A stretch of 64,000 bases of DNA, from positions 1,550,001 through 1,614,000 of the forward strand of contig NZ_CP106855.1 of NCBI RefSeq assembly GCF_002209355.2, in the 5' to 3' direction. The stretch comes from Bdellovibrio sp. SKB1291214. Its GTDB lineage: Bacteria > Bdellovibrionota > Bdellovibrionia > Bdellovibrionales > Bdellovibrionaceae. The position numbers and the translations under genes were made by a program. Position 1 is the first letter of the stretch; every line of letters starts with the position of its first letter. The notes under the pieces were generated by a model. The model saw nothing but the letters and a program-made list of their open reading frames with translations. It was not told where the DNA came from and made no database searches. Positions 1 to 64,000 of this stretch are shown here, piece by piece.

Positions 1-191
1 AAAAGACCGCCGTATTTAAAGATGTCTCCGACCCAACCAGTCAGGTTGTGATAATTCGATATTTCTGGAGGCAAGGAAATCACATCTTGAAAAAAAGAAT
101 ATTGCCAGACGTGAAAATACAGAATCGCCATCACTGTGGCGATTCTGAGGATATCAAAACCATAAATTCTAGATAAGGGCCTTAGAGTCAT
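1..191 (-). CDS. Acyltransferase-like membrane protein, 5' end only
   Basis: A reading frame starts at ATG 191 and stays open to the window edge (63 codons visible). It begins one base after the stop of the giant prepilin gene, so the two are probably co-transcribed. The visible protein has a basic start, then YGFDILRIATVMAILYFHVW, a hydrophobic segment whose D-x-L-R ... H pattern resembles the first membrane helix of membrane acyltransferases (acyltransferase-3 or DUF1624 type). It matches the N-terminus of the gene at 7125-8183 (FYALDLLRTCAIIVVSFYHMW), so the divergent cluster carries a related gene on each arm. Substrate unknown. The family call rests on this short segment and the internal similarity. 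Confidence 0.6.
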   Translation of the reverse strand, partial: MTLRPLSRIYGFDILRIATVMAILYFHVWQYSFFQDVISLPPEISNYHNLTGWVGDIFKYGGL

Positions 192-192
192 A

Positions 193-3156
193 TTAATTCT
201 CGATTGCATCAAACAACGTGCGATCCATTGTACAGAACGGCAAATTCTTATCACCAGCTCCCATATCTTCATAGTATCTTTGAACGTTGCGAGGCGCATC
301 TAACCATGGATGTTCCGGAACATATTCAGGAACCTTACATTCGGCATAACACCACTTAGGACAGCTTGCATTGCCATTTTTTGAATTTGAACTGTTCGCG
401 CAAGTATCCCAGTAAATCTTCGTATAGTTACAAGCAAAATTTATGGTATTTAAATCAGTCGCATCTGTCGTTCCGGTAGAGCATCCAGGTCCTGAACTAC
501 TGAATTGAGCTCCGAATATTGCCTTGGTGTTCGACGTAGGACAGCTTCCCCCAACCACATTTGGATTGGTTGAAATGCCACCGGTAGCATTAGTCACACT
601 ACACTGCTCATTATAATCCGTCCATTTCCACAGTTTCAGGTTCGTTGGATTCTGAGGTCCTTTATTAAACTGAACTTCAAGACAAGCGTCACTGCCTTGT
701 TTAATTCCCGGCGCAGTCGAAGTAAACGCGATCTTTTTACCGACCTTCACTGGATAGCAACCCATTAGCGGATACAAAGTATTGTCTCCAGGAATCTCGC
801 TACTTTCTTTAATCGCTTGGAATTTTCCAGCTACACATCTAACGGCCGCGTAACAGAATTGATTCGATCTAGTATCAAATGCGGAGTATAAGAGCTCATC
901 ACCAGGGGTGACCTTGGCATTCTGATCCATATTTATATCATAAGGTTTAGCACTGCCTTTTGGATTGAGCGTTTTGTATCCAAACTGCGGGATGATATTA
1001 CCAATCTTACTATAAGGTGTATTATCAACATAGAAAGTAGTGCTCGGTATGCAGGAGTTCTTTTCAAGCTGCGAGACATCTAGTGAATCATCCAACACAT
1101 CGGACCATCCTGGATTTGGTGGTCTGATGATGTTACACTTGCTTCCGCACTTACAACCATTGTTACTGTCATTGCATGACCGATACTTACCGCCCGAGGT
1201 GTCAGGAGCATAGTTTTTACCACCACCACTGGCACAACCCAAACCGCCGTTATAACAAATCATACCAACAGTAGCACCAGCAATAACCGCTGCACTAATC
1301 AATAGTGTTGCAGCAAATGCAGCGCCAGCAGAAACGATAACCAGAACTGCAAACAGCACCCAGCTGAACAAGCCCCCGAATAGACCCTTACCACCTTTAC
1401 AAGGTTTGCAGTTACACGTGTAACAAGGAGGAGGTTTGAAATAAACATGCGGATTGATTTCCTTTATAGGCGGACGAAGATCCCCCCCAATACCCGCAGT
1501 CTGTGTCGATTTATCAATGATTTTATCCTGCGCCGGAACGTAACTTAAATTTCCCGCCAGATCTAGAGAGGCAACACCAAATTTAATCTCGCAACCCCAC
1601 ATGCGCGATTTATTTTTATCGCCGTTAATACCTTTATAAAGATATTTGTATTCAGTGTATGGCTGCTTAGCGCCAAGACCGGGAAATTTAAAATTTGTCG
1701 CAGTGTCTTGAATAACGGTAACTGTGTCAGGGCGAGAGTTACAGAACTGCATCTGCTCGCAAGGAACCCATCCGGTATAACGTGGGTCCCACGATTTATC
1801 AAAACTGGTTTCAGCACCACCGTTATACGAACCGGGACACCAGTTCGTCGGCGATTTTTTAAACCACTGATAGGATGTGTCCATACACATTGGTATCACG
1901 CCACCATCTTTTTGCAGATTGTACACGCGAAACGTGATCACTAGATCCATTGAATTTGTAGCTACTTGGGAGCACAGCGGTCTGTCGCGATTTTCTGGCC
2001 ATTTTGGATTACTGCTATTATACGGCTGCAGATTCGTAAGAATTGTTTCAAACGGATGGCCAAGGCAGCTGTTTTTCCCCGAAGCAGGAGGGAAACATTC
2101 TGTGCCGGCTTTCATTCCGTTCACCATGCTAGGATTATCGACGATAACTCCGGGGTTGGCTGCAGACGTTTTCACATAGTTCACGTCATAGAAATAGTCG
2201 ACGACATTTTGCTTATCTTCAGGAAGGGAATAATCTTTAGTACCTTCACAAGTTTCTGTCTGACCTTTGTCATTCGTATAGCTCGCCTTTAAAGTAACGC
2301 GGAAACCATCCTTATCGTCCATCCAGCTAGGAAATATCCCGATGATCTGTCTTGTCGTTGGCGAGTAACCAAATTGCGGTTCATACGTGACATTCGACCG
2401 TCCACCGTTACGAGGTCTTGGCCAGAATCTTCCGCAAGCCGTACTCTGATTTCCTGATGCAAGATCATAGCGATTGATTTTCATTGCTAGGTTCAGATCT
2501 TTGAGTCCGCCCGGAAGCAGTTTAGAGACGGCTTGTTTATCCAAATCTGATAACAACGAAGCAGTTCCAAATTTATTGCAGTAAACTGCTCCATCTTGCA
2601 AATTGAATTTCGTCGCTAAATATTCCATCGACCCCTTGATCAAAAGAGGCGTGTAAAGTGTAACTCCGTCAGCTGCGATGTTGACGTTCTTGGTGGAGTT
2701 ACCGTCTGGAACCTTGACAACTTTTCCACCATTGACAGAGTACAGTTCGCTTTTAATGGGGAAATCAAAGGTCTTAATTCTTTCACCACGAAAAGCGGCA
2801 TCAAAGTCTTTATAGGCTTCAGTAATAGTATCGGCCTCAGGGGGTAGAAATACACGTGACCCCATAGCAGCAGAGCCCGCCAAACCCTTACCGTTATTGG
2901 TGTAAACCAATTTATTAAATTTTGGTTGATAACTATCTAAACTAGAACCTAATGAGTTGATTCGAGAAAACGCAGTATCCAAAACTGCTTGGCAGCTCGC
3001 AGACGTCCTCATCTGCTTAATAGTTTTTCCTTGTTGGGTAAAGAAAGGCATTGCTAGAATAAAGACAGTGGCAAGAATCCCGATGGCAACCATCATTTCC
3101 AGAGCTGAAAAGCCTGAAACACATTTATGATTAATAGAGCTGTCTCTACGAAACAT
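193..3156 (-). CDS. Giant Cys-rich prepilin-like protein
   Basis: 987 residues when started at ATG 3156, which follows a GGGG ribosome-binding run; the longer upstream frame has no such support. The N-terminus is a class III signal peptide: a 15-residue leader ending in Gly, then FSALEMMVAIG with Phe+1 and Glu+5, followed by a hydrophobic helix. This is what prepilin peptidase recognises in type IV pilins and type II secretion pseudopilins. The rest is very large for a pilin and rich in Cys, with few other recognisable features. Around residues 575-635 a CxCxxC-like stretch (CYTCNCKPCKGG) is followed by a second long hydrophobic segment. A role as pilus-tip or minor-pilin adhesin is inference. 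It is divergent from, and overlaps by 30 bp, the next prepilin gene. Confidence 0.75.
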   Translation of the reverse strand: MFRRDSSINHKCVSGFSALEMMVAIGILATVFILAMPFFTQQGKTIKQMRTSASCQAVLDTAFSRINSLGSSLDSYQPKFNKLVYTNNGKGLAGSAAMGSRVFLPPEADTITEAYKDFDAAFRGERIKTFDFPIKSELYSVNGGKVVKVPDGNSTKNVNIAADGVTLYTPLLIKGSMEYLATKFNLQDGAVYCNKFGTASLLSDLDKQAVSKLLPGGLKDLNLAMKINRYDLASGNQSTACGRFWPRPRNGGRSNVTYEPQFGYSPTTRQIIGIFPSWMDDKDGFRVTLKASYTNDKGQTETCEGTKDYSLPEDKQNVVDYFYDVNYVKTSAANPGVIVDNPSMVNGMKAGTECFPPASGKNSCLGHPFETILTNLQPYNSSNPKWPENRDRPLCSQVATNSMDLVITFRVYNLQKDGGVIPMCMDTSYQWFKKSPTNWCPGSYNGGAETSFDKSWDPRYTGWVPCEQMQFCNSRPDTVTVIQDTATNFKFPGLGAKQPYTEYKYLYKGINGDKNKSRMWGCEIKFGVASLDLAGNLSYVPAQDKIIDKSTQTAGIGGDLRPPIKEINPHVYFKPPPCYTCNCKPCKGGKGLFGGLFSWVLFAVLVIVSAGAAFAATLLISAAVIAGATVGMICYNGGLGCASGGGKNYAPDTSGGKYRSCNDSNNGCKCGSKCNIIRPPNPGWSDVLDDSLDVSQLEKNSCIPSTTFYVDNTPYSKIGNIIPQFGYKTLNPKGSAKPYDINMDQNAKVTPGDELLYSAFDTRSNQFCYAAVRCVAGKFQAIKESSEIPGDNTLYPLMGCYPVKVGKKIAFTSTAPGIKQGSDACLEVQFNKGPQNPTNLKLWKWTDYNEQCSVTNATGGISTNPNVVGGSCPTSNTKAIFGAQFSSSGPGCSTGTTDATDLNTINFACNYTKIYWDTCANSSNSKNGNASCPKWCYAECKVPEYVPEHPWLDAPRNVQRYYEDMGAGDKNLPFCTMDRTLFDAIEN

Positions 3157-4152
3157 TTCAAATCCCCCACAGAAAGCCAATCTAGATGCTTTCATAATTC
3201 TAACAGTGAGGGAAATGGGCAACAAGGGTTTTCCCTCGTAGAACTGCTGCTTTCAGTCGTGATCGGGTCGGTTCTTATGTATGGTGTAGGTGCACTCATC
3301 AGCATGGCTTCGAATCAAAACGAGGCACTCAGCAATAGAATTCAATCTGAATCCGCTTTGAACGAAATCTCTTTTTATTTGAAATACTTTTCGTCACAGG
3401 GAATTAATGTCGAAGACAGAATCGACGAAAATCTAAATAGCACTAGCCTCACCGGTATAGCTGCAAACAGAGGATACGTTAGAACAAGCTATTCAGCTTT
3501 GAAAGATTTCTCTGCAACAGCATCTGCTGCTCCTATTGATACGGTTGCTATCTTTCTACGAGACACACTTTCCAGTCAATATTCAACTGTTCCAAGCATC
3601 GGTGATCGTTTTTTGCCTACGGGAATATACTTTCAAAGACCCACAGCTAAAACATTTGGTGTCTTATACATTGATCTCGGCCGCTCGTTGGCAGCGGGTA
3701 ACGTCACCACATCTCCGTCACTTGATGATTTGTGGTATGGATCAATCGTTGATTTTCAGGTTGCCGAACCGGCTTACAGTAACTTTGAACAAAATAAGCC
3801 TTTAGAGCCCACCCTGTGGACTACTACCAGACGTCTTTCCGCCGTGACTTTCAAAATCACGGTTCGCGAGTACTTACCTCAGGAGAATAGCCGTAGGGAC
3901 TATACATGGTGTCCCCCAAGTGCCATGACTCTTCCAGAGTGTGCGACGACAAGTCCGTACAAGGATGTCGAACGAATCGTGCGCGTGACCTTTAGAAACA
4001 ATATTCTTGGGTTTTCTTCGACACAAATGGTGAAAACAACTGATCAACCAGTGGCCAGCCGTTATCAAAAGAAACAATTTTATTCTAGACCTTATGACTT
4101 AATTTATTTCTTAAAACCTAACTACCCTGTTGGGCAGCTAAAAAGAAATTAG
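3127..4152 (+). CDS. Minor pilin / pseudopilin (PilW-like)
   Basis: A type IV pilin-like protein. Gly|FSLVELLLSVVIGSVLMYG is a textbook prepilin cleavage site with Glu+5 and the N-terminal helix, followed by a roughly 300-residue periplasmic region. ATG 3127 is the only ATG, GTG or TTG in frame before the cleavage site. It gives an unusually long 34-residue leader, lacks a good ribosome-binding site and lies inside the start of the divergent prepilin gene. An ATG at 3215 in another frame would give the ideal leader MGNKG|F if one base were gained at the T4 run. It is followed after 10 bp by a second prepilin-like gene and heads a five-gene run. Confidence 0.75.
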   Translation: MINRAVSTKHFKSPTESQSRCFHNSNSEGNGQQGFSLVELLLSVVIGSVLMYGVGALISMASNQNEALSNRIQSESALNEISFYLKYFSSQGINVEDRIDENLNSTSLTGIAANRGYVRTSYSALKDFSATASAAPIDTVAIFLRDTLSSQYSTVPSIGDRFLPTGIYFQRPTAKTFGVLYIDLGRSLAAGNVTTSPSLDDLWYGSIVDFQVAEPAYSNFEQNKPLEPTLWTTTRRLSAVTFKITVREYLPQENSRRDYTWCPPSAMTLPECATTSPYKDVERIVRVTFRNNILGFSSTQMVKTTDQPVASRYQKKQFYSRPYDLIYFLKPNYPVGQLKRN

Positions 4153-4162
4153 GAGATAAATT

Positions 4163-4927
4163 ATGGATCGCCGATTTATCAATTCAAACAAAGGTTTTGC
4201 TGGAGCAATGCTCGTCATTGCAGTAGCCGTTGTTGTTGGGGTAATCATTATTGGCGCAGTCACAAAAATGGGTACGCTTAATAAAACATATGATAAGTCG
4301 CGTGCATTTTTTGATTCTGAACTCGCCATTGAAACATTTGCTGTTTCTTTAAAAAACGCCTACGACAAAGCCAACTATCTTCAAGATACTCCTCCCCAGA
4401 CAGGGGGCACTCCAGCCAATGATGATTATGGCTGTCCAGGAAAAATAGTGACTATAGGCTCTGGCTCTAAGCAAATTCGACTGTGCTGGGAATATGCTAA
4501 AGGGTTATGTTCAAAACGTTCTCTTAACGCCGGTGTGGATATTTGCATCGATGCAAGCAGTTTAAAAGTCAGCCAAATCAAAAATGATGAATGGATGGTC
4601 GCTGTCGAAACAACGACGAATAAAGAGGATCGGATACATAAATTCCAGGCGGCAACTTATGAACTTTTAAAAAAGCTATCCTTCCCGACGGCCGAAGCTG
4701 CCTTAGATTCCTTCATGCCTAGTATTCCTGCGGCAACCCCTATAAATACTTTTGCTATCAATACAGGATTTCCGAATAAGCCTGATGAGCTCACTTGTGA
4801 AACTGCCTCCTATCAGTGCTTGAAGGTTTCCTTTTGTGTGAAAAACGGCAGCACTTGCTCTAACGAAGAGCTAATTCGTCAGACTTATATATTTGCTGTT
4901 CCCGCAAAAACCACCCAAGGTTACTAA
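4163..4927 (+). CDS. Minor pilin-like protein without Glu+5 (GspK/PilX type)
   Basis: 254 residues. The N-terminus is a short basic leader ending NSNKG|FAGAMLVIAVAVVVG, followed by a transmembrane helix and a periplasmic domain with several Cys (YGCPG, LCWEY, GLCS, DICID, TCETASYQCL). The residue at +5 is Met, not Glu. In known systems the tip subunit GspK and its PilX-like relatives lack Glu+5, so this gene may supply the tip-initiating subunit; that is inference. ATG 4163 is preceded by AGGAG at about 4151. It lies between the PilW-like gene and two membrane proteins, with its stop directly abutting the next ATG. Confidence 0.7.
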   Translation: MDRRFINSNKGFAGAMLVIAVAVVVGVIIIGAVTKMGTLNKTYDKSRAFFDSELAIETFAVSLKNAYDKANYLQDTPPQTGGTPANDDYGCPGKIVTIGSGSKQIRLCWEYAKGLCSKRSLNAGVDICIDASSLKVSQIKNDEWMVAVETTTNKEDRIHKFQAATYELLKKLSFPTAEAALDSFMPSIPAATPINTFAINTGFPNKPDELTCETASYQCLKVSFCVKNGSTCSNEELIRQTYIFAVPAKTTQGY

Positions 4928-5623
4928 ATGAAAGCCCCCGCTCGCTTTAACTTTGTTCTTGTGTTGATTTTTCTCACCGCATTTTGCAGTTATGCTTATG
5001 AGCTTGTTTTAGCCAATATTCTTTCTGTACTTTGGGGAAATGTTATTCTTCAATACACAGTCACCACCGGGATTTATATCGCGGCCATGGGCGCCGGTGC
5101 ATATTCTAGCCCAACAAAAATCAATGCCAAGAAGTCATTTATTTGGATCGAAGTTTTGTTGGCGATTCTGGCAATTATTTCGCCTGTTCTATTTGTTTAC
5201 GCAGACGTCTCTTTTAAATCTATTGCACCGCTGGTTTCGTATTCTCTAATCTCAGCTATTGGTTTTTTTTCAGGTATGGAGCTACCACTTCTTTTAAGAA
5301 TTCTTGATGAAGAAAAAACTTCCACCACGGATAAAGACGAAAAAGCATTATTCGCCGATTATGCAGGAATGTTTTTAGCCGGTCTTTTATTCGCTTTTTT
5401 CTTAAACCGTCAATTCGGCTCTTTGCAGGTGAACTTATACCTAGCAATGGCAAATATCGCTTTAACTTTGATCTGTGGATTGACGTGGGGATATCGCGAG
5501 ACATCTTTAAGGAAATTAGAATTTCCTGCGGTAGCAATACTTTTTATTCTTATCACTTGGTCTGTTATCACTCATTCACTAATTTACGAGGAGCAAATCA
5601 CAAGATGGATCATCGTAAATTAA
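4928..5623 (+). CDS. Polytopic membrane protein, spermidine-synthase-like TM module
   Basis: 231 residues, almost all hydrophobic, about seven membrane helices. It resembles the membrane half of fused spermidine synthase-like proteins: an N-terminal F-x-x-x-Y-E-L-x-L-A-N motif, an A-A-M-G-A-G-A helix and G-M-E-L-P-L-L-L-R-I. The following protein carries the same architecture (G-F-E-T-P-L-L-F-R) plus a catalytic domain, so the two look like paralogues of which this one lacks the enzyme. The start abuts the pilin stop (TAAATG) and the 3' end overlaps the next gene by 19 bp, which suggests translational coupling. Function unknown; it may form a heterodimer with its neighbour. Confidence 0.6.
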   Translation: MKAPARFNFVLVLIFLTAFCSYAYELVLANILSVLWGNVILQYTVTTGIYIAAMGAGAYSSPTKINAKKSFIWIEVLLAILAIISPVLFVYADVSFKSIAPLVSYSLISAIGFFSGMELPLLLRILDEEKTSTTDKDEKALFADYAGMFLAGLLFAFFLNRQFGSLQVNLYLAMANIALTLICGLTWGYRETSLRKLEFPAVAILFILITWSVITHSLIYEEQITRWIIVN

Positions 5624-7128
5624 ACTTCTTGTCGTTGGCGCTTTCCTTTTGTGGATTTGCTTACCAAAGCCTGATGGCAAAAACTTTTGCAGTTTTTATT
5701 CAAGAAGAAATCATTGGATTCTGTTTATCATCAGCTTTATTCATTTACGGTATTGGACTTGGAAGCAAGAAATCTTCCGATGCAAAAGATCCCTTGGTAG
5801 GGCTTTTAAAGATCGAATTGATATTGATGTTATTAGGTGCCGTAGCACCTATGATGGTTACTTATCTGTTTTTTATTCCCAGTCTAGAGCTTATCAACTT
5901 TGACGGAATTCAGCTTCCTCCGGGACCTTTGATGATGATCTTTGTTTTGATCACGGGGACAATTTCCATGTTGTTGGGATATTTGACCGGATTTGAAACG
6001 CCGCTATTATTCCGATTGCGGGAAGACAAAGAAAATCAAAAGCATCTAAATCACATTCTCGCATTTAGTTACTTCGGTGCACTGGTAGCATCCATTCTTG
6101 TTCCGCTAGTACTTATTCCAAAGCTTGAGATATATGGAACTGCTATTTTAATTGCCCTCCTTAGCGGATCGATCTGTGTCTACTTAACAACTCAGTCTCA
6201 ACGATCAGCAACATACTTAAAACTAGTAGGGACGGGAATATTAATGGTGATGCTCTACGCATTCGTGCAAGAGCCATTGCAACAATTATCTTTGCGTATT
6301 CGTTACTACGGAAATTATCCAAAATCTGTAACAAACAAAAAGGATATCACAGAGTATTTTTCCGAAATAAAAAGGCAAATCAACGTCACCAGGCACTTAA
6401 GCACCTATCAAGCCATTGATATTGTGGATGGCCAAGACGAAGACGGTCCATTTTTCAGTCTTTGGTTAAACGGACAATTTCAATTCGACTCGCGCTATGA
6501 AAAGTCTTATCACGAGTCATTCTTGCGGGGCTCACTTCAGCTATCTGGACAAACACCAAAGAAAATTTTAATCTTAGGAGCGGGCGACGGGCTCTTATTG
6601 CGGGACATTTTAAAGACTCTACCATCTGATACCGAAATCACCATGGTTGAGCTTGACCCACTCATTCTAAAAATTGCTAAAGAAGATGCTAGATGGGCTT
6701 CCTTGAACGAAAGGTCCTTAGAAAATAGTCACGTGGAGCTTATCACTGATGATGCCTTTCATTTTCTTCGTCAAAGCAAAAGAACTTGGGATGCCATCTA
6801 TCTGGATTTTCCTTATCCTTACAGCATCGAGCTTTCAAAATTATATAGCGTTGAATTCTATCGAATTATCAAGAATCGACTCAGTCCCGACGGATTTATC
6901 GTTTTTGATTTTCCGACAAATGAAAGCGCCGCCATTATCAATTCCACGCTTGCCGCAGTTCCATTCTCAAATGTCATTGCTTATGAAAAAGCAGAAAGCT
7001 TTGTGTATGCTTCGGATAAGAAAGCAAAATCATTCAAGGATGATTATAAAATTATCCAACTTCCGCCGGTTGATAAGCAGCTTGTAAATTCCTTGTTTAA
7101 GCCACAGCTACCAAGGATGTGGGAATGA
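5605..7128 (+). CDS. Membrane-anchored spermidine synthase-like methyltransferase-fold protein
   Basis: 507 residues from ATG 5605, which has a GAGGAG site about 12 bases upstream. Roughly residues 1-225 form membrane helices; the C-terminal half is a polyamine aminopropyltransferase-like Rossmann domain. Visible motifs are ILGAGDG (nucleoside-binding glycine loop), MVELDP (acidic residue that holds the ribose), DDAFHFL, and DAIYLDFPYP where the family usually has an Asp-rich active-site segment. The family transfers an aminopropyl group from decarboxylated SAM to a diamine, but membrane-fused members are poorly characterised. Location inside a pilin cluster suggests a role in modifying or assembling the surface structure; that is inference. 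It ends in an ATGA overlap with the next gene. Confidence 0.7.
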   Translation: MDHRKLNFLSLALSFCGFAYQSLMAKTFAVFIQEEIIGFCLSSALFIYGIGLGSKKSSDAKDPLVGLLKIELILMLLGAVAPMMVTYLFFIPSLELINFDGIQLPPGPLMMIFVLITGTISMLLGYLTGFETPLLFRLREDKENQKHLNHILAFSYFGALVASILVPLVLIPKLEIYGTAILIALLSGSICVYLTTQSQRSATYLKLVGTGILMVMLYAFVQEPLQQLSLRIRYYGNYPKSVTNKKDITEYFSEIKRQINVTRHLSTYQAIDIVDGQDEDGPFFSLWLNGQFQFDSRYEKSYHESFLRGSLQLSGQTPKKILILGAGDGLLLRDILKTLPSDTEITMVELDPLILKIAKEDARWASLNERSLENSHVELITDDAFHFLRQSKRTWDAIYLDFPYPYSIELSKLYSVEFYRIIKNRLSPDGFIVFDFPTNESAAIINSTLAAVPFSNVIAYEKAESFVYASDKKAKSFKDDYKIIQLPPVDKQLVNSLFKPQLPRMWE

Positions 7129-8183
7129 AAAATCAAAGGTTCTATGCCCTTGATCTGCTGCGCACCTGCGCGATCATCGTGGTTTCGTTCTATCACATGT
7201 GGGAATCCTCATTTGGCGAAAATAAAATGATCTTTAAAGCGACCGAGTCTGTATTTGGTTTACTGACTCCTTTCTTTTTGGACTATTGGGGGTACTCAGG
7301 CTTAATACTTGCGCTGGTATCATTTTTCCTCATTGGATATTCAGCTACGAAATTCAACTGGCGTAGGTACCTTTTAGTTTTTATTGGTCTTGTTGGAATG
7401 ATAATTCATGACCAAGCAGGTTTTGATGTGCAGACATGGAACTGGAATCTATACGCTTATCTGTTATTCAGTTTACTATTTGTTCAGATACTGCCGAAGA
7501 ATCGCAATATCTTGTTTTCCGTATCACTGATCTGCCTCGTCAGTCTTTTGATTCCTATTGAGCAGTATCAAACTCTGAAACCGCATTTATCTTCGTCCCT
7601 CGCTCAGATTATGATAGGTGATCTGGATATCGATACCACCATCGGGTGGGGCTTATTGCCTTGGTTGGCAATTCCAACTTTAGGGTTTTGCATAGGCAGA
7701 CTTCTAAGATCTATGCCGCAGGACTCGTGGGTATTTAAAGGCTTTAAATTTGAAATCCCTGCGCTGTTGACGTTGGCCACGATGTTGATCGTGGCATTTC
7801 CATTTAATCCCGACATTTCTATTTCAACAACGGGGTTCTATTACTATGTGTTTTCCGGATCCCTATGGTTTTTCTGGAGCCGCTTTTTGGTCGTCTTCAT
7901 ATGGATTCGTCTTGCGTGCAAGAACTCCGTGAATGAGTACCTATCCAAATTTAAATGGGTGCGATGGATTTCTGACCTGGCGTGGAATAAGTACTTTGGA
8001 CTTTGTTATTTTATTCAGCTGCTTATAGTACCGTTGGCGGCGGAGTGGTCCCAAACCTTCAGAACACAGCCTTTATTAATGGACATAACGTGGCTAGGTA
8101 TTTTGATCGGGACCGAACTGATCGCTCGATCCCTGGTCGTTCAGGCTAAATTAGCGAGCAACAAATTGGCTCGCGGAATTTAA
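7125..8183 (+). CDS. Acyltransferase-like polytopic membrane protein
   Basis: 352 residues from ATG 7125, which overlaps the previous stop (ATGA) and has AAGGA 8-12 bases upstream; a GTG two codons earlier is less likely. About ten hydrophobic helices. The N-terminus FYALDLLRTCAIIVVSFYHMW has the R/D-x-L-R ... H pattern of membrane acyltransferases (acyltransferase-3 or DUF1624 type). It is related in sequence to the partial gene at the left edge. Such proteins usually transfer acetyl or acyl groups to extracytoplasmic sugars or peptides; the substrate here is unknown. It is the last gene of the plus-strand pilin run and its 3' end overlaps the convergent gene by 33 bp. Confidence 0.55.
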   Translation: MKNQRFYALDLLRTCAIIVVSFYHMWESSFGENKMIFKATESVFGLLTPFFLDYWGYSGLILALVSFFLIGYSATKFNWRRYLLVFIGLVGMIIHDQAGFDVQTWNWNLYAYLLFSLLFVQILPKNRNILFSVSLICLVSLLIPIEQYQTLKPHLSSSLAQIMIGDLDIDTTIGWGLLPWLAIPTLGFCIGRLLRSMPQDSWVFKGFKFEIPALLTLATMLIVAFPFNPDISISTTGFYYYVFSGSLWFFWSRFLVVFIWIRLACKNSVNEYLSKFKWVRWISDLAWNKYFGLCYFIQLLIVPLAAEWSQTFRTQPLLMDITWLGILIGTELIARSLVVQAKLASNKLARGI

Positions 8184-8888
8184 AAGGTCTGTTAAGCGCT
8201 TAAGGCTTTCTTTACGCATTTTTTCTGCCAGTCTCATTTCTAAAACTTGAGCAGGTGCATCGTCACCGACGACGGCTTTCAGTGCCGATCTCATCGTCGT
8301 ATCGCGCTCTAGAACGAATTGTTCATTCAGCACCGAAGTCGTTTCACCTGAAACAAGTAAAATAGTCAAAGCTGGTTGGCCATTGGCAGAGATCGAGGAC
8401 AATGCCTTGGTATATCCTGCAAGCTTTAGCTGCTCTTTTGCTTCAGAATTCCATTCATTAAGCTCAGCGGCAGAGTGATCCTGAGGCTCAAAGAAAACAT
8501 TCATGGAAAGAAGCGGTTTTTTTTCATAGACAGTTGCAAAATCAAGCATTGCTTTACGAGCATCTGCACACGAGTTCGCATCATCAAGAACAGACTTTAA
8601 TTGTCCAAGCTCTTTCGTCAATGCAGCCATTTGTGATCCGTTAAGTTCCGTTGCTGACATTGAATCAATCTCTTCCGAATCTTCCTTCATCATCGAAATC
8701 AATTCTGCGACAGAACCTTCACGCTCTAAACGTAAATACTCTGCTTTTAGAGGGTGGACCACGCGGACCAAATCCATTTCATTCGAAATACATTGTTTAA
8801 CTTGGGATAAATTCAGACCTGCAAAAGACGATTGAGCCGCAAGAAGGAGGGTTACAGTCAGCATGCCAGGAAGTGAGAACTTGATCAT
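8151..8888 (-). CDS. Exported protein of unknown function
   Basis: 245 residues with a clear signal peptide (LTVTLLLAAQSSFAG) and a mature part predicted by eye to be mostly alpha-helical and rich in Glu, Leu and Ala. AAGGACC precedes ATG 8888. I do not recognise a family. It is a single gene whose 3' end overlaps the convergent acyltransferase-like gene by 33 bp; PEP carboxylase ends 134 bp upstream on the same strand. Two Cys in the mature protein could form a disulfide. Confidence 0.6.
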   Translation of the reverse strand: MIKFSLPGMLTVTLLLAAQSSFAGLNLSQVKQCISNEMDLVRVVHPLKAEYLRLEREGSVAELISMMKEDSEEIDSMSATELNGSQMAALTKELGQLKSVLDDANSCADARKAMLDFATVYEKKPLLSMNVFFEPQDHSAAELNEWNSEAKEQLKLAGYTKALSSISANGQPALTILLVSGETTSVLNEQFVLERDTTMRSALKAVVGDDAPAQVLEMRLAEKMRKESLKRLTDLLNSASQFVAR

Positions 8889-9022
8889 ATTTAGGTCCTT
8901 GGTTCGTAAACGTTTGAATTCACGAACGTATGTTCAAGAAGCAGACCTCACTCTAATGAAACCTATTCGATTGGACCCCGATGGGGGTGTTAAATCTATA
9001 GACATCAGGCCCTAACGGGCAC

Positions 9023-11368
9023 TCAGCCCGTCGTCAGCATCCCGCTGGCTACCCCGGTTACCGTTTCCCTTAATAACAGCAAATTCTTTTCTTTAAGGGC
9101 AATTAGCTGCAAAACATTCAATGGGTGGATAAGAGGGGAGCGTAAAGAAATGCTTTTTCCCAACCAAGGCCGATACCACAATAAGTTCTTTTGCCCCGTG
9201 ATTTCACGAATTGCTTTTTTACATTCGTTGAATTCACGCAAAAAATCTTGATGATATTTTTCTTGTTCTGACTGAGGAAGTTTTGAATTGGCCAGATACA
9301 GAGCGAAAATATTTAGGTCCATTTTCTCAAGAGTAAATCCCACGGCTTTTATATAAGTACTAAAAACGGGAGATTCGATCATCGCCTTTTTATAAATGCC
9401 TTTTTCGGAACTCGTTAAGGACCTCCAGAAACTTCCGACCCCCCACCATGTTGGAAACAACGTTCTGGTTTGAGTCCAACATAGAACCCAGGGGATAGCT
9501 CGCAGACTTTTTAACTGAACCGGGCCCTGACGTTTCGCAGGACGTGATCCCATTCGCAAATCTTTGAGATAAGAATAGGGAGTTGCAGCTTCAATCATCT
9601 CTAAAAACTCAGGTTGCTGCAAAGTCTCTTGATATTTTGCTTTAGTGGCATGAGCCATTCTTTTCAAAGCTTTATCCGTCAACGCAGAGGATTTTTTTCT
9701 GGCTCCTCGTTTTTGAAGATCTCGTGCGCTCATGAATCTTTCGAGTTGCCTTTCGAGAATCGCAGGTGAGGTAAAGCTTCGATAAATCATTTCTCCCTGT
9801 ACCGTGACCTTAACAGCTTCTAATGCCGACAGTGGCCACCAATCCGTTTGCTCCTGAACCGAACCACCACCGCGCTCAATACTTCCGCCCGAGCCATGAA
9901 AGAAGATCGGAGTAATCCCATGACGACTTATCACCTTTTCAATTTCACCAATCGCAGTTTTAATTAAATATCTAGAGGCAAAGGATCCATTCTCTTTTGA
10001 TGAATCAGAGTACCCAAGCATCACCTCTAATTTTTTAGACCACTTTTTTAAGACAACCGATTTACGAGATGGATTTTTTAGGAATTCGGTAATGATAGCT
10101 TTTCCATTCTCCAGAGAATGGGCACTTTCAAACAAAGGCACCACGGGCAGACGATAATCCCCTAAGTATCTTTTAGTTAAAGCCATTCCCGCTTCGATAT
10201 CTTTTACTGATTCACAATTACTAAGTACAAAACCTCTGACGTAAAATTTCGGATCATGCTCGGGTGAAATTCTTGAAAGTGCTTTCATCATTCTAGATAT
10301 ATTCATCAACCTAGATGGATTATCCACAGCCTCATGCACAAGTGTGCTATCCTCCCGCAGCTCCAAGGGAACAACCAATCCTGGGAATGATTTTAGAAAA
10401 GTTTGAATTCTAATTAGATCCGGTGAATCCACCCCAAAACATTTTCTTTGCTCTGTTGCTAAGGCAGCAATCGCCTGCTTCAAAAAATGCAGTTTATTTG
10501 AATCGCGACTTTGGATTTTGCTAAGAGAATGAAGGCTGTTATAAATTTTGGAGGTTTGCTTTTTTAGATTAAGCGCGCTTTTTTCATCAAAATGCTTGAC
10601 GCGCATCAAAGGCTCTAAATCTTTTTGATACTCCTTAAAATTTTTCGCCAGCCAATTTACCAGAATACGCCGGGACATGTTCAAGCTTTGCAACATTGTC
10701 TTATCATCAACACCAGGATGTCCGTCCTTGTCTCCACCGACCCATGTTCTGATGTAGTATGGATGCTTTTTCAGTCTTTGTTTGATGAAAAGCTCGATGA
10801 TGTCATCTTGTAACGAAAGATTATAGATATATTCTGCCTCATCCATAACTGAGGGCTTACGCTGTTTGGACATCGGGATATTCCAAGCCCACTTTAACAA
10901 TATATTCAACTCTGCTTCATCAAGGTCCGATTCTTTTTCCAATCGGCGAATCAGCAAGTTTTGAATTTTTTTAAAATAATATAGGACATCGGGATTACGG
11001 GATTCTGTCGGGTGCGCTGTTAGAACTTGAATAATTCGACCGTAGGTATGGGTGGCAGATTCAATGTCACGGTCTTCAATTTTCAATCTATAAGTTCGAT
11101 AGGCCGCCTCGCAGGAATTAATAATTTCAAGCATGAGCGCAAAGGCATGGGCAATTTGATACTGTTCTTTTTCAGATAAATTCGCGAGTTCGGCTTGAAG
11201 ACTTTTAAGTCCCTCTATTTTTTGGCCCGCAGGTGATTTGATATAACGGCGAATTTTTTCGATACGCTTGAATCCCGATTTACCGGTTTCAAACTCAATC
11301 ACCTTCCCCAATTCCGTTACTGACCAATCAACAAGTTTCGTAAGTTCCTGGGGAAGATTCTTTGTCAT
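9023..11368 (-). CDS. ppc: Phosphoenolpyruvate carboxylase, short divergent form
   Basis: Converts PEP and bicarbonate to oxaloacetate, refilling the TCA cycle. The family motifs are in order: VLTAHPTES (catalytic His), LGYSDSSKENGS, FFHGSGGSIERGGG, VTVQGEMI, MGSRPAKR, LRAIPWVLCWTQTRTLFPTW, and the C-terminal ASGMLTTG. At 781 residues it is about 100 shorter than the E. coli enzyme. Two conserved spots differ: HGSGG replaces the usual HGRGG, and QGEMI is followed by YRSF rather than the usual RFKYG, which removes a conserved Lys. It is either a divergent active enzyme or one with altered bicarbonate handling. queF starts the operon 8 bp upstream. Confidence 0.88.
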   Translation of the reverse strand: MTKNLPQELTKLVDWSVTELGKVIEFETGKSGFKRIEKIRRYIKSPAGQKIEGLKSLQAELANLSEKEQYQIAHAFALMLEIINSCEAAYRTYRLKIEDRDIESATHTYGRIIQVLTAHPTESRNPDVLYYFKKIQNLLIRRLEKESDLDEAELNILLKWAWNIPMSKQRKPSVMDEAEYIYNLSLQDDIIELFIKQRLKKHPYYIRTWVGGDKDGHPGVDDKTMLQSLNMSRRILVNWLAKNFKEYQKDLEPLMRVKHFDEKSALNLKKQTSKIYNSLHSLSKIQSRDSNKLHFLKQAIAALATEQRKCFGVDSPDLIRIQTFLKSFPGLVVPLELREDSTLVHEAVDNPSRLMNISRMMKALSRISPEHDPKFYVRGFVLSNCESVKDIEAGMALTKRYLGDYRLPVVPLFESAHSLENGKAIITEFLKNPSRKSVVLKKWSKKLEVMLGYSDSSKENGSFASRYLIKTAIGEIEKVISRHGITPIFFHGSGGSIERGGGSVQEQTDWWPLSALEAVKVTVQGEMIYRSFTSPAILERQLERFMSARDLQKRGARKKSSALTDKALKRMAHATKAKYQETLQQPEFLEMIEAATPYSYLKDLRMGSRPAKRQGPVQLKSLRAIPWVLCWTQTRTLFPTWWGVGSFWRSLTSSEKGIYKKAMIESPVFSTYIKAVGFTLEKMDLNIFALYLANSKLPQSEQEKYHQDFLREFNECKKAIREITGQKNLLWYRPWLGKSISLRSPLIHPLNVLQLIALKEKNLLLLRETVTGVASGMLTTG

Positions 11369-11376
11369 ATGCCCTC

Positions 11377-11886
11377 TTAGTAGAGCTTGCTCAACTCCAT
11401 GCCGTACTTGCCTGGAGCGAACTCACTCAGACGTTTTTTCCACAAGTCTTGATAGAACCTGTCCTTACAAGCGTAGCTCGCATAAGGGAAGATCGCAATA
11501 CCTCCGCGTGGAGTAAACTCACCCACAACTTCGATATACTTAGGTTTCATTAGTTTTACTAAGTCGTCGCAAATTGTCTGAATACAATCTTCATGAAAAT
11601 CTCCGTGATTACGGAAACTGAACAAATATAATTTCAAAGATTTTGATTCGACCATTTTTTTATCAGCGATGTAGTTGATAAATACTTTAGCAAAATCTGG
11701 CTGACCTGTTTTTGGACAAAGTGAAGTGAACTCTGTGCAGATAAAAGTCGTCCAAGCAATTTTACCCGGATTCTTATTATCAAAAGCTTCCAATACTTCA
11801 GGAGAATATGTTTGAGAATAAGTTGTTTGTGCTTCGCCTAGGGCGAAATTTTTCAGTTCTTTTGCGTCTCTGCCAGTCTTTTTCAT
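11377..11886 (-). CDS. queF: NADPH-dependent 7-cyano-7-deazaguanine reductase
   Basis: Reduces preQ0 to preQ1 in queuosine tRNA modification. At 169 residues it is the short unimodular form. [14 protein letters not shown] holds the catalytic Cys that forms the thioimide and the catalytic Asp; [20 protein letters not shown] is the substrate and NADPH binding signature, nearly identical to the Bacillus enzyme. The start ATG at 11886 sits inside the 3' arm of a perfect 9-bp inverted repeat (11884-11910), and no free Shine-Dalgarno site is close by, so translation may be controlled. queE, an earlier step of the pathway, is at 56093. ppc follows 8 bp downstream. Confidence 0.95.
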
Positions 11887-11910
11887 AGGGGGGTTTTCTA
11901 TCCCCCTATG
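11884..11910 (-). promoter_or_regulatory. Inverted repeat enclosing the queF start codon
   Basis: The arms CATAGGGGG and CCCCCTATG are perfect complements separated by a 9-base A-rich loop. The ATG of queF is the last three bases of the downstream arm. If it forms in the mRNA, this 9-bp stem hides the start codon and the only purine-rich site nearby. A preQ1 riboswitch would be an attractive explanation, but I do not see the known preQ1 consensus. Confidence 0.6.
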
Positions 11911-11954
11911 GGCCGAAATTCAATCTTTCTTGAAAAAACTCTAGTGGTGGGGTC

Positions 11955-11984
11955 TTATCCACACTCCTAACAGGGTTATCCACA
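11955..11984 (+). promoter_or_regulatory. Two perfect DnaA boxes
   Basis: TTATCCACA occurs at 11955-11963 and again at 11976-11984, same orientation, 21 bp apart (two helical turns), in the gap upstream of queF. This is the E. coli DnaA box consensus. It may be a DnaA-controlled promoter or a DnaA-binding reservoir; there is no AT-rich unwinding region or further cluster to suggest an origin. Confidence 0.5.
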
Positions 11985-11995
11985 CACGAGGCGAC

Positions 11996-14032
11996 TTAAT
12001 CCACGTTCGGAACGCCTACATACTTAGCCAACCAGTAAGCATAAAGGTAATCCACACCGGCGTTCTCAGAACCGCGGCCGTGGCTATCCTTGTAACCAAA
12101 GGCCGTGTCCTTCCAAACGAAGTTAGAGGTAAATGCCTGATGTTCGAATACAGGGTAGTTATAAAGACCCTGATAGAAGTATTCATTAGACGGTTGGGGG
12201 CTCTTTAATGACTTCCAGAACAGACGTGGAATCGGAGAAATACACCAATCCGGTCTTTGTGAATGATCGATCGAAACATCTAAGTTAGGGCGAGGGTACG
12301 GAATCTCCCTAATACCCCAAGCGGCATTATTCAAAGCCGACATGAACTTGATTTCGCTGCTTTCTTTTCGGAAATTATCCCCACGTGTTCCTTGAGAATA
12401 TGCAAAGCCAAAAGCTACCATCGTCAGTAAATGACGTTGAGCCGGACTGTATGTCACCCAAGAATCCATTAAACGTTCGCGCAGACGATCGCGAATTTTT
12501 GTTTCACCCAATCGCTGAGCAATCATAATATCGGTAATATCACCCACGAGGCCAAGGTTCACGCCACTCCAATCAGCACTTCCATGCCAATAGAATGTCG
12601 TATCCATACTATAGCTCGATGGTTTCCAACGAAGTTTCGTGTAAGCATTTTGATACTTATCTCTTAGTTTTTCATCTTTGTTGATAAGAGCTGCCAAACC
12701 CAAGCTTGGAGCCTGGTTTTGTGACTTCTCATCATAGATTCTTAATTTTAGCAGACGACGAGACTTGTCACGAAGGTGAGACCAAATCTCCTGATCATTT
12801 TCGGGAATCACCATGCTTGCCCACATCATCGAATGAGTCAGACCTTTAAACATGTCGTTGTTACCGCCTTCAAGCCACAACATGTTTGAATAAATACCTT
12901 TACCTTGATGCCACTTGTTTGGAATCGGCTCGCCCGGACGATATGGCATAAGCGTACGCGCAAACTCTGCTGGGTCCTCGGTGATATCCATCAAAATAAA
13001 CATCGCTCTTAAAGATTTTCTAACATTCGCAAGGGCTTCCGGATCTTTGGTATTCATGTAGCGCATCGCCTGCGAGCCAATGTACATTCCTGTCCACAAT
13101 GCAGAGTCACCATCATAACGATACGCGATCAATTTACCGTTCGCATCCACGTCAGCTTTAGAAACCATACCGATTTCATTAATGTGGTGAGTGACTGTAT
13201 TCTTATCATAGCTCGCGGCTTTTTCTTTCAAAGTCGGAGAGTACGCGTTCCTTTTTACTGATGCCTCTGTGATGCTGATATTGTCTGTGATTTTATTGAC
13301 GACCCTGATGATATCTTTATTTGCTTGATAAAAGTTGTAGTCCGTTGGGTCAAAAACGATGAACGGGCGCTCTTCTTTAAATTCTTTTCGATTCTTAAAT
13401 GATTGAACGTAGGGATCTTTGCCGTAGCCGATATCTCTTTTGAAGATATTGATAACTTTTTGAACAGCCCAAGGAACATCCGGCCCACGAGCATCAACGT
13501 TTGTTCGCAGGTTTATCCACAACGGCTTTGCTTCTAAATTACGACGAGTCGTGATCCACTCTGTATAATTGGAAAATTTTTTATCCGAAAACTGAGAGGC
13601 AAGTCCCTTATCAGTCGCAATAAAGCGAGTTACAACGGTAATTGGATTTGTGAAATCAGATGAGTTTCTTTGATCCGTGCCAAGCTTCGTAATGAAATCC
13701 CCTTGGCGCAAATCATAACTCATCACCAACGTGTCACCAGCGGCGACGGCTTTTCCAGTCCAAACCTCTTGAACTTTCAGACCATCGTAAAAATAATTAA
13801 TGTAAGTGACGATGCGTATAGCATCATAGGTGCCATCACTAGATTTTCTTAACTCAAGCTCGCCATTATAAGGCCCACGAGTAGAACTAGTTCCTTGTAA
13901 AAACCAAATCCCCTCCATAGCCCCCGAAGACTGAAGCGACGCAATGTCTCGCGGAATCTGTTTTTCTTGAGTAGCGCAAGAAGTGAAAAGCGTGAGCGAC
14001 AAAAATAAAAAGAGGAATGAAAAGTACTTCAT
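11996..14032 (-). CDS. Large lipoprotein of unknown function
   Basis: 678 residues from ATG 14032, preceded by GGAG and AGAGGG; an ATG eight codons upstream lacks the signal-peptide start. The N-terminus MKYFSFLFLFLSLTLFTSCA is a lipoprotein signal with lipobox Phe-Thr-Ser-Cys. Residues 25-150 look beta-rich; the middle and end are helix-rich with many Trp and Tyr, possibly an alpha/alpha toroid as in glycoside hydrolases or lyases, but I cannot name a family. It is 60 bp downstream of a secreted papain-like protease on the same strand, so the two may work together on the envelope. Confidence 0.6.
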   Translation of the reverse strand: MKYFSFLFLFLSLTLFTSCATQEKQIPRDIASLQSSGAMEGIWFLQGTSSTRGPYNGELELRKSSDGTYDAIRIVTYINYFYDGLKVQEVWTGKAVAAGDTLVMSYDLRQGDFITKLGTDQRNSSDFTNPITVVTRFIATDKGLASQFSDKKFSNYTEWITTRRNLEAKPLWINLRTNVDARGPDVPWAVQKVINIFKRDIGYGKDPYVQSFKNRKEFKEERPFIVFDPTDYNFYQANKDIIRVVNKITDNISITEASVKRNAYSPTLKEKAASYDKNTVTHHINEIGMVSKADVDANGKLIAYRYDGDSALWTGMYIGSQAMRYMNTKDPEALANVRKSLRAMFILMDITEDPAEFARTLMPYRPGEPIPNKWHQGKGIYSNMLWLEGGNNDMFKGLTHSMMWASMVIPENDQEIWSHLRDKSRRLLKLRIYDEKSQNQAPSLGLAALINKDEKLRDKYQNAYTKLRWKPSSYSMDTTFYWHGSADWSGVNLGLVGDITDIMIAQRLGETKIRDRLRERLMDSWVTYSPAQRHLLTMVAFGFAYSQGTRGDNFRKESSEIKFMSALNNAAWGIREIPYPRPNLDVSIDHSQRPDWCISPIPRLFWKSLKSPQPSNEYFYQGLYNYPVFEHQAFTSNFVWKDTAFGYKDSHGRGSENAGVDYLYAYWLAKYVGVPNVD

Positions 14033-14092
14033 CCCTCTATTCTCTCCAATTCGCAAACTAGATTGGAGTCCTGATTCTTGCCTAGACTCGAC

Positions 14093-15244
14093 TTATGGCT
14101 TAGGCGAAAGCCAGCTCATGGAAGCGTTACTAATTTTTACTGAGCCTAAAAGAGGCTCCGACTCAAGCCAACCATCACTATTAGCTTTTTGCCATGAGGC
14201 TCCATAGCTATTGATCACCTTAAGAACCGTTCTGCATTTAGAAGGATCTTTCTTTGAACAGATTTTTCTGTATCCTGCCACAACAACCGCGTGAGTTTTT
14301 GGAGGGTTTTTTGGATCCTTACTATCGCAATCAGCAACACATATATCTTCGAGAAGTACAGGCTGTTTTTTTTGCAACACTTTCTTTATTTCATCTAACA
14401 GTTGAGCCGACGTAACACCCGCCGGATCGGACGGAAAAGATTCAACGTCTGTCTTGCCATAACCAGTAAATGGAATAGCCGATTTACTACATTCTTCAGG
14501 ATATAGAAGAGCATTCAGGGCGCCGGCATAAGTATCCCTTTGAAAGGCCTGAAGCACCCTCACAGAGTCGTTTTTCAGTTTAGGATCAACTTTTTGATCT
14601 TCTTCGATCTTTAAATTCTTACTTACCGTTTCCTTCGCTGACTCATAATACTTGGATGCACACTCGTCACATTTATCCGCAATGGCCTTACGATAATTGT
14701 CGTAGTCACTCTTCAAGCTTTCCCATAGAGCGGCCTGAGCCCCTTTTACTTCCGTGTTCGAAAGAACGGGATTTTTAGACAGTACTCTATCTAAAGAGGA
14801 ACACTGTTCCGTTGGAAGTTTGATTACTCTTTGAGTCGCAACATTCAAAATGGTATTACCATTTGCTCTTAAGCTCTCAACATCCAATTTACTATAGTTC
14901 TTATCAATCTGCTTAAGCTTGCCGGCATCTGCGTCAGAACTGTAACGTGCTATTCCCAAAGAGGAGATTCTTTTGGATTCAGGAGCAGATTTACAATCTT
15001 CAATTTTGCCAAGTTTACACATTTCATAATTGATCACCGTCGCCGCAGCCGAGGCATAGCAAATACCCAGAGAGTCTTGACTTGTAACGGGCGGCGTGAA
15101 TTTTTTCTCGATCTCTGCATTCTCCTTGGCCGATTTTAAATCCTCTAACTTAACTGGCACGGCCCATTCATGTAGCTTCATGGCAGTTTGGGCTTCGCTA
15201 TAAAAAGGAGTCATTATTAGAAGGGTCAGAAACAAAGTTCTCAT
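14093..15244 (-). CDS. Secreted papain-like (C1) cysteine protease
   Basis: 383 residues with signal peptide MRTLFLTLLIMTPFYSEAQ. The papain triad is visible: TSQDSLGICYASAAATVINY holds the oxyanion Gln and the nucleophile Cys, THAVVVAGYR the His, and VINSYGASW the Asn followed by the usual G-x-x-W. A Lys/Asp/Ser-rich helical insert separates the Cys and His halves, and further Cys pairs could form disulfides. The family cleaves peptide bonds; the target here is unknown, with prey or self envelope proteins possible. The lipoprotein gene follows downstream, and an HExxH secreted protein is divergent upstream. Confidence 0.8.
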   Translation of the reverse strand: MRTLFLTLLIMTPFYSEAQTAMKLHEWAVPVKLEDLKSAKENAEIEKKFTPPVTSQDSLGICYASAAATVINYEMCKLGKIEDCKSAPESKRISSLGIARYSSDADAGKLKQIDKNYSKLDVESLRANGNTILNVATQRVIKLPTEQCSSLDRVLSKNPVLSNTEVKGAQAALWESLKSDYDNYRKAIADKCDECASKYYESAKETVSKNLKIEEDQKVDPKLKNDSVRVLQAFQRDTYAGALNALLYPEECSKSAIPFTGYGKTDVESFPSDPAGVTSAQLLDEIKKVLQKKQPVLLEDICVADCDSKDPKNPPKTHAVVVAGYRKICSKKDPSKCRTVLKVINSYGASWQKANSDGWLESEPLLGSVKISNASMSWLSPKP

Positions 15245-15321
15245 GCTTCAATCGTCTTAAATTTATTGATTCGTTGATACATACATCTCAAAATTCAAGA
15301 CCAAAGTGGGGCCTATCCGTC

Positions 15322-15349
15322 TAAACTATCCCTAATTTTTCGCCGATTA
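15322..15349 (+). promoter_or_regulatory. Sigma-28 (FliA)-like promoter
   Basis: TAAA at 15322, a 16-base spacer, then GCCGATTA at 15342, against the consensus TAAA-N15-GCCGATAA. One -10 mismatch and a spacer one base too long. Transcription would begin almost at the start codon, which matches the lack of a ribosome-binding site. Confidence 0.35.
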
Positions 15350-15358
15350 AGCTAATTG

Positions 15359-17326
15359 ATGCGAACCACGTATTCAATAGCTTTAATGGCTCTAATTCTA
15401 ACTTATAGTATCTCGAGTGCAGCTGCCCTTGATGGCGTGATTTTGAATCCACGACACACTTCCGTTACTCAAAGAATTCTTAGCTATAAAAGTTACGATG
15501 ATATCCGCATTGATAAAGATCTCGACGGATCAATCGACGAATGGTTTCTTAAAAAGGCCGATATTCAAATTCATTTAATATATAAAATGAAAGCTCTTCA
15601 GGCGCTAGAAATCACTAAGTTCATAGGAAACCGTGTTTTAATCAAGAAGTTTGAAAGCATAAACGGAAAGCTTCTTCTTACAAGTCGCGAGGATAGACCA
15701 ATGCAGATTATGCATGGAACTCCCGACGAAGAAATCTGCGACGAAAAAGGGTTAAGCTCCTCTTTGCAAAGCAAGGTATCCTCTTTGAATCAGGATATCG
15801 CCGCTATCATCGCACGACCAGAGGTAAACTCAGCGCCCAAGAGCTGCAACATAAATAAGTATCCAGTTTTTGCTGAGAACCTGGGACTTATGGGAGATCT
15901 TCTCAGTTCTAACACGGGTAAAATAGCTAGCTGTCTTGAGAAAGTGAAGAAAGTTAATGATATTGACCTGAACCTAGTTTCAGCGAAATTCAAATTGACT
16001 GTCGAAAAAATTTCCAACGGGGATTCAAAAGATATCTACTCTTGTCAATTGACCGACCAAAACAATGTCGCTGGGGAAGCTACAGAGGACGGAAGGATTA
16101 AATTCCTTATTCCATCAGAAAAACAGGATCCAGTAATCGAACCGGAAGCCATGGTCTCTTTGTTCCTACACGAAATCCTTCACACATCGGGAATAAAGTC
16201 TGATCAAACAAACAATTTTATCCTAAAACTATGCCTAAGCGAGGACTGGGATAAGATGGGGGCAAATAATATTGCAGTCATAACAAATCAGGCAGTGCAA
16301 AAAAGTGTTGATGATTATGCTTCCCAAGAAAGTGCGAATACAAAGTCCACAAAATCTGGAAGGGCCATCAGCGCGTCAAAAAAAACAAAAAGAGAGATTG
16401 CGAGTGCCACCGAGAGTTTGGGTGCAGACGTCGATATGAAATCCGAAATAGCTAATGCCGAATCAGTTGTTCCGTCTGCTGAAAAGCTTACCGTCGCAAA
16501 AATCGACAAGTCCCCTGCTGGGAAAGAGCAAGCACTTCGCGATAGCGTACAAGAAAGTGCACCTGTATTTAGAATGGCCAACCAAGTAATGGGCGCTTCA
16601 AATACTCCGGCGTTGGCGGATACATCCTCAGGGTCGTCTTCCTCAGAAGTGGGCGGCAGCTCATCATCAAGAGGTCGTTATCAATCACGATACGGAAGGT
16701 ATCAGTCAGACTCGTCATCGGGTGGCGGCGTTGGCAAAGACGAATTCATCGCCGAAGAAATTGATCTGACTAAAAATCAAAATGGTCGAAACGAAAGATC
16801 TGGTTCAAACACCCGATCCTTACAACGATCGTACCAAGTTGAAACACCATCTACCGCATCATCACAATCCGAAAATTCGAACTCCCGTGGACCGGCCTCT
16901 GTATCTAATGAAATTGGAGGAGCCGGCAGCAGACGAGGCGGCGCAGTTGATGGTGGTGGCAATGTAGCGGTCGGCGGATCCACAGGCTCCGCATCACTAA
17001 GTATGGATACAAGTTCTGTCGGTGGTGGTGGCGGAGGATCTGCTTCATCGAGAAATACTCAAAAGGGTCGTTCTGCAAACACGGCCAGCCGAGGTCCGGC
17101 ATCCACGGGTAACAAGGGATCTCCCGCCGAACGCCGTGAATTGATGAGCTCGCTGGTGGATAGTGATTACACGCTAACTAGGCGTAAACTCAAGGATCCT
17201 GGCTTTCAAACGAAACTTTCTGACAATCAAATTACTGTCATTGATGTGAACGGAAACCGCTGGGGAGCAAGCCGAGGTGCCCTCATATATTTAGATGATG
17301 GCAGCCGCTTCATCCGTCAGCGCTAG
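15359..17326 (+). CDS. Secreted HExxH (zincin-like) protein with Ser/Gly-rich tail
   Basis: 655 residues from ATG 15359; a TTG immediately upstream is the alternative. N-terminal signal peptide ending ISSAAA. Around residues 255-285 MVSLFLHEILHTSG contains an HExxH zinc-protease motif followed by Gly, as in zincins; a third zinc ligand is not certain. From about residue 320 to 590 the protein is low-complexity, rich in Ser, Gly, Ala and Arg, then ends in a compact charged C-terminus. It could be a secreted metalloprotease with a linker or surface tail. No clear Shine-Dalgarno site, and a sigma-28-like promoter sits directly upstream. Divergent from the papain-like protease. Confidence 0.6.
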   Translation: MRTTYSIALMALILTYSISSAAALDGVILNPRHTSVTQRILSYKSYDDIRIDKDLDGSIDEWFLKKADIQIHLIYKMKALQALEITKFIGNRVLIKKFESINGKLLLTSREDRPMQIMHGTPDEEICDEKGLSSSLQSKVSSLNQDIAAIIARPEVNSAPKSCNINKYPVFAENLGLMGDLLSSNTGKIASCLEKVKKVNDIDLNLVSAKFKLTVEKISNGDSKDIYSCQLTDQNNVAGEATEDGRIKFLIPSEKQDPVIEPEAMVSLFLHEILHTSGIKSDQTNNFILKLCLSEDWDKMGANNIAVITNQAVQKSVDDYASQESANTKSTKSGRAISASKKTKREIASATESLGADVDMKSEIANAESVVPSAEKLTVAKIDKSPAGKEQALRDSVQESAPVFRMANQVMGASNTPALADTSSGSSSSEVGGSSSSRGRYQSRYGRYQSDSSSGGGVGKDEFIAEEIDLTKNQNGRNERSGSNTRSLQRSYQVETPSTASSQSENSNSRGPASVSNEIGGAGSRRGGAVDGGGNVAVGGSTGSASLSMDTSSVGGGGGGSASSRNTQKGRSANTASRGPASTGNKGSPAERRELMSSLVDSDYTLTRRKLKDPGFQTKLSDNQITVIDVNGNRWGASRGALIYLDDGSRFIRQR

Positions 17327-17383
17327 ACCATACCGTTCCCTCACATTTGTTCCAAAAAAAGAAATCTCGAGAAAACAAGCACT

Positions 17384-17410
17384 TAAGTTGTTTCCTTAAT
17401 GACCCGATAA
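17384..17410 (+). promoter_or_regulatory. Sigma-28 (FliA)-like promoter
   Basis: TAAG at 17384-17387, exactly 15 bases, then CCCGATAA at 17403-17410. This matches TAAA-N15-GCCGATAA at 10 of 12 positions. The predicted start is near 17417, 30 bases before the TTG start of the cyclase-domain gene. Confidence 0.5.
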
Positions 17411-17445
17411 ACAAATTGTAGTCGGTATCTTCAAGGAGAGAACTT

Positions 17446-19398
17446 TTGTTGTCTAAAGTGAAACGCAACAAATCAATGGTGCTTTTAATCGTCGCAAGCT
17501 TTTGGGTTTGCTACGTGGGCATCACTGCGACTCAATTTTATTTCAACGTTGCTGAGATGACCGAGCAAGTGATTGAAACAAAACACGCACAAATGACTTT
17601 TGTTGAGGACAGTCAAATCTCCGCTCTCGTCTCTGACAACTCTGATTTAGTAAAAGCAAATTTAGATAAAGCCCGCGAGCTGAATTTGATCCACTTCTAT
17701 ATCCTACAAAAAGGAAGTGATGTTGTTAGCTTTCACAACAACAATGGCGACGTTGAAAGCATTAACGCCGACTATAAAGTCTTTAATCAAATTCTAGCCA
17801 CAAAGAATATCGCTTTCCGCACCATCAAGATCATGGATTATCGCCTGACCGTGGGAGTCTTCCAAAACAAAGCCCGCATCATCATGCAAACAGCATGGGA
17901 CTACAAAGGTATGATCCTGCGTGACCTTGTTTCAGTGACGACGTTCCTGTCATTAATTGTATGGTTGTTCCTTAAAGACATCATTGATCTAACTAAAATT
18001 CTGTCTTCTAGAGACCGCGAAAAAATGGGCAAGATCCGCTCTCTTTCTAAAGAAGGCGCAACACTTCTCCACGCGGCGCAAACGTACGAGGCAACACAAA
18101 GAACTTTAGCCTACGAAAACAAAGTTTACACCGAGACTTTAACTCCCGCGATTATGCATGAACTTAAATCTGGCAGAAAAGCTCCGTACGCATTCCAAAC
18201 TTCGATGGTACGTGTCGATCTGAATGGCTACACACAGATCTTCTTGGATAAAAAAGATGAATATGTAAGCGACATGATGAATCAGTACTTCATCCGCTCT
18301 CGCGAAATCATCGAACGCTATGATGGTCTTATTTACCAATACGTGGGGGATGAAATCGTATTCCACGTTAAAGAGTGCCAAGGCGTTAACTCTCAAGCAA
18401 TGTCTCTGGCATGCTTGCGTGCCATTTTTGAAATCGCCCAAGACATCGAAGATCATTTGCCATCGGGTGCTGATCACTACTTTAAAGTAAAGGGCTCTTT
18501 CGTCATCGGTAAGATTCGTTTTGTGCCGCAAGATTCAGGCTATGGACTTTCAGGTTTACCATTGATCGAATCCGCACGTCTTTTGAGCCAAGTAGATGAC
18601 AAAGCTAACAGCTCGATTACTTTCTATAGCGAAGCGACTCCGTCAGTAAGTGATCTTTGCACGATCGCCGAAACGAAAAGCACAATGCTTAAGGGTTTCT
18701 CAACTCCTGCGACATTGTGCAAAGTTACTGAGTTCTCTTCAATAGATCGTCTTTTGGGGCGCCATCAGCTTGAGAAGCTTACATACTATCGCAGTGACAG
18801 CGATTTAATCAGCATCTATCGCTTCCTTGAAAAAGCACTGCAAGAAAAAGACGAAATCAGTTTCTTCCGCGTTTTCTCTGTTCTTAAAACTTTTAAAATA
18901 AATCAAACTAGCCTACAACAAGTGGCGGGTTTTGAAAAGCTTGTGGAAACAGCTTACAAATTAAATAAGCAGAAAGACCTCTCTGACAAAGTCTTAGCGT
19001 CTGTTGTATCGCTTGCTTCGAATTTAGTTCCACATGCTTTCGTGGAAAGCTCTTTGTTGGCCATCTTAGAAAAATGTCTAGAACACAAAGACCCACGCAC
19101 CCAAGCCAATACGATTATCGTATTGGGTGATCTTGCGAGAGACGTTAGCTTTCTTCGCCAGTATATCTACGCAAGCCATAATCGCGTATCCGCGGATGCT
19201 TTGCTAGTAACTGGCAGACAAAATTTTGATAATGAATTGGCTAAAAAACTGCATGAATTCTTGGAATCAAAAAATCCACTCTTCCGTGCAAGCGGCAGCT
19301 TTGTGGTAAAAAATCTGGCTGAGCACTATAAGTCTGCAGATCCCGTGTTCTATGAAACGAACACGGATCTTAAAAAACTTCTCAAGAAAGCTGCTTAG
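17446..19398 (+). CDS. Membrane adenylate/guanylate cyclase-domain protein
   Basis: 650 residues; TTG 17446 or the next TTG at 17449, with AAGGAGAG 7-10 bases upstream. One N-terminal helix (about 8-30), a sensor-like extracytoplasmic region, a second helix near 160-180, then a class III cyclase domain at about 245-430: VRVDLNGYTQIF and QYVGDEIVF supply the two metal-binding Asp. The usual VNxAaRL motif appears as LIESARLL, keeping Arg but not an obvious Asn, so activity is uncertain. The last 200 residues look like HEAT-type helical repeats. It would make cAMP or cGMP, or merely bind nucleotide, in response to an external signal. A sigma-28-like promoter links it to motile attack-phase cells. 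Confidence 0.75.
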   Translation: MLSKVKRNKSMVLLIVASFWVCYVGITATQFYFNVAEMTEQVIETKHAQMTFVEDSQISALVSDNSDLVKANLDKARELNLIHFYILQKGSDVVSFHNNNGDVESINADYKVFNQILATKNIAFRTIKIMDYRLTVGVFQNKARIIMQTAWDYKGMILRDLVSVTTFLSLIVWLFLKDIIDLTKILSSRDREKMGKIRSLSKEGATLLHAAQTYEATQRTLAYENKVYTETLTPAIMHELKSGRKAPYAFQTSMVRVDLNGYTQIFLDKKDEYVSDMMNQYFIRSREIIERYDGLIYQYVGDEIVFHVKECQGVNSQAMSLACLRAIFEIAQDIEDHLPSGADHYFKVKGSFVIGKIRFVPQDSGYGLSGLPLIESARLLSQVDDKANSSITFYSEATPSVSDLCTIAETKSTMLKGFSTPATLCKVTEFSSIDRLLGRHQLEKLTYYRSDSDLISIYRFLEKALQEKDEISFFRVFSVLKTFKINQTSLQQVAGFEKLVETAYKLNKQKDLSDKVLASVVSLASNLVPHAFVESSLLAILEKCLEHKDPRTQANTIIVLGDLARDVSFLRQYIYASHNRVSADALLVTGRQNFDNELAKKLHEFLESKNPLFRASGSFVVKNLAEHYKSADPVFYETNTDLKKLLKKAA

Positions 19399-19413
19399 GC
19401 AGCTTTCTTTTTT
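19384..19413. terminator. Terminator shared by two convergent genes
   Basis: Stem AAGAAAGCTGC / GCAGCTTTCTT with loop TTAG, then a T run on the plus strand. The loop supplies both stop codons: TAG for the cyclase gene and TAA for dedA read from the other strand. Confidence 0.8.
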
Positions 19414-20033
19414 AGTCTAGAAGAAATCATTGGCCAGATAACTGGGATCAACGAAACCCCAATCACACCAAAAATCACGATGTGGAAGTTTCTTTTTACG
19501 ATCGGTAAATTTCCAAAGAAATGTCCTGCGAGAATAAAGATAAAGACCCAAAGGATCGCACCTATCACATTATAGGAAATGAACTTTTTATATTTCATAC
19601 TTCCGATACCAGCCACGAACGGAGCAAAAGTTCTTACGATGGGCGCAAAGCGGGCCGCCACGATTGTGAAAGCTCCCCATTTTTCATAAAAATTTTGAGT
19701 GTCGATCAGGTACTGTTTCTTAAAAAAGCGACTGTCGATTTCAAAGACCTTCGGTCCTAGGTACTTCCCAATATGATAGTTAACCGTGTCTCCCAAAATC
19801 CCAGCAATCGTCAAAGAACTTAAAAGAATCCATAGGTTCAAGCCACCCTCAACCGTCGTGAGAGCACCTAAAGCAAATAGCAACGAATCACCTGGCAAGA
19901 AGGGCGTAACGACCAATCCCGTTTCACAGAAAATGACTAGGAACATGATCACATAGATCCACGGCCCGAAGTAAGCCATCCATTGAACAAGGTGCTGATC
20001 AAGATGCAAAATAATATCTATAAGATGTGCCAT
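19395..20033 (-). CDS. DedA family membrane protein
   Basis: 212 residues. DedA/SNARE-associated proteins are inner-membrane proteins now linked to lipid carrier recycling (undecaprenyl phosphate flipping) and proton balance. Signatures: ETGLVVTPFLPGDSLLFALG near the N-terminus, GDTVNYHIGKYLG, and FAPIVRTFAPFVAGIGSM with the conserved Arg. About five hydrophobic segments and a basic C-terminus. AAGGA lies before ATG 20033. It converges with the cyclase gene through a shared terminator. Confidence 0.88.
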   Translation of the reverse strand: MAHLIDIILHLDQHLVQWMAYFGPWIYVIMFLVIFCETGLVVTPFLPGDSLLFALGALTTVEGGLNLWILLSSLTIAGILGDTVNYHIGKYLGPKVFEIDSRFFKKQYLIDTQNFYEKWGAFTIVAARFAPIVRTFAPFVAGIGSMKYKKFISYNVIGAILWVFIFILAGHFFGNLPIVKRNFHIVIFGVIGVSLIPVIWPMISSRLKKKAA

Positions 20034-20075
20034 TGAGGTTTCCTTTATAAATTCCCAGCGAGCATAACAAACCCA

Positions 20076-20103
20076 TTGACGGTCCCCAAAGAAAATCTAT
20101 GCT
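20076..20103 (+). promoter_or_regulatory. Sigma-70-like promoter
   Basis: TTGACG at 20076, a 16-base spacer, TATGCT at 20098. The predicted start is about 15 bases before ATG 20126. Confidence 0.45.
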
Positions 20104-20125
20104 TTTAGTAAGAGGGGACAACTCA

Positions 20126-20677
20126 ATGAAACAACTGATTATTATCCTTACTGCACTGTGGTCATTAGCTTCCTACGCGGCTCCGTCTATTCCCGAACTT
20201 CCCGAAGACGCTTGCGATAGTTTGAAATGCACAAAAGTTATGAAATCGATACTATCTGGCTTCAACAACACTCCTCATGCTGTAAGCCTTGAGCCCGCAG
20301 TCTACAGCGGTGGTTGCTATCACTTGGGTGATTTGAATCCAGATCATGAACACTTTGCTGCGTTAATGATTGATCAACTTGAAGACGGGACGACTTATTT
20401 CTCTTCAAACTTTGCATACTTCTATCCACAGAATCCCTATGCAAATTGGGACCTAACGAAAGGTCGCCAAGAGGCCACTGATTATGCCAGAAAGAACGCT
20501 CGTATCAAAGAGGGCAGCAATGCCTCAAGAGTCGAGATGCTGACATCTGAAGGTGCGCCCGCAGTTGTCTATTACATGCGCCAAGATCCACAGACCAAAA
20601 CGATCTATTACATCACATATGGTGGCTTTGGTCCGCAAAGTACAAAGATCTTCTGTACGATGAATAAGAACCCGTAG
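20126..20677 (+). CDS. Small exported protein of unknown function
   Basis: 183 residues from ATG 20126, which follows AGAGGGG by 8 bases; an in-frame ATG nine codons earlier lacks the signal peptide start. Signal peptide MKQLIIILTALWSLASYA, then a mature domain with several Cys (DACDSLKC, GGCYH, FCTMN) and a mix of strands and helices. No family recognised. It has its own sigma-70-like promoter and a strong terminator, so it is monocistronic. Confidence 0.6.
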   Translation: MKQLIIILTALWSLASYAAPSIPELPEDACDSLKCTKVMKSILSGFNNTPHAVSLEPAVYSGGCYHLGDLNPDHEHFAALMIDQLEDGTTYFSSNFAYFYPQNPYANWDLTKGRQEATDYARKNARIKEGSNASRVEMLTSEGAPAVVYYMRQDPQTKTIYYITYGGFGPQSTKIFCTMNKNP

Positions 20678-20714
20678 TTTGTTGATATTTAAAATTAAAT
20701 AGGCCTAGAAATAA

Positions 20715-20746
20715 AAAAAGCGATCACTAAGGATCGCTTTTTCGTT
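20715..20746. terminator. Rho-independent terminator, bidirectional
   Basis: AAAAAGCGATC and GATCGCTTTTT form an 11-bp stem with a short loop, with T runs available on both strands. It serves the small exported gene on the plus strand and the tRNA-Ser on the minus strand. Confidence 0.8.
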
Positions 20747-20785
20747 TTTTGCGTCTGCATTCAGCTAGGCTGACCAGCAAACAGA

Positions 20786-20875
20786 TGGCGGAGAGTGAGG
20801 GATTCGAACCCTCGAGCCCCGCGAAGGGCTGCCAGTTTTCAAGACTGGTGTATTCAACCACTCTACCAACTCTCC
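20786..20875 (-). tRNA. tRNA-Ser (anticodon UGA)
   Basis: 90 nt including an encoded CCA. Acceptor stem GGAGAGT pairs with ACTCTCC, followed by G and CCA. The anticodon loop CTTGAAA carries UGA. A long variable arm and the T-loop GGGTTCGAATCCC are present, as expected for the class II tRNA-Ser. It lies about 100 bp downstream of serS on the same strand. Confidence 0.95.
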
Positions 20876-20882
20876 GTCGACC

Positions 20883-20911
20883 GTTCTATGGGTTTTGACG
20901 TGAGTTATCAA
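20883..20911 (-). promoter_or_regulatory. Sigma-70-like promoter for tRNA-Ser
   Basis: On the minus strand TTGATA (20911-20906), a 17-base spacer and TAGAAC (20888-20883) give a start just upstream of the tRNA 5' end. The tRNA can therefore be made separately from serS. Confidence 0.5.
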
Positions 20912-20974
20912 GCGGTTGTTGTAATGACGCACAGCATATTTAGAGCCACCCCAGGAAGTGTGGCCCTAAGAACA

Positions 20975-22267
20975 CTATTTAATCTCTGTTTTTCCACCCA
21001 TATAGTTCTGAAGAGCCTTCGGAACCGCGATGGAGCCGTCTTCGCGTTGATAGTTCTCAAGAATCGCCACCAAAGTACGTCCTACCGCCAAGGCAGAACC
21101 GTTCAATGTGTGTACGAACTGAGGCTTCCCACCAGCTGAACGGAAACGGATATTCGCACGGCGAGCTTGGAAGTCCTCAAAGTTCGAGCACGAGCTGATC
21201 TCACGGAAAGCATTTTGACCAGGAAGCCATACCTCAAGGTCATGAGTTTTCGCAGATCCAAAGCCCATATCGCCCGTACACAAAAGCATGCGGCGGAATG
21301 GAAGCTCAAGGTCGATCAAAACTTGCTCTGCATGAGACGTCAAAGCCTCGTGAATTTCGTAAGACTTATCTGGATGACAGAACGTCATCAACTCAACCTT
21401 GTCGAACTGATGCTGACGAATCAAACCCTTCGTATCACGACCGGCACTGCCTGCTTCAGAACGGAAGCAAGGGGAGTAAGCACAGAAGCTTTGCGGAAGA
21501 TCCTTTTCATCCAAGATTTCGTTATTATAGTAGTTCGTCACAGGAACTTCAGCCGTAGGAATCAAATAAAGATCAGAGCCTTCCAAATGAAAAACGTCTT
21601 CTTTAAATTTCGGGAAGTTACCAGTACCTGTCAGACTGTTTGAATTCACCATGAATGGTGGAATCATTTCAGTATAACCATGACGAGTAGAGTGCAAATC
21701 CATCATGAATTGAATCAATGAACGCTCAAGCTGAGCCGCCGCGCCCTTCAAGAAAGCAAAGCGAGTGCCCGTAGTTTTACCGGCACGTTCGAAATCGATG
21801 ATGTTTAACTTTTCACCAAGTTCCCAGTGCTCTTTAGCTTGGAAAGAAAACTTTGGAGCTTCACCCCAAGTTTTAAGAATTTTATTTTCTTTCTCTGAGC
21901 TCCCCACCGGAACAGACGAGTGAGGTTTGTTTGGCATCACAAGAGCCAAATTAGTAACCTGCAAATCAGCTTCAGCAGCTTTTGCTTCAAGATCTTTTAC
22001 GGAACCTTTAAGAGTATCAACTTCCGCCAAAAGCGATGAAGCGTCTTTGCCTTCGCGTTTTAGTTTACCAATCTCACCACTCAATTTGTTTTGATTGGCT
22101 TTTGCAGTCTCCGCTTGAGCGATCATTTCCTTACGCTTTTTATTAAGCTCCATGATCTGATCAAGAATTTCAGGTGTACCACCGCGATTGATCAATGCTT
22201 GCTTATAATCATCGTAATAAGAAGCGCCGTTTTCAGCTTTTTTCTCTAGAAGTTTAATATCGATCAT
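20975..22267 (-). CDS. serS: Seryl-tRNA synthetase
   Basis: 430 residues, the normal length. It charges tRNA-Ser (and tRNA-Sec where present). The N-terminal coiled-coil arm (about 25-100), which grips the long variable arm of tRNA-Ser, is visible as a Lys/Glu-rich helix pair. The class II catalytic core follows: motif 2 [21 protein letters not shown], and motif 3 [18 protein letters not shown] with its Arg. It is the last protein gene of an operon with a small membrane protein (17 bp upstream) and a TPR protein, and its cognate tRNA gene lies just downstream. Confidence 0.97.
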
Positions 22268-22284
22268 TGTTCAGAAGTCCTCGG

Positions 22285-22593
22285 TTAAGGTGCGACCAGT
22301 ATATACATTCTTAAAAGCATCCCGACAAGGACGACGATCAAATCAAAAATTAAGATTTGGGCAAAACTCCATTGAGAGAGGAGTTTCATGATAACTGCAA
22401 CAACTACAACCGTCGCAAAAATCAGAGCGAAAGTTCCGTAACCGATCAATTCCTGACCGATCAACGCCAACGTCCCACCCACAAGAAGACCTGTGATCAA
22501 ACGCAGTGTGATGTGCATGATCGTCATCGCCGTAGATTTTGCGCCTTCTTGAACATTGTTTGAAAAACTACTTAGCTTATCGCCGATTCCCAT
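22285..22593 (-). CDS. Small membrane protein of unknown function
   Basis: 102 residues with about three hydrophobic helices (near 30-50, 52-70 and 75-98). GGAGG stands 8 bases before ATG 22593. No recognisable family. It sits between the TPR protein gene and serS, separated by 22 and 17 bp, so the three are one operon. Confidence 0.65.
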   Translation of the reverse strand: MGIGDKLSSFSNNVQEGAKSTAMTIMHITLRLITGLLVGGTLALIGQELIGYGTFALIFATVVVVAVIMKLLSQWSFAQILIFDLIVVLVGMLLRMYILVAP

Positions 22594-22615
22594 GGTGGCA
22601 GCCTCCGTTGACGTC

Positions 22616-25531
22616 CTAGTTGCCCATTCTGTTTAACTTGTTTTCTATTTCAGCACGATCCGGAGCATTTGGGGAGAGTCCTAGATATTTATTGTAGGAC
22701 TGTGCTGCAGAGCGAATATCACCCTTGATCTCATAGATCGCCCCTTGCTCCCGGTAAATCTCAGCATACCCGCTTTCACGAGCCGCCGCCAAAGCAAGCA
22801 TGTCTTCTGCCACTTCAATCGAAGCCGACTGACGATAGCACTGCGCAGCCTTTACATAAATATCAGCCCCTTGCGGACGCAGCTTCATGGCTTGAGAGTA
22901 CTCCCCAGCACATTCTGTAAACTGTTTTTTAGCGGCATAAACTTCCGCTGCCAAAATGTATGGCTCAGCCAAGTTTGGATTTAGTTTCTTTTCTTGTTTT
23001 GCAGCATCGACCGCCGTGTTCAGATCACCAGAAGCAAATGCCGCTTTACCAATATAGTACCAAGTACGAGGGTAGTTCGGGTTCAAACGCTGTACACGCT
23101 TAAATTGGTTGATCGCTTCATCATAGCGGGCTGTTTCTAAATACAATTTACCTGCCTGAAATAAAGCTTCCCCATCGGTTGGATCAAGAACTGCTGCTTG
23201 CAAAAATGCTTTTAGGGACCTGTCATTTAATCCTAAGGCCTTATAGCTTTCTCCGAGACCCAACCAACCTTTTTTATTTTTTTGATCAGCTTCGACAACT
23301 TTTTCATAGATGTCTTTTGCCTGTGACCAGCGGTCTTCAGATTTCATGACCTCTGCCAAAGCGACCCGGTAATCAAGCGTATACGAAAAGCGCTTAATAA
23401 GTTCATTCAGGTAAGTCACACCGGCATCAACACCGTTGGTAGAGGCGAGCATTTTTGCATATGTGATTTGCGCATCTGGATTTGTGCCGTCAATTTCAAC
23501 GGCCTTTGTCGCATAGCGAACGGAATCTTTTCCGGCTGCTTCTTTTCTTTCAATTTCTTTTTTATTCAACGGCATGATGGACAAAGCCAAGGCCCCATTT
23601 GCTTTTGCAAGCAAGATGTACGTGTCAATATCACCATCGTAGGCTTTAAGAGCACGCATCCCGTAATTCACAGCTCCAGCCATGTTATTTTTTCGGAATT
23701 CCAATAAAGCAAGTCCCCGCAAAACTTCATAGTTGTTCGGAGAAATCCGAATCGCACTGGTCAAAACTGTGGTTGCTCGAATAAAATCAAATCGCTGAGA
23801 CAAATAATCAGCTTGAGTAACATAGGCAGAAATTAATTTTGGTTCGGCCTTGATAGCTTTATTGAGCATTTCGATGGCTTCGAAACTTTGATTCAGCTGC
23901 CATAGAGCTTTAGCGGCTTTCAGTGCTGCTGTCCCATTTTTAGGATCTGCCTCAAACGCAGCCTTAAACTCCGCCTGTGCAGACAAATAATCACCTTGGC
24001 GCACATACTGATCACCAATGAATAACAATTCATTATTTTGAGCTTTGCCTCCGCCGACTTTATCCGAACCACCCAAACGCAATACCAACTGGCGAAGGTC
24101 GCCATTGTTCGGATTTAAAGCAAACGCTTTCTGTGCCGAATCCAGGGCTTTTTTCTTTTCATTTCTCTCGACATAAATTTCTGCAAGAACTTGCAAGCCG
24201 GAGGATTCGGTCAAAGGAGGAACCAGGCTTTTTGATTCCATCGCCGCATTCAAGAATCCGAATGCAGAATCTGCTTTTTTAAATCCACGGTATTCCGTAA
24301 TACCCATTAAAATTTTAGCTTCGCGATGTCTTGGATTTCGGGTCAACACTGTTCTAAAGATCTGCGATGCCTCGTTGTACTTACCCAACGACATATACAA
24401 CTTTCCGAGCAGAACTTGCGGATGCAGCCACTTTTCCCATAGCTGAGATGCTTTTTCAAAATAAGGAACTGCATTGTTGTAGTCTTTTTCCAGTTCTAAC
24501 ATTTCTGCTTTATAGGCGTATAAAATTGGAATCAAAGAAAATGGTTCAGACGATTCAAGGGTCGCTTCGATGTTTCCGCGGGCTTCGCGATAACGACCCA
24601 TCGTTAATAGTTTCACGGCCTCACACACTCGACCAAACGGGCTTACCACATTAATTGCGCGGGTACCCTGGGTTACAGCTGCAATCGTTTTTTGATCCTG
24701 AGCATCCTGTTTAGCAAATGGCCAAAGCTCTCTGTAAACCACACACAAAAGACCGCGCACTTCTAAATTCGAAGAAGATCCTTCGACGATGGAAACCAAT
24801 TTGTTTTGCGCATCCAAGTACGACTCAAATGTGTCTTGCTCCATCGCAAACAAGGCTTCATTCATTTTCTTTTTAACATCGCCGTCACTCATTGGCGCAG
24901 AGTTTGGTCCCGGTGCTAACAAATGAATTTTGTCTCCGCGCGCAGGTCCTGTGTCCCACAAAAGCCAAATTCCCAACAATACAATCACAGCTAGTCCCAC
25001 CAAGGGCACCTTCAAAGTCTTTACCAGCTGGTCTTTTTCCATCGTGCGCAGATTCGATAAATCGATAACTTTCGAATTGCCGCCCGTTTTGATCGTCGCA
25101 GTATTTGATGTTACAGAGCCCGGTATCGAGGCAGGCGTCACATGGGCAGGGGAATCATAAATATCAACTTTACGGCCCGCAAGTGGATCGACCTTGATGT
25201 TCGCCAAACTTTCACGCGATGGAGCATTTGGAATTGTTGAATTCGTTCCGCCAGATGAAGTCGGCGGTTTCATGATCACCGTTTCCGCCTCCATCTTTTG
25301 AACTTTTTTAGGATCGACGTCGACAACACCTTCAAGTGCTTCTAATAATTTGTCATAGAACGCAGGCTCTTTCGAAATCTGCGACCACTGACCATCCGGA
25401 AGTTTCGAAATCATTTCAGAGCCCGAAAAGACGCCCTCACCAATCATGCGAAGAATGGCTTCAGTAGAGTACGGGCCTTTAACTTGCCCACTGCGTGTTC
25501 GAACTACCCAAGTGACTTGAATGCGAGACAT
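22616..25531 (-). CDS. GYF-domain and TPR-repeat membrane protein
   Basis: 971 residues. Residues 5-65 (VRTRSGQVKGPYSTEAI ... GQWSQI) match a GYF_2-like domain, a small peptide-binding module known from delta-proteobacterial motility and signalling proteins. A low-complexity Ser/Thr linker leads to one transmembrane helix near 175-195 (VGLAVIVLLGIWLLW). The remaining 750 residues are tandem TPR-like helix pairs, which would lie in the periplasm. The likely role is a scaffold linking a cytoplasmic partner to a periplasmic complex; that is inference. First gene of the operon leading to serS. Confidence 0.7.
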   Translation of the reverse strand: MSRIQVTWVVRTRSGQVKGPYSTEAILRMIGEGVFSGSEMISKLPDGQWSQISKEPAFYDKLLEALEGVVDVDPKKVQKMEAETVIMKPPTSSGGTNSTIPNAPSRESLANIKVDPLAGRKVDIYDSPAHVTPASIPGSVTSNTATIKTGGNSKVIDLSNLRTMEKDQLVKTLKVPLVGLAVIVLLGIWLLWDTGPARGDKIHLLAPGPNSAPMSDGDVKKKMNEALFAMEQDTFESYLDAQNKLVSIVEGSSSNLEVRGLLCVVYRELWPFAKQDAQDQKTIAAVTQGTRAINVVSPFGRVCEAVKLLTMGRYREARGNIEATLESSEPFSLIPILYAYKAEMLELEKDYNNAVPYFEKASQLWEKWLHPQVLLGKLYMSLGKYNEASQIFRTVLTRNPRHREAKILMGITEYRGFKKADSAFGFLNAAMESKSLVPPLTESSGLQVLAEIYVERNEKKKALDSAQKAFALNPNNGDLRQLVLRLGGSDKVGGGKAQNNELLFIGDQYVRQGDYLSAQAEFKAAFEADPKNGTAALKAAKALWQLNQSFEAIEMLNKAIKAEPKLISAYVTQADYLSQRFDFIRATTVLTSAIRISPNNYEVLRGLALLEFRKNNMAGAVNYGMRALKAYDGDIDTYILLAKANGALALSIMPLNKKEIERKEAAGKDSVRYATKAVEIDGTNPDAQITYAKMLASTNGVDAGVTYLNELIKRFSYTLDYRVALAEVMKSEDRWSQAKDIYEKVVEADQKNKKGWLGLGESYKALGLNDRSLKAFLQAAVLDPTDGEALFQAGKLYLETARYDEAINQFKRVQRLNPNYPRTWYYIGKAAFASGDLNTAVDAAKQEKKLNPNLAEPYILAAEVYAAKKQFTECAGEYSQAMKLRPQGADIYVKAAQCYRQSASIEVAEDMLALAAARESGYAEIYREQGAIYEIKGDIRSAAQSYNKYLGLSPNAPDRAEIENKLNRMGN

Positions 25532-25733
25532 AGATGCCTAATAATACTGGGATTTTTGCCAAACAACCAAGTCTCACCGAATCCCACGTCTCACTCTGTG
25601 CTTTGGTCGGGAAACTGGTTCCAAAGTTGAACTGCAAACCCATATTGGAATTACCTCTAGTTCCGATTTGAGTGCGAGTCCCCCGTAAGGCCGCGCTCAG
25701 TTCAAACTGATTTGAATTGAGGAATGTCTCAAA

Positions 25734-25750
25734 TTGGCACAGACCTTGCT
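25734..25750 (+). promoter_or_regulatory. Sigma-54 (-24/-12) promoter
   Basis: TTGGCAC, five bases, TTGCT: 25734-25750 differs from YTGGCACGRNNNTTGCW at one position. The predicted start, about 12 bases on, is near 25761, leaving a 30-base leader with GGAG before the GTG at 25791. Confidence 0.65.
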
Positions 25751-25790
25751 CTAGGGAAAAGTGTCTTTGATTATTTGGGAGAAAAACTCT

Positions 25791-26189
25791 GTGATTAAGA
25801 ATGCTTTGATTGCCGTATACATCTTACTAGTCCTTGCGATTTCCGCAGTGGCTCGTGCAGGTGTACTACCAAATCAAGCAACTCAAGGTGACGAAGTCAT
25901 CGGTTCAGAATCTTCCAGCTATAATTACGAGACTCGTGTAGGTGAAGTTGCAGTTTTGGCTGACGGAACTTTTGTTTTAGTTCTTGATGCACAAAACACA
26001 ATCCTTCTTCAATCGAACTTCGACCTTACACCTTTTGTTGGTTCTAAAGTTATGATTAGCGGTATCGAACAAGAGCATCAGCTTGCTCCCGCTTATGGAA
26101 ATCACTCCGTGGATCCCCTCCCTGGAATGGTTTCTGGGAATAAGACGATTGTATTCGTAGTGTTCGGTATCTCTGAGGTTTCTCAGTAA
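25791..26189 (+). CDS. Small exported protein, possibly OB-fold
   Basis: 132 residues from GTG 25791, preceded by TGGGAG at about 10 bases. The upstream GTG at 25761 would coincide with the predicted transcription start and is rejected. A signal peptide ending AVARAG is followed by a beta-rich domain: RVGEVAVLADGTFVLVLD, then NTILLQSN and VMISGIEQ, resembling small OB-fold exported proteins of the YgiW/YdeI kind, but this is a resemblance only. The promoter is sigma-54 type and the 3' UTR holds two tandem terminator hairpins with identical C-rich loops, so the mRNA may also be the source of a small RNA. Confidence 0.6.
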   Translation: MIKNALIAVYILLVLAISAVARAGVLPNQATQGDEVIGSESSSYNYETRVGEVAVLADGTFVLVLDAQNTILLQSNFDLTPFVGSKVMISGIEQEHQLAPAYGNHSVDPLPGMVSGNKTIVFVVFGISEVSQ

Positions 26190-26196
26190 TCGTAAA

Positions 26197-26240
26197 GGTC
26201 TCAGCCCCAATCCCCTCCGTGGGCTGAGATCATTTTTTTT
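26197..26240 (+). terminator. Terminator hairpin 1 with C-rich loop
   Basis: An 11-bp stem (GGTCTCAGCCC / GGGCTGAGATC, one G-T pair) encloses CAATCCCCTCCGT and is followed by eight T. The loop resembles an anti-Shine-Dalgarno sequence. Confidence 0.85.
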
Positions 26241-26250
26241 AAGTCCTAAC

Positions 26251-26290
26251 AGGGTCAGCATAAATCCCCTCCTTGCTGGCCCTTTTTTTT
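26251..26290 (+). terminator. Terminator hairpin 2 with C-rich loop
   Basis: AGGGTCAGC / GCTGGCCCT form a 9-bp stem (one G-T pair) around ATAAATCCCCTCCTT, followed by a T8 run. Second copy of the AATCCCCTCC loop in 65 bp. Confidence 0.8.
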
Positions 26291-26675
26291 GCCTTTTTTC
26301 TGCAACTAGAGCCGCTAGTTCGAAGATTCATCGAAATCAATTTGTTCTACCCGGCGCTGCCGTCGGCACGTCATCGTGACTCATCGGCGCCGGCTTTGCC
26401 GGTTCGCGCCATCGTGGCGCCAACGGAGGCCTCTCTTCGGAGGTACATCCCGCTTTCCACTCGAAGAATTTTGCTTGGTTTGTTGAGACATGTTCAAACA
26501 AACGGTCAGATGGGGAGATTTATTAGATCGGGGGAGTCCGAAAAAATGCGCTTCTGGGATTTTTTGATATCTGATTTTCTGTTTCATGAACTAGAGTTAT
26601 GTCGCATCCAGTAACCGGAGCGGGTGTGAAAGATTGGGTTTGCTTCCTCGACAATCGCGGGAGCAGTCGAAAATA
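26291..26675. other. Intergenic region with a row of GC-rich hairpins
   Basis: No convincing gene. Between 26350 and 26445 several short inverted repeats follow one another: CACG/CGTG at 26367-26378, CCGGC/GCCGG at 26390-26402, GCGCCA/TGGCGC at 26406-26420, and CCTC/GAGG at 26430-26443. The open frames here are short and lack family features or ribosome-binding sites. It may be a structured RNA or an intergenic repeat element. Confidence 0.4.
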
Positions 26676-26706
26676 AAAAAGGCAGGATTGTTGATCCTGC
26701 CTTTTT
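26676..26706 (-). terminator. Terminator of murA, bidirectional form
   Basis: AAAAAGGCAGGAT and ATCCTGCCTTTTT form a perfect 13-bp arm pair around TGTTG, 22 bp after the murA stop. Confidence 0.85.
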
Positions 26707-26728
26707 GTTTGCGAATTTTGGTTTTGAA

Positions 26729-27982
26729 CTATTCTTGGCGGCGGATTTTTGCGCCCAGAGAGGACAGTTTGTCTTCTAGTTTTTCGTAGCCTCGGTCTAA
26801 GTGGTAGATGCGGCTTACTACTGTTTCGCCGGATGCTACTAGGCCTGCCAGCACCAACGAGGCAGAGGCACGCAAGTCAGTTGCCATTACGGGGGCGCCA
26901 GTTAGTTTGCCTGGGTTGCCGCGGATAACTGCTACTCTTGTTTTTGGAGTGATGTCTGCACCCAATCGGCACAGTTCAGTTACGTGCATGAAGCGGTTTT
27001 CAAAAACTGTTTCCGTGATCACGCTTGTGCCGTTCGCAACCGTCATCAAAGCCATGAATTGAGCTTGAAGGTCTGTTGGGAAAAGTGGGTGAGGGGCTGT
27101 CGTGATGTCGACTGCTTCCCATTTGTCTGTTGGATACACAGTCATTGAATCTTTTGTTGTTTCGATTTTAAAACCTGCTTCGCGCATTTTCAAAATCAAT
27201 GCTTCCAAGTGAGCTGGAACACACTTAGTAACTGTCACTTGGCCTTTAGTGATCGCGCCTGCGATCAACAAAGTACCTGCCTCAATACGATCTGGCATGA
27301 TCGCATGTTTTGCTGGAGTTAGTTTTTCAACCCCTTCGATACGAATAACTGAAGTCCCGTGACCTGTGATCTTTGCACCCATTTTGTTTAAGTACTCTGC
27401 AAGGTCTACGATCTCTGGTTCTTTCGCTGCGTTTTCCAGGATAGTAACGCCTTTTGCAAGAGTCGCTGCCATCATCACGTTTTCTGTGCCACCCACAGTG
27501 ACAGTCTCAAACAAGAATGTTGATCCTTGAAGTTTCGGAGCACCGGCGTGAACGTAACCTTCTTTTTGAGTGATCGTTGCTCCCAAAGCTTTGAAACCGT
27601 CTAAATGCAAATCGATAGGACGAGAACCAATTGCACAACCGCCTGGTTGAGAAACTACAGCTTCACCGTATTTGGCAAGCATCGGGCCCATGCACAAAAA
27701 GCTTGCACGCATTTTACGAACTAGATCGTAAGATGCTTCGAAAGATTTAGGTTTTGATACGTTAACGTGAAATTCATCACCGACCCATTTCGTTTCGCAA
27801 CCAAGGCTGTTTAACAATTCAGAAGTCGATTCGATGTCTTTAAGTTTCGGCATGTTTGTGAATACGTGATTGCCCTCAGCCAACAACGTAGAAAACAAAA
27901 TTGGAAGAGCAGCATTCTTAGCACCGCTTGCTGCAACTGTACCTTTAAGAGGGCCGTTGCCCATCACCACCATTTTATCCAT
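26729..27982 (-). CDS. murA: UDP-N-acetylglucosamine 1-carboxyvinyltransferase
   Basis: Transfers enolpyruvyl from PEP to UDP-GlcNAc, the first committed step of peptidoglycan synthesis. 417 residues, full length. [19 protein letters not shown] is the N-terminal signature with the catalytic Lys; [19 protein letters not shown] carries the Cys that fosfomycin attacks; the duplicated EPSP-synthase-like fold continues to the end. The start overlaps the end of prmC by 8 bp, so it is the last gene of the rpmE-prfA-prmC-murA run. Confidence 0.97.
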
Positions 27983-28856
27983 GCTTAACTCCTGCGATCA
28001 CTCGATCATGTCCTGAAAGATCTTTCAGAACGCGCACGTTTTTAAAAATATTTAAATCAGAATAAAAACTCTGCATAGCAGAGCCTTGGCTCATGCCCAT
28101 TTCCATCATCATCACGGACTCTGATGATAGGTACGAAGCATACGCCTTAGACCACGATTTCAAAAGTGCTAATCCATTATCCTCTGCGAAAAGTGCAGTT
28201 GATGGTTCGAACTTTCTTACGGACTCCTGAACTGCAGAATCATCATTCGCAATGTAGGGAGGATTAGAGACTAATATGTCTATCGTGTTCTGTCCCATGA
28301 AGTTCCTGCAAGATGCCATTACAAGATCGACATTGGCTGCATCAGCATTAACGAATTGAACACGTTCGGCTACGCCCAAGCTGGCAGCGTTACGTTTAGC
28401 AACCTCGATAGCCTCCGCTGACAAATCAACGGATACAAGCTTTGCGTTTGGCAGCTCTTTTAAAATGCTAAGACCCAAACAACCGGTGCCGGTTCCTAGA
28501 TCCACAATGCTATAGGCTTTGTCTTTGTCTTCTGCCCACTCAAGAACCTCTTCAACGATCTGTTCTGTTTCCGGGCGAGGAATTAGAGTCGCAGGGCTAA
28601 CTTCAAAGCGGGATTTATAGAAATCGCGGTAACCTAAGATGTAAGCCACCGGCTCCCCTTGGCCACGACGACGAACCAACTCACGCAAACCCGAAAGTTC
28701 AGCTTCAGACAAGGGCTGATCGAACTTAAGGTAAAGCTGAATGCGCTCAAGCTTTAAGCTATGAGCGAACAACAGCTCCGCATCCAGACGAGGCGTATCT
28801 AGTTTTTTATCTTTGAAAAATGCGGTGGTCTTATCGAGTACTTCTTTGAGTTTCAT
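27975..28856 (-). CDS. prmC: Release factor glutamine N5-methyltransferase
   Basis: Methylates the Gln of the GGQ motif in peptide-chain release factors, increasing termination efficiency. 293 residues: an N-terminal helical bundle (1-80), then a SAM-binding Rossmann domain with VDLGTGTGCLGLSIL and the active-site motif VSNPPYI that holds the target Gln. PRPETEQ precedes the domain as is typical. It lies 5 bp downstream of its substrate gene prfA and overlaps murA. Confidence 0.95.
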   Translation of the reverse strand: MKLKEVLDKTTAFFKDKKLDTPRLDAELLFAHSLKLERIQLYLKFDQPLSEAELSGLRELVRRRGQGEPVAYILGYRDFYKSRFEVSPATLIPRPETEQIVEEVLEWAEDKDKAYSIVDLGTGTGCLGLSILKELPNAKLVSVDLSAEAIEVAKRNAASLGVAERVQFVNADAANVDLVMASCRNFMGQNTIDILVSNPPYIANDDSAVQESVRKFEPSTALFAEDNGLALLKSWSKAYASYLSSESVMMMEMGMSQGSAMQSFYSDLNIFKNVRVLKDLSGHDRVIAGVKHG

Positions 28857-28861
28857 TCAAC

Positions 28862-29935
28862 CTAAGCAGAGGTTTGTTTTTTAAGAGCCTCTGCTTGGAA
28901 GTTAGCAACGAGTGGGTCGATCAGCAACCCAAAAGATCCGCTCATGACTTGGTCCAGCTGATGGATCGTAAGACCGATACGGTGATCAGTGATACGAGTC
29001 TGAGGGAAGTTGTAGGTACGGATACGCTCCGAACGATCGCCAGTACCGATTTGGTCCAAACGAACATCAGAAGCTTCTTTACGCGCTTTTTCGTCTTCGA
29101 TTTGTTGAAGTTTTGCGTAAAGGATTTGGAAAGCACGCTCACGGTTCGCCGATTGGGATTTACCCTCTTGGCACTTCACATCAAGACCGGTCGGCAAATG
29201 CACAACACGGACTGCTGACTCAGTTCTATTGACGGACTGACCGCCCGAACCTTGAGAACGCATGGTTTCGATGCGCACGTCAGACATAGGGATGTTCACT
29301 TCTTTGATCTCGACCTCAGGGATAACGGCCACAGTTACCGTGGACGTATGGATACGACCCGCAGCCTCTGTAGCTGGAACACGCTGAACGCGATGTACGC
29401 CAGATTCAAATTTCAACTTGCTGAATACAGAATCACCCGTAACGGAAGCGATGATCTCTTTAGCTCCCCCGACGTTACCCTCGGAGAAAGAAATGACTTC
29501 AACCTTCCAACCTTGAGATGAAGCATAGTGAGTGTAGCCACGGAACATTTCCTCGGCGAACAAAGAGGCTTCGTCACCACCCGCGCCCGCACGAATCTCC
29601 AAGATGATATTCTTGTCGTCGTTTGGATCTTTCGGAATCAGTGCGATTTTCAACTGTTCTTCAAGCTCTGGAAGTGCCGCTTCAAGCTCTTTAACTTCTT
29701 CACGGATCAACTCGCGCATTTCTGGGTCTTGTTCGGCCGTCAAAAGTTCTTTGCTGGCTTTAAGATTCGCCGTCTTTTTCTTGTAGTCGCGGAAAGGGAC
29801 AACAATCTTTTCCAAGTTCCCTAGCTCTTTCATTAGAGCGCGGTATTGAGTTTGGTTTGAAGCAATGTCGGGACGCTGAAGTGACATATTCACTTCTTCG
29901 TAACGTGATTCAACTTCTTCCAATTTCGAGAACAT
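28862..29935 (-). CDS. prfA: Peptide chain release factor 1
   Basis: Terminates translation at UAA and UAG. 357 residues, full length. The codon-reading tripeptide of RF1 is visible in [10 protein letters not shown] (Pro-Ala-Thr), and the peptidyl-hydrolysis motif in [15 protein letters not shown] (GGQ). The N-terminal helical domain and the Lys/Arg-rich C-terminus are intact. It is followed immediately by prmC, which modifies its GGQ Gln, and preceded by rpmE. Confidence 0.97.
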
Positions 29936-30049
29936 GGGGATTGCTCCTAAGTCAGTTGCAAGATCGAGTTGGTATTCAGAAATGAAAATGCGGTTCGAGT
30001 AAGGAACCGCATTTCACATAAGAGAGTCCTCCTGACGGAGGTCTGCAAT

Positions 30050-30295
30050 TTACTTTTTGCCGTAACGTTTCTTGAAACGATCGATACGACCTTCAGTATC
30101 CATTACACGCTGTTTACCAGTGAAGAATGGGTGAGATGCTGAAGAGATCTCAACTTTAACTAGTGGATATTCTTTACCGTCTTCCCATTTAACCATTTCG
30201 TTAGATGAAAGAGTAGACGTTCCCAAGAACATGAAGTCGCAAGAAATATCTTTAAAAACGACAGTGTTCACTTTTGGATGAAGGTTTTGTTTCAT
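30050..30295 (-). CDS. rpmE2: Ribosomal protein L31, type B
   Basis: 81 residues of the large ribosomal subunit. [20 protein letters not shown], then the [20 protein letters not shown] block typical of L31. The zinc-binding CxxC pairs of the ordinary form are missing and the protein carries the longer internal loop, so it is the zinc-independent type B. In many bacteria this form replaces the zinc form when zinc is scarce; I see no second copy here. AAAAGGAA precedes ATG 30295. It lies upstream of prfA. Confidence 0.95.
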
Positions 30296-30605
30296 GACCT
30301 GATTCCTTTTAAATAATTTAACCTGTGGGTCTTAAGCTGTAAGGATGTAACACAGGGGTTACCCGCTGTCGAGCATTAATCGCTGCTTTTTTTGGCAACA
30401 GTAGGACCTCAATTTAACACAGATAGTTCGTATAATACCTCATAATATCAATAATTTACTTTAATAATGCCTTATCCACAGTCTATTCCACAAAAGCCGG
30501 ATCAGCCTCCTAAAACCAGACCCCTGCGCACGTTGAGCCTTTCACTATTGAAACTTGAGATTTACTGCGTGCTCACAGATATTCCCGCTTCGAAAAGAGG
30601 AATTT
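30296..30605. other. Divergent intergenic region with one DnaA box
   Basis: 310 bp between rpmE and a small secreted gene. For rpmE a weak sigma-70-like pair can be seen on the minus strand: TCGACA near 30372-30367 and TACATC at 30349-30344, 17 bases apart. The stretch 30420-30470 is AT-rich. A perfect DnaA box (TTATCCACA) occupies 30472-30480. No further gene or RNA is evident. Confidence 0.35.
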
Positions 30606-30986
30606 ATGAAACTTTTGTGGCCGATTTTTGCAATCCTGATGGCAACCCAAGCAGCTCATGCAGAGAAAATTTATTGTTATTTTACGGAACCCTTCATCAA
30701 CCTAACCTACGACTCTGATACGAACTTGGTGGTTCATAGCTCCCCAGGAAATGACGACAAAGTGGGAGAGGCAGAAGTTGTCTTTAATAAGAACGGCTCA
30801 ATTTTGATTACTGTCGTCGGAATCAATAACTCATTACTGATCGACACAACTAAGCCAGGCAGCGATGGCATGTCAGATTTTATTTATCCATTCGAAGCAG
30901 TTGTGAATGGAACTTTGTATGGTGGCTGTGAAACTGATCACATCAAAAAGAAGTTAAGCACACTTCATGGGTTGTGCGCTCAGTAA
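30606..30986 (+). CDS. Small exported protein of unknown function
   Basis: 126 residues from ATG 30606, with AGAGGAA six bases upstream; the longer upstream frame lacks support. A signal peptide ending TQAAHAE is followed by a beta-rich domain with three Cys (YCYF, GGCETD, HGLCAQ). No family recognised. It is monocistronic, with its own terminator, and sits between rho and rpmE, genes that are usually adjacent. Confidence 0.6.
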   Translation: MKLLWPIFAILMATQAAHAEKIYCYFTEPFINLTYDSDTNLVVHSSPGNDDKVGEAEVVFNKNGSILITVVGINNSLLIDTTKPGSDGMSDFIYPFEAVVNGTLYGGCETDHIKKKLSTLHGLCAQ

Positions 30987-31017
30987 ACTTTTGCATCGAA
31001 TTTTATTAAGAGCGACA

Positions 31018-31041
31018 GGGGAGCAGAATGCTCCCTTTTTT
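31018..31041 (+). terminator. Rho-independent terminator
   Basis: GGGAGC / GCTCCC stem with loop AGAAT and T6, downstream of the small exported gene. Confidence 0.8.
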
Positions 31042-31171
31042 GTTTCCCTGACAAAGTAAAAAAATCCCTCTAAAATTCCCCGTTTTGAAATTTCAACTTT
31101 GCGTGGCTGAGTTTCCAGATTTTCTGTTTAAGCCATGGCATAAATGCGTTGTTTGAAAAAACGGAGGATTC

Positions 31172-31573
31172 ATGAAATTAACAAAATACGCTTTGGGAGC
31201 AGCTTTGATGTCAATGACACTTGTTTCCTGCGGAGACAGTGGTGGCAGCGGCAACTCAACAGCCACGACTGCATATTCTATTCAAAACGGTCAGTGTTAT
31301 AACGGCAACTCTCAAGTGGTAGATTATAACTACTGCACCAGCCTTTCAAATTACTACCAAGTGAATTCTTATTGCTACAATCCAACTGGCGCGCGCGTGG
31401 ACGATAGCTATTGCCGCAACAACGGATATTTGAATCTTCAACCAAGACAATGCAACGACGGCAAGTTTTTTATGCCTCGCCAAGGTCGCATGCACGAAGT
31501 AAATTGCAGAAACAGAAACTGTCGCGACAATTTGATGTTCGATGATCGTGGCAGACCCATTCACTGCCGCTAA
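31172..31573 (+). CDS. Small Cys-rich lipoprotein
   Basis: 133 residues with a lipoprotein signal peptide (MSMTLVSCGDSG, lipobox Val-Ser-Cys). The mature part is unusually rich in Cys, Asn, Tyr and Arg, with repeated short motifs such as CYNGNSQVVDYNYC and CYNPTGARVDDSYC, suggesting two similar disulfide-linked loops, and a basic C-terminus (RNRNCRDN ... HCR). Function unknown. GGAGG is placed 5 bases before the ATG. Its terminator also serves rho from the other side. Confidence 0.65.
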   Translation: MKLTKYALGAALMSMTLVSCGDSGGSGNSTATTAYSIQNGQCYNGNSQVVDYNYCTSLSNYYQVNSYCYNPTGARVDDSYCRNNGYLNLQPRQCNDGKFFMPRQGRMHEVNCRNRNCRDNLMFDDRGRPIHCR

Positions 31574-31596
31574 TTAAACCAATATCAGCAAAAGAA

Positions 31597-31624
31597 AAAG
31601 GGAGTCTAACGACTCCCTTTCCAT
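31597..31624. terminator. Bidirectional terminator between lipoprotein gene and rho
   Basis: AAAGGGAGTC / GACTCCCTTT with loop TAAC; an A-rich stretch on the left gives the T run for rho on the minus strand. Confidence 0.75.
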
Positions 31625-31661
31625 ATCTTCAATTTTTAGAATTGTCGTTTTTCGCTAAACC

Positions 31662-33407
31662 TTAGCTTGGTCCCGACATTGCCTTTAAGAAGTCTAAATT
31701 AGATTTCGTGTTACCCACTTTATCCAACAAGAAATCCATTGCGTCGACAACGTTCATTGGCGCCAATACTTTTCTTAGGATCCACAGACGGTTTAGGTCT
31801 GCTTTATCAATCAACAGGTCTTCTTTACGAGTACCTGATTTATTGATGTCCATACAAGGGAAGATACGTTTTTCCATAAGCTTACGATCCAAATGGATCT
31901 CGGCATTACCAGTACCTTTAAATTCCTCGAAGATAACCTCATCCATACGAGAACCAGTATCGATCAATGCTGTTGCGATGATCGTCAATGATCCACCCTC
32001 TTCGATGTTACGAGCAGCACCGAAGAAACGTTTTGGTTTATGAAGGGCGTTGGAATCCACACCACCCGACAAGATTTTTCCTGATGGAGGAACAACCGTG
32101 TTGTAAGCACGAGCCAAACGCGTGATGGAATCTAGCAAGATTACAACGTCATGTTTATGTTCAACCAAACGTTTTGCTTTTTCGATAACCATCTCTGCTA
32201 CTTGAACGTGACGAGTTGGTGGTTCATCGAAAGTAGACGATACAACTTCACCTTTTACAGTACGTTGCATGTCAGTCACCTCTTCCGGACGTTCATCGAT
32301 CAATAGAACGATCAACTTCACTTCAGGATGATTTGCAGTAATCGCGTTTGCGATTTGTTGCATAAGAACTGTTTTACCGGTTCTTGGAGGTGCCACGATC
32401 AAGGCACGTTGACCTTTACCAAGTGGAGCCATCAAGTCCACAACGCGAGTCGTGTAATCGCCTGGGTTGTGTTCAAGTTTCAAACGCTGATTTGGATAAA
32501 GCGGCGTCAAGTTGTCGAATAGGATTTTGTCTTTACCTTTTTCAGTTGTCTCGAAATTTAGAGAATCAACTTTCAAAAGTGCGAAGTAACGCTCGCCCTC
32601 TTTAGGGGGACGAACTGTCCCTGTAACTGTGTCACCCGTTCTCAAGCCGAAACGACGGATTTGAGAAGGAGAAACGTAGATATCATCCGGACCTGGTAGG
32701 TAGTTGTAATCCGGAGAACGCAAGAAACCGTAGCCATCTGGCAAGATTTCAAGGACGCCAGAACCGTAAATGTCCTGACCAAGTTTTGCAGCACGTTTCA
32801 AAATTTCGAAAATCATGTCCTGACGGCGAAGACCGGCAGCGTTCTCAATTTTAAGTTTTGTTGCAAGCTCAGTAAGCTGAGTGATGTTTTTGGATTTCAA
32901 ATCCTTAGATGACAACCAAGATTTCTCTTCGTCTGTCAGCTGGATGTCTGCCAAATCAACGTCTGGTTGGTGAGATACGTTTTGATCATCGCCAGCAGGT
33001 TGGTGGTCTTCGTTTCTTCCACGGTGGAAGTCGCGGCGTGGGCCGTTATTGTGGCGTGGGCCGCGGTCGTTTCTGTCGTTCCGATCATTTCTGTCGTTGC
33101 GATCTCCACGGTCGTTTCTGTCACCGCGATCGCGGTTGTCTCTATTATTAGGTCGGAATTCACGACGGTGTTGATTTTGTTGAGGGCGGTCTTGTCGTTG
33201 TTGCTGCTGTTGAGGTGCTGGCTCAGAAGAACCGGCTGCGGAGGCTTCAGCGGACGCTGGTGCAGCAGGGGCTTGTGCAGGTTCTGCAGCAACAGGTGCG
33301 GCAGTAACCTCTGGAGCAGACTCTACCGGAGCTGCTTCTGCAGTCTTCGTAGTGCGTGTACGTTTCTTAACGACTTCAACGCCTTGTGAATCTTTTGGTT
33401 CGGACAA
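31662..33407 (-). CDS. rho: Transcription termination factor Rho with long repetitive insert
   Basis: RNA-dependent hexameric ATPase that ends transcription. 581 residues against about 420 in E. coli; the extra is an N-terminal Ala/Pro-rich stretch (20-65) followed by an Arg/Asp/Asn repeat region (about 75-130, many copies of RND). The core is complete: RNA-binding domain with [22 protein letters not shown], Walker [16 protein letters not shown], Walker [17 protein letters not shown], and the R-loop ending. TTG 33407 is the start, with AAGGAG eight bases upstream. The disordered basic insert resembles those of other phyla that bind RNA or promote condensates. Confidence 0.95.
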
Positions 33408-33784
33408 ACAAATTCTCCTTGTGGGATTTATAATAAACAGAAAAAAGAGAGAGATCTTTATAGAAGTAGGGTCCGACTGGACCTGTTACTGTGTGCTTGC
33501 CCCCACTGTCCTTGATTGGGGGATGCCTTGTCAACGGGAAAACGACCCCTCCCGGCGGCCAGCCGGTACGGCTCGCTTTTCGGAGTCATTAAATGACCGG
33601 GTTCAAGAATGTTTCAGAGTTTGACCAAAGCTTTGTCATTTCAATGAGTTAGTCTCATTTTGAGACGCCGTGGTTTCCCCACTGTTACCATAATAATAGC
33701 ATATTTTTGTGGAGGACTCTTAATTTTTCAGGGGGAAATCCGATGAGTTAAGAAGCTACTTTAAGCAAAATCAAGGAGTTAACC
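33408..33784. other. Long divergent leader region of rho and the PilZ gene
   Basis: 377 bp without a gene. In the direction of rho two inverted repeats can be seen: a GGTCC/GGACC pair with a 4-base loop near 33469-33482, and CCCCC/GGGGG arms near 33500-33524. These would lie in a long rho leader. GGCGGCCAGCCGG-type GC-rich sequence is at 33555-33570. No open frame here has family features. Confidence 0.4.
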
Positions 33785-34153
33785 GTGGAGGACACTGCAA
33801 AGGTTCCGGCACCAAGAACCCCTCTAAACCTAGAGGTTTCTTTCAAGCGTAACTATGCGCGTGAGGAAACTACAGGCACGCTTAAGAATATCAGCATCTC
33901 AGGAGCCTTCTTAGAGTTTACGGGCGGTCAGGTACGCGCCAACGAGAAATTGCATTTGATGTTTGTCGTTGCCGGACGCGAGCGCAAGGTCGCGGCTCAT
34001 GTAATTTGGGCAAACTCAAGTGGATGCGGCGTGAAGTTCATGCCCGTGAACAACAGAGACGTTCAGATCGTTGATGATCTGATTTATTTCGTTGAGAACG
34101 GTCGTGAAGAAAATAGATCCGTGATGGATTCGATCTTCAAAAAAGTCGGATAG
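33785..34153 (+). CDS. PilZ-domain protein
   Basis: 122 residues from GTG 33785, with AAGGAG nine bases upstream. A single PilZ domain fills the protein: the N-terminal Arg-rich motif FKRNYARE (RxxxR type) and NISISGAFLE (N/DxSxxG type) are the two c-di-GMP-binding elements, followed by beta strands ending in GCGVKFM. PilZ proteins bind c-di-GMP and pass the signal to motility, pili or transcription machinery. It stands alone, with a strong terminator behind it, so its partner is not shown by context. Confidence 0.85.
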   Translation: MEDTAKVPAPRTPLNLEVSFKRNYAREETTGTLKNISISGAFLEFTGGQVRANEKLHLMFVVAGRERKVAAHVIWANSSGCGVKFMPVNNRDVQIVDDLIYFVENGREENRSVMDSIFKKVG

Positions 34154-34186
34154 ATCACGAATTTACGTAGTTCGTTTTAACAAATT

Positions 34187-34220
34187 AAAAAGCCCACTGC
34201 TAAAGTGGGCTTTTTCTTTT
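34187..34220. terminator. Bidirectional terminator
   Basis: AAAAGCCCACT and AGTGGGCTTTT arms with a short loop and flanking A and T runs; lies between the convergent PilZ and LysM genes. Confidence 0.85.
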
Positions 34221-34253
34221 TAATCAGTTTTCGATTTCATTCTCGAATATCGA

Positions 34254-35618
34254 TTAAGTTCCTACGTGAGTGTTGTCCATAGACTGTTGCTCAAGCTCAC
34301 GTTGTCTGCGTTTCTTTCTCATGACGATCAAGATTGCCAAACCTGCCGCTGCCAAACCAACTACACCCAAAGCCATAGTTGTATCGTTGTCCATTCCACC
34401 AGCTGCAGCACCTGCATCTTCGTGGTGTGGAGGATTCATCGCCGGCATTGGAGGCGGCGGTGGTGGCGGAGCCATTTGCGCTTGATCCATTGGTGGAGGT
34501 GGCGGCGGAGCCATTTGTTGGTCTGGCGCTGGAGGAGCTTGCTGAGCCATATCTGGCATCGGTGGAGGAGGAATATCAGCAGCTGCTTGTTGCGGAGGAA
34601 CGTCCATTGCTGGAGGAGCATCCGGCATCGGCGGAGCTTCACCCATTGGTGGAGCTTGTTGAGCAGCCGCGACCTCTTGATGTTGAGCTACTGGAGCTGC
34701 AGCAGCCACTTGGCCACCTTTCCAGTATTGCAATTGCGTACCTTCAGGAATATCTGTTTTAGATTCGATAGAGTTTGAAGCCCAAACTTCTTTCCAAGCA
34801 TCTTTATAACCAAGAAGTTCTTTTGAAACAGAGCGGATGTTGTCGCCTGCTTTAGCAGTGTAAACTTCAGGTTGAATGCCATTATCTTCATAGTAAGTGA
34901 TCATACGACCAGAATCGTCAGGGCGGTGAGGTGAGTTGTAATAAACTTTATCACCTGGTTTCACGCTGCCACGATTTGCGATCGTAGGATTGCCTTTTTT
35001 AATCTCTTTAACTTTTTTAGCATCACCATAGATCATTGTGCTGATGCTTTTCAATGTGTCGCCTGGGCGAGCGAAGTAAACCGTGTTGTACCACGTTTTA
35101 CCAACCTGCCACGGTGAAGTCGCAACTTTTTGCAAAGATACTGCTGGCTTCTTTGGAGCTGCTTCAGCGCTTTGATCAACATAAGTTGTTGAAGCAGTGC
35201 TTGACGGCTCTGACATTGAAGATGAACCCACATCCGAAGTTGGTTCTGGGACAGATGAAGATGCAGTGTCCATTGGAGCTGGTGCATCTGGTTGTGGTGC
35301 AAATGGATCTGCAGGAAGTTCCGCTACCGTTGGCTCAGCCGGAGGAGCATCTGCAGGCGCATCCGTAGGTGCTGGAGCTGCTGCCATATCCGTATTAGTT
35401 TCGCCAAGTGCGTCTTCTGGAAGTTGGTCAGAGGATGCCGGAGCACCTTCAGTACCTGCTTGAAGAGCTTCTTCGCCTTCAAGTTTTTCCAAGTCAGCTG
35501 AATCAAAGTCAGAAGTGACTTCGTCTCCAGATTTAGTATCTTTGCTGAAAAGGCTGCAGGCGCTAAGGTTTGCAACCAATCCGAAACACGCTAGTAGTAC
35601 AACGAGTTTTTTCATCAT
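34254..35618 (-). CDS. LysM-domain, Pro-rich envelope protein with lipobox and C-terminal helix
   Basis: 454 residues from ATG 35618 (AAGGAC upstream; a second ATG follows directly). A lipoprotein-type signal (LVVLLACFGLVANLSAC) precedes an acidic Ala/Pro-rich linker. Two LysM-like domains follow (about 165-225: YFARPGDTLKSISTMIYGD, and 235-285: YTAKAGDNIRSVSKELLG), then a long Pro/Ala/Met-rich stretch. It ends with one hydrophobic helix (TTMALGVVGLAAAGLAILIV) and a basic tail. LysM binds peptidoglycan glycan strands. A lipid anchor, wall-binding domains and a C-terminal helix in one chain could bridge membranes; FimV-like proteins are the nearest comparison. Confidence 0.7.
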   Translation of the reverse strand: MMKKLVVLLACFGLVANLSACSLFSKDTKSGDEVTSDFDSADLEKLEGEEALQAGTEGAPASSDQLPEDALGETNTDMAAAPAPTDAPADAPPAEPTVAELPADPFAPQPDAPAPMDTASSSVPEPTSDVGSSSMSEPSSTASTTYVDQSAEAAPKKPAVSLQKVATSPWQVGKTWYNTVYFARPGDTLKSISTMIYGDAKKVKEIKKGNPTIANRGSVKPGDKVYYNSPHRPDDSGRMITYYEDNGIQPEVYTAKAGDNIRSVSKELLGYKDAWKEVWASNSIESKTDIPEGTQLQYWKGGQVAAAAPVAQHQEVAAAQQAPPMGEAPPMPDAPPAMDVPPQQAAADIPPPPMPDMAQQAPPAPDQQMAPPPPPPMDQAQMAPPPPPPPMPAMNPPHHEDAGAAAGGMDNDTTMALGVVGLAAAGLAILIVMRKKRRQRELEQQSMDNTHVGT

Positions 35619-35722
35619 TTTTCGTCCTTGAGTGATGCTACGAAACATACTGTTTCATCAACCGTTAATATCAATCTAAAGCCAAGTATAGAAGGCTGGC
35701 AATCATTTAACCTTACACTAGA

Positions 35723-36172
35723 CTATGGATTGATTTTCAATTTTGTACCAAGCTTAATTTTGTTTTTGTCAAACCAGCCCTTATTCATCTCTAGAGCGTA
35801 TTTTGCGGGTTGTGCGCTAGCATAATTGGGAAGGGCCGTGTCTGCTAGACCTTTGCCAGATTTCATTTCCTGAATATCAATAAGTTTTCCGTCCTTATTA
35901 AAATAGGCAATCGACAAATCGATCAACGTATCTTTCATCCAAAAGAAACGCGTTTGTTCGTTAGGGAAAACAAATAACATTCCCTCGTCTTCCCCGAGAT
36001 GAGTACGCATCATCAGACCTTGTTCCTGTTGCTTACTTGTCGTTGCGACCTCAACAGTTAAAGTTTTGTTGCCCAGTTTAATTGTTTTTTTCGGAAAATT
36101 TTCAGCCGCGCCAGATACTAACGCAAAACTAAGAATGATCCCCAGAACGAAGCATCTCAAGAGCGACGCCAT
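35723..36172 (-). CDS. DUF192 family exported protein
   Basis: 149 residues from ATG 36172, which has AGGGG nine bases upstream; an ATG eight codons earlier is less likely. Signal peptide, then the DUF192 domain: VEVATTSKQQEQGLMMRTHL, MLFVFPNEQTRFFWMKDTLI, and YFNKDGKLIDIQEM. The family is widespread, small and beta-rich; its function is not established. The start overlaps the end of the ppx gene by 44 bp, so it is the last gene of the gat operon. Confidence 0.85.
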   Translation of the reverse strand: MASLLRCFVLGIILSFALVSGAAENFPKKTIKLGNKTLTVEVATTSKQQEQGLMMRTHLGEDEGMLFVFPNEQTRFFWMKDTLIDLSIAYFNKDGKLIDIQEMKSGKGLADTALPNYASAQPAKYALEMNKGWFDKNKIKLGTKLKINP

Positions 36173-37049
36173 ACCTAACCCCTTTAGTAGAAACAACTAT
36201 GCCAGCCATTCCTAATGATTTAACTGTATTTAATAAGATGGAAGCCCCTGCAAAAATAATATCGGCGCGACCACCCAGTTGGTACCTGCTTCGCTTTTCC
36301 TCGACTGAAGTTTGGGCGAATGTTTGAACCCAATGATCTAGACGTTCTTTGCTAAGAAAGTAGTTATCCACTTTCTTTTCATCAAACCCACCGACTTCGA
36401 TCGCAACTATAGAAGTGGGAGTTCCCGCGACCGCAAGAATCTGATCCAGCTTGTTTTGCCGAATTTTTGGTAAGATCGTTTGTAACTGCTCATTTATATA
36501 GTCATTAAGCTTATTTTGCTCAGCTAGGGGAACGGGTTGTTGTGTAACAAATCTTTCTGTTAAGCGAACTCCGCCCATATTTAAGCTTTCGCCGAAAAGA
36601 ATTTTTTCACCGTGACCGACGATAAACTCTGTCGAACCACCACCCACATCAATGACCAAATTTGTTTTCGTGGGGTCAATCACGCCACCCGACGCGCCTT
36701 GATAACTGATCCGAGCCTCGTCTTCACCCGGGATAACTTCAATAGGAATTCCCAATTCTTTGCCGATATCGAAAAGGGCTTGGCCATTTTTAGCATCACG
36801 AGCCGCCGAAGTAGCCATCGCCAAAATTTTATCAACATTGTGTTTGTCGATTTCTTTTTTAAATTCTGTCAGGCATTTTTTTGCGCGGACCAAGGCTTCA
36901 GGATGAAGTTCTCCCGTTTTATCGACGTCTTGACCCAGTCGAACCACTTCGACCAAGTCTTTGTGCACTTTGGTAATTCCACTCTTGTCACCTTCGGCAA
37001 TTAAGCATAGAAAAGTATTTGTTCCTAAATCCAGCGCCGCGATTTTCAT
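36129..37049 (-). CDS. ppx: Ppx/GppA family phosphatase
   Basis: Exopolyphosphatase or pppGpp phosphatase of the ASKHA fold. 306 residues, the short form without the C-terminal HD domain. ALDLGTNTFLCLIAE is the first phosphate loop, LVIDVGGGSTEFIVG the second, and ATSAARDAKNG and VIPGEDEARISYQG are family signatures. It would hydrolyse polyphosphate or pppGpp and so link to the stringent response; which substrate is preferred cannot be told. It begins one base after the gatB stop. Confidence 0.85.
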   Translation of the reverse strand: MKIAALDLGTNTFLCLIAEGDKSGITKVHKDLVEVVRLGQDVDKTGELHPEALVRAKKCLTEFKKEIDKHNVDKILAMATSAARDAKNGQALFDIGKELGIPIEVIPGEDEARISYQGASGGVIDPTKTNLVIDVGGGSTEFIVGHGEKILFGESLNMGGVRLTERFVTQQPVPLAEQNKLNDYINEQLQTILPKIRQNKLDQILAVAGTPTSIVAIEVGGFDEKKVDNYFLSKERLDHWVQTFAQTSVEEKRSRYQLGGRADIIFAGASILLNTVKSLGMAGIVVSTKGVRYGVALEMLRSGDHS

Positions 37050-37050
37050 A

Positions 37051-38484
37051 CTATTTTAACTTCTCCTGCAGGATTTTATTAACAATATCAGGGCTGGCTT
37101 GTCCCTTCGAAGCTTTCATCACAGCACCGACAAAGAATCCAAACAAATTCTTTTTCTTACCTGACTTATGGTCGTCTACCGCTTGGGCGTTTGCAGTAAG
37201 GACCTCGTCGATTATTTTTTCAATAGCTGCCGTGTCAGTTATTTGCACTAAGCCTTTTTCTTTAACGATATCTTCAGGATCTTTTCCGGAGTTCCACATT
37301 TCTTGAAAAACTGCTTTTGCAATTTTTCCGGAAATTGTTCCGGAATCAATCATCCCAATCATTTTACCAAGCTGTGTCGGTGTAATTGGTGAGTTTTCAA
37401 TTTGCACGTTTGCCGTATTAAGTTCGCGCATCAACTCTGACATGATCCAATTTGAAGATGCCTTATAATTTTTCGAAACCCTTGCTGTCTCTTCGTAATA
37501 ATCGGCAATGGACTTTTCAGTCGTTAGAACTTGCGAGTCATATTCCGGGAGTCCGTGTTCTTGTTGAAATCTTTGGGCGCGGGCTATCGGCAGCTCGGGA
37601 AGTTCCTTGCGCAATTTTTCAATCCATTCATCAGTTACGATCAGCGGCAACAAATCAGGATCTGGAAAATACCTGTAATCCTGAGCGTCTTCTTTAGATC
37701 GCATCGCGAAGGTGCGATTTTTATCAGGATCCCACAGTCTGGTTTCTTGAAGGATTTTTCCCCCGCGCTCAATTTCATCGATCTGTCTTTCGATTTCGTA
37801 TTCGATAGCTTTTTCAACGAAGCGGAATGAATTTACGTTTTTAATTTCAACTTTAGTGCCAAGTTCTTTGGAGCCTTCCTTACGAACCGACACGTTGCAA
37901 TCACAGCGCATGGAGCCTTCTTCTAAATTCCCGTCGCAGACATCAAGATAACGTACAATTTGACGAATCGTACGACCATATTCTGCAGCCTCCGACGGCG
38001 ATCTTAAATCGGGGCCTGTTACAACCTCTAACAAAGGAATCCCTGCGCGATTTAAGTTAATCAACGTATAGGAACCACTATGATTCGATTTTCCGGCGTC
38101 TTCTTCTAAATGCGCTCGCGAGATAGTCACAGTTTTATCCACACCATTTACTTTGAAAGTAATCTGACCATTTTCACAAAGGGGCTTTTCGAATTGAGAA
38201 ATTTGATAACCCTTAGGCATATCGGGATAAAAATAATTTTTTCTGGCGAATACGGATTTTCTGCGAATATTGCACCCTAATGCCAAGCCCGTTTTTATTC
38301 CAAACTCAATGGCTTTTTTATTTACCACCGGCAAAGTTCCCGGCATGCCTGCGCTGACTGGAGATACATTTTCATTGTCAGCTGCCTCAAATGTCGTTGC
38401 ATCTGCACAAAATATTTTACTATTCGTGCGGAGTTGAACGTGAATTTCGATACCAATGACGGGCTCATAACCTCTATATGACAT
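37051..38484 (-). CDS. gatB: Asp-tRNA(Asn)/Glu-tRNA(Gln) amidotransferase subunit B
   Basis: 477 residues. GatB binds the mischarged tRNA and performs the ATP-dependent activation step. YEPVIGIEIHVQLRTNSKIFC, GMPGTLPVVN, FYPDMPKGYQISQF and EDAGKSNH are the family signatures of the catalytic cradle; the C-terminal helical and YqeY-like tail domain follows (about 300-477). It overlaps gatA by 11 bp. With gatC and gatA it shows that Gln-tRNA and/or Asn-tRNA are made by the indirect route. Confidence 0.97.
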   Translation of the reverse strand: MSYRGYEPVIGIEIHVQLRTNSKIFCADATTFEAADNENVSPVSAGMPGTLPVVNKKAIEFGIKTGLALGCNIRRKSVFARKNYFYPDMPKGYQISQFEKPLCENGQITFKVNGVDKTVTISRAHLEEDAGKSNHSGSYTLINLNRAGIPLLEVVTGPDLRSPSEAAEYGRTIRQIVRYLDVCDGNLEEGSMRCDCNVSVRKEGSKELGTKVEIKNVNSFRFVEKAIEYEIERQIDEIERGGKILQETRLWDPDKNRTFAMRSKEDAQDYRYFPDPDLLPLIVTDEWIEKLRKELPELPIARAQRFQQEHGLPEYDSQVLTTEKSIADYYEETARVSKNYKASSNWIMSELMRELNTANVQIENSPITPTQLGKMIGMIDSGTISGKIAKAVFQEMWNSGKDPEDIVKEKGLVQITDTAAIEKIIDEVLTANAQAVDDHKSGKKKNLFGFFVGAVMKASKGQASPDIVNKILQEKLK

Positions 38485-39946
38485 GGGGCTTTTGACCTTT
38501 CATTAAGGACGAAGCCTCTAGCGCAGCCGCGACATTTAGCATCCTCTGTTCATCAAAATGATTGGCTGTTACTTGAATGCCTATAGGAAGACCTGACTTA
38601 GATAAACTATAGGGAACACTCATTCCCGGCAATCCCGCAAGATTCGTCGACGTCGTAAATATATCATTCATGTACATTGCTAAAGGATCAGAAATCAGTT
38701 CGCCGATTTTGAAAGCAGGTGCCGTCGTAACCGGGGACAAAATCACATCGCATTTTTTAAATGCTGCCAGATATTGCTCAGTCAACAGTCGCCGAACCTG
38801 ACCGGCTTTATTGTAGTAAGCATCATAGTACCCACTTGATAAACAGTAAGTTCCCAACATGATTCTGCGCTTTACTTCAGAGCCAAAGCCCTCGCCACGG
38901 GTTTTCCCATAGAAATCCTCAAGCTCCACACCAGAGAGGCTTGCAAATTCCGCTCGGTAGCCATAGCGAATTCCATCGTAACGAGCAAGATTTGATGAAG
39001 CTTCACTGGTCGCGATAAGGTAATAAATAGGAACCGCAAACTCGGTCATTGAAACTGATACTTCAACAATTTCAGCACCTAGGGTTTTGAGAGCTTCCAA
39101 TGAATCGTTAAAAGTTTTTTCTGTGTCTGCATCAAGTCCACCTTTTAGGTACTCCTTGATGACCCCAACTTTGAATCCCTTAACATCCTGGGATAGATTC
39201 TTTGACCACTGCGGAACAGTCTTTTGAGATGACGTGGAATCCATTGGGTCATGTCCCGAAATGACTTCAAGTGTGAGGGCTGCATCCTTGACTGTACTGA
39301 CCATCGGGCCCGCCTGATCTAGTGAAGATGCAAACGCAATGATGCCATAACGACTCACACGACCGTAAGTCGGCTTAACACCGACGATTCCACAAAAACT
39401 TGCTGGCTGACGAATAGAACCACCAGTATCAGTACCAATAGTACCAACTACTAAGCGAGCGGCTTGGGCTGCAGCGGACCCCCCTGAAGAACCCCCGGGC
39501 ACGCGAGAGGTATCCCAAGGATTTTTCACCGAGCCATGATAAGAAGTTTCATTCGATGACCCCATGGCAAATTCGTCTTGATTTAACTTACCCATAATGG
39601 TCGCGCCGTTTTTCTTTAAACGCGCAACAACTGTCGCATCATATGGCGGAACGAAATTGCTAAGAATCTTAGAGCCCGCAGTCGTTGTCAGATTTTTTGT
39701 ACAAAGCATTTCTTTAATGCCAAATGGAACGCCCGCAAGCAACCCCACATCTTCGCCCTTAGCGATTCTGTCGTCTAAAGCTTCTGCCTGTTTTAATGAA
39801 TCAGGATTTATGGACGTGAACGAATTCAATTGTTTATCTAGTGAACCAATTCTTTTTTGAAAATGATCTGCCACTTCCTTAGCGCTGATCTTTTTAGTTT
39901 TTACAGCTTCAGAGATGTCACTGATAGAGGCGAAAGTTAACTCCAC
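38474..39946 (-). CDS. gatA: Asp-tRNA(Asn)/Glu-tRNA(Gln) amidotransferase subunit A
   Basis: 490 residues from GTG 39946, just behind the TTAGGAG that contains the gatC stop; the longer frame overlaps gatC and is rejected. It is the glutaminase of the complex and an amidase-signature protein: LLAGVPFGIKEML (Lys), SRVPGGSSGGSAAA (cis-Ser), and GTDTGGSIRQPASFCG (nucleophile Ser) give the Ser-cisSer-Lys triad. It releases ammonia that travels to GatB. Confidence 0.97.
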   Translation of the reverse strand: MELTFASISDISEAVKTKKISAKEVADHFQKRIGSLDKQLNSFTSINPDSLKQAEALDDRIAKGEDVGLLAGVPFGIKEMLCTKNLTTTAGSKILSNFVPPYDATVVARLKKNGATIMGKLNQDEFAMGSSNETSYHGSVKNPWDTSRVPGGSSGGSAAAQAARLVVGTIGTDTGGSIRQPASFCGIVGVKPTYGRVSRYGIIAFASSLDQAGPMVSTVKDAALTLEVISGHDPMDSTSSQKTVPQWSKNLSQDVKGFKVGVIKEYLKGGLDADTEKTFNDSLEALKTLGAEIVEVSVSMTEFAVPIYYLIATSEASSNLARYDGIRYGYRAEFASLSGVELEDFYGKTRGEGFGSEVKRRIMLGTYCLSSGYYDAYYNKAGQVRRLLTEQYLAAFKKCDVILSPVTTAPAFKIGELISDPLAMYMNDIFTTSTNLAGLPGMSVPYSLSKSGLPIGIQVTANHFDEQRMLNVAAALEASSLMKGQKPHVI

Positions 39947-39956
39947 AAAAATTCTC

Positions 39957-40238
39957 CTAAACCACTGGTGGAACTTTGAATAAGTTGCCTGCACGTTCAG
40001 GGGCATTCGCAACCATGTCTTGGGGTTTGTATTCTTGAACGACCTGGTCCTCGCGCCAATAAGCTTCGATTTCTGTGGGCGTAATCATAGGTTCAATTCC
40101 CGTGGTGTCGATGTTTTCTATTTTATTGAAATTTTGAAGAATCTTTTCCATCTGCTGACTGAACTCGTTCGCTTCGGCTTCGGTGATTTGCAGACGTGCA
40201 AGCTTGGCGATATGTTCGATCGTTTTCTTATCAATCAC
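39957..40238 (-). CDS. gatC: Asp-tRNA(Asn)/Glu-tRNA(Gln) amidotransferase subunit C
   Basis: 93 residues from GTG 40238, with AAAAGGAG about 8 bases upstream. IEHIAKLARLQITEAEANEF and the central linker ending LREDxV-like (WREDQVVQEY) are the GatC signature; it wraps round GatA and GatB to stabilise the complex. First gene of the gatC-gatA-gatB-ppx-DUF192 operon, divergent from ligA. Confidence 0.95.
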   Translation of the reverse strand: MIDKKTIEHIAKLARLQITEAEANEFSQQMEKILQNFNKIENIDTTGIEPMITPTEIEAYWREDQVVQEYKPQDMVANAPERAGNLFKVPPVV

Positions 40239-40305
40239 GACGATCTCCTTTTGGAGCTATTCCAGCAGAGAGAATATGCAAGAATCCCGTGTCAGTCACC
40301 AGTGA

Positions 40306-42390
<2,085 letters not shown>

Positions 42391-42399
42391 CCAAAAATA

Positions 42400-42427
42400 A
42401 AAACCCACAGTTTTCACCGTGGGTTTT
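42400..42427. terminator. Bidirectional terminator between ligA and the histone gene
   Basis: AAAACCCAC and GTGGGTTTT arms with an 11-base spacer between the convergent genes. Confidence 0.75.
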
Positions 42428-42452
42428 CCTTTATCGATTCTAATTTATAAAA

Positions 42453-42647
42453 TTAGATATGGTCGATAACGATATCGCGAGCCATAACTGTTTTACGGCC
42501 GTCTGCTTTTGCAGACTCTACGCCTTTAAGGCAAAGTTGCTCGATAGCTTTGCTGAGAACGTCGATAGTTTCAGCAGAAGTATTCATGCCACCTTTTTCT
42601 TTGATAAGTTTTTTCACTTTGCTAGTTACAACAAGTACTTCTGCCAT
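42453..42647 (-). CDS. Bacterial histone (singlet histone fold)
   Basis: 64 residues that form a single histone fold: helix 1 (VTSKVKKLIKEKG), loop, long helix 2 (about 24-47, SAETIDVLSKAIEQL...), loop 2 with D-G-R51-K52-T53, and helix 3 (VMARDIVIDHI). RKT in loop 2 and the Asp of ARDI correspond to the DNA-contacting RKT and the Arg-Asp pair of archaeal histones. I recognise it as closely similar to the Bdellovibrio bacteriovorus histone Bd0055, reported to be abundant, to dimerise and to coat DNA in an unusual edge-on manner. GGATGGAGAG lies 8 bases before ATG. Monocistronic, convergent with ligA. Confidence 0.92.
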   Translation of the reverse strand: MAEVLVVTSKVKKLIKEKGGMNTSAETIDVLSKAIEQLCLKGVESAKADGRKTVMARDIVIDHI

Positions 42648-42752
42648 GATGACTCTCCATCCTTAGTTAAAAATTGAACAGTAAAAGGTTTGCATAAGGG
42701 ACCTATAATTGACAATGGGAAATCTTTTTTGCGGCGCAATAATGCTAAGCGC

Positions 42753-44219
42753 TTAAGCGCCGCGGTTAGATCCCAACATTACTTCGGAGGTTCCGTCCAC
42801 AAACTTACAGAGTTCTGCTTGGCGAGAATTATGTTCACCTGGAGAAATCCACACGAAAGTTTTCTGATCCAGGGGTTTTGTGCACTCAACATCCAAGAAT
42901 GCTGGTGACCAGCATCCACTGTTCAGATGTTCCACTGAACCTATGATTTCATGTCTGGTGTGATGAGTATGCCCGTACACAATACGTTTAACTTTGGTGA
43001 TCGCGCTAGACATTGCAAGAACCCGATCATCCGGCTCCTTATAGCTGGAAACCAAAGATGTGACCGATTTGCTGTAAAACAAAAAGAAAGGCAGCAGCAT
43101 AAAAAGTGGAATAAACGCCCAAAAGAAAGAAATCTCGTACACCGACCGAACAAACACCATCAACTCAAAGATCAAAAAGAACGCGATGAAAACAATAAAG
43201 GCGCGATCAAGCCACAACTCGCGGGCCAATAACATTGGCTCACTGGCTGCCGGTGCGACAAAAAGTTCCTTTAGCTCTCGAACCATGCGTGGTTCTGCAT
43301 TGGCTTTTTCAGCAATAACTTGGATTCGGTCCTCAATTTTTAAGGGGTTACGAATCGGTGCTGACAGGCGGTCAAAGAAGGAATGAATTAACGTGGCAAC
43401 AGAACCCCAGAACCAAGTGAATACCAATCCTGGTTGAGCGCGCCATATGTACTTAAAGAAAAACAAAATGTATTCCTTTAAAGTCATAATGTAATTGCTG
43501 TCCACGTGAGGATTAAAAAATCCCATTCCGTTTGAAATATAGCGACAAGCCAAGTTGCCGAATGGAAGCTTTAAAGCGATGTAATTATAACCACGGACAA
43601 AGGGATTTACCGGGTCTTCACACATGCAATACGGATCATACTGATTACCGTGCTCGATCAGAGTGTCCTGATTGCTGATGTAAAACCATTCGACAAAGCG
43701 GACTTCTTCACGTTTATCATCCGGTAAGTTTAGATGCTTCATGATTTCGTCTTGTACTTCAAGAAAGTGTAATTCGAGATCATGATTACCGATAACAAAG
43801 ACCGCACGATTCCCGCGAACGATAAAGTCACGTAAAGATCTTACGAATGGCATATGATCGCGCAGAATCACTTCGATCTTGTGACGAGAACGCTCCGCGC
43901 GTGGGTAAAGGCCGCGATGCTTTTCAAGCCAGCTTACACGGAAGACAGGTTCTTCCGGCATGTTCAACACGCTGTCGAAATCAAAGATGTCGCCGTTCAA
44001 AACTAGTTCAACGGGGTTTCCTTGAGCGCGCTCCTCGATATGTCTCAGAAATGTTTCAAAAACATCATCATAGAAAAACTGACGAGTCTTAAACTTTTTC
44101 CATAGAGGGAAGCGCAAATTAACCGGCTCTGCCTCAGTTAGATGCAGGTCGCTTATGATCGCTGTATATTGCGCTGATTTAAAATCAGACTTTGGATGCG
44201 CAAAAAAAGAAGTGGGCAA
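42753..44219 (-). CDS. Membrane-linked metallophosphoesterase
   Basis: 488 residues from TTG 44219, which has a strong AGGAGGGAG five bases upstream. Calcineurin-type phosphoesterase motifs: IISDLHL, LVLNGDIFDF, VIGNHDLELHF near the N-terminus and IVYGHTHHTRHE plus LNSGCW near the end. Between GNHD and GHTHH lies a segment of about 230 residues that includes two or three membrane helices (FIVFIAFFLIFELMVFV, FFWAFIPLFMLLPFFLFY). The family includes UDP-diacylglucosamine hydrolases, but the substrate here cannot be named. Divergent from murD, with starts only 30 bp apart; the histone gene follows 105 bp downstream. Confidence 0.75.
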   Translation of the reverse strand: MPTSFFAHPKSDFKSAQYTAIISDLHLTEAEPVNLRFPLWKKFKTRQFFYDDVFETFLRHIEERAQGNPVELVLNGDIFDFDSVLNMPEEPVFRVSWLEKHRGLYPRAERSRHKIEVILRDHMPFVRSLRDFIVRGNRAVFVIGNHDLELHFLEVQDEIMKHLNLPDDKREEVRFVEWFYISNQDTLIEHGNQYDPYCMCEDPVNPFVRGYNYIALKLPFGNLACRYISNGMGFFNPHVDSNYIMTLKEYILFFFKYIWRAQPGLVFTWFWGSVATLIHSFFDRLSAPIRNPLKIEDRIQVIAEKANAEPRMVRELKELFVAPAASEPMLLARELWLDRAFIVFIAFFLIFELMVFVRSVYEISFFWAFIPLFMLLPFFLFYSKSVTSLVSSYKEPDDRVLAMSSAITKVKRIVYGHTHHTRHEIIGSVEHLNSGCWSPAFLDVECTKPLDQKTFVWISPGEHNSRQAELCKFVDGTSEVMLGSNRGA

Positions 44220-44248
44220 AACTCCCTCCTAATACTACTATCTGCCAG

Positions 44249-45550
44249 ATGAACCAATTTATCAAGAACCTGAAGACACCAATCGCTATTGTTGGAATGG
44301 GAAAAAGCGGTGACTCCGCTAAACGCTTGCTTATCGCATGCGGGGTAAGCGCTGATAAGATTTTAACTTTCGATGGAAAATTAGAATCCGCAAACTTCAG
44401 GGATTCAAATAAACTCATGTCTGAGGGAAAACCCCAGACTCTGGTCGTCTCTCCAGGTGTACCACTGTCTTCGGCTTGGATCAAAGAAGCCAAAAGCCAC
44501 GGCGTCTTTATCACAAGTGAAATTAGTTTGGCGTGTTCATGCCTAAGTACTGAAAAGTTAATTGGCGTCACTGGTTCAGTCGGAAAAAGTACAACAGTAT
44601 CCTTGCTTCAAGCCGGTCTAGAAGCTTTTTCTAAAACGGGTTTTGTCGGTGGCAACCTTGGAATTCCATTTGCAACTTACGCCGCTGATGTCCTCGAAAA
44701 AAAACGTCCCGTTGCCGACTGGGTGGTGCTGGAACTTTCCAGCTACCAACTTGAAAACTGCGAGGGACTGAAGCTTGATTATTCAGCGATCACATATTTC
44801 ACATCGAATCATCTGGAGCGTTACGACAGTATCGAGCACTACTACCAGACCAAGTGGAATATCTTGGGGATAACTAAGAACAAGATGCTGGTTAATTCCG
44901 AGGGCGGTGATTTGGTTGAGTACTCTAAAGCGAAACAAAATGCGCAAGTAAAAGTGATTTCTAAAAAAGATTCTGATCTTCAATCCTATCAGCTTGAAAA
45001 GGCACAACTGATTGGACAACACAACCAAGACAACATGGCTCTGGCGACGGCACTGACAATTGAAGCAGGATGGCCTGCCATTGCCATCGAAGGCATGAAG
45101 AATTTTAAAGGGCTTAGTCATCGCTTAGAAAATCTTGGCGAGGTAAAAGGCGTGCGTTTTATCAACGACAGCAAAGCAACTGCCTTAGACAGTGTGATGA
45201 TCGCAGCAACAGCCGCAGCAGACACTCTGAGCGCGGGTGGAGTTTTATACTTACTTTTGGGTGGCAGAGACAAGAATCTGCCTTGGGAACAGCTTGCTTC
45301 TTTAAAGGATATGAAAAACACCGTGTTTGTTTTCTTTGGCGAGTGTCGCGAGGTGGCGCAAACTAAATCTGCTCTTCAAGGTAATAGCTACGCTCGCTTA
45401 GAAGAAGCGATTGGATATATCTTTGGAAAAGTAAAGGCCGCTGACACAGTCTTATTAAGTCCCGGTGGAACAAGCCTTGATGAATTTAAATCATTTGAAG
45501 ACCGTGGAGATTTCTTTAAAAGAAAAGTCTCAGAGTTTTCTACTCTCTAA
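44249..45550 (+). CDS. murD: UDP-N-acetylmuramoylalanine-D-glutamate ligase
   Basis: Adds D-Glu to UDP-MurNAc-L-Ala in peptidoglycan precursor synthesis. 433 residues from ATG 44249; the longer frame overlaps the divergent gene. The N-terminal domain starts TPIAIVGMGKSG; the ATP loop is VTGSVGKSTTVSLL (GSVGKST rather than the usual GTNGKST); INDSKATALDSV is the MurD signature; LLLGGRDKN and SPGGTSLDEF follow in the C-terminal domain. It lies outside any mur/fts cluster, next to a phosphoesterase. Its end overlaps the convergent gene by 11 bp. Confidence 0.95.
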   Translation: MNQFIKNLKTPIAIVGMGKSGDSAKRLLIACGVSADKILTFDGKLESANFRDSNKLMSEGKPQTLVVSPGVPLSSAWIKEAKSHGVFITSEISLACSCLSTEKLIGVTGSVGKSTTVSLLQAGLEAFSKTGFVGGNLGIPFATYAADVLEKKRPVADWVVLELSSYQLENCEGLKLDYSAITYFTSNHLERYDSIEHYYQTKWNILGITKNKMLVNSEGGDLVEYSKAKQNAQVKVISKKDSDLQSYQLEKAQLIGQHNQDNMALATALTIEAGWPAIAIEGMKNFKGLSHRLENLGEVKGVRFINDSKATALDSVMIAATAAADTLSAGGVLYLLLGGRDKNLPWEQLASLKDMKNTVFVFFGECREVAQTKSALQGNSYARLEEAIGYIFGKVKAADTVLLSPGGTSLDEFKSFEDRGDFFKRKVSEFSTL

Positions 45551-47699
45551 AATTTAGAACTGACAACGAGTTCGGGTCCACAGGAACTACTCGTGAATAC
45601 ACTTTGCGGGTGCGGCTGCCAGTAACTACAACTTCGTGTGTGTCTTGAGGAACGTTATACAGGATAAATCCGCCCCCCGCAGCACCTTTGCGGTTTTGCA
45701 AAACGCGTCCTTGCATATCAAAATACACAATGTCTTGCGGATTAAAGTTATCGTAAGCCGCCAAGAAAACTTCAAAATCCTCATCAGGTACGAAACCAAC
45801 GATAAATCCCGTCGATGGTGTATCGTTGATTCTTAGGAAAGTTTTGATCGCACGCAACCACTCCCAACGAACCAACGGGACGTGTACGAATTCATCATTA
45901 TCATTGTAAACGTAACGGGCAGGGATGTAATCCGTCCCTTCAGGGTGAACTCTCATTAAACCAAAGCGATTTAAGTGCGGCAGACTAATAGTTGCGCTGC
46001 CCGCTTCAACCTGAAGTTCTTCTGCCAAAGATTGCATCGTAACATCTGACTTTACTGGTTCGCCATTGAAAGCATCAAAAATTCTTAAAGGAACTGATTC
46101 TGTTTTCATTGTTGCTTCAAGATCTCCCTGAGCAACCGCGCCTTCTTCCGTCACAACGTTCACATATCCAAAAATGGAGTTTGACCTTGTTGCCAACAAG
46201 GAATGGAATCCCGTTGGTACGTGAACAAACGCATACATTCCGTTGTCGCTTGTTTTAGTTAGTTTTGGATCGGGCATCATGAACTGATTAAAATATATCG
46301 GTTTCAGATCTGGAGCCGTCTCAACCATCACGTCTATACCCGCTACGGTTTTTCCATCGAGCATGACTTTACCCCAGATCAACGAAGGCGCTTCGTCAAA
46401 AGATTCATTTCTGTCTTGAGCAATGATGTCTAGCAATGCTTTAACCATCGATTCCGGATACAATGTTGAACGTGACTCTTTACCTGAGACGATAAGGTTG
46501 GTCGTTTCTAAGTGCTTTGGAGCGGCCGCCCTCATCACAGTTGAGGAACCTCGGGTGACATTTTCCATCGAGGCGATGCCTTCTTTGTTAACCTTGACGT
46601 CACTGACACCTTTAACAAACGTCACGCGCGTCTGAGCAGGGGCCGTATCATTCGCATTTGAGTTATAAGCGCTTAGCACGGCGACAGAATAATCGGGGTG
46701 AGGCTCAACTTTGATTTTAGGACCTGTTAGATAGTTTTGCGTGCCACCAATAATACGGTTCAGACGGAAACTTCCTTCTCCCAAAGTTTTACCATCTTTA
46801 TTTACCAAACGGGCAACAACCGTTCCTGTGGTTTGTTCAACATCGATGTTGTAGGTGCCTTTGACCAAGTCAACGCGACCTAGTTCTTTTAACACGCCTT
46901 CGTCGTTTCGACGAACTTCAATGTGATGTTCGTTTGTAATAGCTAAGCCGCCAGTAATTTCAATCGGACCTACAATACGGCGAACACCAGTGGCTGCATT
47001 TTTATCTTGAGCTTCGCCCGTGCTCGAATTATTTCCAGTGAACGAGTATCCCGCGTCTGCAGAGGCCGCAGAATACCCTGATACATTTTCATCAGAAGCT
47101 GTTGACCGTTGGACAGCAGGACGTGCGACTGTCTCTCCGCGAGTTCCATTGACGAATACTGCTTTACCCGCATTCGCCTGTAAAACTTCACCACGAGAAT
47201 TGATCACACCATTTTTTTCAAGTGTATCTGCCGCCATTTCGCCCCAAGAGGAACCTTTCCAATCTTGGTTTAAAACCTCGTTACGAACCTGCGCTTCTTG
47301 CAGGCGATTTTTTTGCGCGTTCGTGAGTTGAGACATCCAGGAATCATCAGAACTATAACCCACTCCCATAGGACCTGTATCACTGCTAGTTGCAGTGGCA
47401 ACATTTTGAACTTGTTTTTGAATGGTCATTTCAGCGAGAACGACCTGCTTCGCGAAAAGTGCCGGGGACTTTTTTTCGACCCCCAGTGCGACAGGAGCGA
47501 TCGATTGAAAGTGCTGCCATTCACTAAAATTCGATGTTGGACGGATTGTTTCTTCGAATGCCACGTGCGGAGGAGAACTTTTCTGCGCGCGGATTGTAAG
47601 GCCTTCATATATAGGAATGTACTTCAAGCCACCTGTATGGCTTGACCATGCAAAGCATCCCGCTAGCATTGCAAACGGTAGTAACCGTTTAAGTTGCAT
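45540..47699 (-). CDS. Large lipoprotein with carboxypeptidase-regulatory-like domain
   Basis: 719 residues from ATG 47699; an ATG 15 codons upstream precedes an unlikely start. Signal peptide LKRLLPFAMLAGC with lipobox Leu-Ala-Gly-Cys. The first 200 residues are low-complexity and Ser/Thr/Asn-rich; the rest is beta-rich, and near residues 435-510 SLIWGKVMLDGKTVAGIDV ... GMYAFVHVPTGFHSL resembles a carboxypeptidase regulatory-like (transthyretin-type) domain, used by many surface proteins as a stalk. I cannot name a function. Convergent with murD (11-bp overlap). Confidence 0.55.
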   Translation of the reverse strand: MQLKRLLPFAMLAGCFAWSSHTGGLKYIPIYEGLTIRAQKSSPPHVAFEETIRPTSNFSEWQHFQSIAPVALGVEKKSPALFAKQVVLAEMTIQKQVQNVATATSSDTGPMGVGYSSDDSWMSQLTNAQKNRLQEAQVRNEVLNQDWKGSSWGEMAADTLEKNGVINSRGEVLQANAGKAVFVNGTRGETVARPAVQRSTASDENVSGYSAASADAGYSFTGNNSSTGEAQDKNAATGVRRIVGPIEITGGLAITNEHHIEVRRNDEGVLKELGRVDLVKGTYNIDVEQTTGTVVARLVNKDGKTLGEGSFRLNRIIGGTQNYLTGPKIKVEPHPDYSVAVLSAYNSNANDTAPAQTRVTFVKGVSDVKVNKEGIASMENVTRGSSTVMRAAAPKHLETTNLIVSGKESRSTLYPESMVKALLDIIAQDRNESFDEAPSLIWGKVMLDGKTVAGIDVMVETAPDLKPIYFNQFMMPDPKLTKTSDNGMYAFVHVPTGFHSLLATRSNSIFGYVNVVTEEGAVAQGDLEATMKTESVPLRIFDAFNGEPVKSDVTMQSLAEELQVEAGSATISLPHLNRFGLMRVHPEGTDYIPARYVYNDNDEFVHVPLVRWEWLRAIKTFLRINDTPSTGFIVGFVPDEDFEVFLAAYDNFNPQDIVYFDMQGRVLQNRKGAAGGGFILYNVPQDTHEVVVTGSRTRKVYSRVVPVDPNSLSVLNFRE

Positions 47700-47785
47700 T
47701 CCTTGCAACGTACTCCCCTTGGTTGAGTAATCAACCCCTGGCATTACCAGAGTAGATTGCCAAATTGGCTATTCTTTTATGGTAT

Positions 47786-48223
47786 TTAGAAGCTGCGGAA
47801 GTCGTCAATCACGTTACGAGAGTCCCGACTTTGGTTAAGAGCTTTTTTCAGCTTGTCCGCTAGCACAGCGGATTTGTGGTCGTCGTGATCAACAAGCTCC
47901 CACGTTCCATCTGAATCGCGGGCTTCAATGATGACATCCACTGAGATGTCATAGGGGCGACGATCACCCAGTACAATAAGGTGACTGTAATATCTTTCCT
48001 TAGCCATATCCATACTTTGGATAGGGTTGCCTTTGCGATCATAGTACTTGGAAAAGAGTTCGCGACCATTTTCGCTGACGTCGCGAACTTCCCCAACGAC
48101 TGACACAATTACCTTACGCGTTTCGCTGATGTTTAATGGTGTATCACGCAACATCACGCCGGTTGTTTGGCAACCAGCAAGCACGACTGAAACGAATAAG
48201 GCGATCAGCAGATTTGATTTCAT
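47786..48223 (-). CDS. Small lipoprotein of unknown function
   Basis: 145 residues with lipoprotein signal IALFVSVVLAGCQTT (lipobox Leu-Ala-Gly-Cys). The mature part mixes strands and helices with a charged tail; no family recognised. Its ATG shares its first base with the transaldolase stop (TAATG), so it is translationally coupled to tal. Confidence 0.6.
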   Translation of the reverse strand: MKSNLLIALFVSVVLAGCQTTGVMLRDTPLNISETRKVIVSVVGEVRDVSENGRELFSKYYDRKGNPIQSMDMAKERYYSHLIVLGDRRPYDISVDVIIEARDSDGTWELVDHDDHKSAVLADKLKKALNQSRDSRNVIDDFRSF

Positions 48224-48870
48224 TATTTCTTTTGGACCTTGTTCCAGTCATCCATGAACAACTTAATACCTTTGTCCGTAAGTGGATGATGAGTCATACC
48301 TTGCATAACTTTGAATGGAATAGTCGCGATATCGGCTCCCATTTCCGCTGCAAATTGTAGATGCATTGGAGAACGAACGCTTGCTACCAAAACTTCCGTA
48401 GCAAAATCATAGTTTTGGTAAATTTGGATAACCTGATTAACCATCGACATACCGTCAGTTCCAATATCGTCCAAACGACCTACGAACGGAGATACCATGG
48501 ATGCGCCAGCTTTAGCTGCAAGCAAAGCTTGAAGTGGAGAAAACACCAACGTGACGTTAGTCTTGATGCCCTCAGCAGTGAATTTCTTAACGGCGATCAT
48601 GCCATCTTCGGTCATTGGAACCTTAACCACAACGTTGTCAGCCAATTTTGCAAGCTCGCGACCTTCACGAACCATTTCCTCGTGCTGAAGGCTGATAACT
48701 TCAGCTGAAACTGGACCCGAGATTTCTTTGCAGATTTCTTTGATCACTGTGTGAAAATCACGACCGGATTTTGCGATCAATGATGGATTCGTAGTTACGC
48801 CATCCACCCAACCACGTAGGTTAGCTTGCTTAATTTCTTCAATATCCGCTGTATCAATGAAAAACTTCAT
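48223..48870 (-). CDS. tal: Transaldolase, small (type 3B) form
   Basis: Moves a dihydroxyacetone unit between sugar phosphates in the non-oxidative pentose phosphate pathway. 215 residues, the short FSA/TalA-like type, strongly resembling Bacillus Tal[39 protein letters not shown] with the Schiff-base Lys, [11 protein letters not shown], and [11 protein letters not shown] at the end. Upstream partner of a small lipoprotein gene. In Gram-positive genomes tal also lies near murA and rho, which are in the same window here. Confidence 0.93.
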
Positions 48871-48926
48871 GGAATCTCCCCATTTAAGGTCTAATAATCG
48901 CCCCTAAATTTGTACGTTGGCGGGGA

Positions 48927-49436
48927 TCAAAAATCAATAAGGCTTTTACCTTGCTTATAGAACTCCGCATCCCTCACAGTGCGAGCGGATTTTGAAATTT
49001 CACTGAGGGTTTTTTGATAAATTGGATGCTCATATTGACCCCAGGCTTCTGCGGCACAGCGAATAATAAGAGGGTCGGTATGCATTTGCGGATAGGGTAG
49101 CGTCAGGCGAGGTGACATTAGAATCATATCATCATAAGCCAAAAGGATCATCTCCACCTGACTTCTCTGCACAAGTCCCGAAGACCCTTCGTCACACAAA
49201 GACAAAACTAAATGCAGGTGCTGCTCAACGCTCATCATAGTTTCAAAACGAATTACAAACTCAATGCGAGCACTCAAATCATTGCGAGCGTCGCTAGTGT
49301 AGCGTTTGTATATAGAAGAAACATTTATGATGTCTCCACATTCAGAAACTTTCTCTAAAAGTTGGCGAGCTTTTTGTTCACCACCCATTAAATCTAAAGT
49401 CACAGAAATCAGAGAGTTATGAAGGGAACTAGACAT
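48927..49436 (-). CDS. Degenerate HPPK (FolK)-like protein
   Basis: 169 residues from ATG 49436, two bases after the dapB stop. The overall pattern is that of 6-hydroxymethyl-dihydropterin pyrophosphokinase (FolK): an early VSSIYKRY block, VEMILLAYDDMILMSPRLTL and PYPQMHTDPLIIRCAAEAWG, equivalent to the FolK IDLDILLYGD ... LTLPHP ... PLAEIAP blocks. The two metal-binding Asp of DLD appear as Glu and Ile (VEMI), and the N-terminal LGSNLGD-like loop is not recognisable. So it is probably not a normal kinase; a structural or binding role, or another reaction, is possible. Last gene of the dap operon. Confidence 0.5.
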   Translation of the reverse strand: MSSSLHNSLISVTLDLMGGEQKARQLLEKVSECGDIINVSSIYKRYTSDARNDLSARIEFVIRFETMMSVEQHLHLVLSLCDEGSSGLVQRSQVEMILLAYDDMILMSPRLTLPYPQMHTDPLIIRCAAEAWGQYEHPIYQKTLSEISKSARTVRDAEFYKQGKSLIDF

Positions 49437-49438
49437 TT

Positions 49439-50122
49439 CTATTTCCCAAACAAAACGTCGCGAATTTGATAAAGCCCTGGTTTTTTCTGTTTGGACAACC
49501 ACTCAGCTGCGCGAACGGCACCTTTGGCAAACACCGAGCGATTCAATGCGGAATGTTCAAAAGTAATAACTTCTTCATCACTCATGGCATGAACCTTATG
49601 GATACCAAAAATACCTCCACCACGAATTGCTAGTGGCTCTGGACATTTTTTGCCGACAGCTTTCTCTAGATTTTCTTGCAAGGTGATTGCGGTACCAGAT
49701 GGCTTGTCTTTTTTGCGAATATGATGGAACTCTTCGATTTGATAATCAAAATTTGCGATTGAAGAAAATACTTTCAGTGCCTCGTTCAAAACCGCGACAC
49801 CCATACTCATATTTGAAGCCCACAAAACCGGAATTTCTTTGCTGGATTTTTCTAACAAAGTTTTTTCTTTTTTTGAAAACCCCGTTGTGCCGCAAACAAC
49901 AGGCGTCTTGTGGCGAACAGCGATCTTTAGAACTTCTGGCAGTGCTTCTGGGGATGAAAAATCAATCCAGACATCCACTTTTTCTGCCATCTTGTGATCA
50001 ACCTTTTTGTCGCGCCCTAAAGCGTAAAAAACATCAAGGTTCGCGCTTGCATTGATGACTTCGATGATCTCACGACCCATGCGGCCGTTACCACCAACCA
50101 ATCCTACTTTCAGCTTCTTCAC
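49439..50122 (-). CDS. dapB: 4-hydroxy-tetrahydrodipicolinate reductase
   Basis: Second step of the diaminopimelate/lysine branch, with NAD(P)H. 227 residues, shorter than the 270 of E. coli, as in many other phyla. VGLVGGNGRMGREI is the nucleotide-binding loop; EEFHHIRKKDKPSGTA has the catalytic HH and Lys; VCGTTGF and the C-terminal WLSKQKKPGLYQIRDVLFG complete the fold. It overlaps dapA by 4 bp (ATGA). Confidence 0.95.
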   Translation of the reverse strand: MKKLKVGLVGGNGRMGREIIEVINASANLDVFYALGRDKKVDHKMAEKVDVWIDFSSPEALPEVLKIAVRHKTPVVCGTTGFSKKEKTLLEKSSKEIPVLWASNMSMGVAVLNEALKVFSSIANFDYQIEEFHHIRKKDKPSGTAITLQENLEKAVGKKCPEPLAIRGGGIFGIHKVHAMSDEEVITFEHSALNRSVFAKGAVRAAEWLSKQKKPGLYQIRDVLFGK

Positions 50123-51003
50123 GCAAGCACTCCCATTTTTTTCATTTCCATCTTTAACTTTTCAGTATTTTCTGGACTCAACTCCACCAGCGGTAAACGC
50201 ATTTCTGCGGATTCAATAAGACCCATCAACTGAACTGCTTTTTTTACGGGAATTGGATTTGCTTCCACAAACAACAAATCAATCAAGGGCATATGTTTTT
50301 GAATATCCGTTTTTGCCTTGTCTAGGTGACCATCTCGCACCCATTTTTTCCACTGAACCATCTGCTTAGGAATTACGTGGGAAGCAACTGAAATAACACC
50401 GTGACCACCGCAGTTTAAGAAATCCACGTAAGTACCATCATCACCAGAGAGCATCACGAAGTCTTTGCCGCAGGCTTTGATAATTTGTTCTGCGGCGTCG
50501 ATTTTCCCAGATGCCTCTTTGATGCCGACAACTCCAGATACCTTTGCAAGATCGGCGACAGTTTCTGTTGCAAGAGAAGTAATGGTTCTGCCGGGAACGT
50601 TATATAATATCGTGGGGATTTTTACGGATTCAGCAACAGCTTTAAAGTGAGCATAAAGTCCCCGTTGCGGAGGTTTATTATAGTATGGAACCACAACAAG
50701 GATTGCATCAGCCCCTAAAGCTTCCGCCTTTTTTGAATCGTCAATTGTTTTAGCGGTATCGTTGGAACCCGTGCCCATGATCAATGGGACCGAAGCACCA
50801 ACAACTTTACGAACGTGTTTAAAAAGCTCTTGTTTCTCAGTATCTGTTAACGTCGGACTTTCCGCCGTGGTTCCATTGATCACGAAACCATCAACACCAT
50901 TTTCTAATTGATGTTTTAAAAGCTTATCCACGGAAGAGTAATCAATTTTTCCATTTTTAAACGGAGTTAATAATGCCGTAATGGTGCCTTTAAAATTCTT
51001 CAT
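50119..51003 (-). CDS. dapA: 4-hydroxy-tetrahydrodipicolinate synthase
   Basis: Condenses pyruvate with aspartate semialdehyde at the start of the diaminopimelate branch. 294 residues, full length TIM barrel. GTTAESPTLTDTEK is the substrate loop, VVVPYYNKPPQRGLYAHF holds the catalytic Tyr, YNVPGRT the Arg, and GIKEASGKID the Schiff-base Lys. It overlaps dapF and dapB by 4 bp each (ATGA), so the three are translated together. Confidence 0.96.
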   Translation of the reverse strand: MKNFKGTITALLTPFKNGKIDYSSVDKLLKHQLENGVDGFVINGTTAESPTLTDTEKQELFKHVRKVVGASVPLIMGTGSNDTAKTIDDSKKAEALGADAILVVVPYYNKPPQRGLYAHFKAVAESVKIPTILYNVPGRTITSLATETVADLAKVSGVVGIKEASGKIDAAEQIIKACGKDFVMLSGDDGTYVDFLNCGGHGVISVASHVIPKQMVQWKKWVRDGHLDKAKTDIQKHMPLIDLLFVEANPIPVKKAVQLMGLIESAEMRLPLVELSPENTEKLKMEMKKMGVLA

Positions 51004-51857
51004 GTCACGACCTCAAGATTGTATTGGAAGTCGCCAACAAAAACCGCATCGCCGACAAGCAAGGGTTTTAGATCATTCTCAAAGAAGTGGACTTCCATCA
51101 CTCCCCCGGGCATTTGAACTTCAATTTCATTTAAATGATTCTCAAGCGAGCTTACCAACGCCGAAGCAACAGCTCCCGTGCCGCAGGCCAAAGTATAATC
51201 TTCAACTCCACGTTCGAAAGTCACCGCTTTAATTTTTCCGACATGGTCTTCAGCGTAAAATGTAACATTTGCGCCCGCTGGTTTAAGATCGACATGCGAT
51301 CTCATTTCTCGTGCAAGATCTTTAAGGTTTACTGAATCCACAAAGGCGTGAATTTTTTGAACAAGGTGAGGAACACCTGTATTCACCAGAACAAATTTTT
51401 CCTTGGAACTTGATTTCGTTTCAAGCTCGATTGGGTTTTGAACCACGCGCGCTTCCGGCATTTTTACGCGAATTTTTCCGTTCCCTAAAATCTGTGCGGT
51501 GACCAAGCCCGCACCTGTTTTAAAACGAATGTTTGCGTGAGTTTTATCGCCAATATGCTCATAGCAATATCTGGCAGCACAGCGGGCCGCATTGCCACAC
51601 ATCTCAGCCGTTGAACCGTCGGAGTTATAAAAATCCCAATTAAAATCAAAACCTTCGGTGCCATCTTCAATGACAATGAATCCATCGGTTGCAATTCCAA
51701 GAACACGGTCGCAGATAAGCTGTGCAATTTCTGGTCGTGATTTACCCAGGGTCTTTTCCACATCCTTCCAGTTAGCAACACCACGCCCGTCAATGAATGC
51801 AAAGGTATTTCCTGCACCCGACATTTTCGTGATTTTTACTGGAAGTAGGGGAGTCAT
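51000..51857 (-). CDS. dapF: Diaminopimelate epimerase
   Basis: Converts LL- to meso-diaminopimelate, the cross-linking residue of peptidoglycan and precursor of lysine. 285 residues. Two half-domains each supply a catalytic Cys: MCGNAARCAARY (first) and LACGTGAVASA (second). KMSGAGNTFAFID is the N-terminal signature. In the middle of a run of overlapping genes (lptM upstream by 1 bp, dapA downstream by 4 bp). Confidence 0.96.
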   Translation of the reverse strand: MTPLLPVKITKMSGAGNTFAFIDGRGVANWKDVEKTLGKSRPEIAQLICDRVLGIATDGFIVIEDGTEGFDFNWDFYNSDGSTAEMCGNAARCAARYCYEHIGDKTHANIRFKTGAGLVTAQILGNGKIRVKMPEARVVQNPIELETKSSSKEKFVLVNTGVPHLVQKIHAFVDSVNLKDLAREMRSHVDLKPAGANVTFYAEDHVGKIKAVTFERGVEDYTLACGTGAVASALVSSLENHLNEIEVQMPGGVMEVHFFENDLKPLLVGDAVFVGDFQYNLEVVT

Positions 51858-52066
51858 TACTCGCCCCCAGAGGAATTTTGAGATTCTTCGTCTTGAATTA
51901 GTGGTCGTGTTTTTTGTTTAGACTTACGAGTCGTATCCGAATACGTCGGCTCCCCTCGTCCCAATGGTGGAGGCGTGAGTGGCGGAAGTGGTGCTCCCTT
52001 TACGCCACAGCCGGCAATAAATACGCCGGCTAAAAATAGCAGTGTGGATTTAGTCAGAGTTTCCAT
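51857..52066 (-). CDS. lptM: LptM (YifL)-like small lipoprotein
   Basis: 69 residues. Lipoprotein signal FLAGVFIAGC with mature start CGVKGAPLPPLTPPP, matching the C-G-x-K-G-x-x-x-x-P-P signature of LptM/YifL. In enterobacteria LptM stabilises disulfide maturation of the outer-membrane LPS translocon LptD, and its gene is directly upstream of dapF, exactly as here. The C-terminal half is polar and disordered. AAAGGGG precedes ATG 52066. It overlaps the TPR gene by 17 bp. Confidence 0.7.
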   Translation of the reverse strand: METLTKSTLLFLAGVFIAGCGVKGAPLPPLTPPPLGRGEPTYSDTTRKSKQKTRPLIQDEESQNSSGGE

Positions 52067-52904
52067 TCATCCCCTTTGTTTCACCTTCGACCTCAGCGGT
52101 GTGGCGGCAAAGCATGGGATCTATCATATACTGTCTATACTGGCTCGCTGAAATGTTTTTGCATGTCATCACATATTTCTGAGCCTGTTCGACATTGCTC
52201 TTTTTCAATGCTTGAGAGATCTTCCAGCTCCAATAGTGAGCTTCGGGATATTTAGCGTCCAATTTAGTCAAATTCTGAGAAATTTCTGAAGCCTTTGTCA
52301 AATTCTTCAACTTCAGTTGGTGCTCGATCGTTAAGACCATCCAATATTTTTGATAAGGTGACTTTTTAGCATCAACAGCTTCGGGGTTTTTCGCAAATTC
52401 AACCCACTGTCCTGCGCAGCTCTGGGCTTGAGCATTTGCAAGCTTCACTTCATCGTCAAAGGGGATCAGTTTTAAAGACTTCACCAGGTTTTCTTGCGCA
52501 TTTGAACAATCACCTTTGGCTATCTGTAACCGCGCCATTTCTGTCCCGATTGTCTGATTGTCTGGTTCAATTCTTTGAGCTTCAGATAGTTTTGAGACTG
52601 CTTGGTTAATATCTGTTTTCTTAAGCGAAAGAGTTGTTTCATAAAGCTGTTGTGCTTTGTCGCTAAAAAAAACATGGGCCACATCTACTGCCGCTTTTTT
52701 TAATTCCACCTGCGCATTTGGACGAGATTCACGCGCGATCGCTGCACTTAGGATGTTCAAAGCTTGTTGACGATCCTTTTGCAAACTAAGGTTGTATGCT
52801 TTTTCAATAATGTCTTTATAGGTCTCGGCTTTGGACTGAGAAAAGGCAGGGGCTGGTAATAAAAAAGCCGCTCCTAGAGCGGCTTTTAAGAAGATGGACT
52901 TCAT
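52050..52904 (-). CDS. Exported TPR-like protein
   Basis: 284 residues with a signal peptide (ALGAAFLLPAPAFSQS) and at least four helix pairs of TPR type (SEAQRIEPDNQTIGTEMARL, VKSLKLIPFDDEVKLANAQA, and others), ending with two Cys-containing helices (MTCKNI, MLCRHT). TPR proteins act as scaffolds. It starts 3 bp after the upstream exported protein and runs into lptM, forming the front of the dap operon. Confidence 0.65.
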   Translation of the reverse strand: MKSIFLKAALGAAFLLPAPAFSQSKAETYKDIIEKAYNLSLQKDRQQALNILSAAIARESRPNAQVELKKAAVDVAHVFFSDKAQQLYETTLSLKKTDINQAVSKLSEAQRIEPDNQTIGTEMARLQIAKGDCSNAQENLVKSLKLIPFDDEVKLANAQAQSCAGQWVEFAKNPEAVDAKKSPYQKYWMVLTIEHQLKLKNLTKASEISQNLTKLDAKYPEAHYWSWKISQALKKSNVEQAQKYVMTCKNISASQYRQYMIDPMLCRHTAEVEGETKGMNGNSD

Positions 52905-52907
52905 GAA

Positions 52908-53483
52908 CTACTTTTTAGAGAAAGAAGTCAATTCAACAGTTACTTTACCAAATTGACTTGGAGCAACTTGTTTCAACAAACCAGACATTGGAATCAATTG
53001 TGGGTTGATCCACGCGTTGATTTCAGAATTATCTTTTTTGTCTTTTAGGATTGCGTGAACGCATTCGAATGTACCAGCTGGAACAGTGATTTTGTCTTCT
53101 TTGATATCAACAACTTCAACGTCTTGCTTAGGTACTTCTTGTTCTTTACCGTTCACGATCATTTTTTTAACCGCGCCAGTGTTTGGATCGATAAGAGTTT
53201 CTACGTTTTGTTTACCAGCGAAACCAAGGTCCATATCTTGGATCATCCAGATACCGTCTGCTTCAACAGACTTAACAGACATCACCATTTTACCTTTGAT
53301 GAATCCGCCCATATCTAGGTTGTAGTTAGCAGTGTCGCCAACTTTCCAGTCCAAACCCAACGTTTGAGCTTGTTCAGCGATTGCAGGCAATTGAGCCTGA
53401 ACTACCACGTCAGCTACAGATGGTGTTGCGAATGCAGAAACCGAGAAAGTTAGTGCAAGAGTAGCAATAATTGCTTTGATCAT
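52908..53483 (-). CDS. Exported protein of unknown function
   Basis: 191 residues with signal peptide IIATLALTFSVSAFA. The mature domain is a string of beta strands with WKVGDTANYNLDMGGFIKG, IDPNTGAVKKMIVNG and VPAGTFECVHAI, reminiscent of DUF3108-like periplasmic beta proteins, but the match is loose. AAGGAGG stands 6-7 bases before the ATG. First gene of the seven-gene dap operon (53483 to 48927). Confidence 0.6.
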   Translation of the reverse strand: MIKAIIATLALTFSVSAFATPSVADVVVQAQLPAIAEQAQTLGLDWKVGDTANYNLDMGGFIKGKMVMSVKSVEADGIWMIQDMDLGFAGKQNVETLIDPNTGAVKKMIVNGKEQEVPKQDVEVVDIKEDKITVPAGTFECVHAILKDKKDNSEINAWINPQLIPMSGLLKQVAPSQFGKVTVELTSFSKK

Positions 53484-53553
53484 AAAAAATCCTCCTTGAT
53501 GGTTTTGTTGCTATCTATTGCAGCACGACCAAAGGAGGACTAGCAAGCTTCTA

Positions 53554-55956
53554 TTAAGTTTCTCGATAAGAAGTAACGAGGACTTGACGCGGCTTGCTGC
53601 CATTGGCTGGTCCCACCACGCCTTCTTTTTCGAACACTTCAATCATCCGCGCAGCACGTGGATAACCTAAACGAAATTTACGTTGAATCAATGAAGCTGA
53701 TATTTCCTTCTGCCCAGAGGCCCAAGACAGGATTTCATCATAACGTTCATCATATTCTTCCTCGCCGAATCCACCACCGTCATCGCCACCAGATTCAGCC
53801 CCGTCGCCAGCGAATCCATCAAGTGCTTTCATTGCGAGTGGGTCATACTCTGGTTCACCTTGCGATGCCCAATGTTTTACGACATTAGCAATCTCAGCAT
53901 CCTTCAGATAAGGACCGTGGTGTCGCGTTGGTTTACCAATTCCTGGAGCTTGGAATAACATGTCACCATTCGGAAGCAAACGTTCCGCACCAGAATCATC
54001 GATAATAATTCTGGAATCCATTTTCGAAGCCACCTTCAAAGCAACACGACCCGGAATATTGGTTTTAATCAAACCAGTCACGACGTCTTTACGCGGAGAC
54101 TGAGTTGCTAAGATCAAATGGATTCCGCAGGCACGAGCTTTTTGTGTCAGACGCTGAATCGGTTCTTCGATATTTTGTTTTTCAGTGATCATCAAGTCAG
54201 CCAACTCATCAACTACGATCACCACGTATGGAAGTGGTTGGTAGTAGTATTGATCCAGTTTTGCTTTGCCTTCCTCGAGCTCTTGATTGATTTTTTCATG
54301 CTGCTCAATTTCGTCTTTAGAAAGACCGCCAGTCTTTTCATTGAACGCTTCAATCTTACCAACACCGAACTTTGATAAAGATTTATAACGTTTTTCCATT
54401 TCACGAACCGCCCACTTCAAAGCGGTTGCCGCTTTCTTGGGTTCAGTTACGTGAGGAATTGCCAAATGCGGAACTGTCGCAAACGGAGCCAAGTCGACCA
54501 TTTTGGGATCGATCAAAACCAAGCGCAAAGTTTTAGGGGAGTGGCGGAATAGCAAACCGGTGATGATAGAACCCACAAACACCGACTTACCAGAACCCGT
54601 CGTACCCGCGATCAACAAGTGAGGCATCTTGCGCAGATCAACCACTTTTGGTTCGCCATCAACTGTGCGACCCACAGCCATCGGCAGTGCTAAATCCTCG
54701 CTCCAGAATGAATCTTCGGCGATCAAATCTTTGTAATAAACTGTTTCACGCTTTAAGTTTGCTGTTTCGATACCAACAACATCAGTGCCCGGGATGTGAC
54801 CAACCACACGCACGGATTCCGAAGATAGTGCTAAGGATAGGTCGTCTTCGAGCTCTGAAATTTTGGAAATTTTAACGTCAGCGTTTGGTTTAAATTCATA
54901 CATTGTAACCAGTGGACCCGGTTTCGCATCTTGGATGGCACCTTCCACAGAGAAGTTTTTAAGCTTTTCAACCAACGCGTCGGCTTTTCTTTGGATCTCT
55001 GCCTTATCAATTTTAATACGAGAAACCGGTGGATCTTCAAGAAGCGCAAGCTTCGGCATTTCCCAGTTTTCAATGCGGCGAGGTGGTTTCGCCTTCATCA
55101 CGACTTTGCGTTTTTGCGCCATACGAAGTGCAGGAGTTTCTTCCTCCTCCTCTTCGTCCTCTTCAGCCTCTGCAAAAAGCTCTTCGTCTTCCTCTTCGTC
55201 CTCTTCCTCTTGTTCAGCAGCATCAAGGAGCATTTTCAGATCCTTGTCGTCTTCTTCCTCTTCGTCTTTGCCTACGAATTTCTTATCTGAAAGAGGGAAA
55301 GCTTTTTTAGGCTCGTCTTTTTTCTTTTCTTTTTTAGGGGCTGTTTTTTTCTCATTTGCAAACGCTCCACCAAAGATGCCAGCAAACTTTTCGCCCACCT
55401 TTTTTTTCTTAAGCATTGCCATGAAATCTTGTGGAACCTCTGCCAGCTCTTGCAAAGTTTTTTCCGAGTAGAACACCACCAGGACAGCCATGAACGTCCA
55501 CAAAATCACTTGCACGCCCGCGTAGGCGAAAGCACGCATCAATGCAGATGAAACCCCCATGCCCAACATACCGCCCAGTGCGATCTGATTTTGGAACAAA
55601 CGAGTCGTCGGCATATAGATCGAAAGAAGAGCCGCCACATCCACTATCAACAACAGAGCCCACACAAAGCGAATGTTCTTAATATTCAAAGATTCGCCTC
55701 TGAAAGCAGCCAATGCCATGCGGCCCAGACTTGCCACGATTACCCATGCCGCCAAGCCAAACAGTTGATAAAGGGCGTCGGCTAAAAAACTACCCACAAT
55801 TCCGCAGTAATTTAGGGCTTTTAGTCCTTGCCCGATAGAGTTAAGGGATGGGTCCTGAGGATTGTAGCTTACCAAAGCAAGCGTGATAAAAAGACCTAGG
55901 CCCAAAAAACAGATTGCAGTGACGTCTTGACGGAACTTTTTGAGGAATTGGTTCAT
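53554..55956 (-). CDS. ftsK: DNA translocase FtsK/SpoIIIE
   Basis: Pumps DNA through the septum and helps dimer resolution at division. 800 residues: four N-terminal membrane helices (about 15-160), a linker with very acidic low-complexity (residues 235-275, almost all Glu and Asp), then the motor with Walker A LLIAGTTGSGKSVFVGSII and Walker B VVIVVDELADLM, and a C-terminal gamma winged-helix (ILSWASGQKEISASLIQRKF ... RAARMIEVFEKEGVVG) that reads KOPS sites. Single-gene transcript divergent from queE. Confidence 0.95.
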   Translation of the reverse strand: MNQFLKKFRQDVTAICFLGLGLFITLALVSYNPQDPSLNSIGQGLKALNYCGIVGSFLADALYQLFGLAAWVIVASLGRMALAAFRGESLNIKNIRFVWALLLIVDVAALLSIYMPTTRLFQNQIALGGMLGMGVSSALMRAFAYAGVQVILWTFMAVLVVFYSEKTLQELAEVPQDFMAMLKKKKVGEKFAGIFGGAFANEKKTAPKKEKKKDEPKKAFPLSDKKFVGKDEEEEDDKDLKMLLDAAEQEEEDEEEDEELFAEAEEDEEEEEETPALRMAQKRKVVMKAKPPRRIENWEMPKLALLEDPPVSRIKIDKAEIQRKADALVEKLKNFSVEGAIQDAKPGPLVTMYEFKPNADVKISKISELEDDLSLALSSESVRVVGHIPGTDVVGIETANLKRETVYYKDLIAEDSFWSEDLALPMAVGRTVDGEPKVVDLRKMPHLLIAGTTGSGKSVFVGSIITGLLFRHSPKTLRLVLIDPKMVDLAPFATVPHLAIPHVTEPKKAATALKWAVREMEKRYKSLSKFGVGKIEAFNEKTGGLSKDEIEQHEKINQELEEGKAKLDQYYYQPLPYVVIVVDELADLMITEKQNIEEPIQRLTQKARACGIHLILATQSPRKDVVTGLIKTNIPGRVALKVASKMDSRIIIDDSGAERLLPNGDMLFQAPGIGKPTRHHGPYLKDAEIANVVKHWASQGEPEYDPLAMKALDGFAGDGAESGGDDGGGFGEEEYDERYDEILSWASGQKEISASLIQRKFRLGYPRAARMIEVFEKEGVVGPANGSKPRQVLVTSYRET

Positions 55957-56092
55957 TTAAAAAATTTACGAAATTTCGCCGACTTAGTCATGCTCAGGCA
56001 ACGCAACCTTGACTTAGGCCTTGGGGGAGGTACAAGTACAGACCGTCCCGCACCGAGTGGCGCAGGGCCTCCAAGACAAAGAGCCAGTAACA
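55957..56092 (+). promoter_or_regulatory. Structured leader upstream of queE
   Basis: CTTGGGGG near 56020-56027 can pair with CCTCCAAG near 56069-56076 (one G-T pair), enclosing about 40 bases that hold further complementary runs such as GTACAAGTAC. The downstream arm ends about 16 bases before the start codon, close to the weak AAAGAG site, so it could affect translation. It does not match known preQ1 riboswitch classes. Confidence 0.35.
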
Positions 56093-56731
56093 ATGCTTAA
56101 AATAAATGAGATTTTTTATAGTATCCAAGGTGAAACAACTTACGTAGGCGCTCCTACGGTGTTTGTGCGCACCACTGCATGCAACTTAAGATGCACGTAT
56201 TGCGATACCAAATATTCTTATTATGAAGGCGACATGCGCACGATGGAAGCGATTCATCAAGAGATCGATTCGCACAAAGCTCCGCATGTTTGTGTTACGG
56301 GTGGTGAACCGTTGTTGCAAAAAGAGGTTCACACTTTGATGAAAGAACTTTGCGACAAAGGCTACAAAGTTTCTTTGGAAACTTCTGGTTCAAAATCAAT
56401 TCAAACAGTTGATCCGCGCGTGAAAGTTATTTTGGATGTGAAAACTCCAGATAGTGGTGCAGCAAATTCTTTCTTGATGGACAACATCGGATTTTCCACT
56501 GCTAGCACGGAATTCAAATTTGTGATCTGTTCTGAAGAAGACTTCATTTGGTCTGAAAATTTCTGTCGTCAACACAAATTGTTCGAAAAATTTGTGGTTT
56601 TATACAGCCCATCATACGGCCAAGTGTCTGAACGCTGGTTGGCAGAAAAAATATTGCAGCAAAATTCATCTGCAAGGTTGCAATTGCAACTGCATAAGTA
56701 TATTTGGTCTCCCGAAACACGCGGAGTATAG
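56093..56731 (+). CDS. queE: 7-carboxy-7-deazaguanine synthase
   Basis: Radical SAM enzyme that makes the deazaguanine core in queuosine synthesis. 212 residues from ATG 56093; the frame is open 24 codons further but homologues begin with MLKINEIFYSIQGE. TTACNLRCTYCDTKY carries the CxxxCxxC cluster, TGGEPLLQ the SAM-binding GGE. Length and motifs fit the standard family. The weak AAAGAG site and a foldable leader upstream suggest control. Followed 42 bp downstream by the fis-like gene. Confidence 0.95.
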   Translation: MLKINEIFYSIQGETTYVGAPTVFVRTTACNLRCTYCDTKYSYYEGDMRTMEAIHQEIDSHKAPHVCVTGGEPLLQKEVHTLMKELCDKGYKVSLETSGSKSIQTVDPRVKVILDVKTPDSGAANSFLMDNIGFSTASTEFKFVICSEEDFIWSENFCRQHKLFEKFVVLYSPSYGQVSERWLAEKILQQNSSARLQLQLHKYIWSPETRGV

Positions 56732-56773
56732 TTTACTCCAAAACCCAAGCATTGATGTAATTCCGGGAGTTCC

Positions 56774-57073
56774 ATGACGCCGAACCTTAACAGTTCAGAT
56801 AATCTTTTTGTCGCTAATCTTCAGTCTGTAAGCTTGGAAAAGCTTGTTAAAAGCAAACTCGAAGTTCTTTTTGCTCAACAAAAAGAAGCACAAGTTGAAT
56901 TGAACGGTTTGTACAATGTTGTAATCGAGCAAGTTGAAAAGCCACTTCTGGAGCTTGCACTTCGTGCGTACAACGGTAATCAAGTTAAGACAGCTCAGAT
57001 GCTTGGCATCAATCGCAACACTCTTAAGAAGAAAATTGATAACTACAAAATTCGTGTTAAAAAATTGAACTAA
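56774..57073 (+). CDS. Fis-family DNA-binding protein
   Basis: 99 residues, the same length as E. coli Fis. The C-terminal 45 residues LLELALRAYNGNQVKTAQML and GINRNTLKKKIDNY form the Fis helix-turn-helix with its N-R-N-T-L-x-K-K recognition helix. The N-terminal 50 residues form a helical arm as in Fis dimers. Fis-type proteins bend DNA and influence supercoiling and rRNA transcription; whether this one is a nucleoid protein or a specific regulator is not known. GGGAG precedes the ATG. Probably co-transcribed with queE. Confidence 0.85.
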   Translation: MTPNLNSSDNLFVANLQSVSLEKLVKSKLEVLFAQQKEAQVELNGLYNVVIEQVEKPLLELALRAYNGNQVKTAQMLGINRNTLKKKIDNYKIRVKKLN

Positions 57074-57142
57074 TTCGTTCATAATTTACACCAGCGAGCC
57101 ATCCAGAACCACCATCACGCGCAGTCTCGCAATTTTTATTTT

Positions 57143-57163
57143 CCCCATTTTTTGGGGTTTTGT
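57143..57163 (+). terminator. Weak terminator after the fis-like gene
   Basis: CCCC, seven bases, GGGG and a T-rich end; the stem is only 4 bp. Confidence 0.4.
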
Positions 57164-57170
57164 TAAAATA

Positions 57171-57276
57171 GGTTTGATATCAAAAAGTGACAGCCACAAG
57201 GCGCAAGGCGAAGGCCCTACTGAAGGTGGGTCTACGACGAAGCAACGAAGGGGATGGCAGTTTTTCAAATCAAACC
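57171..57276. repeat. 106-bp palindromic element in the dnaB leader
   Basis: The ends GGTTTGAT (57171) and ATCAAACC (57276) are perfect complements; inside lie AAAAA/TTTTT and GCC/GGC pairs and the central GCCCTAC/GTGGGTC hairpin. The inner sequence (CACAAGGCGCAAGGCGAAGG ... CGACGAAGCAACG) is like intergenic palindromic repeats seen in several Proteobacteria. It ends 12 bp before the dnaB ribosome-binding site, so it would be part of the dnaB leader if the promoter is upstream. Confidence 0.5.
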
Positions 57277-57299
57277 GGTGTCTCACATGAGGGGTTGTT

Positions 57300-58721
57300 G
57301 TGAGTACTCGTATTCCACCACAAAATCTAGAGGCCGAGCAGTCCATTCTGGGCGGTATCATGCTTGATCGAGAAGCTCTCGACCAAGTTGGTGACGTTCT
57401 CTTTGCAGAGGACTTCTATAAGCCGGCACATCAAAAGATTTATGCTGCCATTAAAGATCTTCACAGCAAAAATCAGCCAATCGATATCATCACTGTTACC
57501 AACGTGCTTCAGGCCGAAGGTTCCATGGATATGGTGGGCGGCCCTGAGTATTTGATTGGTTTGCTTGATAAAACTATTTCCTCCGCAAACATTGCTTCGC
57601 ACGCAAAAATCGTTCGCGAAAAAAGTTTGCTTCGTAAATTGATCACGGCCAACAGCAAGTTGATCGAACGCGCTTATGATCAAGATTTCGCTGACGTTGA
57701 ATCCTTCATGGACCAAGCGGAATCAGAAATCTTCAAACTGACAGAGACGAAACAGCAAACGGGTCTTGTGGGCTCTATGGAAATCGTTAAGGCTTCCATC
57801 CAAAAGATCGAGGAGCTTTACAAACGTAAAGCTGATGTTACGGGTCTTCCAACTGGCTTCTCAGAGCTAGATAAAATGACTTCGGGTCTTCACCCAGGCG
57901 AGATGACGATCATCGCCGCTCGTCCGTCGATGGGTAAAACAGCGTTCTCTTTGAACGTTGCTCAACACATTGCTCTTCGCGCGAAAAAAGTAATCGCCTA
58001 TTTCTCTCTGGAGATGGGTAAAGAAGCCATGATGATGCGTATGTTGTCCTCTGAAGCACGCGTTAACATGAATGAGATCCGTAACGGTAAAATCCAAGAC
58101 TCTGCATGGCCTAAGCTGATTAATGCAGCCAGCGCCCTTTCAGAAGCCGGAATCTTTATCGATGATACTCCAGGGATGTCACCATTTGAGATCCGTTCTC
58201 GTGCTCGTCGTTTAAAGGCTGAACACGGTATTGATTGCATCATGATCGACTACTTGCAGTTGATGAGTATGAAACAAAAATTTTCTTCGCGTGAGCAAGA
58301 GGTTGCCGAAATCTCTAAGAGCTTAAAGTCGATTGCCAAGGAACTTCAGGTTCCTATCATCGCTCTAGCCCAGCTGAATCGTGGGGTGGAAGGTCGTGCG
58401 GACCGCAGACCTATGCTTTCTGACCTCCGTGAATCGGGATCGATCGAACAAGATGCCGACGTTATTATGATGCTTTACCGTGATGACTACTACGACAAGG
58501 AAGATCCGGAAAAAGCGGGTCATGCGGAAGTTATCGTCGGTAAACAGCGTAACGGTGCCACTGGTACAGTTAAACTTCGTTTCGACGCAAAACACTCCCG
58601 CTTCCGTGATGCTGAGCCCAGCGAGTCGGGTGGACACATTAATCCACTTCCTCCGCCGCAAGCTCCGCCTCCGATGCCAGGTGGCAGACCGAAAAACTTT
58701 GCTCCTGGCGCTCCAGCCTAG
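57300..58721 (+). CDS. dnaB: Replicative DNA helicase
   Basis: Unwinds DNA at the replication fork as a hexamer. 473 residues from GTG 57300, with GAGGGG six bases upstream. The N-terminal domain begins PPQNLEAEQSILGGIMLDRE; the RecA-like motor has ARPSMGKTAFSLNVAQ (Walker A), MIDYLQLM (Walker B), and SGSIEQDADVIM near the end. A Pro-rich tail closes the protein. Single gene, with a palindromic leader and its own terminator. Confidence 0.97.
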   Translation: MSTRIPPQNLEAEQSILGGIMLDREALDQVGDVLFAEDFYKPAHQKIYAAIKDLHSKNQPIDIITVTNVLQAEGSMDMVGGPEYLIGLLDKTISSANIASHAKIVREKSLLRKLITANSKLIERAYDQDFADVESFMDQAESEIFKLTETKQQTGLVGSMEIVKASIQKIEELYKRKADVTGLPTGFSELDKMTSGLHPGEMTIIAARPSMGKTAFSLNVAQHIALRAKKVIAYFSLEMGKEAMMMRMLSSEARVNMNEIRNGKIQDSAWPKLINAASALSEAGIFIDDTPGMSPFEIRSRARRLKAEHGIDCIMIDYLQLMSMKQKFSSREQEVAEISKSLKSIAKELQVPIIALAQLNRGVEGRADRRPMLSDLRESGSIEQDADVIMMLYRDDYYDKEDPEKAGHAEVIVGKQRNGATGTVKLRFDAKHSRFRDAEPSESGGHINPLPPPQAPPPMPGGRPKNFAPGAPA

Positions 58722-58729
58722 GATAATAG

Positions 58730-58751
58730 AGGCCACTTATGTGGCCTTTTT
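58730..58751 (+). terminator. dnaB terminator overlapping the SDR start
   Basis: AGGCCAC / GTGGCCT with loop TTAT and T5. The SDR ATG at 58739 lies across the loop and the downstream arm and its AGAGG site across the upstream arm. Confidence 0.7.
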
Positions 58752-59665
58752 CACGTTATCACCGCAGCGGCAGAGTACAGTCCTATAAACCCGTTATATT
58801 AATCACGGGTTGTTCTCACGGTATTGGATTGGAATTAGTAAAACTTCTTTACAACGAGCACCCGGAATATCGCATCGTCGCGACAGCACGAGAAAAAAGT
58901 CTTCACAAGCTTCACGATCTTTTTTTAGAAAATGATCGATTCATGATTTACAGACTGGATGTCACTCAAGAAGAAGAGCGCAAAGAACTTATCAATCACG
59001 TCAATAAAACGTGGGGTGGTGTGGATATCTTGGTGAATAACGCCGGTATCTCGTATCGTTCCGTGATTGAACACATGACAGCCAAAGATGAGCAGCTGCA
59101 AATGGAAACAAATTATCTGGGCCCCATGGGTCTGATTCGCAGAGTGATCCCTTATATGCGCGAAACGGGCAGAGGCAAAATCATCAACGTGTCTTCAGTT
59201 GCAGGAATGCTAGCAATGCCAACGATGTCTTCGTACTCCGCTTCAAAATATGCGCTTGAAGGCGCCAGTGAAGCGTTATGGTATGAGATGAGGCCGTTTG
59301 GAGTCCAAGTATCCTTGATCCAACCGGGCTTCGTGAACAGCAGCTCTTTCATGAACGTCTATCATTCAGAATTATCCGATCCTGCACACAACTGGAGCGG
59401 GCCTTACTGCGATTTCTATCAGAACATGACACCCTTCGTGGCAAAGATGATGCGCATGTCGCGATCCTCAGCACCCAAAATTGCCAAGCTCATTGTGAAA
59501 ACAATCAAAACAGAAAATCCATCCCTGTGGATTCCTGCAACGCTAGATGCAACCGTGTTTTATTATATTCGCCGATTGCTTCCGCGCAGAATTTTGCTGC
59601 CGGTGTTGTATTCCCTATTACCAAACGCCAAACACTGGGGCAAAAAACACACGAACCGCCGTTAG
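58739..59665 (+). CDS. Short-chain dehydrogenase/reductase
   Basis: 308 residues. SDR fold: ILITGCSHGIGLELV (TGxxxGIG cofactor loop), DILVNNAGISYRSV, and YSASKYALEGASEA with the catalytic Tyr and Lys; IINVSS supplies the Ser. Substrate unknown; SDRs of this layout often act on steroid- or sugar-like alcohols or lipids. ATG 58739 is the only possible start, with AGAGG eight bases upstream, but it sits in the hairpin that terminates dnaB. The stop is immediately before the NHL gene's stop on the other strand. Confidence 0.85.
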   Translation: MWPFSRYHRSGRVQSYKPVILITGCSHGIGLELVKLLYNEHPEYRIVATAREKSLHKLHDLFLENDRFMIYRLDVTQEEERKELINHVNKTWGGVDILVNNAGISYRSVIEHMTAKDEQLQMETNYLGPMGLIRRVIPYMRETGRGKIINVSSVAGMLAMPTMSSYSASKYALEGASEALWYEMRPFGVQVSLIQPGFVNSSSFMNVYHSELSDPAHNWSGPYCDFYQNMTPFVAKMMRMSRSSAPKIAKLIVKTIKTENPSLWIPATLDATVFYYIRRLLPRRILLPVLYSLLPNAKHWGKKHTNRR

Positions 59666-61504
59666 CTATTGGACCACGCCGAGTGAGTTAAATTTCTGAA
59701 TGCGTGAGTTCCCCTGGTCCACAACATAAACATATCCTTTGGGATCACAGAAAATTCCCCACGCAGAAGATAACTTTCCTGGAGTAAATCCAGAGCCGCC
59801 CCAGGATATTCCTGTCAGTGTACCTGCTGAGGAATATTCTGTAACAACGTTGTTCATGGCGTTGGATGTTAGGATGTTACCTGCTGGCGTGATCGTCATA
59901 CCAAAAACTCCACCGGAAGAACCGAACTCGGTCACCATGGTATCATTAGCAAGATTTACTTTAATAATGGTTCCTCTACTCATATCAGAGACGAGCAGGT
60001 GCCCTAGGTTGTCCAGGGCAAGTGCCCCCGGCATAGATATAGTGGCAGTACTTGTGTTGGTATCTATGCCCGTATAATCCCGCACCCAATGTCCATCTCT
60101 ATCAAACTTTTGAACTATTCCATTTGAAGCATCACCGACATAAACAGTCCCATCTCCCGCCACAGCCATGGCATAGGCATTGGTAATTAGAACGTTGTCG
60201 GATCCGTCCCATTCCGTCAGAAAATTTCCGTTCTTATCAAACTTTTCCACTCGCACTCTTGTGCCTTGGTTTAAATCTAAGACATAGATATTTCCGTCAT
60301 CATCCACGCCCACATTAAATGGAGTCGTGAATTGTCCACTTCCAGTTCCTGGAGAGCCAAAATTCATTATCCAGTTGCCTTGGGCATCGAACTTAGCAAT
60401 TCGTTTATTGCCCGAATCTACCACCACAATAAATTCGTTTTTATAGGCAGCACCCGCAGTCGGAGTTTTTAATTTACCATCACCACTGCCGCCTGTTTCA
60501 GTTTTGCTAATGAAAGTTCCATCTGTAGCAAATCGTTTGATACTACCAGACGTGCCAAGAGAAATATCTGAAACCATCAGATAGCCCGACTTATCGAAGT
60601 TCAAGGTTACTGGCTGAATAATTTGATTATCTGCAGAACCTGGCGAGCTAATGTCAGAGACATAGGATTCAGTGTTTAAATTAAATTTTTGAATTCTTGG
60701 CGTAACCTGTTCGGCCAAAAATAATTCATTACCTTTGATAGCCATAGAAAGGAGTGTTTGAGGAAACTGACCATTGCCTGTTCCCGAAGAACCAAACTCG
60801 GAAAGTTTGTTTCCAAGTCTATCGAATTTTTCAATTCTTCCCCACTCGGAATCAGCAACGTAAACGTTGTCGCTTGAGTCTATCGCCACGGCACGCATAC
60901 GATGAAAACACGCATCACAAGGCAGAGTGTGGGTCATATCGAACGTGCCCCATTTTCTTTGGAACACCCCTGAAGAATTGTAGACCCGCACTTCGCCCAC
61001 TGTCGCACCATCAGAAACCAACACGTAGATTTCATCTTGGCTGTCGATTGCAAAGGCTGCTAAACCGGGGAATTCATAGTCGTTGGATGAGCCAGAACTG
61101 CCCCATTTCAAAACAAAAGCACCGCTTGAATCAAATTTTTGAATGCGATCATTTCCAGCATCCAGGACAAATAGGTTGTCTTGTGAATCAACTAGCAGCC
61201 TTGTGACATTGGAAACTTGCCCATCACCTGTACCTGATTGAGCGACGAATGCGATTGATGCCAATGACGAGTTCAATTTCGTAATTGAACCACCCATTGT
61301 CGCATCAGCATTATAAACATTTCCGTTAGAATCTGTGGCGGTTGCGATTGAACCACCGAAATAGGCCTTTTGTTCCCCCAGGGGAAATAATCCGTCAGTT
61401 GACGGCAGCTCTGTCGTGCGACTTTTCCCAAGGACATTGATATCGAGCGAACAAGCACTCAGCGACAGCAGGGCGATGATAAGCAATCCAAAATGTACGA
61501 ACAT
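59666..61504 (-). CDS. NHL-repeat lipoprotein
   Basis: 612 residues with lipoprotein signal GLLIIALLSLSACSL (lipobox Leu-Ser-Ala-Cys). The mature part consists of about ten NHL repeats, each ending in a pattern like NDRIQKFDSSG, NKRIAKFDAQG and NSRIQKFNSLG, which build a beta-propeller used for protein or ligand binding. Surface-exposed adhesion or binding is a reasonable guess. TAGGAG precedes ATG 61504. A sigma-28-like promoter sits just upstream. Confidence 0.85.
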   Translation of the reverse strand: MFVHFGLLIIALLSLSACSLDINVLGKSRTTELPSTDGLFPLGEQKAYFGGSIATATDSNGNVYNADATMGGSITKLNSSLASIAFVAQSGTGDGQVSNVTRLLVDSQDNLFVLDAGNDRIQKFDSSGAFVLKWGSSGSSNDYEFPGLAAFAIDSQDEIYVLVSDGATVGEVRVYNSSGVFQRKWGTFDMTHTLPCDACFHRMRAVAIDSSDNVYVADSEWGRIEKFDRLGNKLSEFGSSGTGNGQFPQTLLSMAIKGNELFLAEQVTPRIQKFNLNTESYVSDISSPGSADNQIIQPVTLNFDKSGYLMVSDISLGTSGSIKRFATDGTFISKTETGGSGDGKLKTPTAGAAYKNEFIVVVDSGNKRIAKFDAQGNWIMNFGSPGTGSGQFTTPFNVGVDDDGNIYVLDLNQGTRVRVEKFDKNGNFLTEWDGSDNVLITNAYAMAVAGDGTVYVGDASNGIVQKFDRDGHWVRDYTGIDTNTSTATISMPGALALDNLGHLLVSDMSRGTIIKVNLANDTMVTEFGSSGGVFGMTITPAGNILTSNAMNNVVTEYSSAGTLTGISWGGSGFTPGKLSSAWGIFCDPKGYVYVVDQGNSRIQKFNSLGVVQ

Positions 61505-61525
61505 ATCGAGTGGCTCCTAAAATAC

Positions 61526-61553
61526 TTATCGGAGTCAAAGGAAACAGAGTTTA
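61526..61553 (-). promoter_or_regulatory. Sigma-28 (FliA)-like promoter
   Basis: On the minus strand TAAA (61553-61550), 16 bases, TCCGATAA (61533-61526), one mismatch from GCCGATAA with a spacer one base long. It would start transcription about 15 bases before ATG 61504. Confidence 0.4.
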
Positions 61554-61722
61554 GGATTTCCGTGAGAAAGTCTCAAAAATGAGCGAGGTCTGTATCGATT
61601 TGACTGGACCAAAATCCATATATTCGATTTTAGATTGAGTTAAATTTAACCCCTTGATCAAGTGGAGGGGTCGATTAGACATAGGCGCATGGATCGCGCC
61701 TAGACCGAGCATGGAGGCCGCA

Positions 61723-61926
61723 ATGGACAAGGGACTTGCCCAAGTCGTAGTGGAAGGTACAGGACTTCCCACAGACCCTGTAGCGAAAGAGCTGCAAAAG
61801 TTGATGTCTGCTCATGGCACCAACGCCGAAGAGCTTACAATGGATCAGCTAAGATCTATCATGGTGGACTATCTGAACGAGGTCTTCCTAGAGCTAGCAA
61901 ACGAAGAAGAAATCAAATCGGCATAA
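61723..61926 (+). CDS. Small acidic protein of unknown function
   Basis: 67 residues from ATG 61723, with GGAGG 5 bases upstream; an earlier ATG at 61711 is less well placed. No signal peptide; mostly helical and acidic (TVDP-like loop, then MDQLRSIMVDYLNEVFLEL). I do not recognise a family. It is divergent from the NHL gene and followed by a hairpin that mainly serves the protease gene. Confidence 0.5.
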   Translation: MDKGLAQVVVEGTGLPTDPVAKELQKLMSAHGTNAEELTMDQLRSIMVDYLNEVFLELANEEEIKSA

Positions 61927-61929
61927 AAA

Positions 61930-61953
61930 AAGGCCCCGGTTTCCCGAGGCCTT
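61930..61953 (-). terminator. Terminator of the protease gene
   Basis: AGGCCTCGG and CCGGGGCCT arms on the minus strand (one mismatch), with a T7 run at the 3' end, 27 bp after the protease stop. Confidence 0.75.
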
Positions 61954-61979
61954 CCAATTATTTTTCTAAGTATGAATTC

Positions 61980-63041
61980 TTAGTTCGCTGCCAAAGCTTC
62001 AGTTTGTGGAGCTTCTTCTTTAGTCGTCGTGTTCAATTGCTTAATAGCTTTTGAAACGAAATTCCATTCAGCGTGAACTTTTGTGTAGATTGCGTAGTTA
62101 GAGCAATCGTCGATACCATCTTTACCAGTACCGCGGCTTGTAACACCCCAAAGGTATTCAGTACCGTTTACGTTGATGAACGCTGGACCACCAGAATCAC
62201 CGTGGCAAGCACCTTTACCTTGAGATTGATCCAAAGCAACTTCAGTTTCACCGTACGGTTGGATCACTGATACATCCGTTTTCTTCAAGATGTTTTCGTT
62301 TTCTTGAGTCAAGATGTAGCAAGTTTTCTTATCGTATGTGCAACCGATTTGGCCACTAGCGATAGCAGCATCAAGATCAGGATATTTTGCTGGATCAACT
62401 TGTTCTTTTTTAACGTTCGTCAAACCGTAACCAGCCAAAGTAACATTCGCACCGTTTTTAAGGATTGTTTCGTCAGTAAGAACATTTGCGATTTGGTAGT
62501 CAGCAGGAATTTTGCTTGCAAGCTTAAGAACCGCTAGGTCGTAGTTATCTGCGCCTTGATCACGGTCAGTAAGCTCTACGCCGTCACCATTCGGGTTACC
62601 AGATTTTTTAAGCTTTTCAATTGTTTCGCGAAGACGCTTGTCGCCTTCACCGTATTGAGGGTGAACAACAACGCCGGAAACAGCAACGATTTGAGATTTT
62701 TGCATTTTGTTCAGGTCCGTTGCGAAGACAACGTACATTGCAGCTTTTTTGTATTCAGCACCTGGTACACAGTGAGCTGCCGTCAAGATTGTGTTTTCAC
62801 TGACGATAGAGCCCGTGCAAAGGAACTGACCTTGCTGCCCATCTTGCGTAAGAACGTTAACTACGATTGATACAGTCGACTTTCTGATGATGTCGTTTTG
62901 ATCAACAGCCACACCACCAATAATGCCAGAGGAATTACCAGAAGCAGTTACAGAAGCGGATTGCTTATTAGGAGTACAAGCTGCGATCGTCGCCAGCGCA
63001 CCCAATGACAAAGCTAACTTAAGAGACTTGATTGTTTTCAT
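61980..63041 (-). CDS. Trypsin-like (S1) serine protease lipoprotein
   Basis: 353 residues from ATG 63041, which follows GGAGGGG by 8 bases; an ATG five codons earlier is the alternative. Lipoprotein signal LSLGALATIAACTP (lipobox Ala-Ala-Cys). The trypsin triad is clear: LTAAHCVPG (His), GADNYDLAVLKLAS (Asp) and GACHGDSGGPAFIN (Ser in GDSGGP). A propeptide of about 30 residues ends near IIGGVAVDQ, whose IIGG would be the free N-terminus after activation. Typical of secreted proteases of predatory bacteria; the target is unknown. Its ribosome-binding site is a good match to the C-rich loops at 26197-26290. Confidence 0.92.
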   Translation of the reverse strand: MKTIKSLKLALSLGALATIAACTPNKQSASVTASGNSSGIIGGVAVDQNDIIRKSTVSIVVNVLTQDGQQGQFLCTGSIVSENTILTAAHCVPGAEYKKAAMYVVFATDLNKMQKSQIVAVSGVVVHPQYGEGDKRLRETIEKLKKSGNPNGDGVELTDRDQGADNYDLAVLKLASKIPADYQIANVLTDETILKNGANVTLAGYGLTNVKKEQVDPAKYPDLDAAIASGQIGCTYDKKTCYILTQENENILKKTDVSVIQPYGETEVALDQSQGKGACHGDSGGPAFINVNGTEYLWGVTSRGTGKDGIDDCSNYAIYTKVHAEWNFVSKAIKQLNTTTKEEAPQTEALAAN

Positions 63042-63156
63042 GGAAAACCCCTCCAATGGCGCTCTTTAAACACCCAATTTGGAACCAGGGCAATATAAAA
63101 AATTCGATGATATCTATAAGATTACGTTATGGTAAAAGTGACAGAGTCTGAAATAA

Positions 63157-63184
63157 AAAAGAGGCCCCGATTCCGAGGCCTCTT
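63157..63184 (-). terminator. Terminator of rplI
   Basis: GAGGCCTCGG and CCGGGGCCTC-type arms (one mismatch) with a T6 run on the minus strand, 28 bp after the rplI stop; very similar to the hairpin at 61930. Confidence 0.75.
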
Positions 63185-63211
63185 TCATAATTGTGCGTAC
63201 TATAGGGTAAA

Positions 63212-63658
63212 TTATGCGCGCTCAACTGCGATTTGGATCTTAGCTTCCAAACCTTCAGTGTAACGTACAACCGCTTTGTGTTGACCCAATACTTTGATTG
63301 GCTCTTCCAAGTGGATGTCGCGGCGGTCGATAGAGTGACCCATTTTTTGAAGCTCTTTAGAGATGTCTGTAGTTGTTACAGTACCGAAAAGCTTATCAGA
63401 GTCAGCACCAGCTTGAAGCTTGAACGTAACAGTTGTGCCGTTGATTTTGTTCAAGATTTCTTGGCGTTCTGCCAATGCTTTTTTCTTTTTAGTTTCAGCA
63501 ACGCGTTTCAAGTGTTCATATTCTTTTACGCGTTTTTCTGTAGCTTCAGCAGCCAATTTGCGTGGGAACAAGAAGTTTCTTGCGAAACCTTCAGAAACGT
63601 TCACCAATTCACCAACACGGCCTACATCTTTAACGTCTTTTTGAAGAATAACTTTCAT
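63212..63658 (-). CDS. rplI: Ribosomal protein L9
   Basis: 148 residues, normal length. KVILQKDVKDVGRVGELVNV and SEGFARNFLFPRKLAAEAT are the L9 N-domain signature; the long connecting helix (about 40-75) and the C-terminal RNA-binding domain follow. L9 binds 23S rRNA and helps keep the reading frame. In many bacteria rplI follows rpsF, rpsR and a membrane protein gene, as the next feature suggests. Confidence 0.97.
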   Translation of the reverse strand: MKVILQKDVKDVGRVGELVNVSEGFARNFLFPRKLAAEATEKRVKEYEHLKRVAETKKKKALAERQEILNKINGTTVTFKLQAGADSDKLFGTVTTTDISKELQKMGHSIDRRDIHLEEPIKVLGQHKAVVRYTEGLEAKIQIAVERA

Positions 63659-63703
63659 GTGATCTCCATAACTACTTCGACAACGTCGAAGTGTATTTTA
63701 GTA

Positions 63704-64000
63704 TTAGCTAGCTTTAGGAGCCGTCATCTTACGAATACGACTTCTGAAATCCAGCCAGTAATCGATCAAACCAACGATACTTAAAATAAGCACCAACTGG
63801 CCGACCAAGATTATGTACACCAAAACTCGAGTGACCGTACCGGCACGAATCGAATTTAGGAATACCTCCAACACTGCTAACCCCTGAAAGAAATAGAGAA
63901 CGAGTGCTACGTTCACAATATTTACTGCGAGGATCGCAATGGCCTTACCGCCAAAACTCACCATTGTTAGAAGGAAGGCTGTCATCGCTACCCAAATGAA
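63704..64000 (-). CDS. Polytopic membrane protein, 3' part (DUF2232-like)
   Basis: The frame is open from the window edge (64000) to the stop at 63704; an ATG at 63985 is internal because the frame continues without a stop. About three helices are visible (AILAVNIVNVALVLYFF, LVYIILVGQLVLILSIVGL) and a short basic tail. Position just upstream of rplI and the hydrophobic pattern fit the YybS/DUF2232 proteins that sit between rpsR and rplI in other genomes; that is context, not a domain match. The start is outside the window. Confidence 0.5.
   Translation of the reverse strand, partial: FIWVAMTAFLLTMVSFGGKAIAILAVNIVNVALVLYFFQGLAVLEVFLNSIRAGTVTRVLVYIILVGQLVLILSIVGLIDYWLDFRSRIRKMTAPKAS

Follow-up and report, generated by a model that had tools for sequence, protein, structure and literature searches.

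Repeated anti-Shine-Dalgarno loops behind a sigma-54 promoter point to a putative regulatory RNA family in Bdellovibrio and its relatives

Two consecutive terminator hairpins with unrelated stems and one common loop raise the question of whether the loop merely belongs to the terminators, or is displayed by an RNA that acts on other transcripts. Such a pair had been pointed out in an earlier note on the stretch of 64,000 nucleotides from Bdellovibrio sp. SKB1291214 analyzed here (hereafter, the window), and both hairpins were indeed found on the forward strand. The hairpin of terminator 1, H1 (26197-26231), carries CCCCTCC in its loop at 26212-26218 and is followed by a U-run at 26233-26240, and the hairpin of terminator 2, H2 (26251-26283), carries the same motif at 26266-26272, with a U-run at 26283-26290; AATCCCCTCC is present in both loops and the stems differ. 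The 105-nt stretch comprising H1 and H2 folds at -36.9 kcal/mol, as compared to -19.3 ± 2.7 kcal/mol for shuffled sequences (z = -6.4). A CCTCC loop was detected in 2 of the 29 terminator-like hairpins of the window, namely H1 and H2, and in none of the other 27. Sites of AATCCCCTCC in the genome (3.68 Mb) number five in all, and that at 13907, located inside another gene, was taken as chance.

Four occurrences of ATCCCCTCC were counted in the window, where 0.4 would be expected, and three of the four are at the hairpin locus. The third copy at the locus, at 26113-26121, lies inside the upstream ORF, within a further hairpin, H0 (26102-26130, forward strand), whose loop contains CCCCTCC at 26115-26121 and whose 7-bp helix shows compensatory changes. 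Hence, the two loops described previously are real, but a third one had been overlooked. In many species, GGA and UCC within the loops of H0 and H2 could form a 3-bp mini-stem, which would leave UCC partly hidden.

The ORF that harbors H0 (25791-26189, forward strand; 132 aa, GTG start) is preceded by a GGGAG ribosome binding site at 25777-25781 and encodes a signal-peptide-like helix followed by a small beta domain. Searches of Pfam and PDB revealed no relative of the protein, only weak chance matches being retrieved, and the AlphaFold model, showing a helix and a small beta domain, is of low confidence (pLDDT 70, pTM 0.45). Among relatives, the length of the ORF ranges from about 39 to 231 aa, and only the signal-peptide-like start (YILVVLAISAVARA-like) is kept. 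In two genera (L076 and L090), this start forms part of a fusion with another, longer protein (approximately 230 aa), with the CCCCTCC hairpins being kept. A relative of the Bdellovibrionaceae protein is also encoded by a sequence titled as a Streptomyces griseus MAG (L226, CALQIT020000091.1), likely representing a mislabelled bin or contamination.

Conservation within the genus was evaluated in 24 sampled Bdellovibrio genomes, in which the locus was located by a search with the protein of the ORF; it was found in all 24, and in five more genera (29 loci). In every one of the 24 genomes, CCCCTCC is present in three copies, which occupy corresponding positions in the ORF, H1 and H2. The two arms of H0 change together (GAAAC/GTTTC, GACTC/GAGTC, GATTC/GAATC, GATATT/AATATC), pairing being maintained in 94.6% of cells, versus 74.4% in shuffled and 26-51% in slid controls, and cells with double changes amount to 21, versus 7.7 in shuffles. 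Similarly, pairing in H2 reaches 98.7%, with double, compensatory changes in six of its nine pairs, while H1 is nearly invariant within the genus and therefore offers little covariation signal. Moreover, the Leu codon of the motif in the ORF is CTC in 24 of 24 genomes, as opposed to 15 of the 325 Leu codons (4.6%) at other positions of these ORFs, and the Pro codon is CCC in 24 of 24 genomes, versus 33% elsewhere. Judging from this comparison of genomes, such a codon and pairing pattern is selection on RNA inside the coding region. It had been proposed that loops varying under kept stems would refute the small RNA; the opposite is observed, as the loops are invariant and the stems of H0 and H2 compensate, in the 24 genomes of the genus and in many other genera.

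A covariance model, a kind of check that had also been suggested beforehand, was used to search beyond the genus; only matches with the motif were retained, the E-values being rough and the kinship labels those assigned by the tool. Copies were found throughout the family, and a further four families of the order also have them (five families in total), with CCCCTCC hairpin loops, one to three per copy, in about 25 genera (a tally obtained by reading the matches). CCCCTCC is the motif in nearly all copies and the only segment invariant over all loops, the stems in other genera being mostly unrelated to those of Bdellovibrio. The loops are retained where the ORF has only 39-59 aa and ends before H0, and H0 is non-coding in many genera, since the ORF stops before it. 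In three loci (L032, L081 and L085), the second hairpin has the loop and lacks a U-run, which shows that the loop does not simply result from termination. One genus (g6) has two compact hairpins left, and no matching sigma-54 element was detected there by the pattern used. In family f8 (L098, L105 and L114), no ORF was found between the sigma-54 promoter and the RNA: the promoter leads directly to an RNA of approximately 100 nt, with a terminator bearing a GATCCCCTCC loop at its end. Survival of the loops where the protein has shrunk or gone points to an undescribed regulatory RNA family, as far as comparing genomes allows such an inference.

The stand-alone RNAs of family f8 also have a second conserved hairpin, TTTAAATCGCCCCACGATTTAAA, and, close to their 5' end, a CCCCTC that is not paired. 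Weak matches at the order level (e.g., L089, L094, L097, L101, L107 and L108) were dropped for not having CCCTCC. Outside the order, the covariance-model search of the phylum retrieved no convincing copy, the weak matches being tRNAs and terminators, or missing the exact motif. As for paralogues in the same genome, 14 weak model matches were obtained besides the locus, and the three that were read (L110, L115 and L116) proved to be simple terminators in which the loop is absent.

Regarding expression, a putative sigma-54 promoter with -24/-12 boxes (TGGCAC-AGACC-TTGCT) is located at 25735-25750 on the forward strand, and it is conserved in all 29 loci of the protein search and in most distant loci; TGGCAC-N5-TTGCT lies upstream of nearly all copies. 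The sigma-54-type control previously assigned to the upstream gene is thus supported at the sequence level. The dyad GGTTCCAaagTtGAACt, at 25617-25633 on the same strand, is presumably an enhancer site for activator binding. Dyads resembling GGTTCCA-N3-TGGAACC were observed in most loci, some 75-120 bases ahead of the -24 box (115-120 bases in the 24 Bdellovibrio genomes), a position that fits what is expected for a sigma-54 activator. The two features that would identify a sigma-54-dependent RNA, i.e., a -24/-12 element (GG-N10-GC) and an activator dyad, are therefore present, albeit by sequence only. The activator gene could not be identified via the dyad, of which the genome has few sites. 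GGTTCCA dyads were also noticed near genes for trypsin-like and subtilisin-like secreted proteases in two relatives (L252 and L253, at 1500 in each), without an evident sigma-54 promoter, and may be there by chance. Between the dyad and a divergent TPR gene, CTGTGCTTTRGTC is conserved in the genus (25560-25610 of the window), perhaps as the promoter of the TPR gene.

What could the loops pair with? The 16S rRNA 3' end GGATCACCTCCTTT was found in the genome, which makes the CCUCC within CCCCUCC an anti-Shine-Dalgarno core. The earlier note had suggested that the loops pair with GGAGGGG ribosome binding sites and that the leader of a protease gene could be one such target. GGAGGGG is indeed present at about 63.05 kb (63048-63054, reverse strand), as the ribosome binding site of a gene for a secreted trypsin-like protease with a lipoprotein signal, and a 7-bp duplex is predicted there, of -15.8 kcal/mol with the loop of H1 or H2 and -20.8 kcal/mol with that of H0. 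The duplex predicted with the GGGAG site of the ORF itself has only 4-5 bp and is much weaker (-6.8 to -9.7 kcal/mol). Genomes contain about 17-25 GGAGGGG-N3-10-ATG sites, versus 7-12 for the reversed control pattern. In the genome of the window, exported products, as called by a simple rule, are encoded by 9 of the 12 testable genes with GGAGGGG, versus 11 of the 30 genes whose site, AGGAGGW, is of equal strength (p = 0.03); by eye, the former become 10 of 12, with the addition of L119. Pooled over three genomes (together with HD100 and G013), the figures are 18/34 and 11/30, and the difference is not significant (p = 0.15). When two genomes are compared, a lipoprotein, a flagellar rod protein and a subtilisin-like protease are among the orthologues preceded by GGAGGGG in both, with no control for conservation. 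Genes for exported proteins, including the 63.0 kb protease, are the likely target class, but this is suggestive only, as the enrichment is significant in one genome only. Furthermore, a PF17209 profile search found no Hfq in the genome, control genomes being positive, so that the RNA does not qualify as an Hfq-dependent sRNA.

Based on these results, we consider it probable that the locus represents a new family of Hfq-independent, sigma-54-driven RNAs that block G-rich Shine-Dalgarno sites (GGAGGGG) by means of repeated loops, with repression and targets being inferred, while the loops, the pairing of H0 and H2, the promoter and the variability of the ORF are shown by comparison of sequences. 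A transcript dependent on sigma-54 and its activator would have an RNA as its conserved product, in which each of H0, H1 and H2 would display CCCCUCC in a form that is unpaired or almost unpaired, with H1 and H2 also serving, one after the other, as terminators. The RNA, either as a whole or as a fragment cleaved from its 3' part, would pair by any of its loops with GGAGGGG and similar sites and, once paired, would compete with the 30S subunit, resulting in repression of the mRNA without Hfq. Several loops would offer several seats per molecule, and stopping at H1 or H2 would decide between two and three of them. Repression in trans of mRNAs that have G-rich Shine-Dalgarno sites is favored because the 7-bp pairing with GGAGGGG outperforms that with the RNA's own ribosome binding site, because no Hfq was found, and because the mycobacterial 6C/B11 RNAs, described below, provide a precedent.

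It is also conceivable, even if we hold it to be decidedly unlikely, that the repeated loops are a protein decoy, mimicking the 16S 3' end (GGAUCACCUCC versus GGAUCCCCUCC) and titrating a protein that binds the rRNA tail or C-rich RNA, much as RsmZ or CrcZ do. Identical repeated loops under sigma-54 control would suit such a role, as would the GGAUC resembling the 16S tail in the loops of H0 and H2 in most species. Nevertheless, H1 lacks GGAU, as does H2 in the window's own clade, CCCCUCC alone is invariant across all loops, as fits pairing with GGAGGGG, and no protein candidate was found. We regard as very unlikely that the loops act only in cis, controlling their own mRNA (e.g., via the GGGAG site) or setting terminator efficiency, without any trans-acting RNA: even though the predicted duplex with that site and the terminator nature of H1 and H2 would allow it, this pairing is far weaker than that with GGAGGGG targets, and the loops persist in family f8, where no ORF to regulate was found, as well as where H1 is not a terminator. 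Finally, that H1 and H2 are ordinary tandem terminators with the same loop by recent duplication or chance is scarcely credible and already contradicted, since, in spite of their U-runs and their location after the stop codon, the stems are unrelated, the loops remain invariant over 24 species and many genera despite stem changes, a third copy sits in the ORF under codon constraint, and no other terminator-like hairpin of the window has such a loop.

A trans-acting repressor of this kind would have counterparts in other bacteria. In the alpha-r14/cuckoo RNAs, a group taken here to include CcsR1-4 (Rhodobacter) and NfeR1 (Sinorhizobium), the stems of the three hairpins diverge while the loop, CCUCCUCCC, is the same in each (PMC10746234), and CcsR1-4 derive from the 3' UTR of the mRNA for a small protein (PMC10746234, PMC8625941). 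The analogy with this architecture, drawn before, is a good one, as H0, H1 and H2 also combine identical anti-Shine-Dalgarno loops with differing stems; membership of the family, however, is not supported. The motif is CCCCUCC rather than CCUCCUCCC, the alphaproteobacterial promoters depend on RpoD or RpoH instead of sigma-54, and CcsR is tied to a DUF1127 small protein, which is absent here, the Bdellovibrio ORF having no Pfam match. In addition, Rfam gave no gathering-level match at the locus, and no alpha-r14/cuckoo/CcsR family was among the matches with E <= 10. The best sub-threshold Rfam match was the 6C RNA (RF01066; 22.2 bits, E 0.57), not reaching the gathering level of 47 bits. The C-rich loops of 6C/B11 pair with and block ribosome binding sites, either of two loops being sufficient, independently of chaperones (PMC10470900). 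Hairpins with C-rich loops are common to 6C/B11 and the Bdellovibrio RNA, but those of 6C/B11 contain C-runs rather than CCCCUCC, are not inside an ORF, and belong to actinobacteria, another phylum. The best reading is that the Bdellovibrio RNA is convergent with both groups and a member of neither.

FlmE (CJnc230) from Campylobacter jejuni is an sRNA from a sigma-54-dependent transcript, where it lies at the 3' end of a protein-coding gene, and it has a putative anti-Shine-Dalgarno motif (PMC11187230). Its motif, however, is a single unpaired CCUU lying between two stem-loops, its host gene is flgE, and its sequence is unrelated. Within the genus, the attack-phase sRNAs and merRNA of B. bacteriovorus HD100 are the only sRNAs reported, among the papers found (PMC3627812); they correspond to other loci, none being at 67.65-67.85 kb. 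The HD100 copy of the locus (67651-67845, minus strand) is absent from that 2013 RNA-seq list of eight attack-phase sRNAs, obtained in a screen limited to attack-phase, intergenic RNAs. A c-di-GMP riboswitch was found in the HD100 genome at the published merRNA coordinates.

As far as the searched literature and Rfam show, this RNA family, conserved through the Bdellovibrio order, is undescribed, and it would be hosted by organisms with no Hfq found and in which little is known about post-transcriptional regulation. The multi-loop anti-Shine-Dalgarno design of alphaproteobacteria and actinobacteria would recur here with an unrelated sequence, and a regulatory RNA hairpin would be kept within a coding region while the protein varies between about 230 and 40 aa or is lost altogether. 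A more specific version, which we put forward as a speculation and think rather unlikely, is an RNA that, driven by sigma-54, restrains the translation of exported proteins in predatory bacteria; its two or three anti-Shine-Dalgarno loops would be interchangeable, one of them both coding and structural, and a signal-peptide-like mini-protein made beside it might sense, or feed back on, the state of export. If true, this RNA would represent an Hfq-free counterpart of the enterobacterial envelope-stress sRNAs.

After the locus, at 26350-26430 of the window, there is a GC-rich palindromic stretch (CGGCACGTCATCGTGACTCATCGGCGCCGGCTTTGCCGG and variants), also observed downstream of H2 in L007, L008, L010 and L012, which resembles a repeated extragenic palindromic element.

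Follow-up and report, generated by a model that had tools for sequence, protein, structure and literature searches.

The histone locus

The window (the whole 64,000-nucleotide stretch of Bdellovibrio sp. SKB1291214 DNA that was analysed) carries a short histone gene that converges on ligA across a gap of 62 bp, beside the DNA ligase gene as the sequence-only reading had placed it. On the other side, 105 bp upstream and on the same strand, lies a gene for a calcineurin-like phosphoesterase (Table 1). Histone and ligA probably have a terminator hairpin in common; the terminator scan found one site against 0.4 expected in shuffles, and similar hairpins can be made out by eye in many of 27 rows examined.

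Table 1. Features of the histone locus and of the Fis-like gene elsewhere in the window
Feature	Position in window	Strand	Basis or remark
ligA, NAD-dependent DNA ligase	40324..42390	+	ORF as listed; true start may be further in
Probable terminator hairpin common to histone gene and ligA	42399..42428	.	13 pairs (G-T allowed), then T-run
Histone CDS, 64 aa, Bd0055/HBb orthologue	42453..42647	-	ORF list, Pfam, PDB match, relatives
Conserved 5' region, about 100 bp	42648..42746	-	genus alignment, sequence model R1
GGAGAG, probable ribosome-binding site	42653..42658	-	sequence
TATGCAAACC-TTTTA block	42682..42696	-	TATGCAA in 24/24 genus genomes
TTGTCA block, -35-like (putative)	42710..42715	-	24/24 genus genomes
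9-bp palindrome TGCGSCGCA	42730..42738	.	exact in 18/24 genus genomes
Calcineurin-like phosphoesterase	42753..44219	-	ORF list, domain match
Fis-like HTH_8 protein, 99 aa, outside histone locus	56774..57073	+	domain search

The minus-strand ORF runs from ATG to stop and its product begins MAEVLVVTSK...GRKTVMARDIVIDHI; read on the plus strand, the same interval encodes no histone. Alignment with Bd0055/HBb of Bdellovibrio bacteriovorus (PDB chains 8fvx and 8cmp; further entries 8fw7, 9ezz and 9f0e), the comparison suggested beforehand, covers residues 1–64 of two proteins of equal length without a gap, with 62 of 64 residues identical (E about 3e-34). The only differences are glycine for glutamine at residue 20 and isoleucine for leucine at residue 64. 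The protein exceeds the cut-off of Pfam PF00808 (23.1 against 21.4 bits), and R51, K52, T53 and D58 can be read directly from it, which bears out the description of a 64-residue histone-fold protein with an RKT loop and its matching aspartate. NCBIfam NF043032 was matched at E 1.7e-7 but scored 31.6, below its own cut-off of 50. Because the PDB and PF00808 matches exclude a chance ORF, this is a genuine gene, the orthologue of Bd0055/HBb in another Bdellovibrio species. This type of histone is already known from the published B. bacteriovorus orthologue, and what we describe is a second species' copy.

Conservation and genomic neighbourhood

All 59 genomes searched (58 relatives from the genus, family and order, and the window's own) have a histone match at E ≤ 0.01, and in 58 of them the copy is HBb-like, with at least 70% identity. 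The count is 58 rather than 59 because the match in G031, a genome 72% complete, is just 48% identical and lies in a long frame resembling the one of the second histone described below. In the genus, the copies of all 24 genomes (own included) are 91–100% identical. Across the phylum, at least 317 of 368 genomes give a match at E ≤ 0.001, as do at least 212 of the 234 more complete ones; these are counts of histones, not of orthologues, since many matches outside the order are weak and possibly belong to other histone classes.

In genus genome G006, whose histone has the same letters as Bd0055, the gene differs from the window gene by 24 codons, 22 of them synonymous and two non-synonymous; beside this near-unchanged histone, the portion of LigA compared (residues 532–688) is 79.6% identical. 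Across the genus the sequence of the best-studied bacterial histone hardly changes while neighbouring genes drift, which supports its importance, and the window gene provides a second species in which to test its function.

Protein searches found one histone in the window's own genome and no second at E 0.01; another PF00808 match there, at E 1.04, was taken as chance. A second histone match occurs in 7 of the 24 genus genomes, and in two of these, G006 and G015, it has a cysteine-rich start like the published ZZ histones. The 178-aa protein of G006, probably Bd3044, resembles the window protein in its C-terminal HBb-like histone domain, a likeness seen in relatives, and differs in having the zinc-finger part that the window protein lacks. 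Three genomes of the same order also have divergent histones whose fold is preceded by a lysine-rich N-terminal tail (L125, L127 and L129, in G047, G058 and G051); most bacterial singlet histones are said to be without long tails (PMC10627809).

Codon usage predicts high expression of the histone. Its codon adaptation index (CAI) is 0.744, against a mean of 0.484 (s.d. 0.092) for 37 window ORFs of at least 600 bases, selected mechanically and without overlap, none of which reaches the histone value. The reference set comprised 21 ORFs of the ribosomal-protein region (ATG starts only; EF-G and SecY included by reading), whose genes average 0.713 on their own scale; rplI scores 0.787 and the Fis-like gene 0.682. 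An index over 64 codons is noisy, and 2.1% of 242 window-ORF fragments of the same length score as high.

The phosphoesterase gene is adjacent upstream on the same strand at all 24 genus loci, and ligA lies within the fetched flank at 18 of them, about 1 kb away in four of the 18; a short, weak ligA match at one more locus (L012) was excluded. The tightest neighbour is therefore the metallophosphoesterase gene, not ligA. The convergent arrangement and the probable common terminator would suit a protein that serves ligA locally, as a DNA-binding regulator or in repair, instead of acting on the nucleoid as a whole. We consider such a role very unlikely, given that ligA, apart from that one weak match, was not found in the fetched flank of 6 of 24 loci, that the histone gene has high codon bias and that HBb binds the whole chromosome in DAP-seq without sequence preference (PMC11317129).

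Histone and dnaA are 43.8–60.5 kb apart in 18 of 18 scorable genus genomes, namely those with both genes on one contig (the other six of 24 were dropped; in G023 the distance runs across the record start, the record being taken as circular). As these genomes share gene order, the 18 distances amount to one observation.

Functional residues and histone class

In the HBb papers, DNA contacts are assigned to T8, S9, K10, K12, T23, S24, A25, K52, T53 and R57 and a clamp to R51–D58, together with D49 (PMC11317129); archaeal-like substitutions at A48, S45 and I61 allowed end-to-end FRET (PMC10627809). Every one of these contact, clamp and dimer-keeping residues is unchanged in the window protein. 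The corresponding columns are invariant when the window protein is aligned with 17 of the 29 other loci returned by the relatives search (18 sequences in all), save A25 and S45, which are nearly so. A separate alignment of seven sequences, which took in the viral-contig protein described below and more distant relatives, has 22 invariant columns, among them T8, S9, K12, T23, K52, T53, R57, D49, R51 and D58; K10, S24, A25, S45, A48 and I61 vary there.

The loop had been called archaeal-type, a label that fits loop L2 and not the remainder of the protein. The histone fold, the RKT loop and the R–D clamp residues of the HMf histones are all present, the clamp contact itself being known from the HBb structure papers. 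The stretch matched to HMfA is four residues shorter in the window protein (query 11–61 against chain 9–63, or 51 against 55 residues), and the printed alignment to 8bdk shows a four-residue gap. Neither the HMf tetramer histidine (H49) nor a full alpha-2 was found: the position named in PMC10627809 is A48, and the matched stretch is the shorter one.

We considered whether the gene could have come from archaea and encode a canonical nucleosomal histone of archaeal type, which would wrap DNA in hypernucleosomes. Besides the shared RKT loop and clamp aspartate, the protein has weak matches to HmvA (8bdk, E 1.5e-4), which we take to be archaeal, to Archaeal histone A (E 0.001) and to HMfA and HMfB (E 0.06–0.35). 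The HBb match is far stronger, and recent transfer is rejected because the histone occurs throughout the genus and is syntenic there. With the shortening relative to HMfA, and with A48, S45 and I61, reported to prevent wrapping, as in HBb (PMC10627809), this origin and mode of action are highly improbable.

A short alpha-2 has been reported for HBb, and a 'bacterial dimer' class of histones has been described (PMC11390915). In the window protein, the gapless HBb match and its 51 residues against the 55 of HMfA indicate such a short alpha-2, its identity to HBb groups it with that class (by sequence match rather than CLANS clustering), and the RKT...D motif of loop L2/alpha-3 is in place. Judged from its sequence, it falls in the bacterial dimer class, an assignment based on the four-residue shortening and the Bd0055-like tetramer positions. 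From the identical S45, A48 and I61 we infer a dimer in solution that would not wrap DNA. We also weighed a tetramer of the face-to-face (FtF) kind, an alpha-3 histone that wraps about 60 bp as Leptospira HLp does, and find it scarcely credible: the alpha-3 superfamily is the same, the phylum includes FtF histones (PMC11390915, PMC12701072) and chains 9qt0, 9qt1 and 9qt2, named HLp in PMC12701072, match weakly (E 0.003), against 97% identity to HBb, described as a solution dimer (PMC11317129).

A conserved region upstream of the histone gene

The region 5' of the histone gene is better conserved in the genus than the third codon positions of the gene itself. Pairwise identity over the 24 genus loci, computed throughout with one gapped method, reaches 0.77 in the 60 bp preceding the ATG and 0.755 in positions -100 to -41. 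The values for comparison are 0.67 at histone third codon positions, 0.56 in the 60 bp following the stop, 0.56 in -200 to -141 (largely the end of the phosphoesterase gene) and 0.49–0.50 in shuffles. Invariant columns number 35 of 115 in the 5'-region alignment and 9 of 64 among histone third positions. At all 24 loci, 18–19 bases separate the start of TTGTCA from the start of the TATGCAA block. The palindrome TGCGSCGCA occurs once in the window and is unremarkable alone (at least one turns up in 34 of 100 shuffles); an exact TATGCAAACC-TTTTA likewise occurs at this one place only, and with three mismatches allowed there are 10 sites against 8.4 expected.

Sequence model R1, built from the same 24 genus rows that it was then searched against, has one strong match in the window's own genome (E 8e-23) and two more at E 0.28 and 5.4, with 150 of 1,284 first-look candidates scored. 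When 66 genomes were searched with stricter filters (62 candidates scored in each), all 24 genus genomes matched, once each, as did eight others. By coordinates, five of these eight matches sit immediately 5' of a histone gene (G035, G208, G034, G204 and G205), and those in G207, G188 and G206 were not shown to be so placed. The core regular expression found nothing on the histone strand in G208, G034, G204 or G205, and one loose opposite-strand match in G208. The element is thus only weakly conserved beyond the genus. TTGTCAN{8,16}TATGCAA, the exact core, has three matches in the genome, of which one belongs to the histone and the other two differ in spacing (none for a backwards-pattern control), and we do not claim a regulon sharing it.

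We read the conserved region as a putative histone promoter with a possible operator. A sigma-70 scan of positions 42300–42900 found no site upstream of the histone gene, and no -10 box was seen by eye at sigma-70 distance; one site inside the histone 3' end is near chance (0.8 expected). RNAalifold gave no structure in the 5' region (-0.5 kcal/mol, no pairs with changes on both sides), and three Rfam matches were all below gathering scores. No treatment of a histone-gene control region was seen in the parts of papers examined or in the titles of five listed papers. We tentatively hypothesize that TGCGSCGCA, TTGTCA and TATGCAAACC-TTTTA, at near-fixed spacing, might form a dedicated histone control element, not resembling a sigma-70 promoter and without a second strong match elsewhere in the genome, which, together with the origin-proximal site, would set histone dose during filament growth in prey. 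The details added here are minor: the conservation of the 5' region, its single strong match in the genome and the position of the histone gene 44–61 kb from dnaA. The region does give a concrete, testable way into the timing and dosing of a bacterial histone.

Predicted function

The gene very probably encodes a conserved, origin-proximal orthologue of HBb/Bd0055, with codons of the highly expressed type, that acts as HBb does. In its most likely role it would serve as an abundant protein of the nucleoid, binding DNA as dimers irrespective of sequence and bending or coating it. By analogy with HBb, it would be made in quantity during growth inside prey and fold as a homodimer, binding DNA through the ten contact residues listed above, with the R51–D58 pair holding loop L2. 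Nucleosomal wrapping would not be expected, because the residues that make archaeal tetramers are absent; a single dimer may bend DNA, and closely packed dimers may form a coat on it. We propose that bending or coating without wrapping would in turn make the histone a main HU-like compactor of the nucleoid, probably essential, as the B. bacteriovorus papers suggest for theirs.

The binding mode had been called unconventional. This agrees with the sheath of HBb dimers on straight DNA reported in PMC10627809, but is contested by PMC11317129, in which single dimers bend DNA and straight filaments are given limited support by the data. A Fis-like protein had also been noted and is indeed encoded in the window; it has an HTH_8 domain but scores 61.5 bits with PRK00430, below the Fis equivalog cut-off of 99. 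The window's own genome also has four HU/IHF-family matches, all over the Pfam cut-off (C1 2890009, 3473406, 3070049 and 127771). With these matches and the low Fis score, a division of nucleoid roles between histone and Fis is speculation; the four HU/IHF matches could make the histone less central.

Related histones on IMG/VR and other records

The window protein had no match at E 1 among 50,697 phage records, and a plasmid search returned seven matching records, all haloarchaeal by name and below 60% identity. Two IMG/VR contigs (L037:2986-3180 and L038:1214-1408) encode a 64-aa histone with RKTVMARD intact, over the PF00808 cut-off, which matches the HBb chains at E 3e-11 and shows 55% identity to the window protein across residues 5–59 (49% over the seven-sequence alignment). 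Its gene adjoins one for a BCS1-like AAA ATPase. The contigs are classed as viral from the IMG/VR entry, from PHROG matches in 5 of 10 proteins scanned (none for the histone) and from a weak terminase match in one of the two records. The protein looks like a different, virus-carried HBb-type histone. It appears distinct from the published 'phage histones', which share the short alpha-3 histone fold with the window protein and are said to carry a C-terminal helix and no RxTxxxD (PMC11390915), whereas the window protein has RKT...D and no extension.

A third IMG/VR record (L165:2959-3132) has a 57-aa histone-like ORF that ends in RKTVMARDI, is 35% identical to the window protein and falls below the Pfam cut-off; 1.7 kb downstream of it is the gene for a terminase large subunit that exceeds its own Pfam cut-off. 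An 84% identical histone was observed in a metagenome-assembled genome titled Streptomyces griseus (L072), probably a mislabelled or mixed bin.
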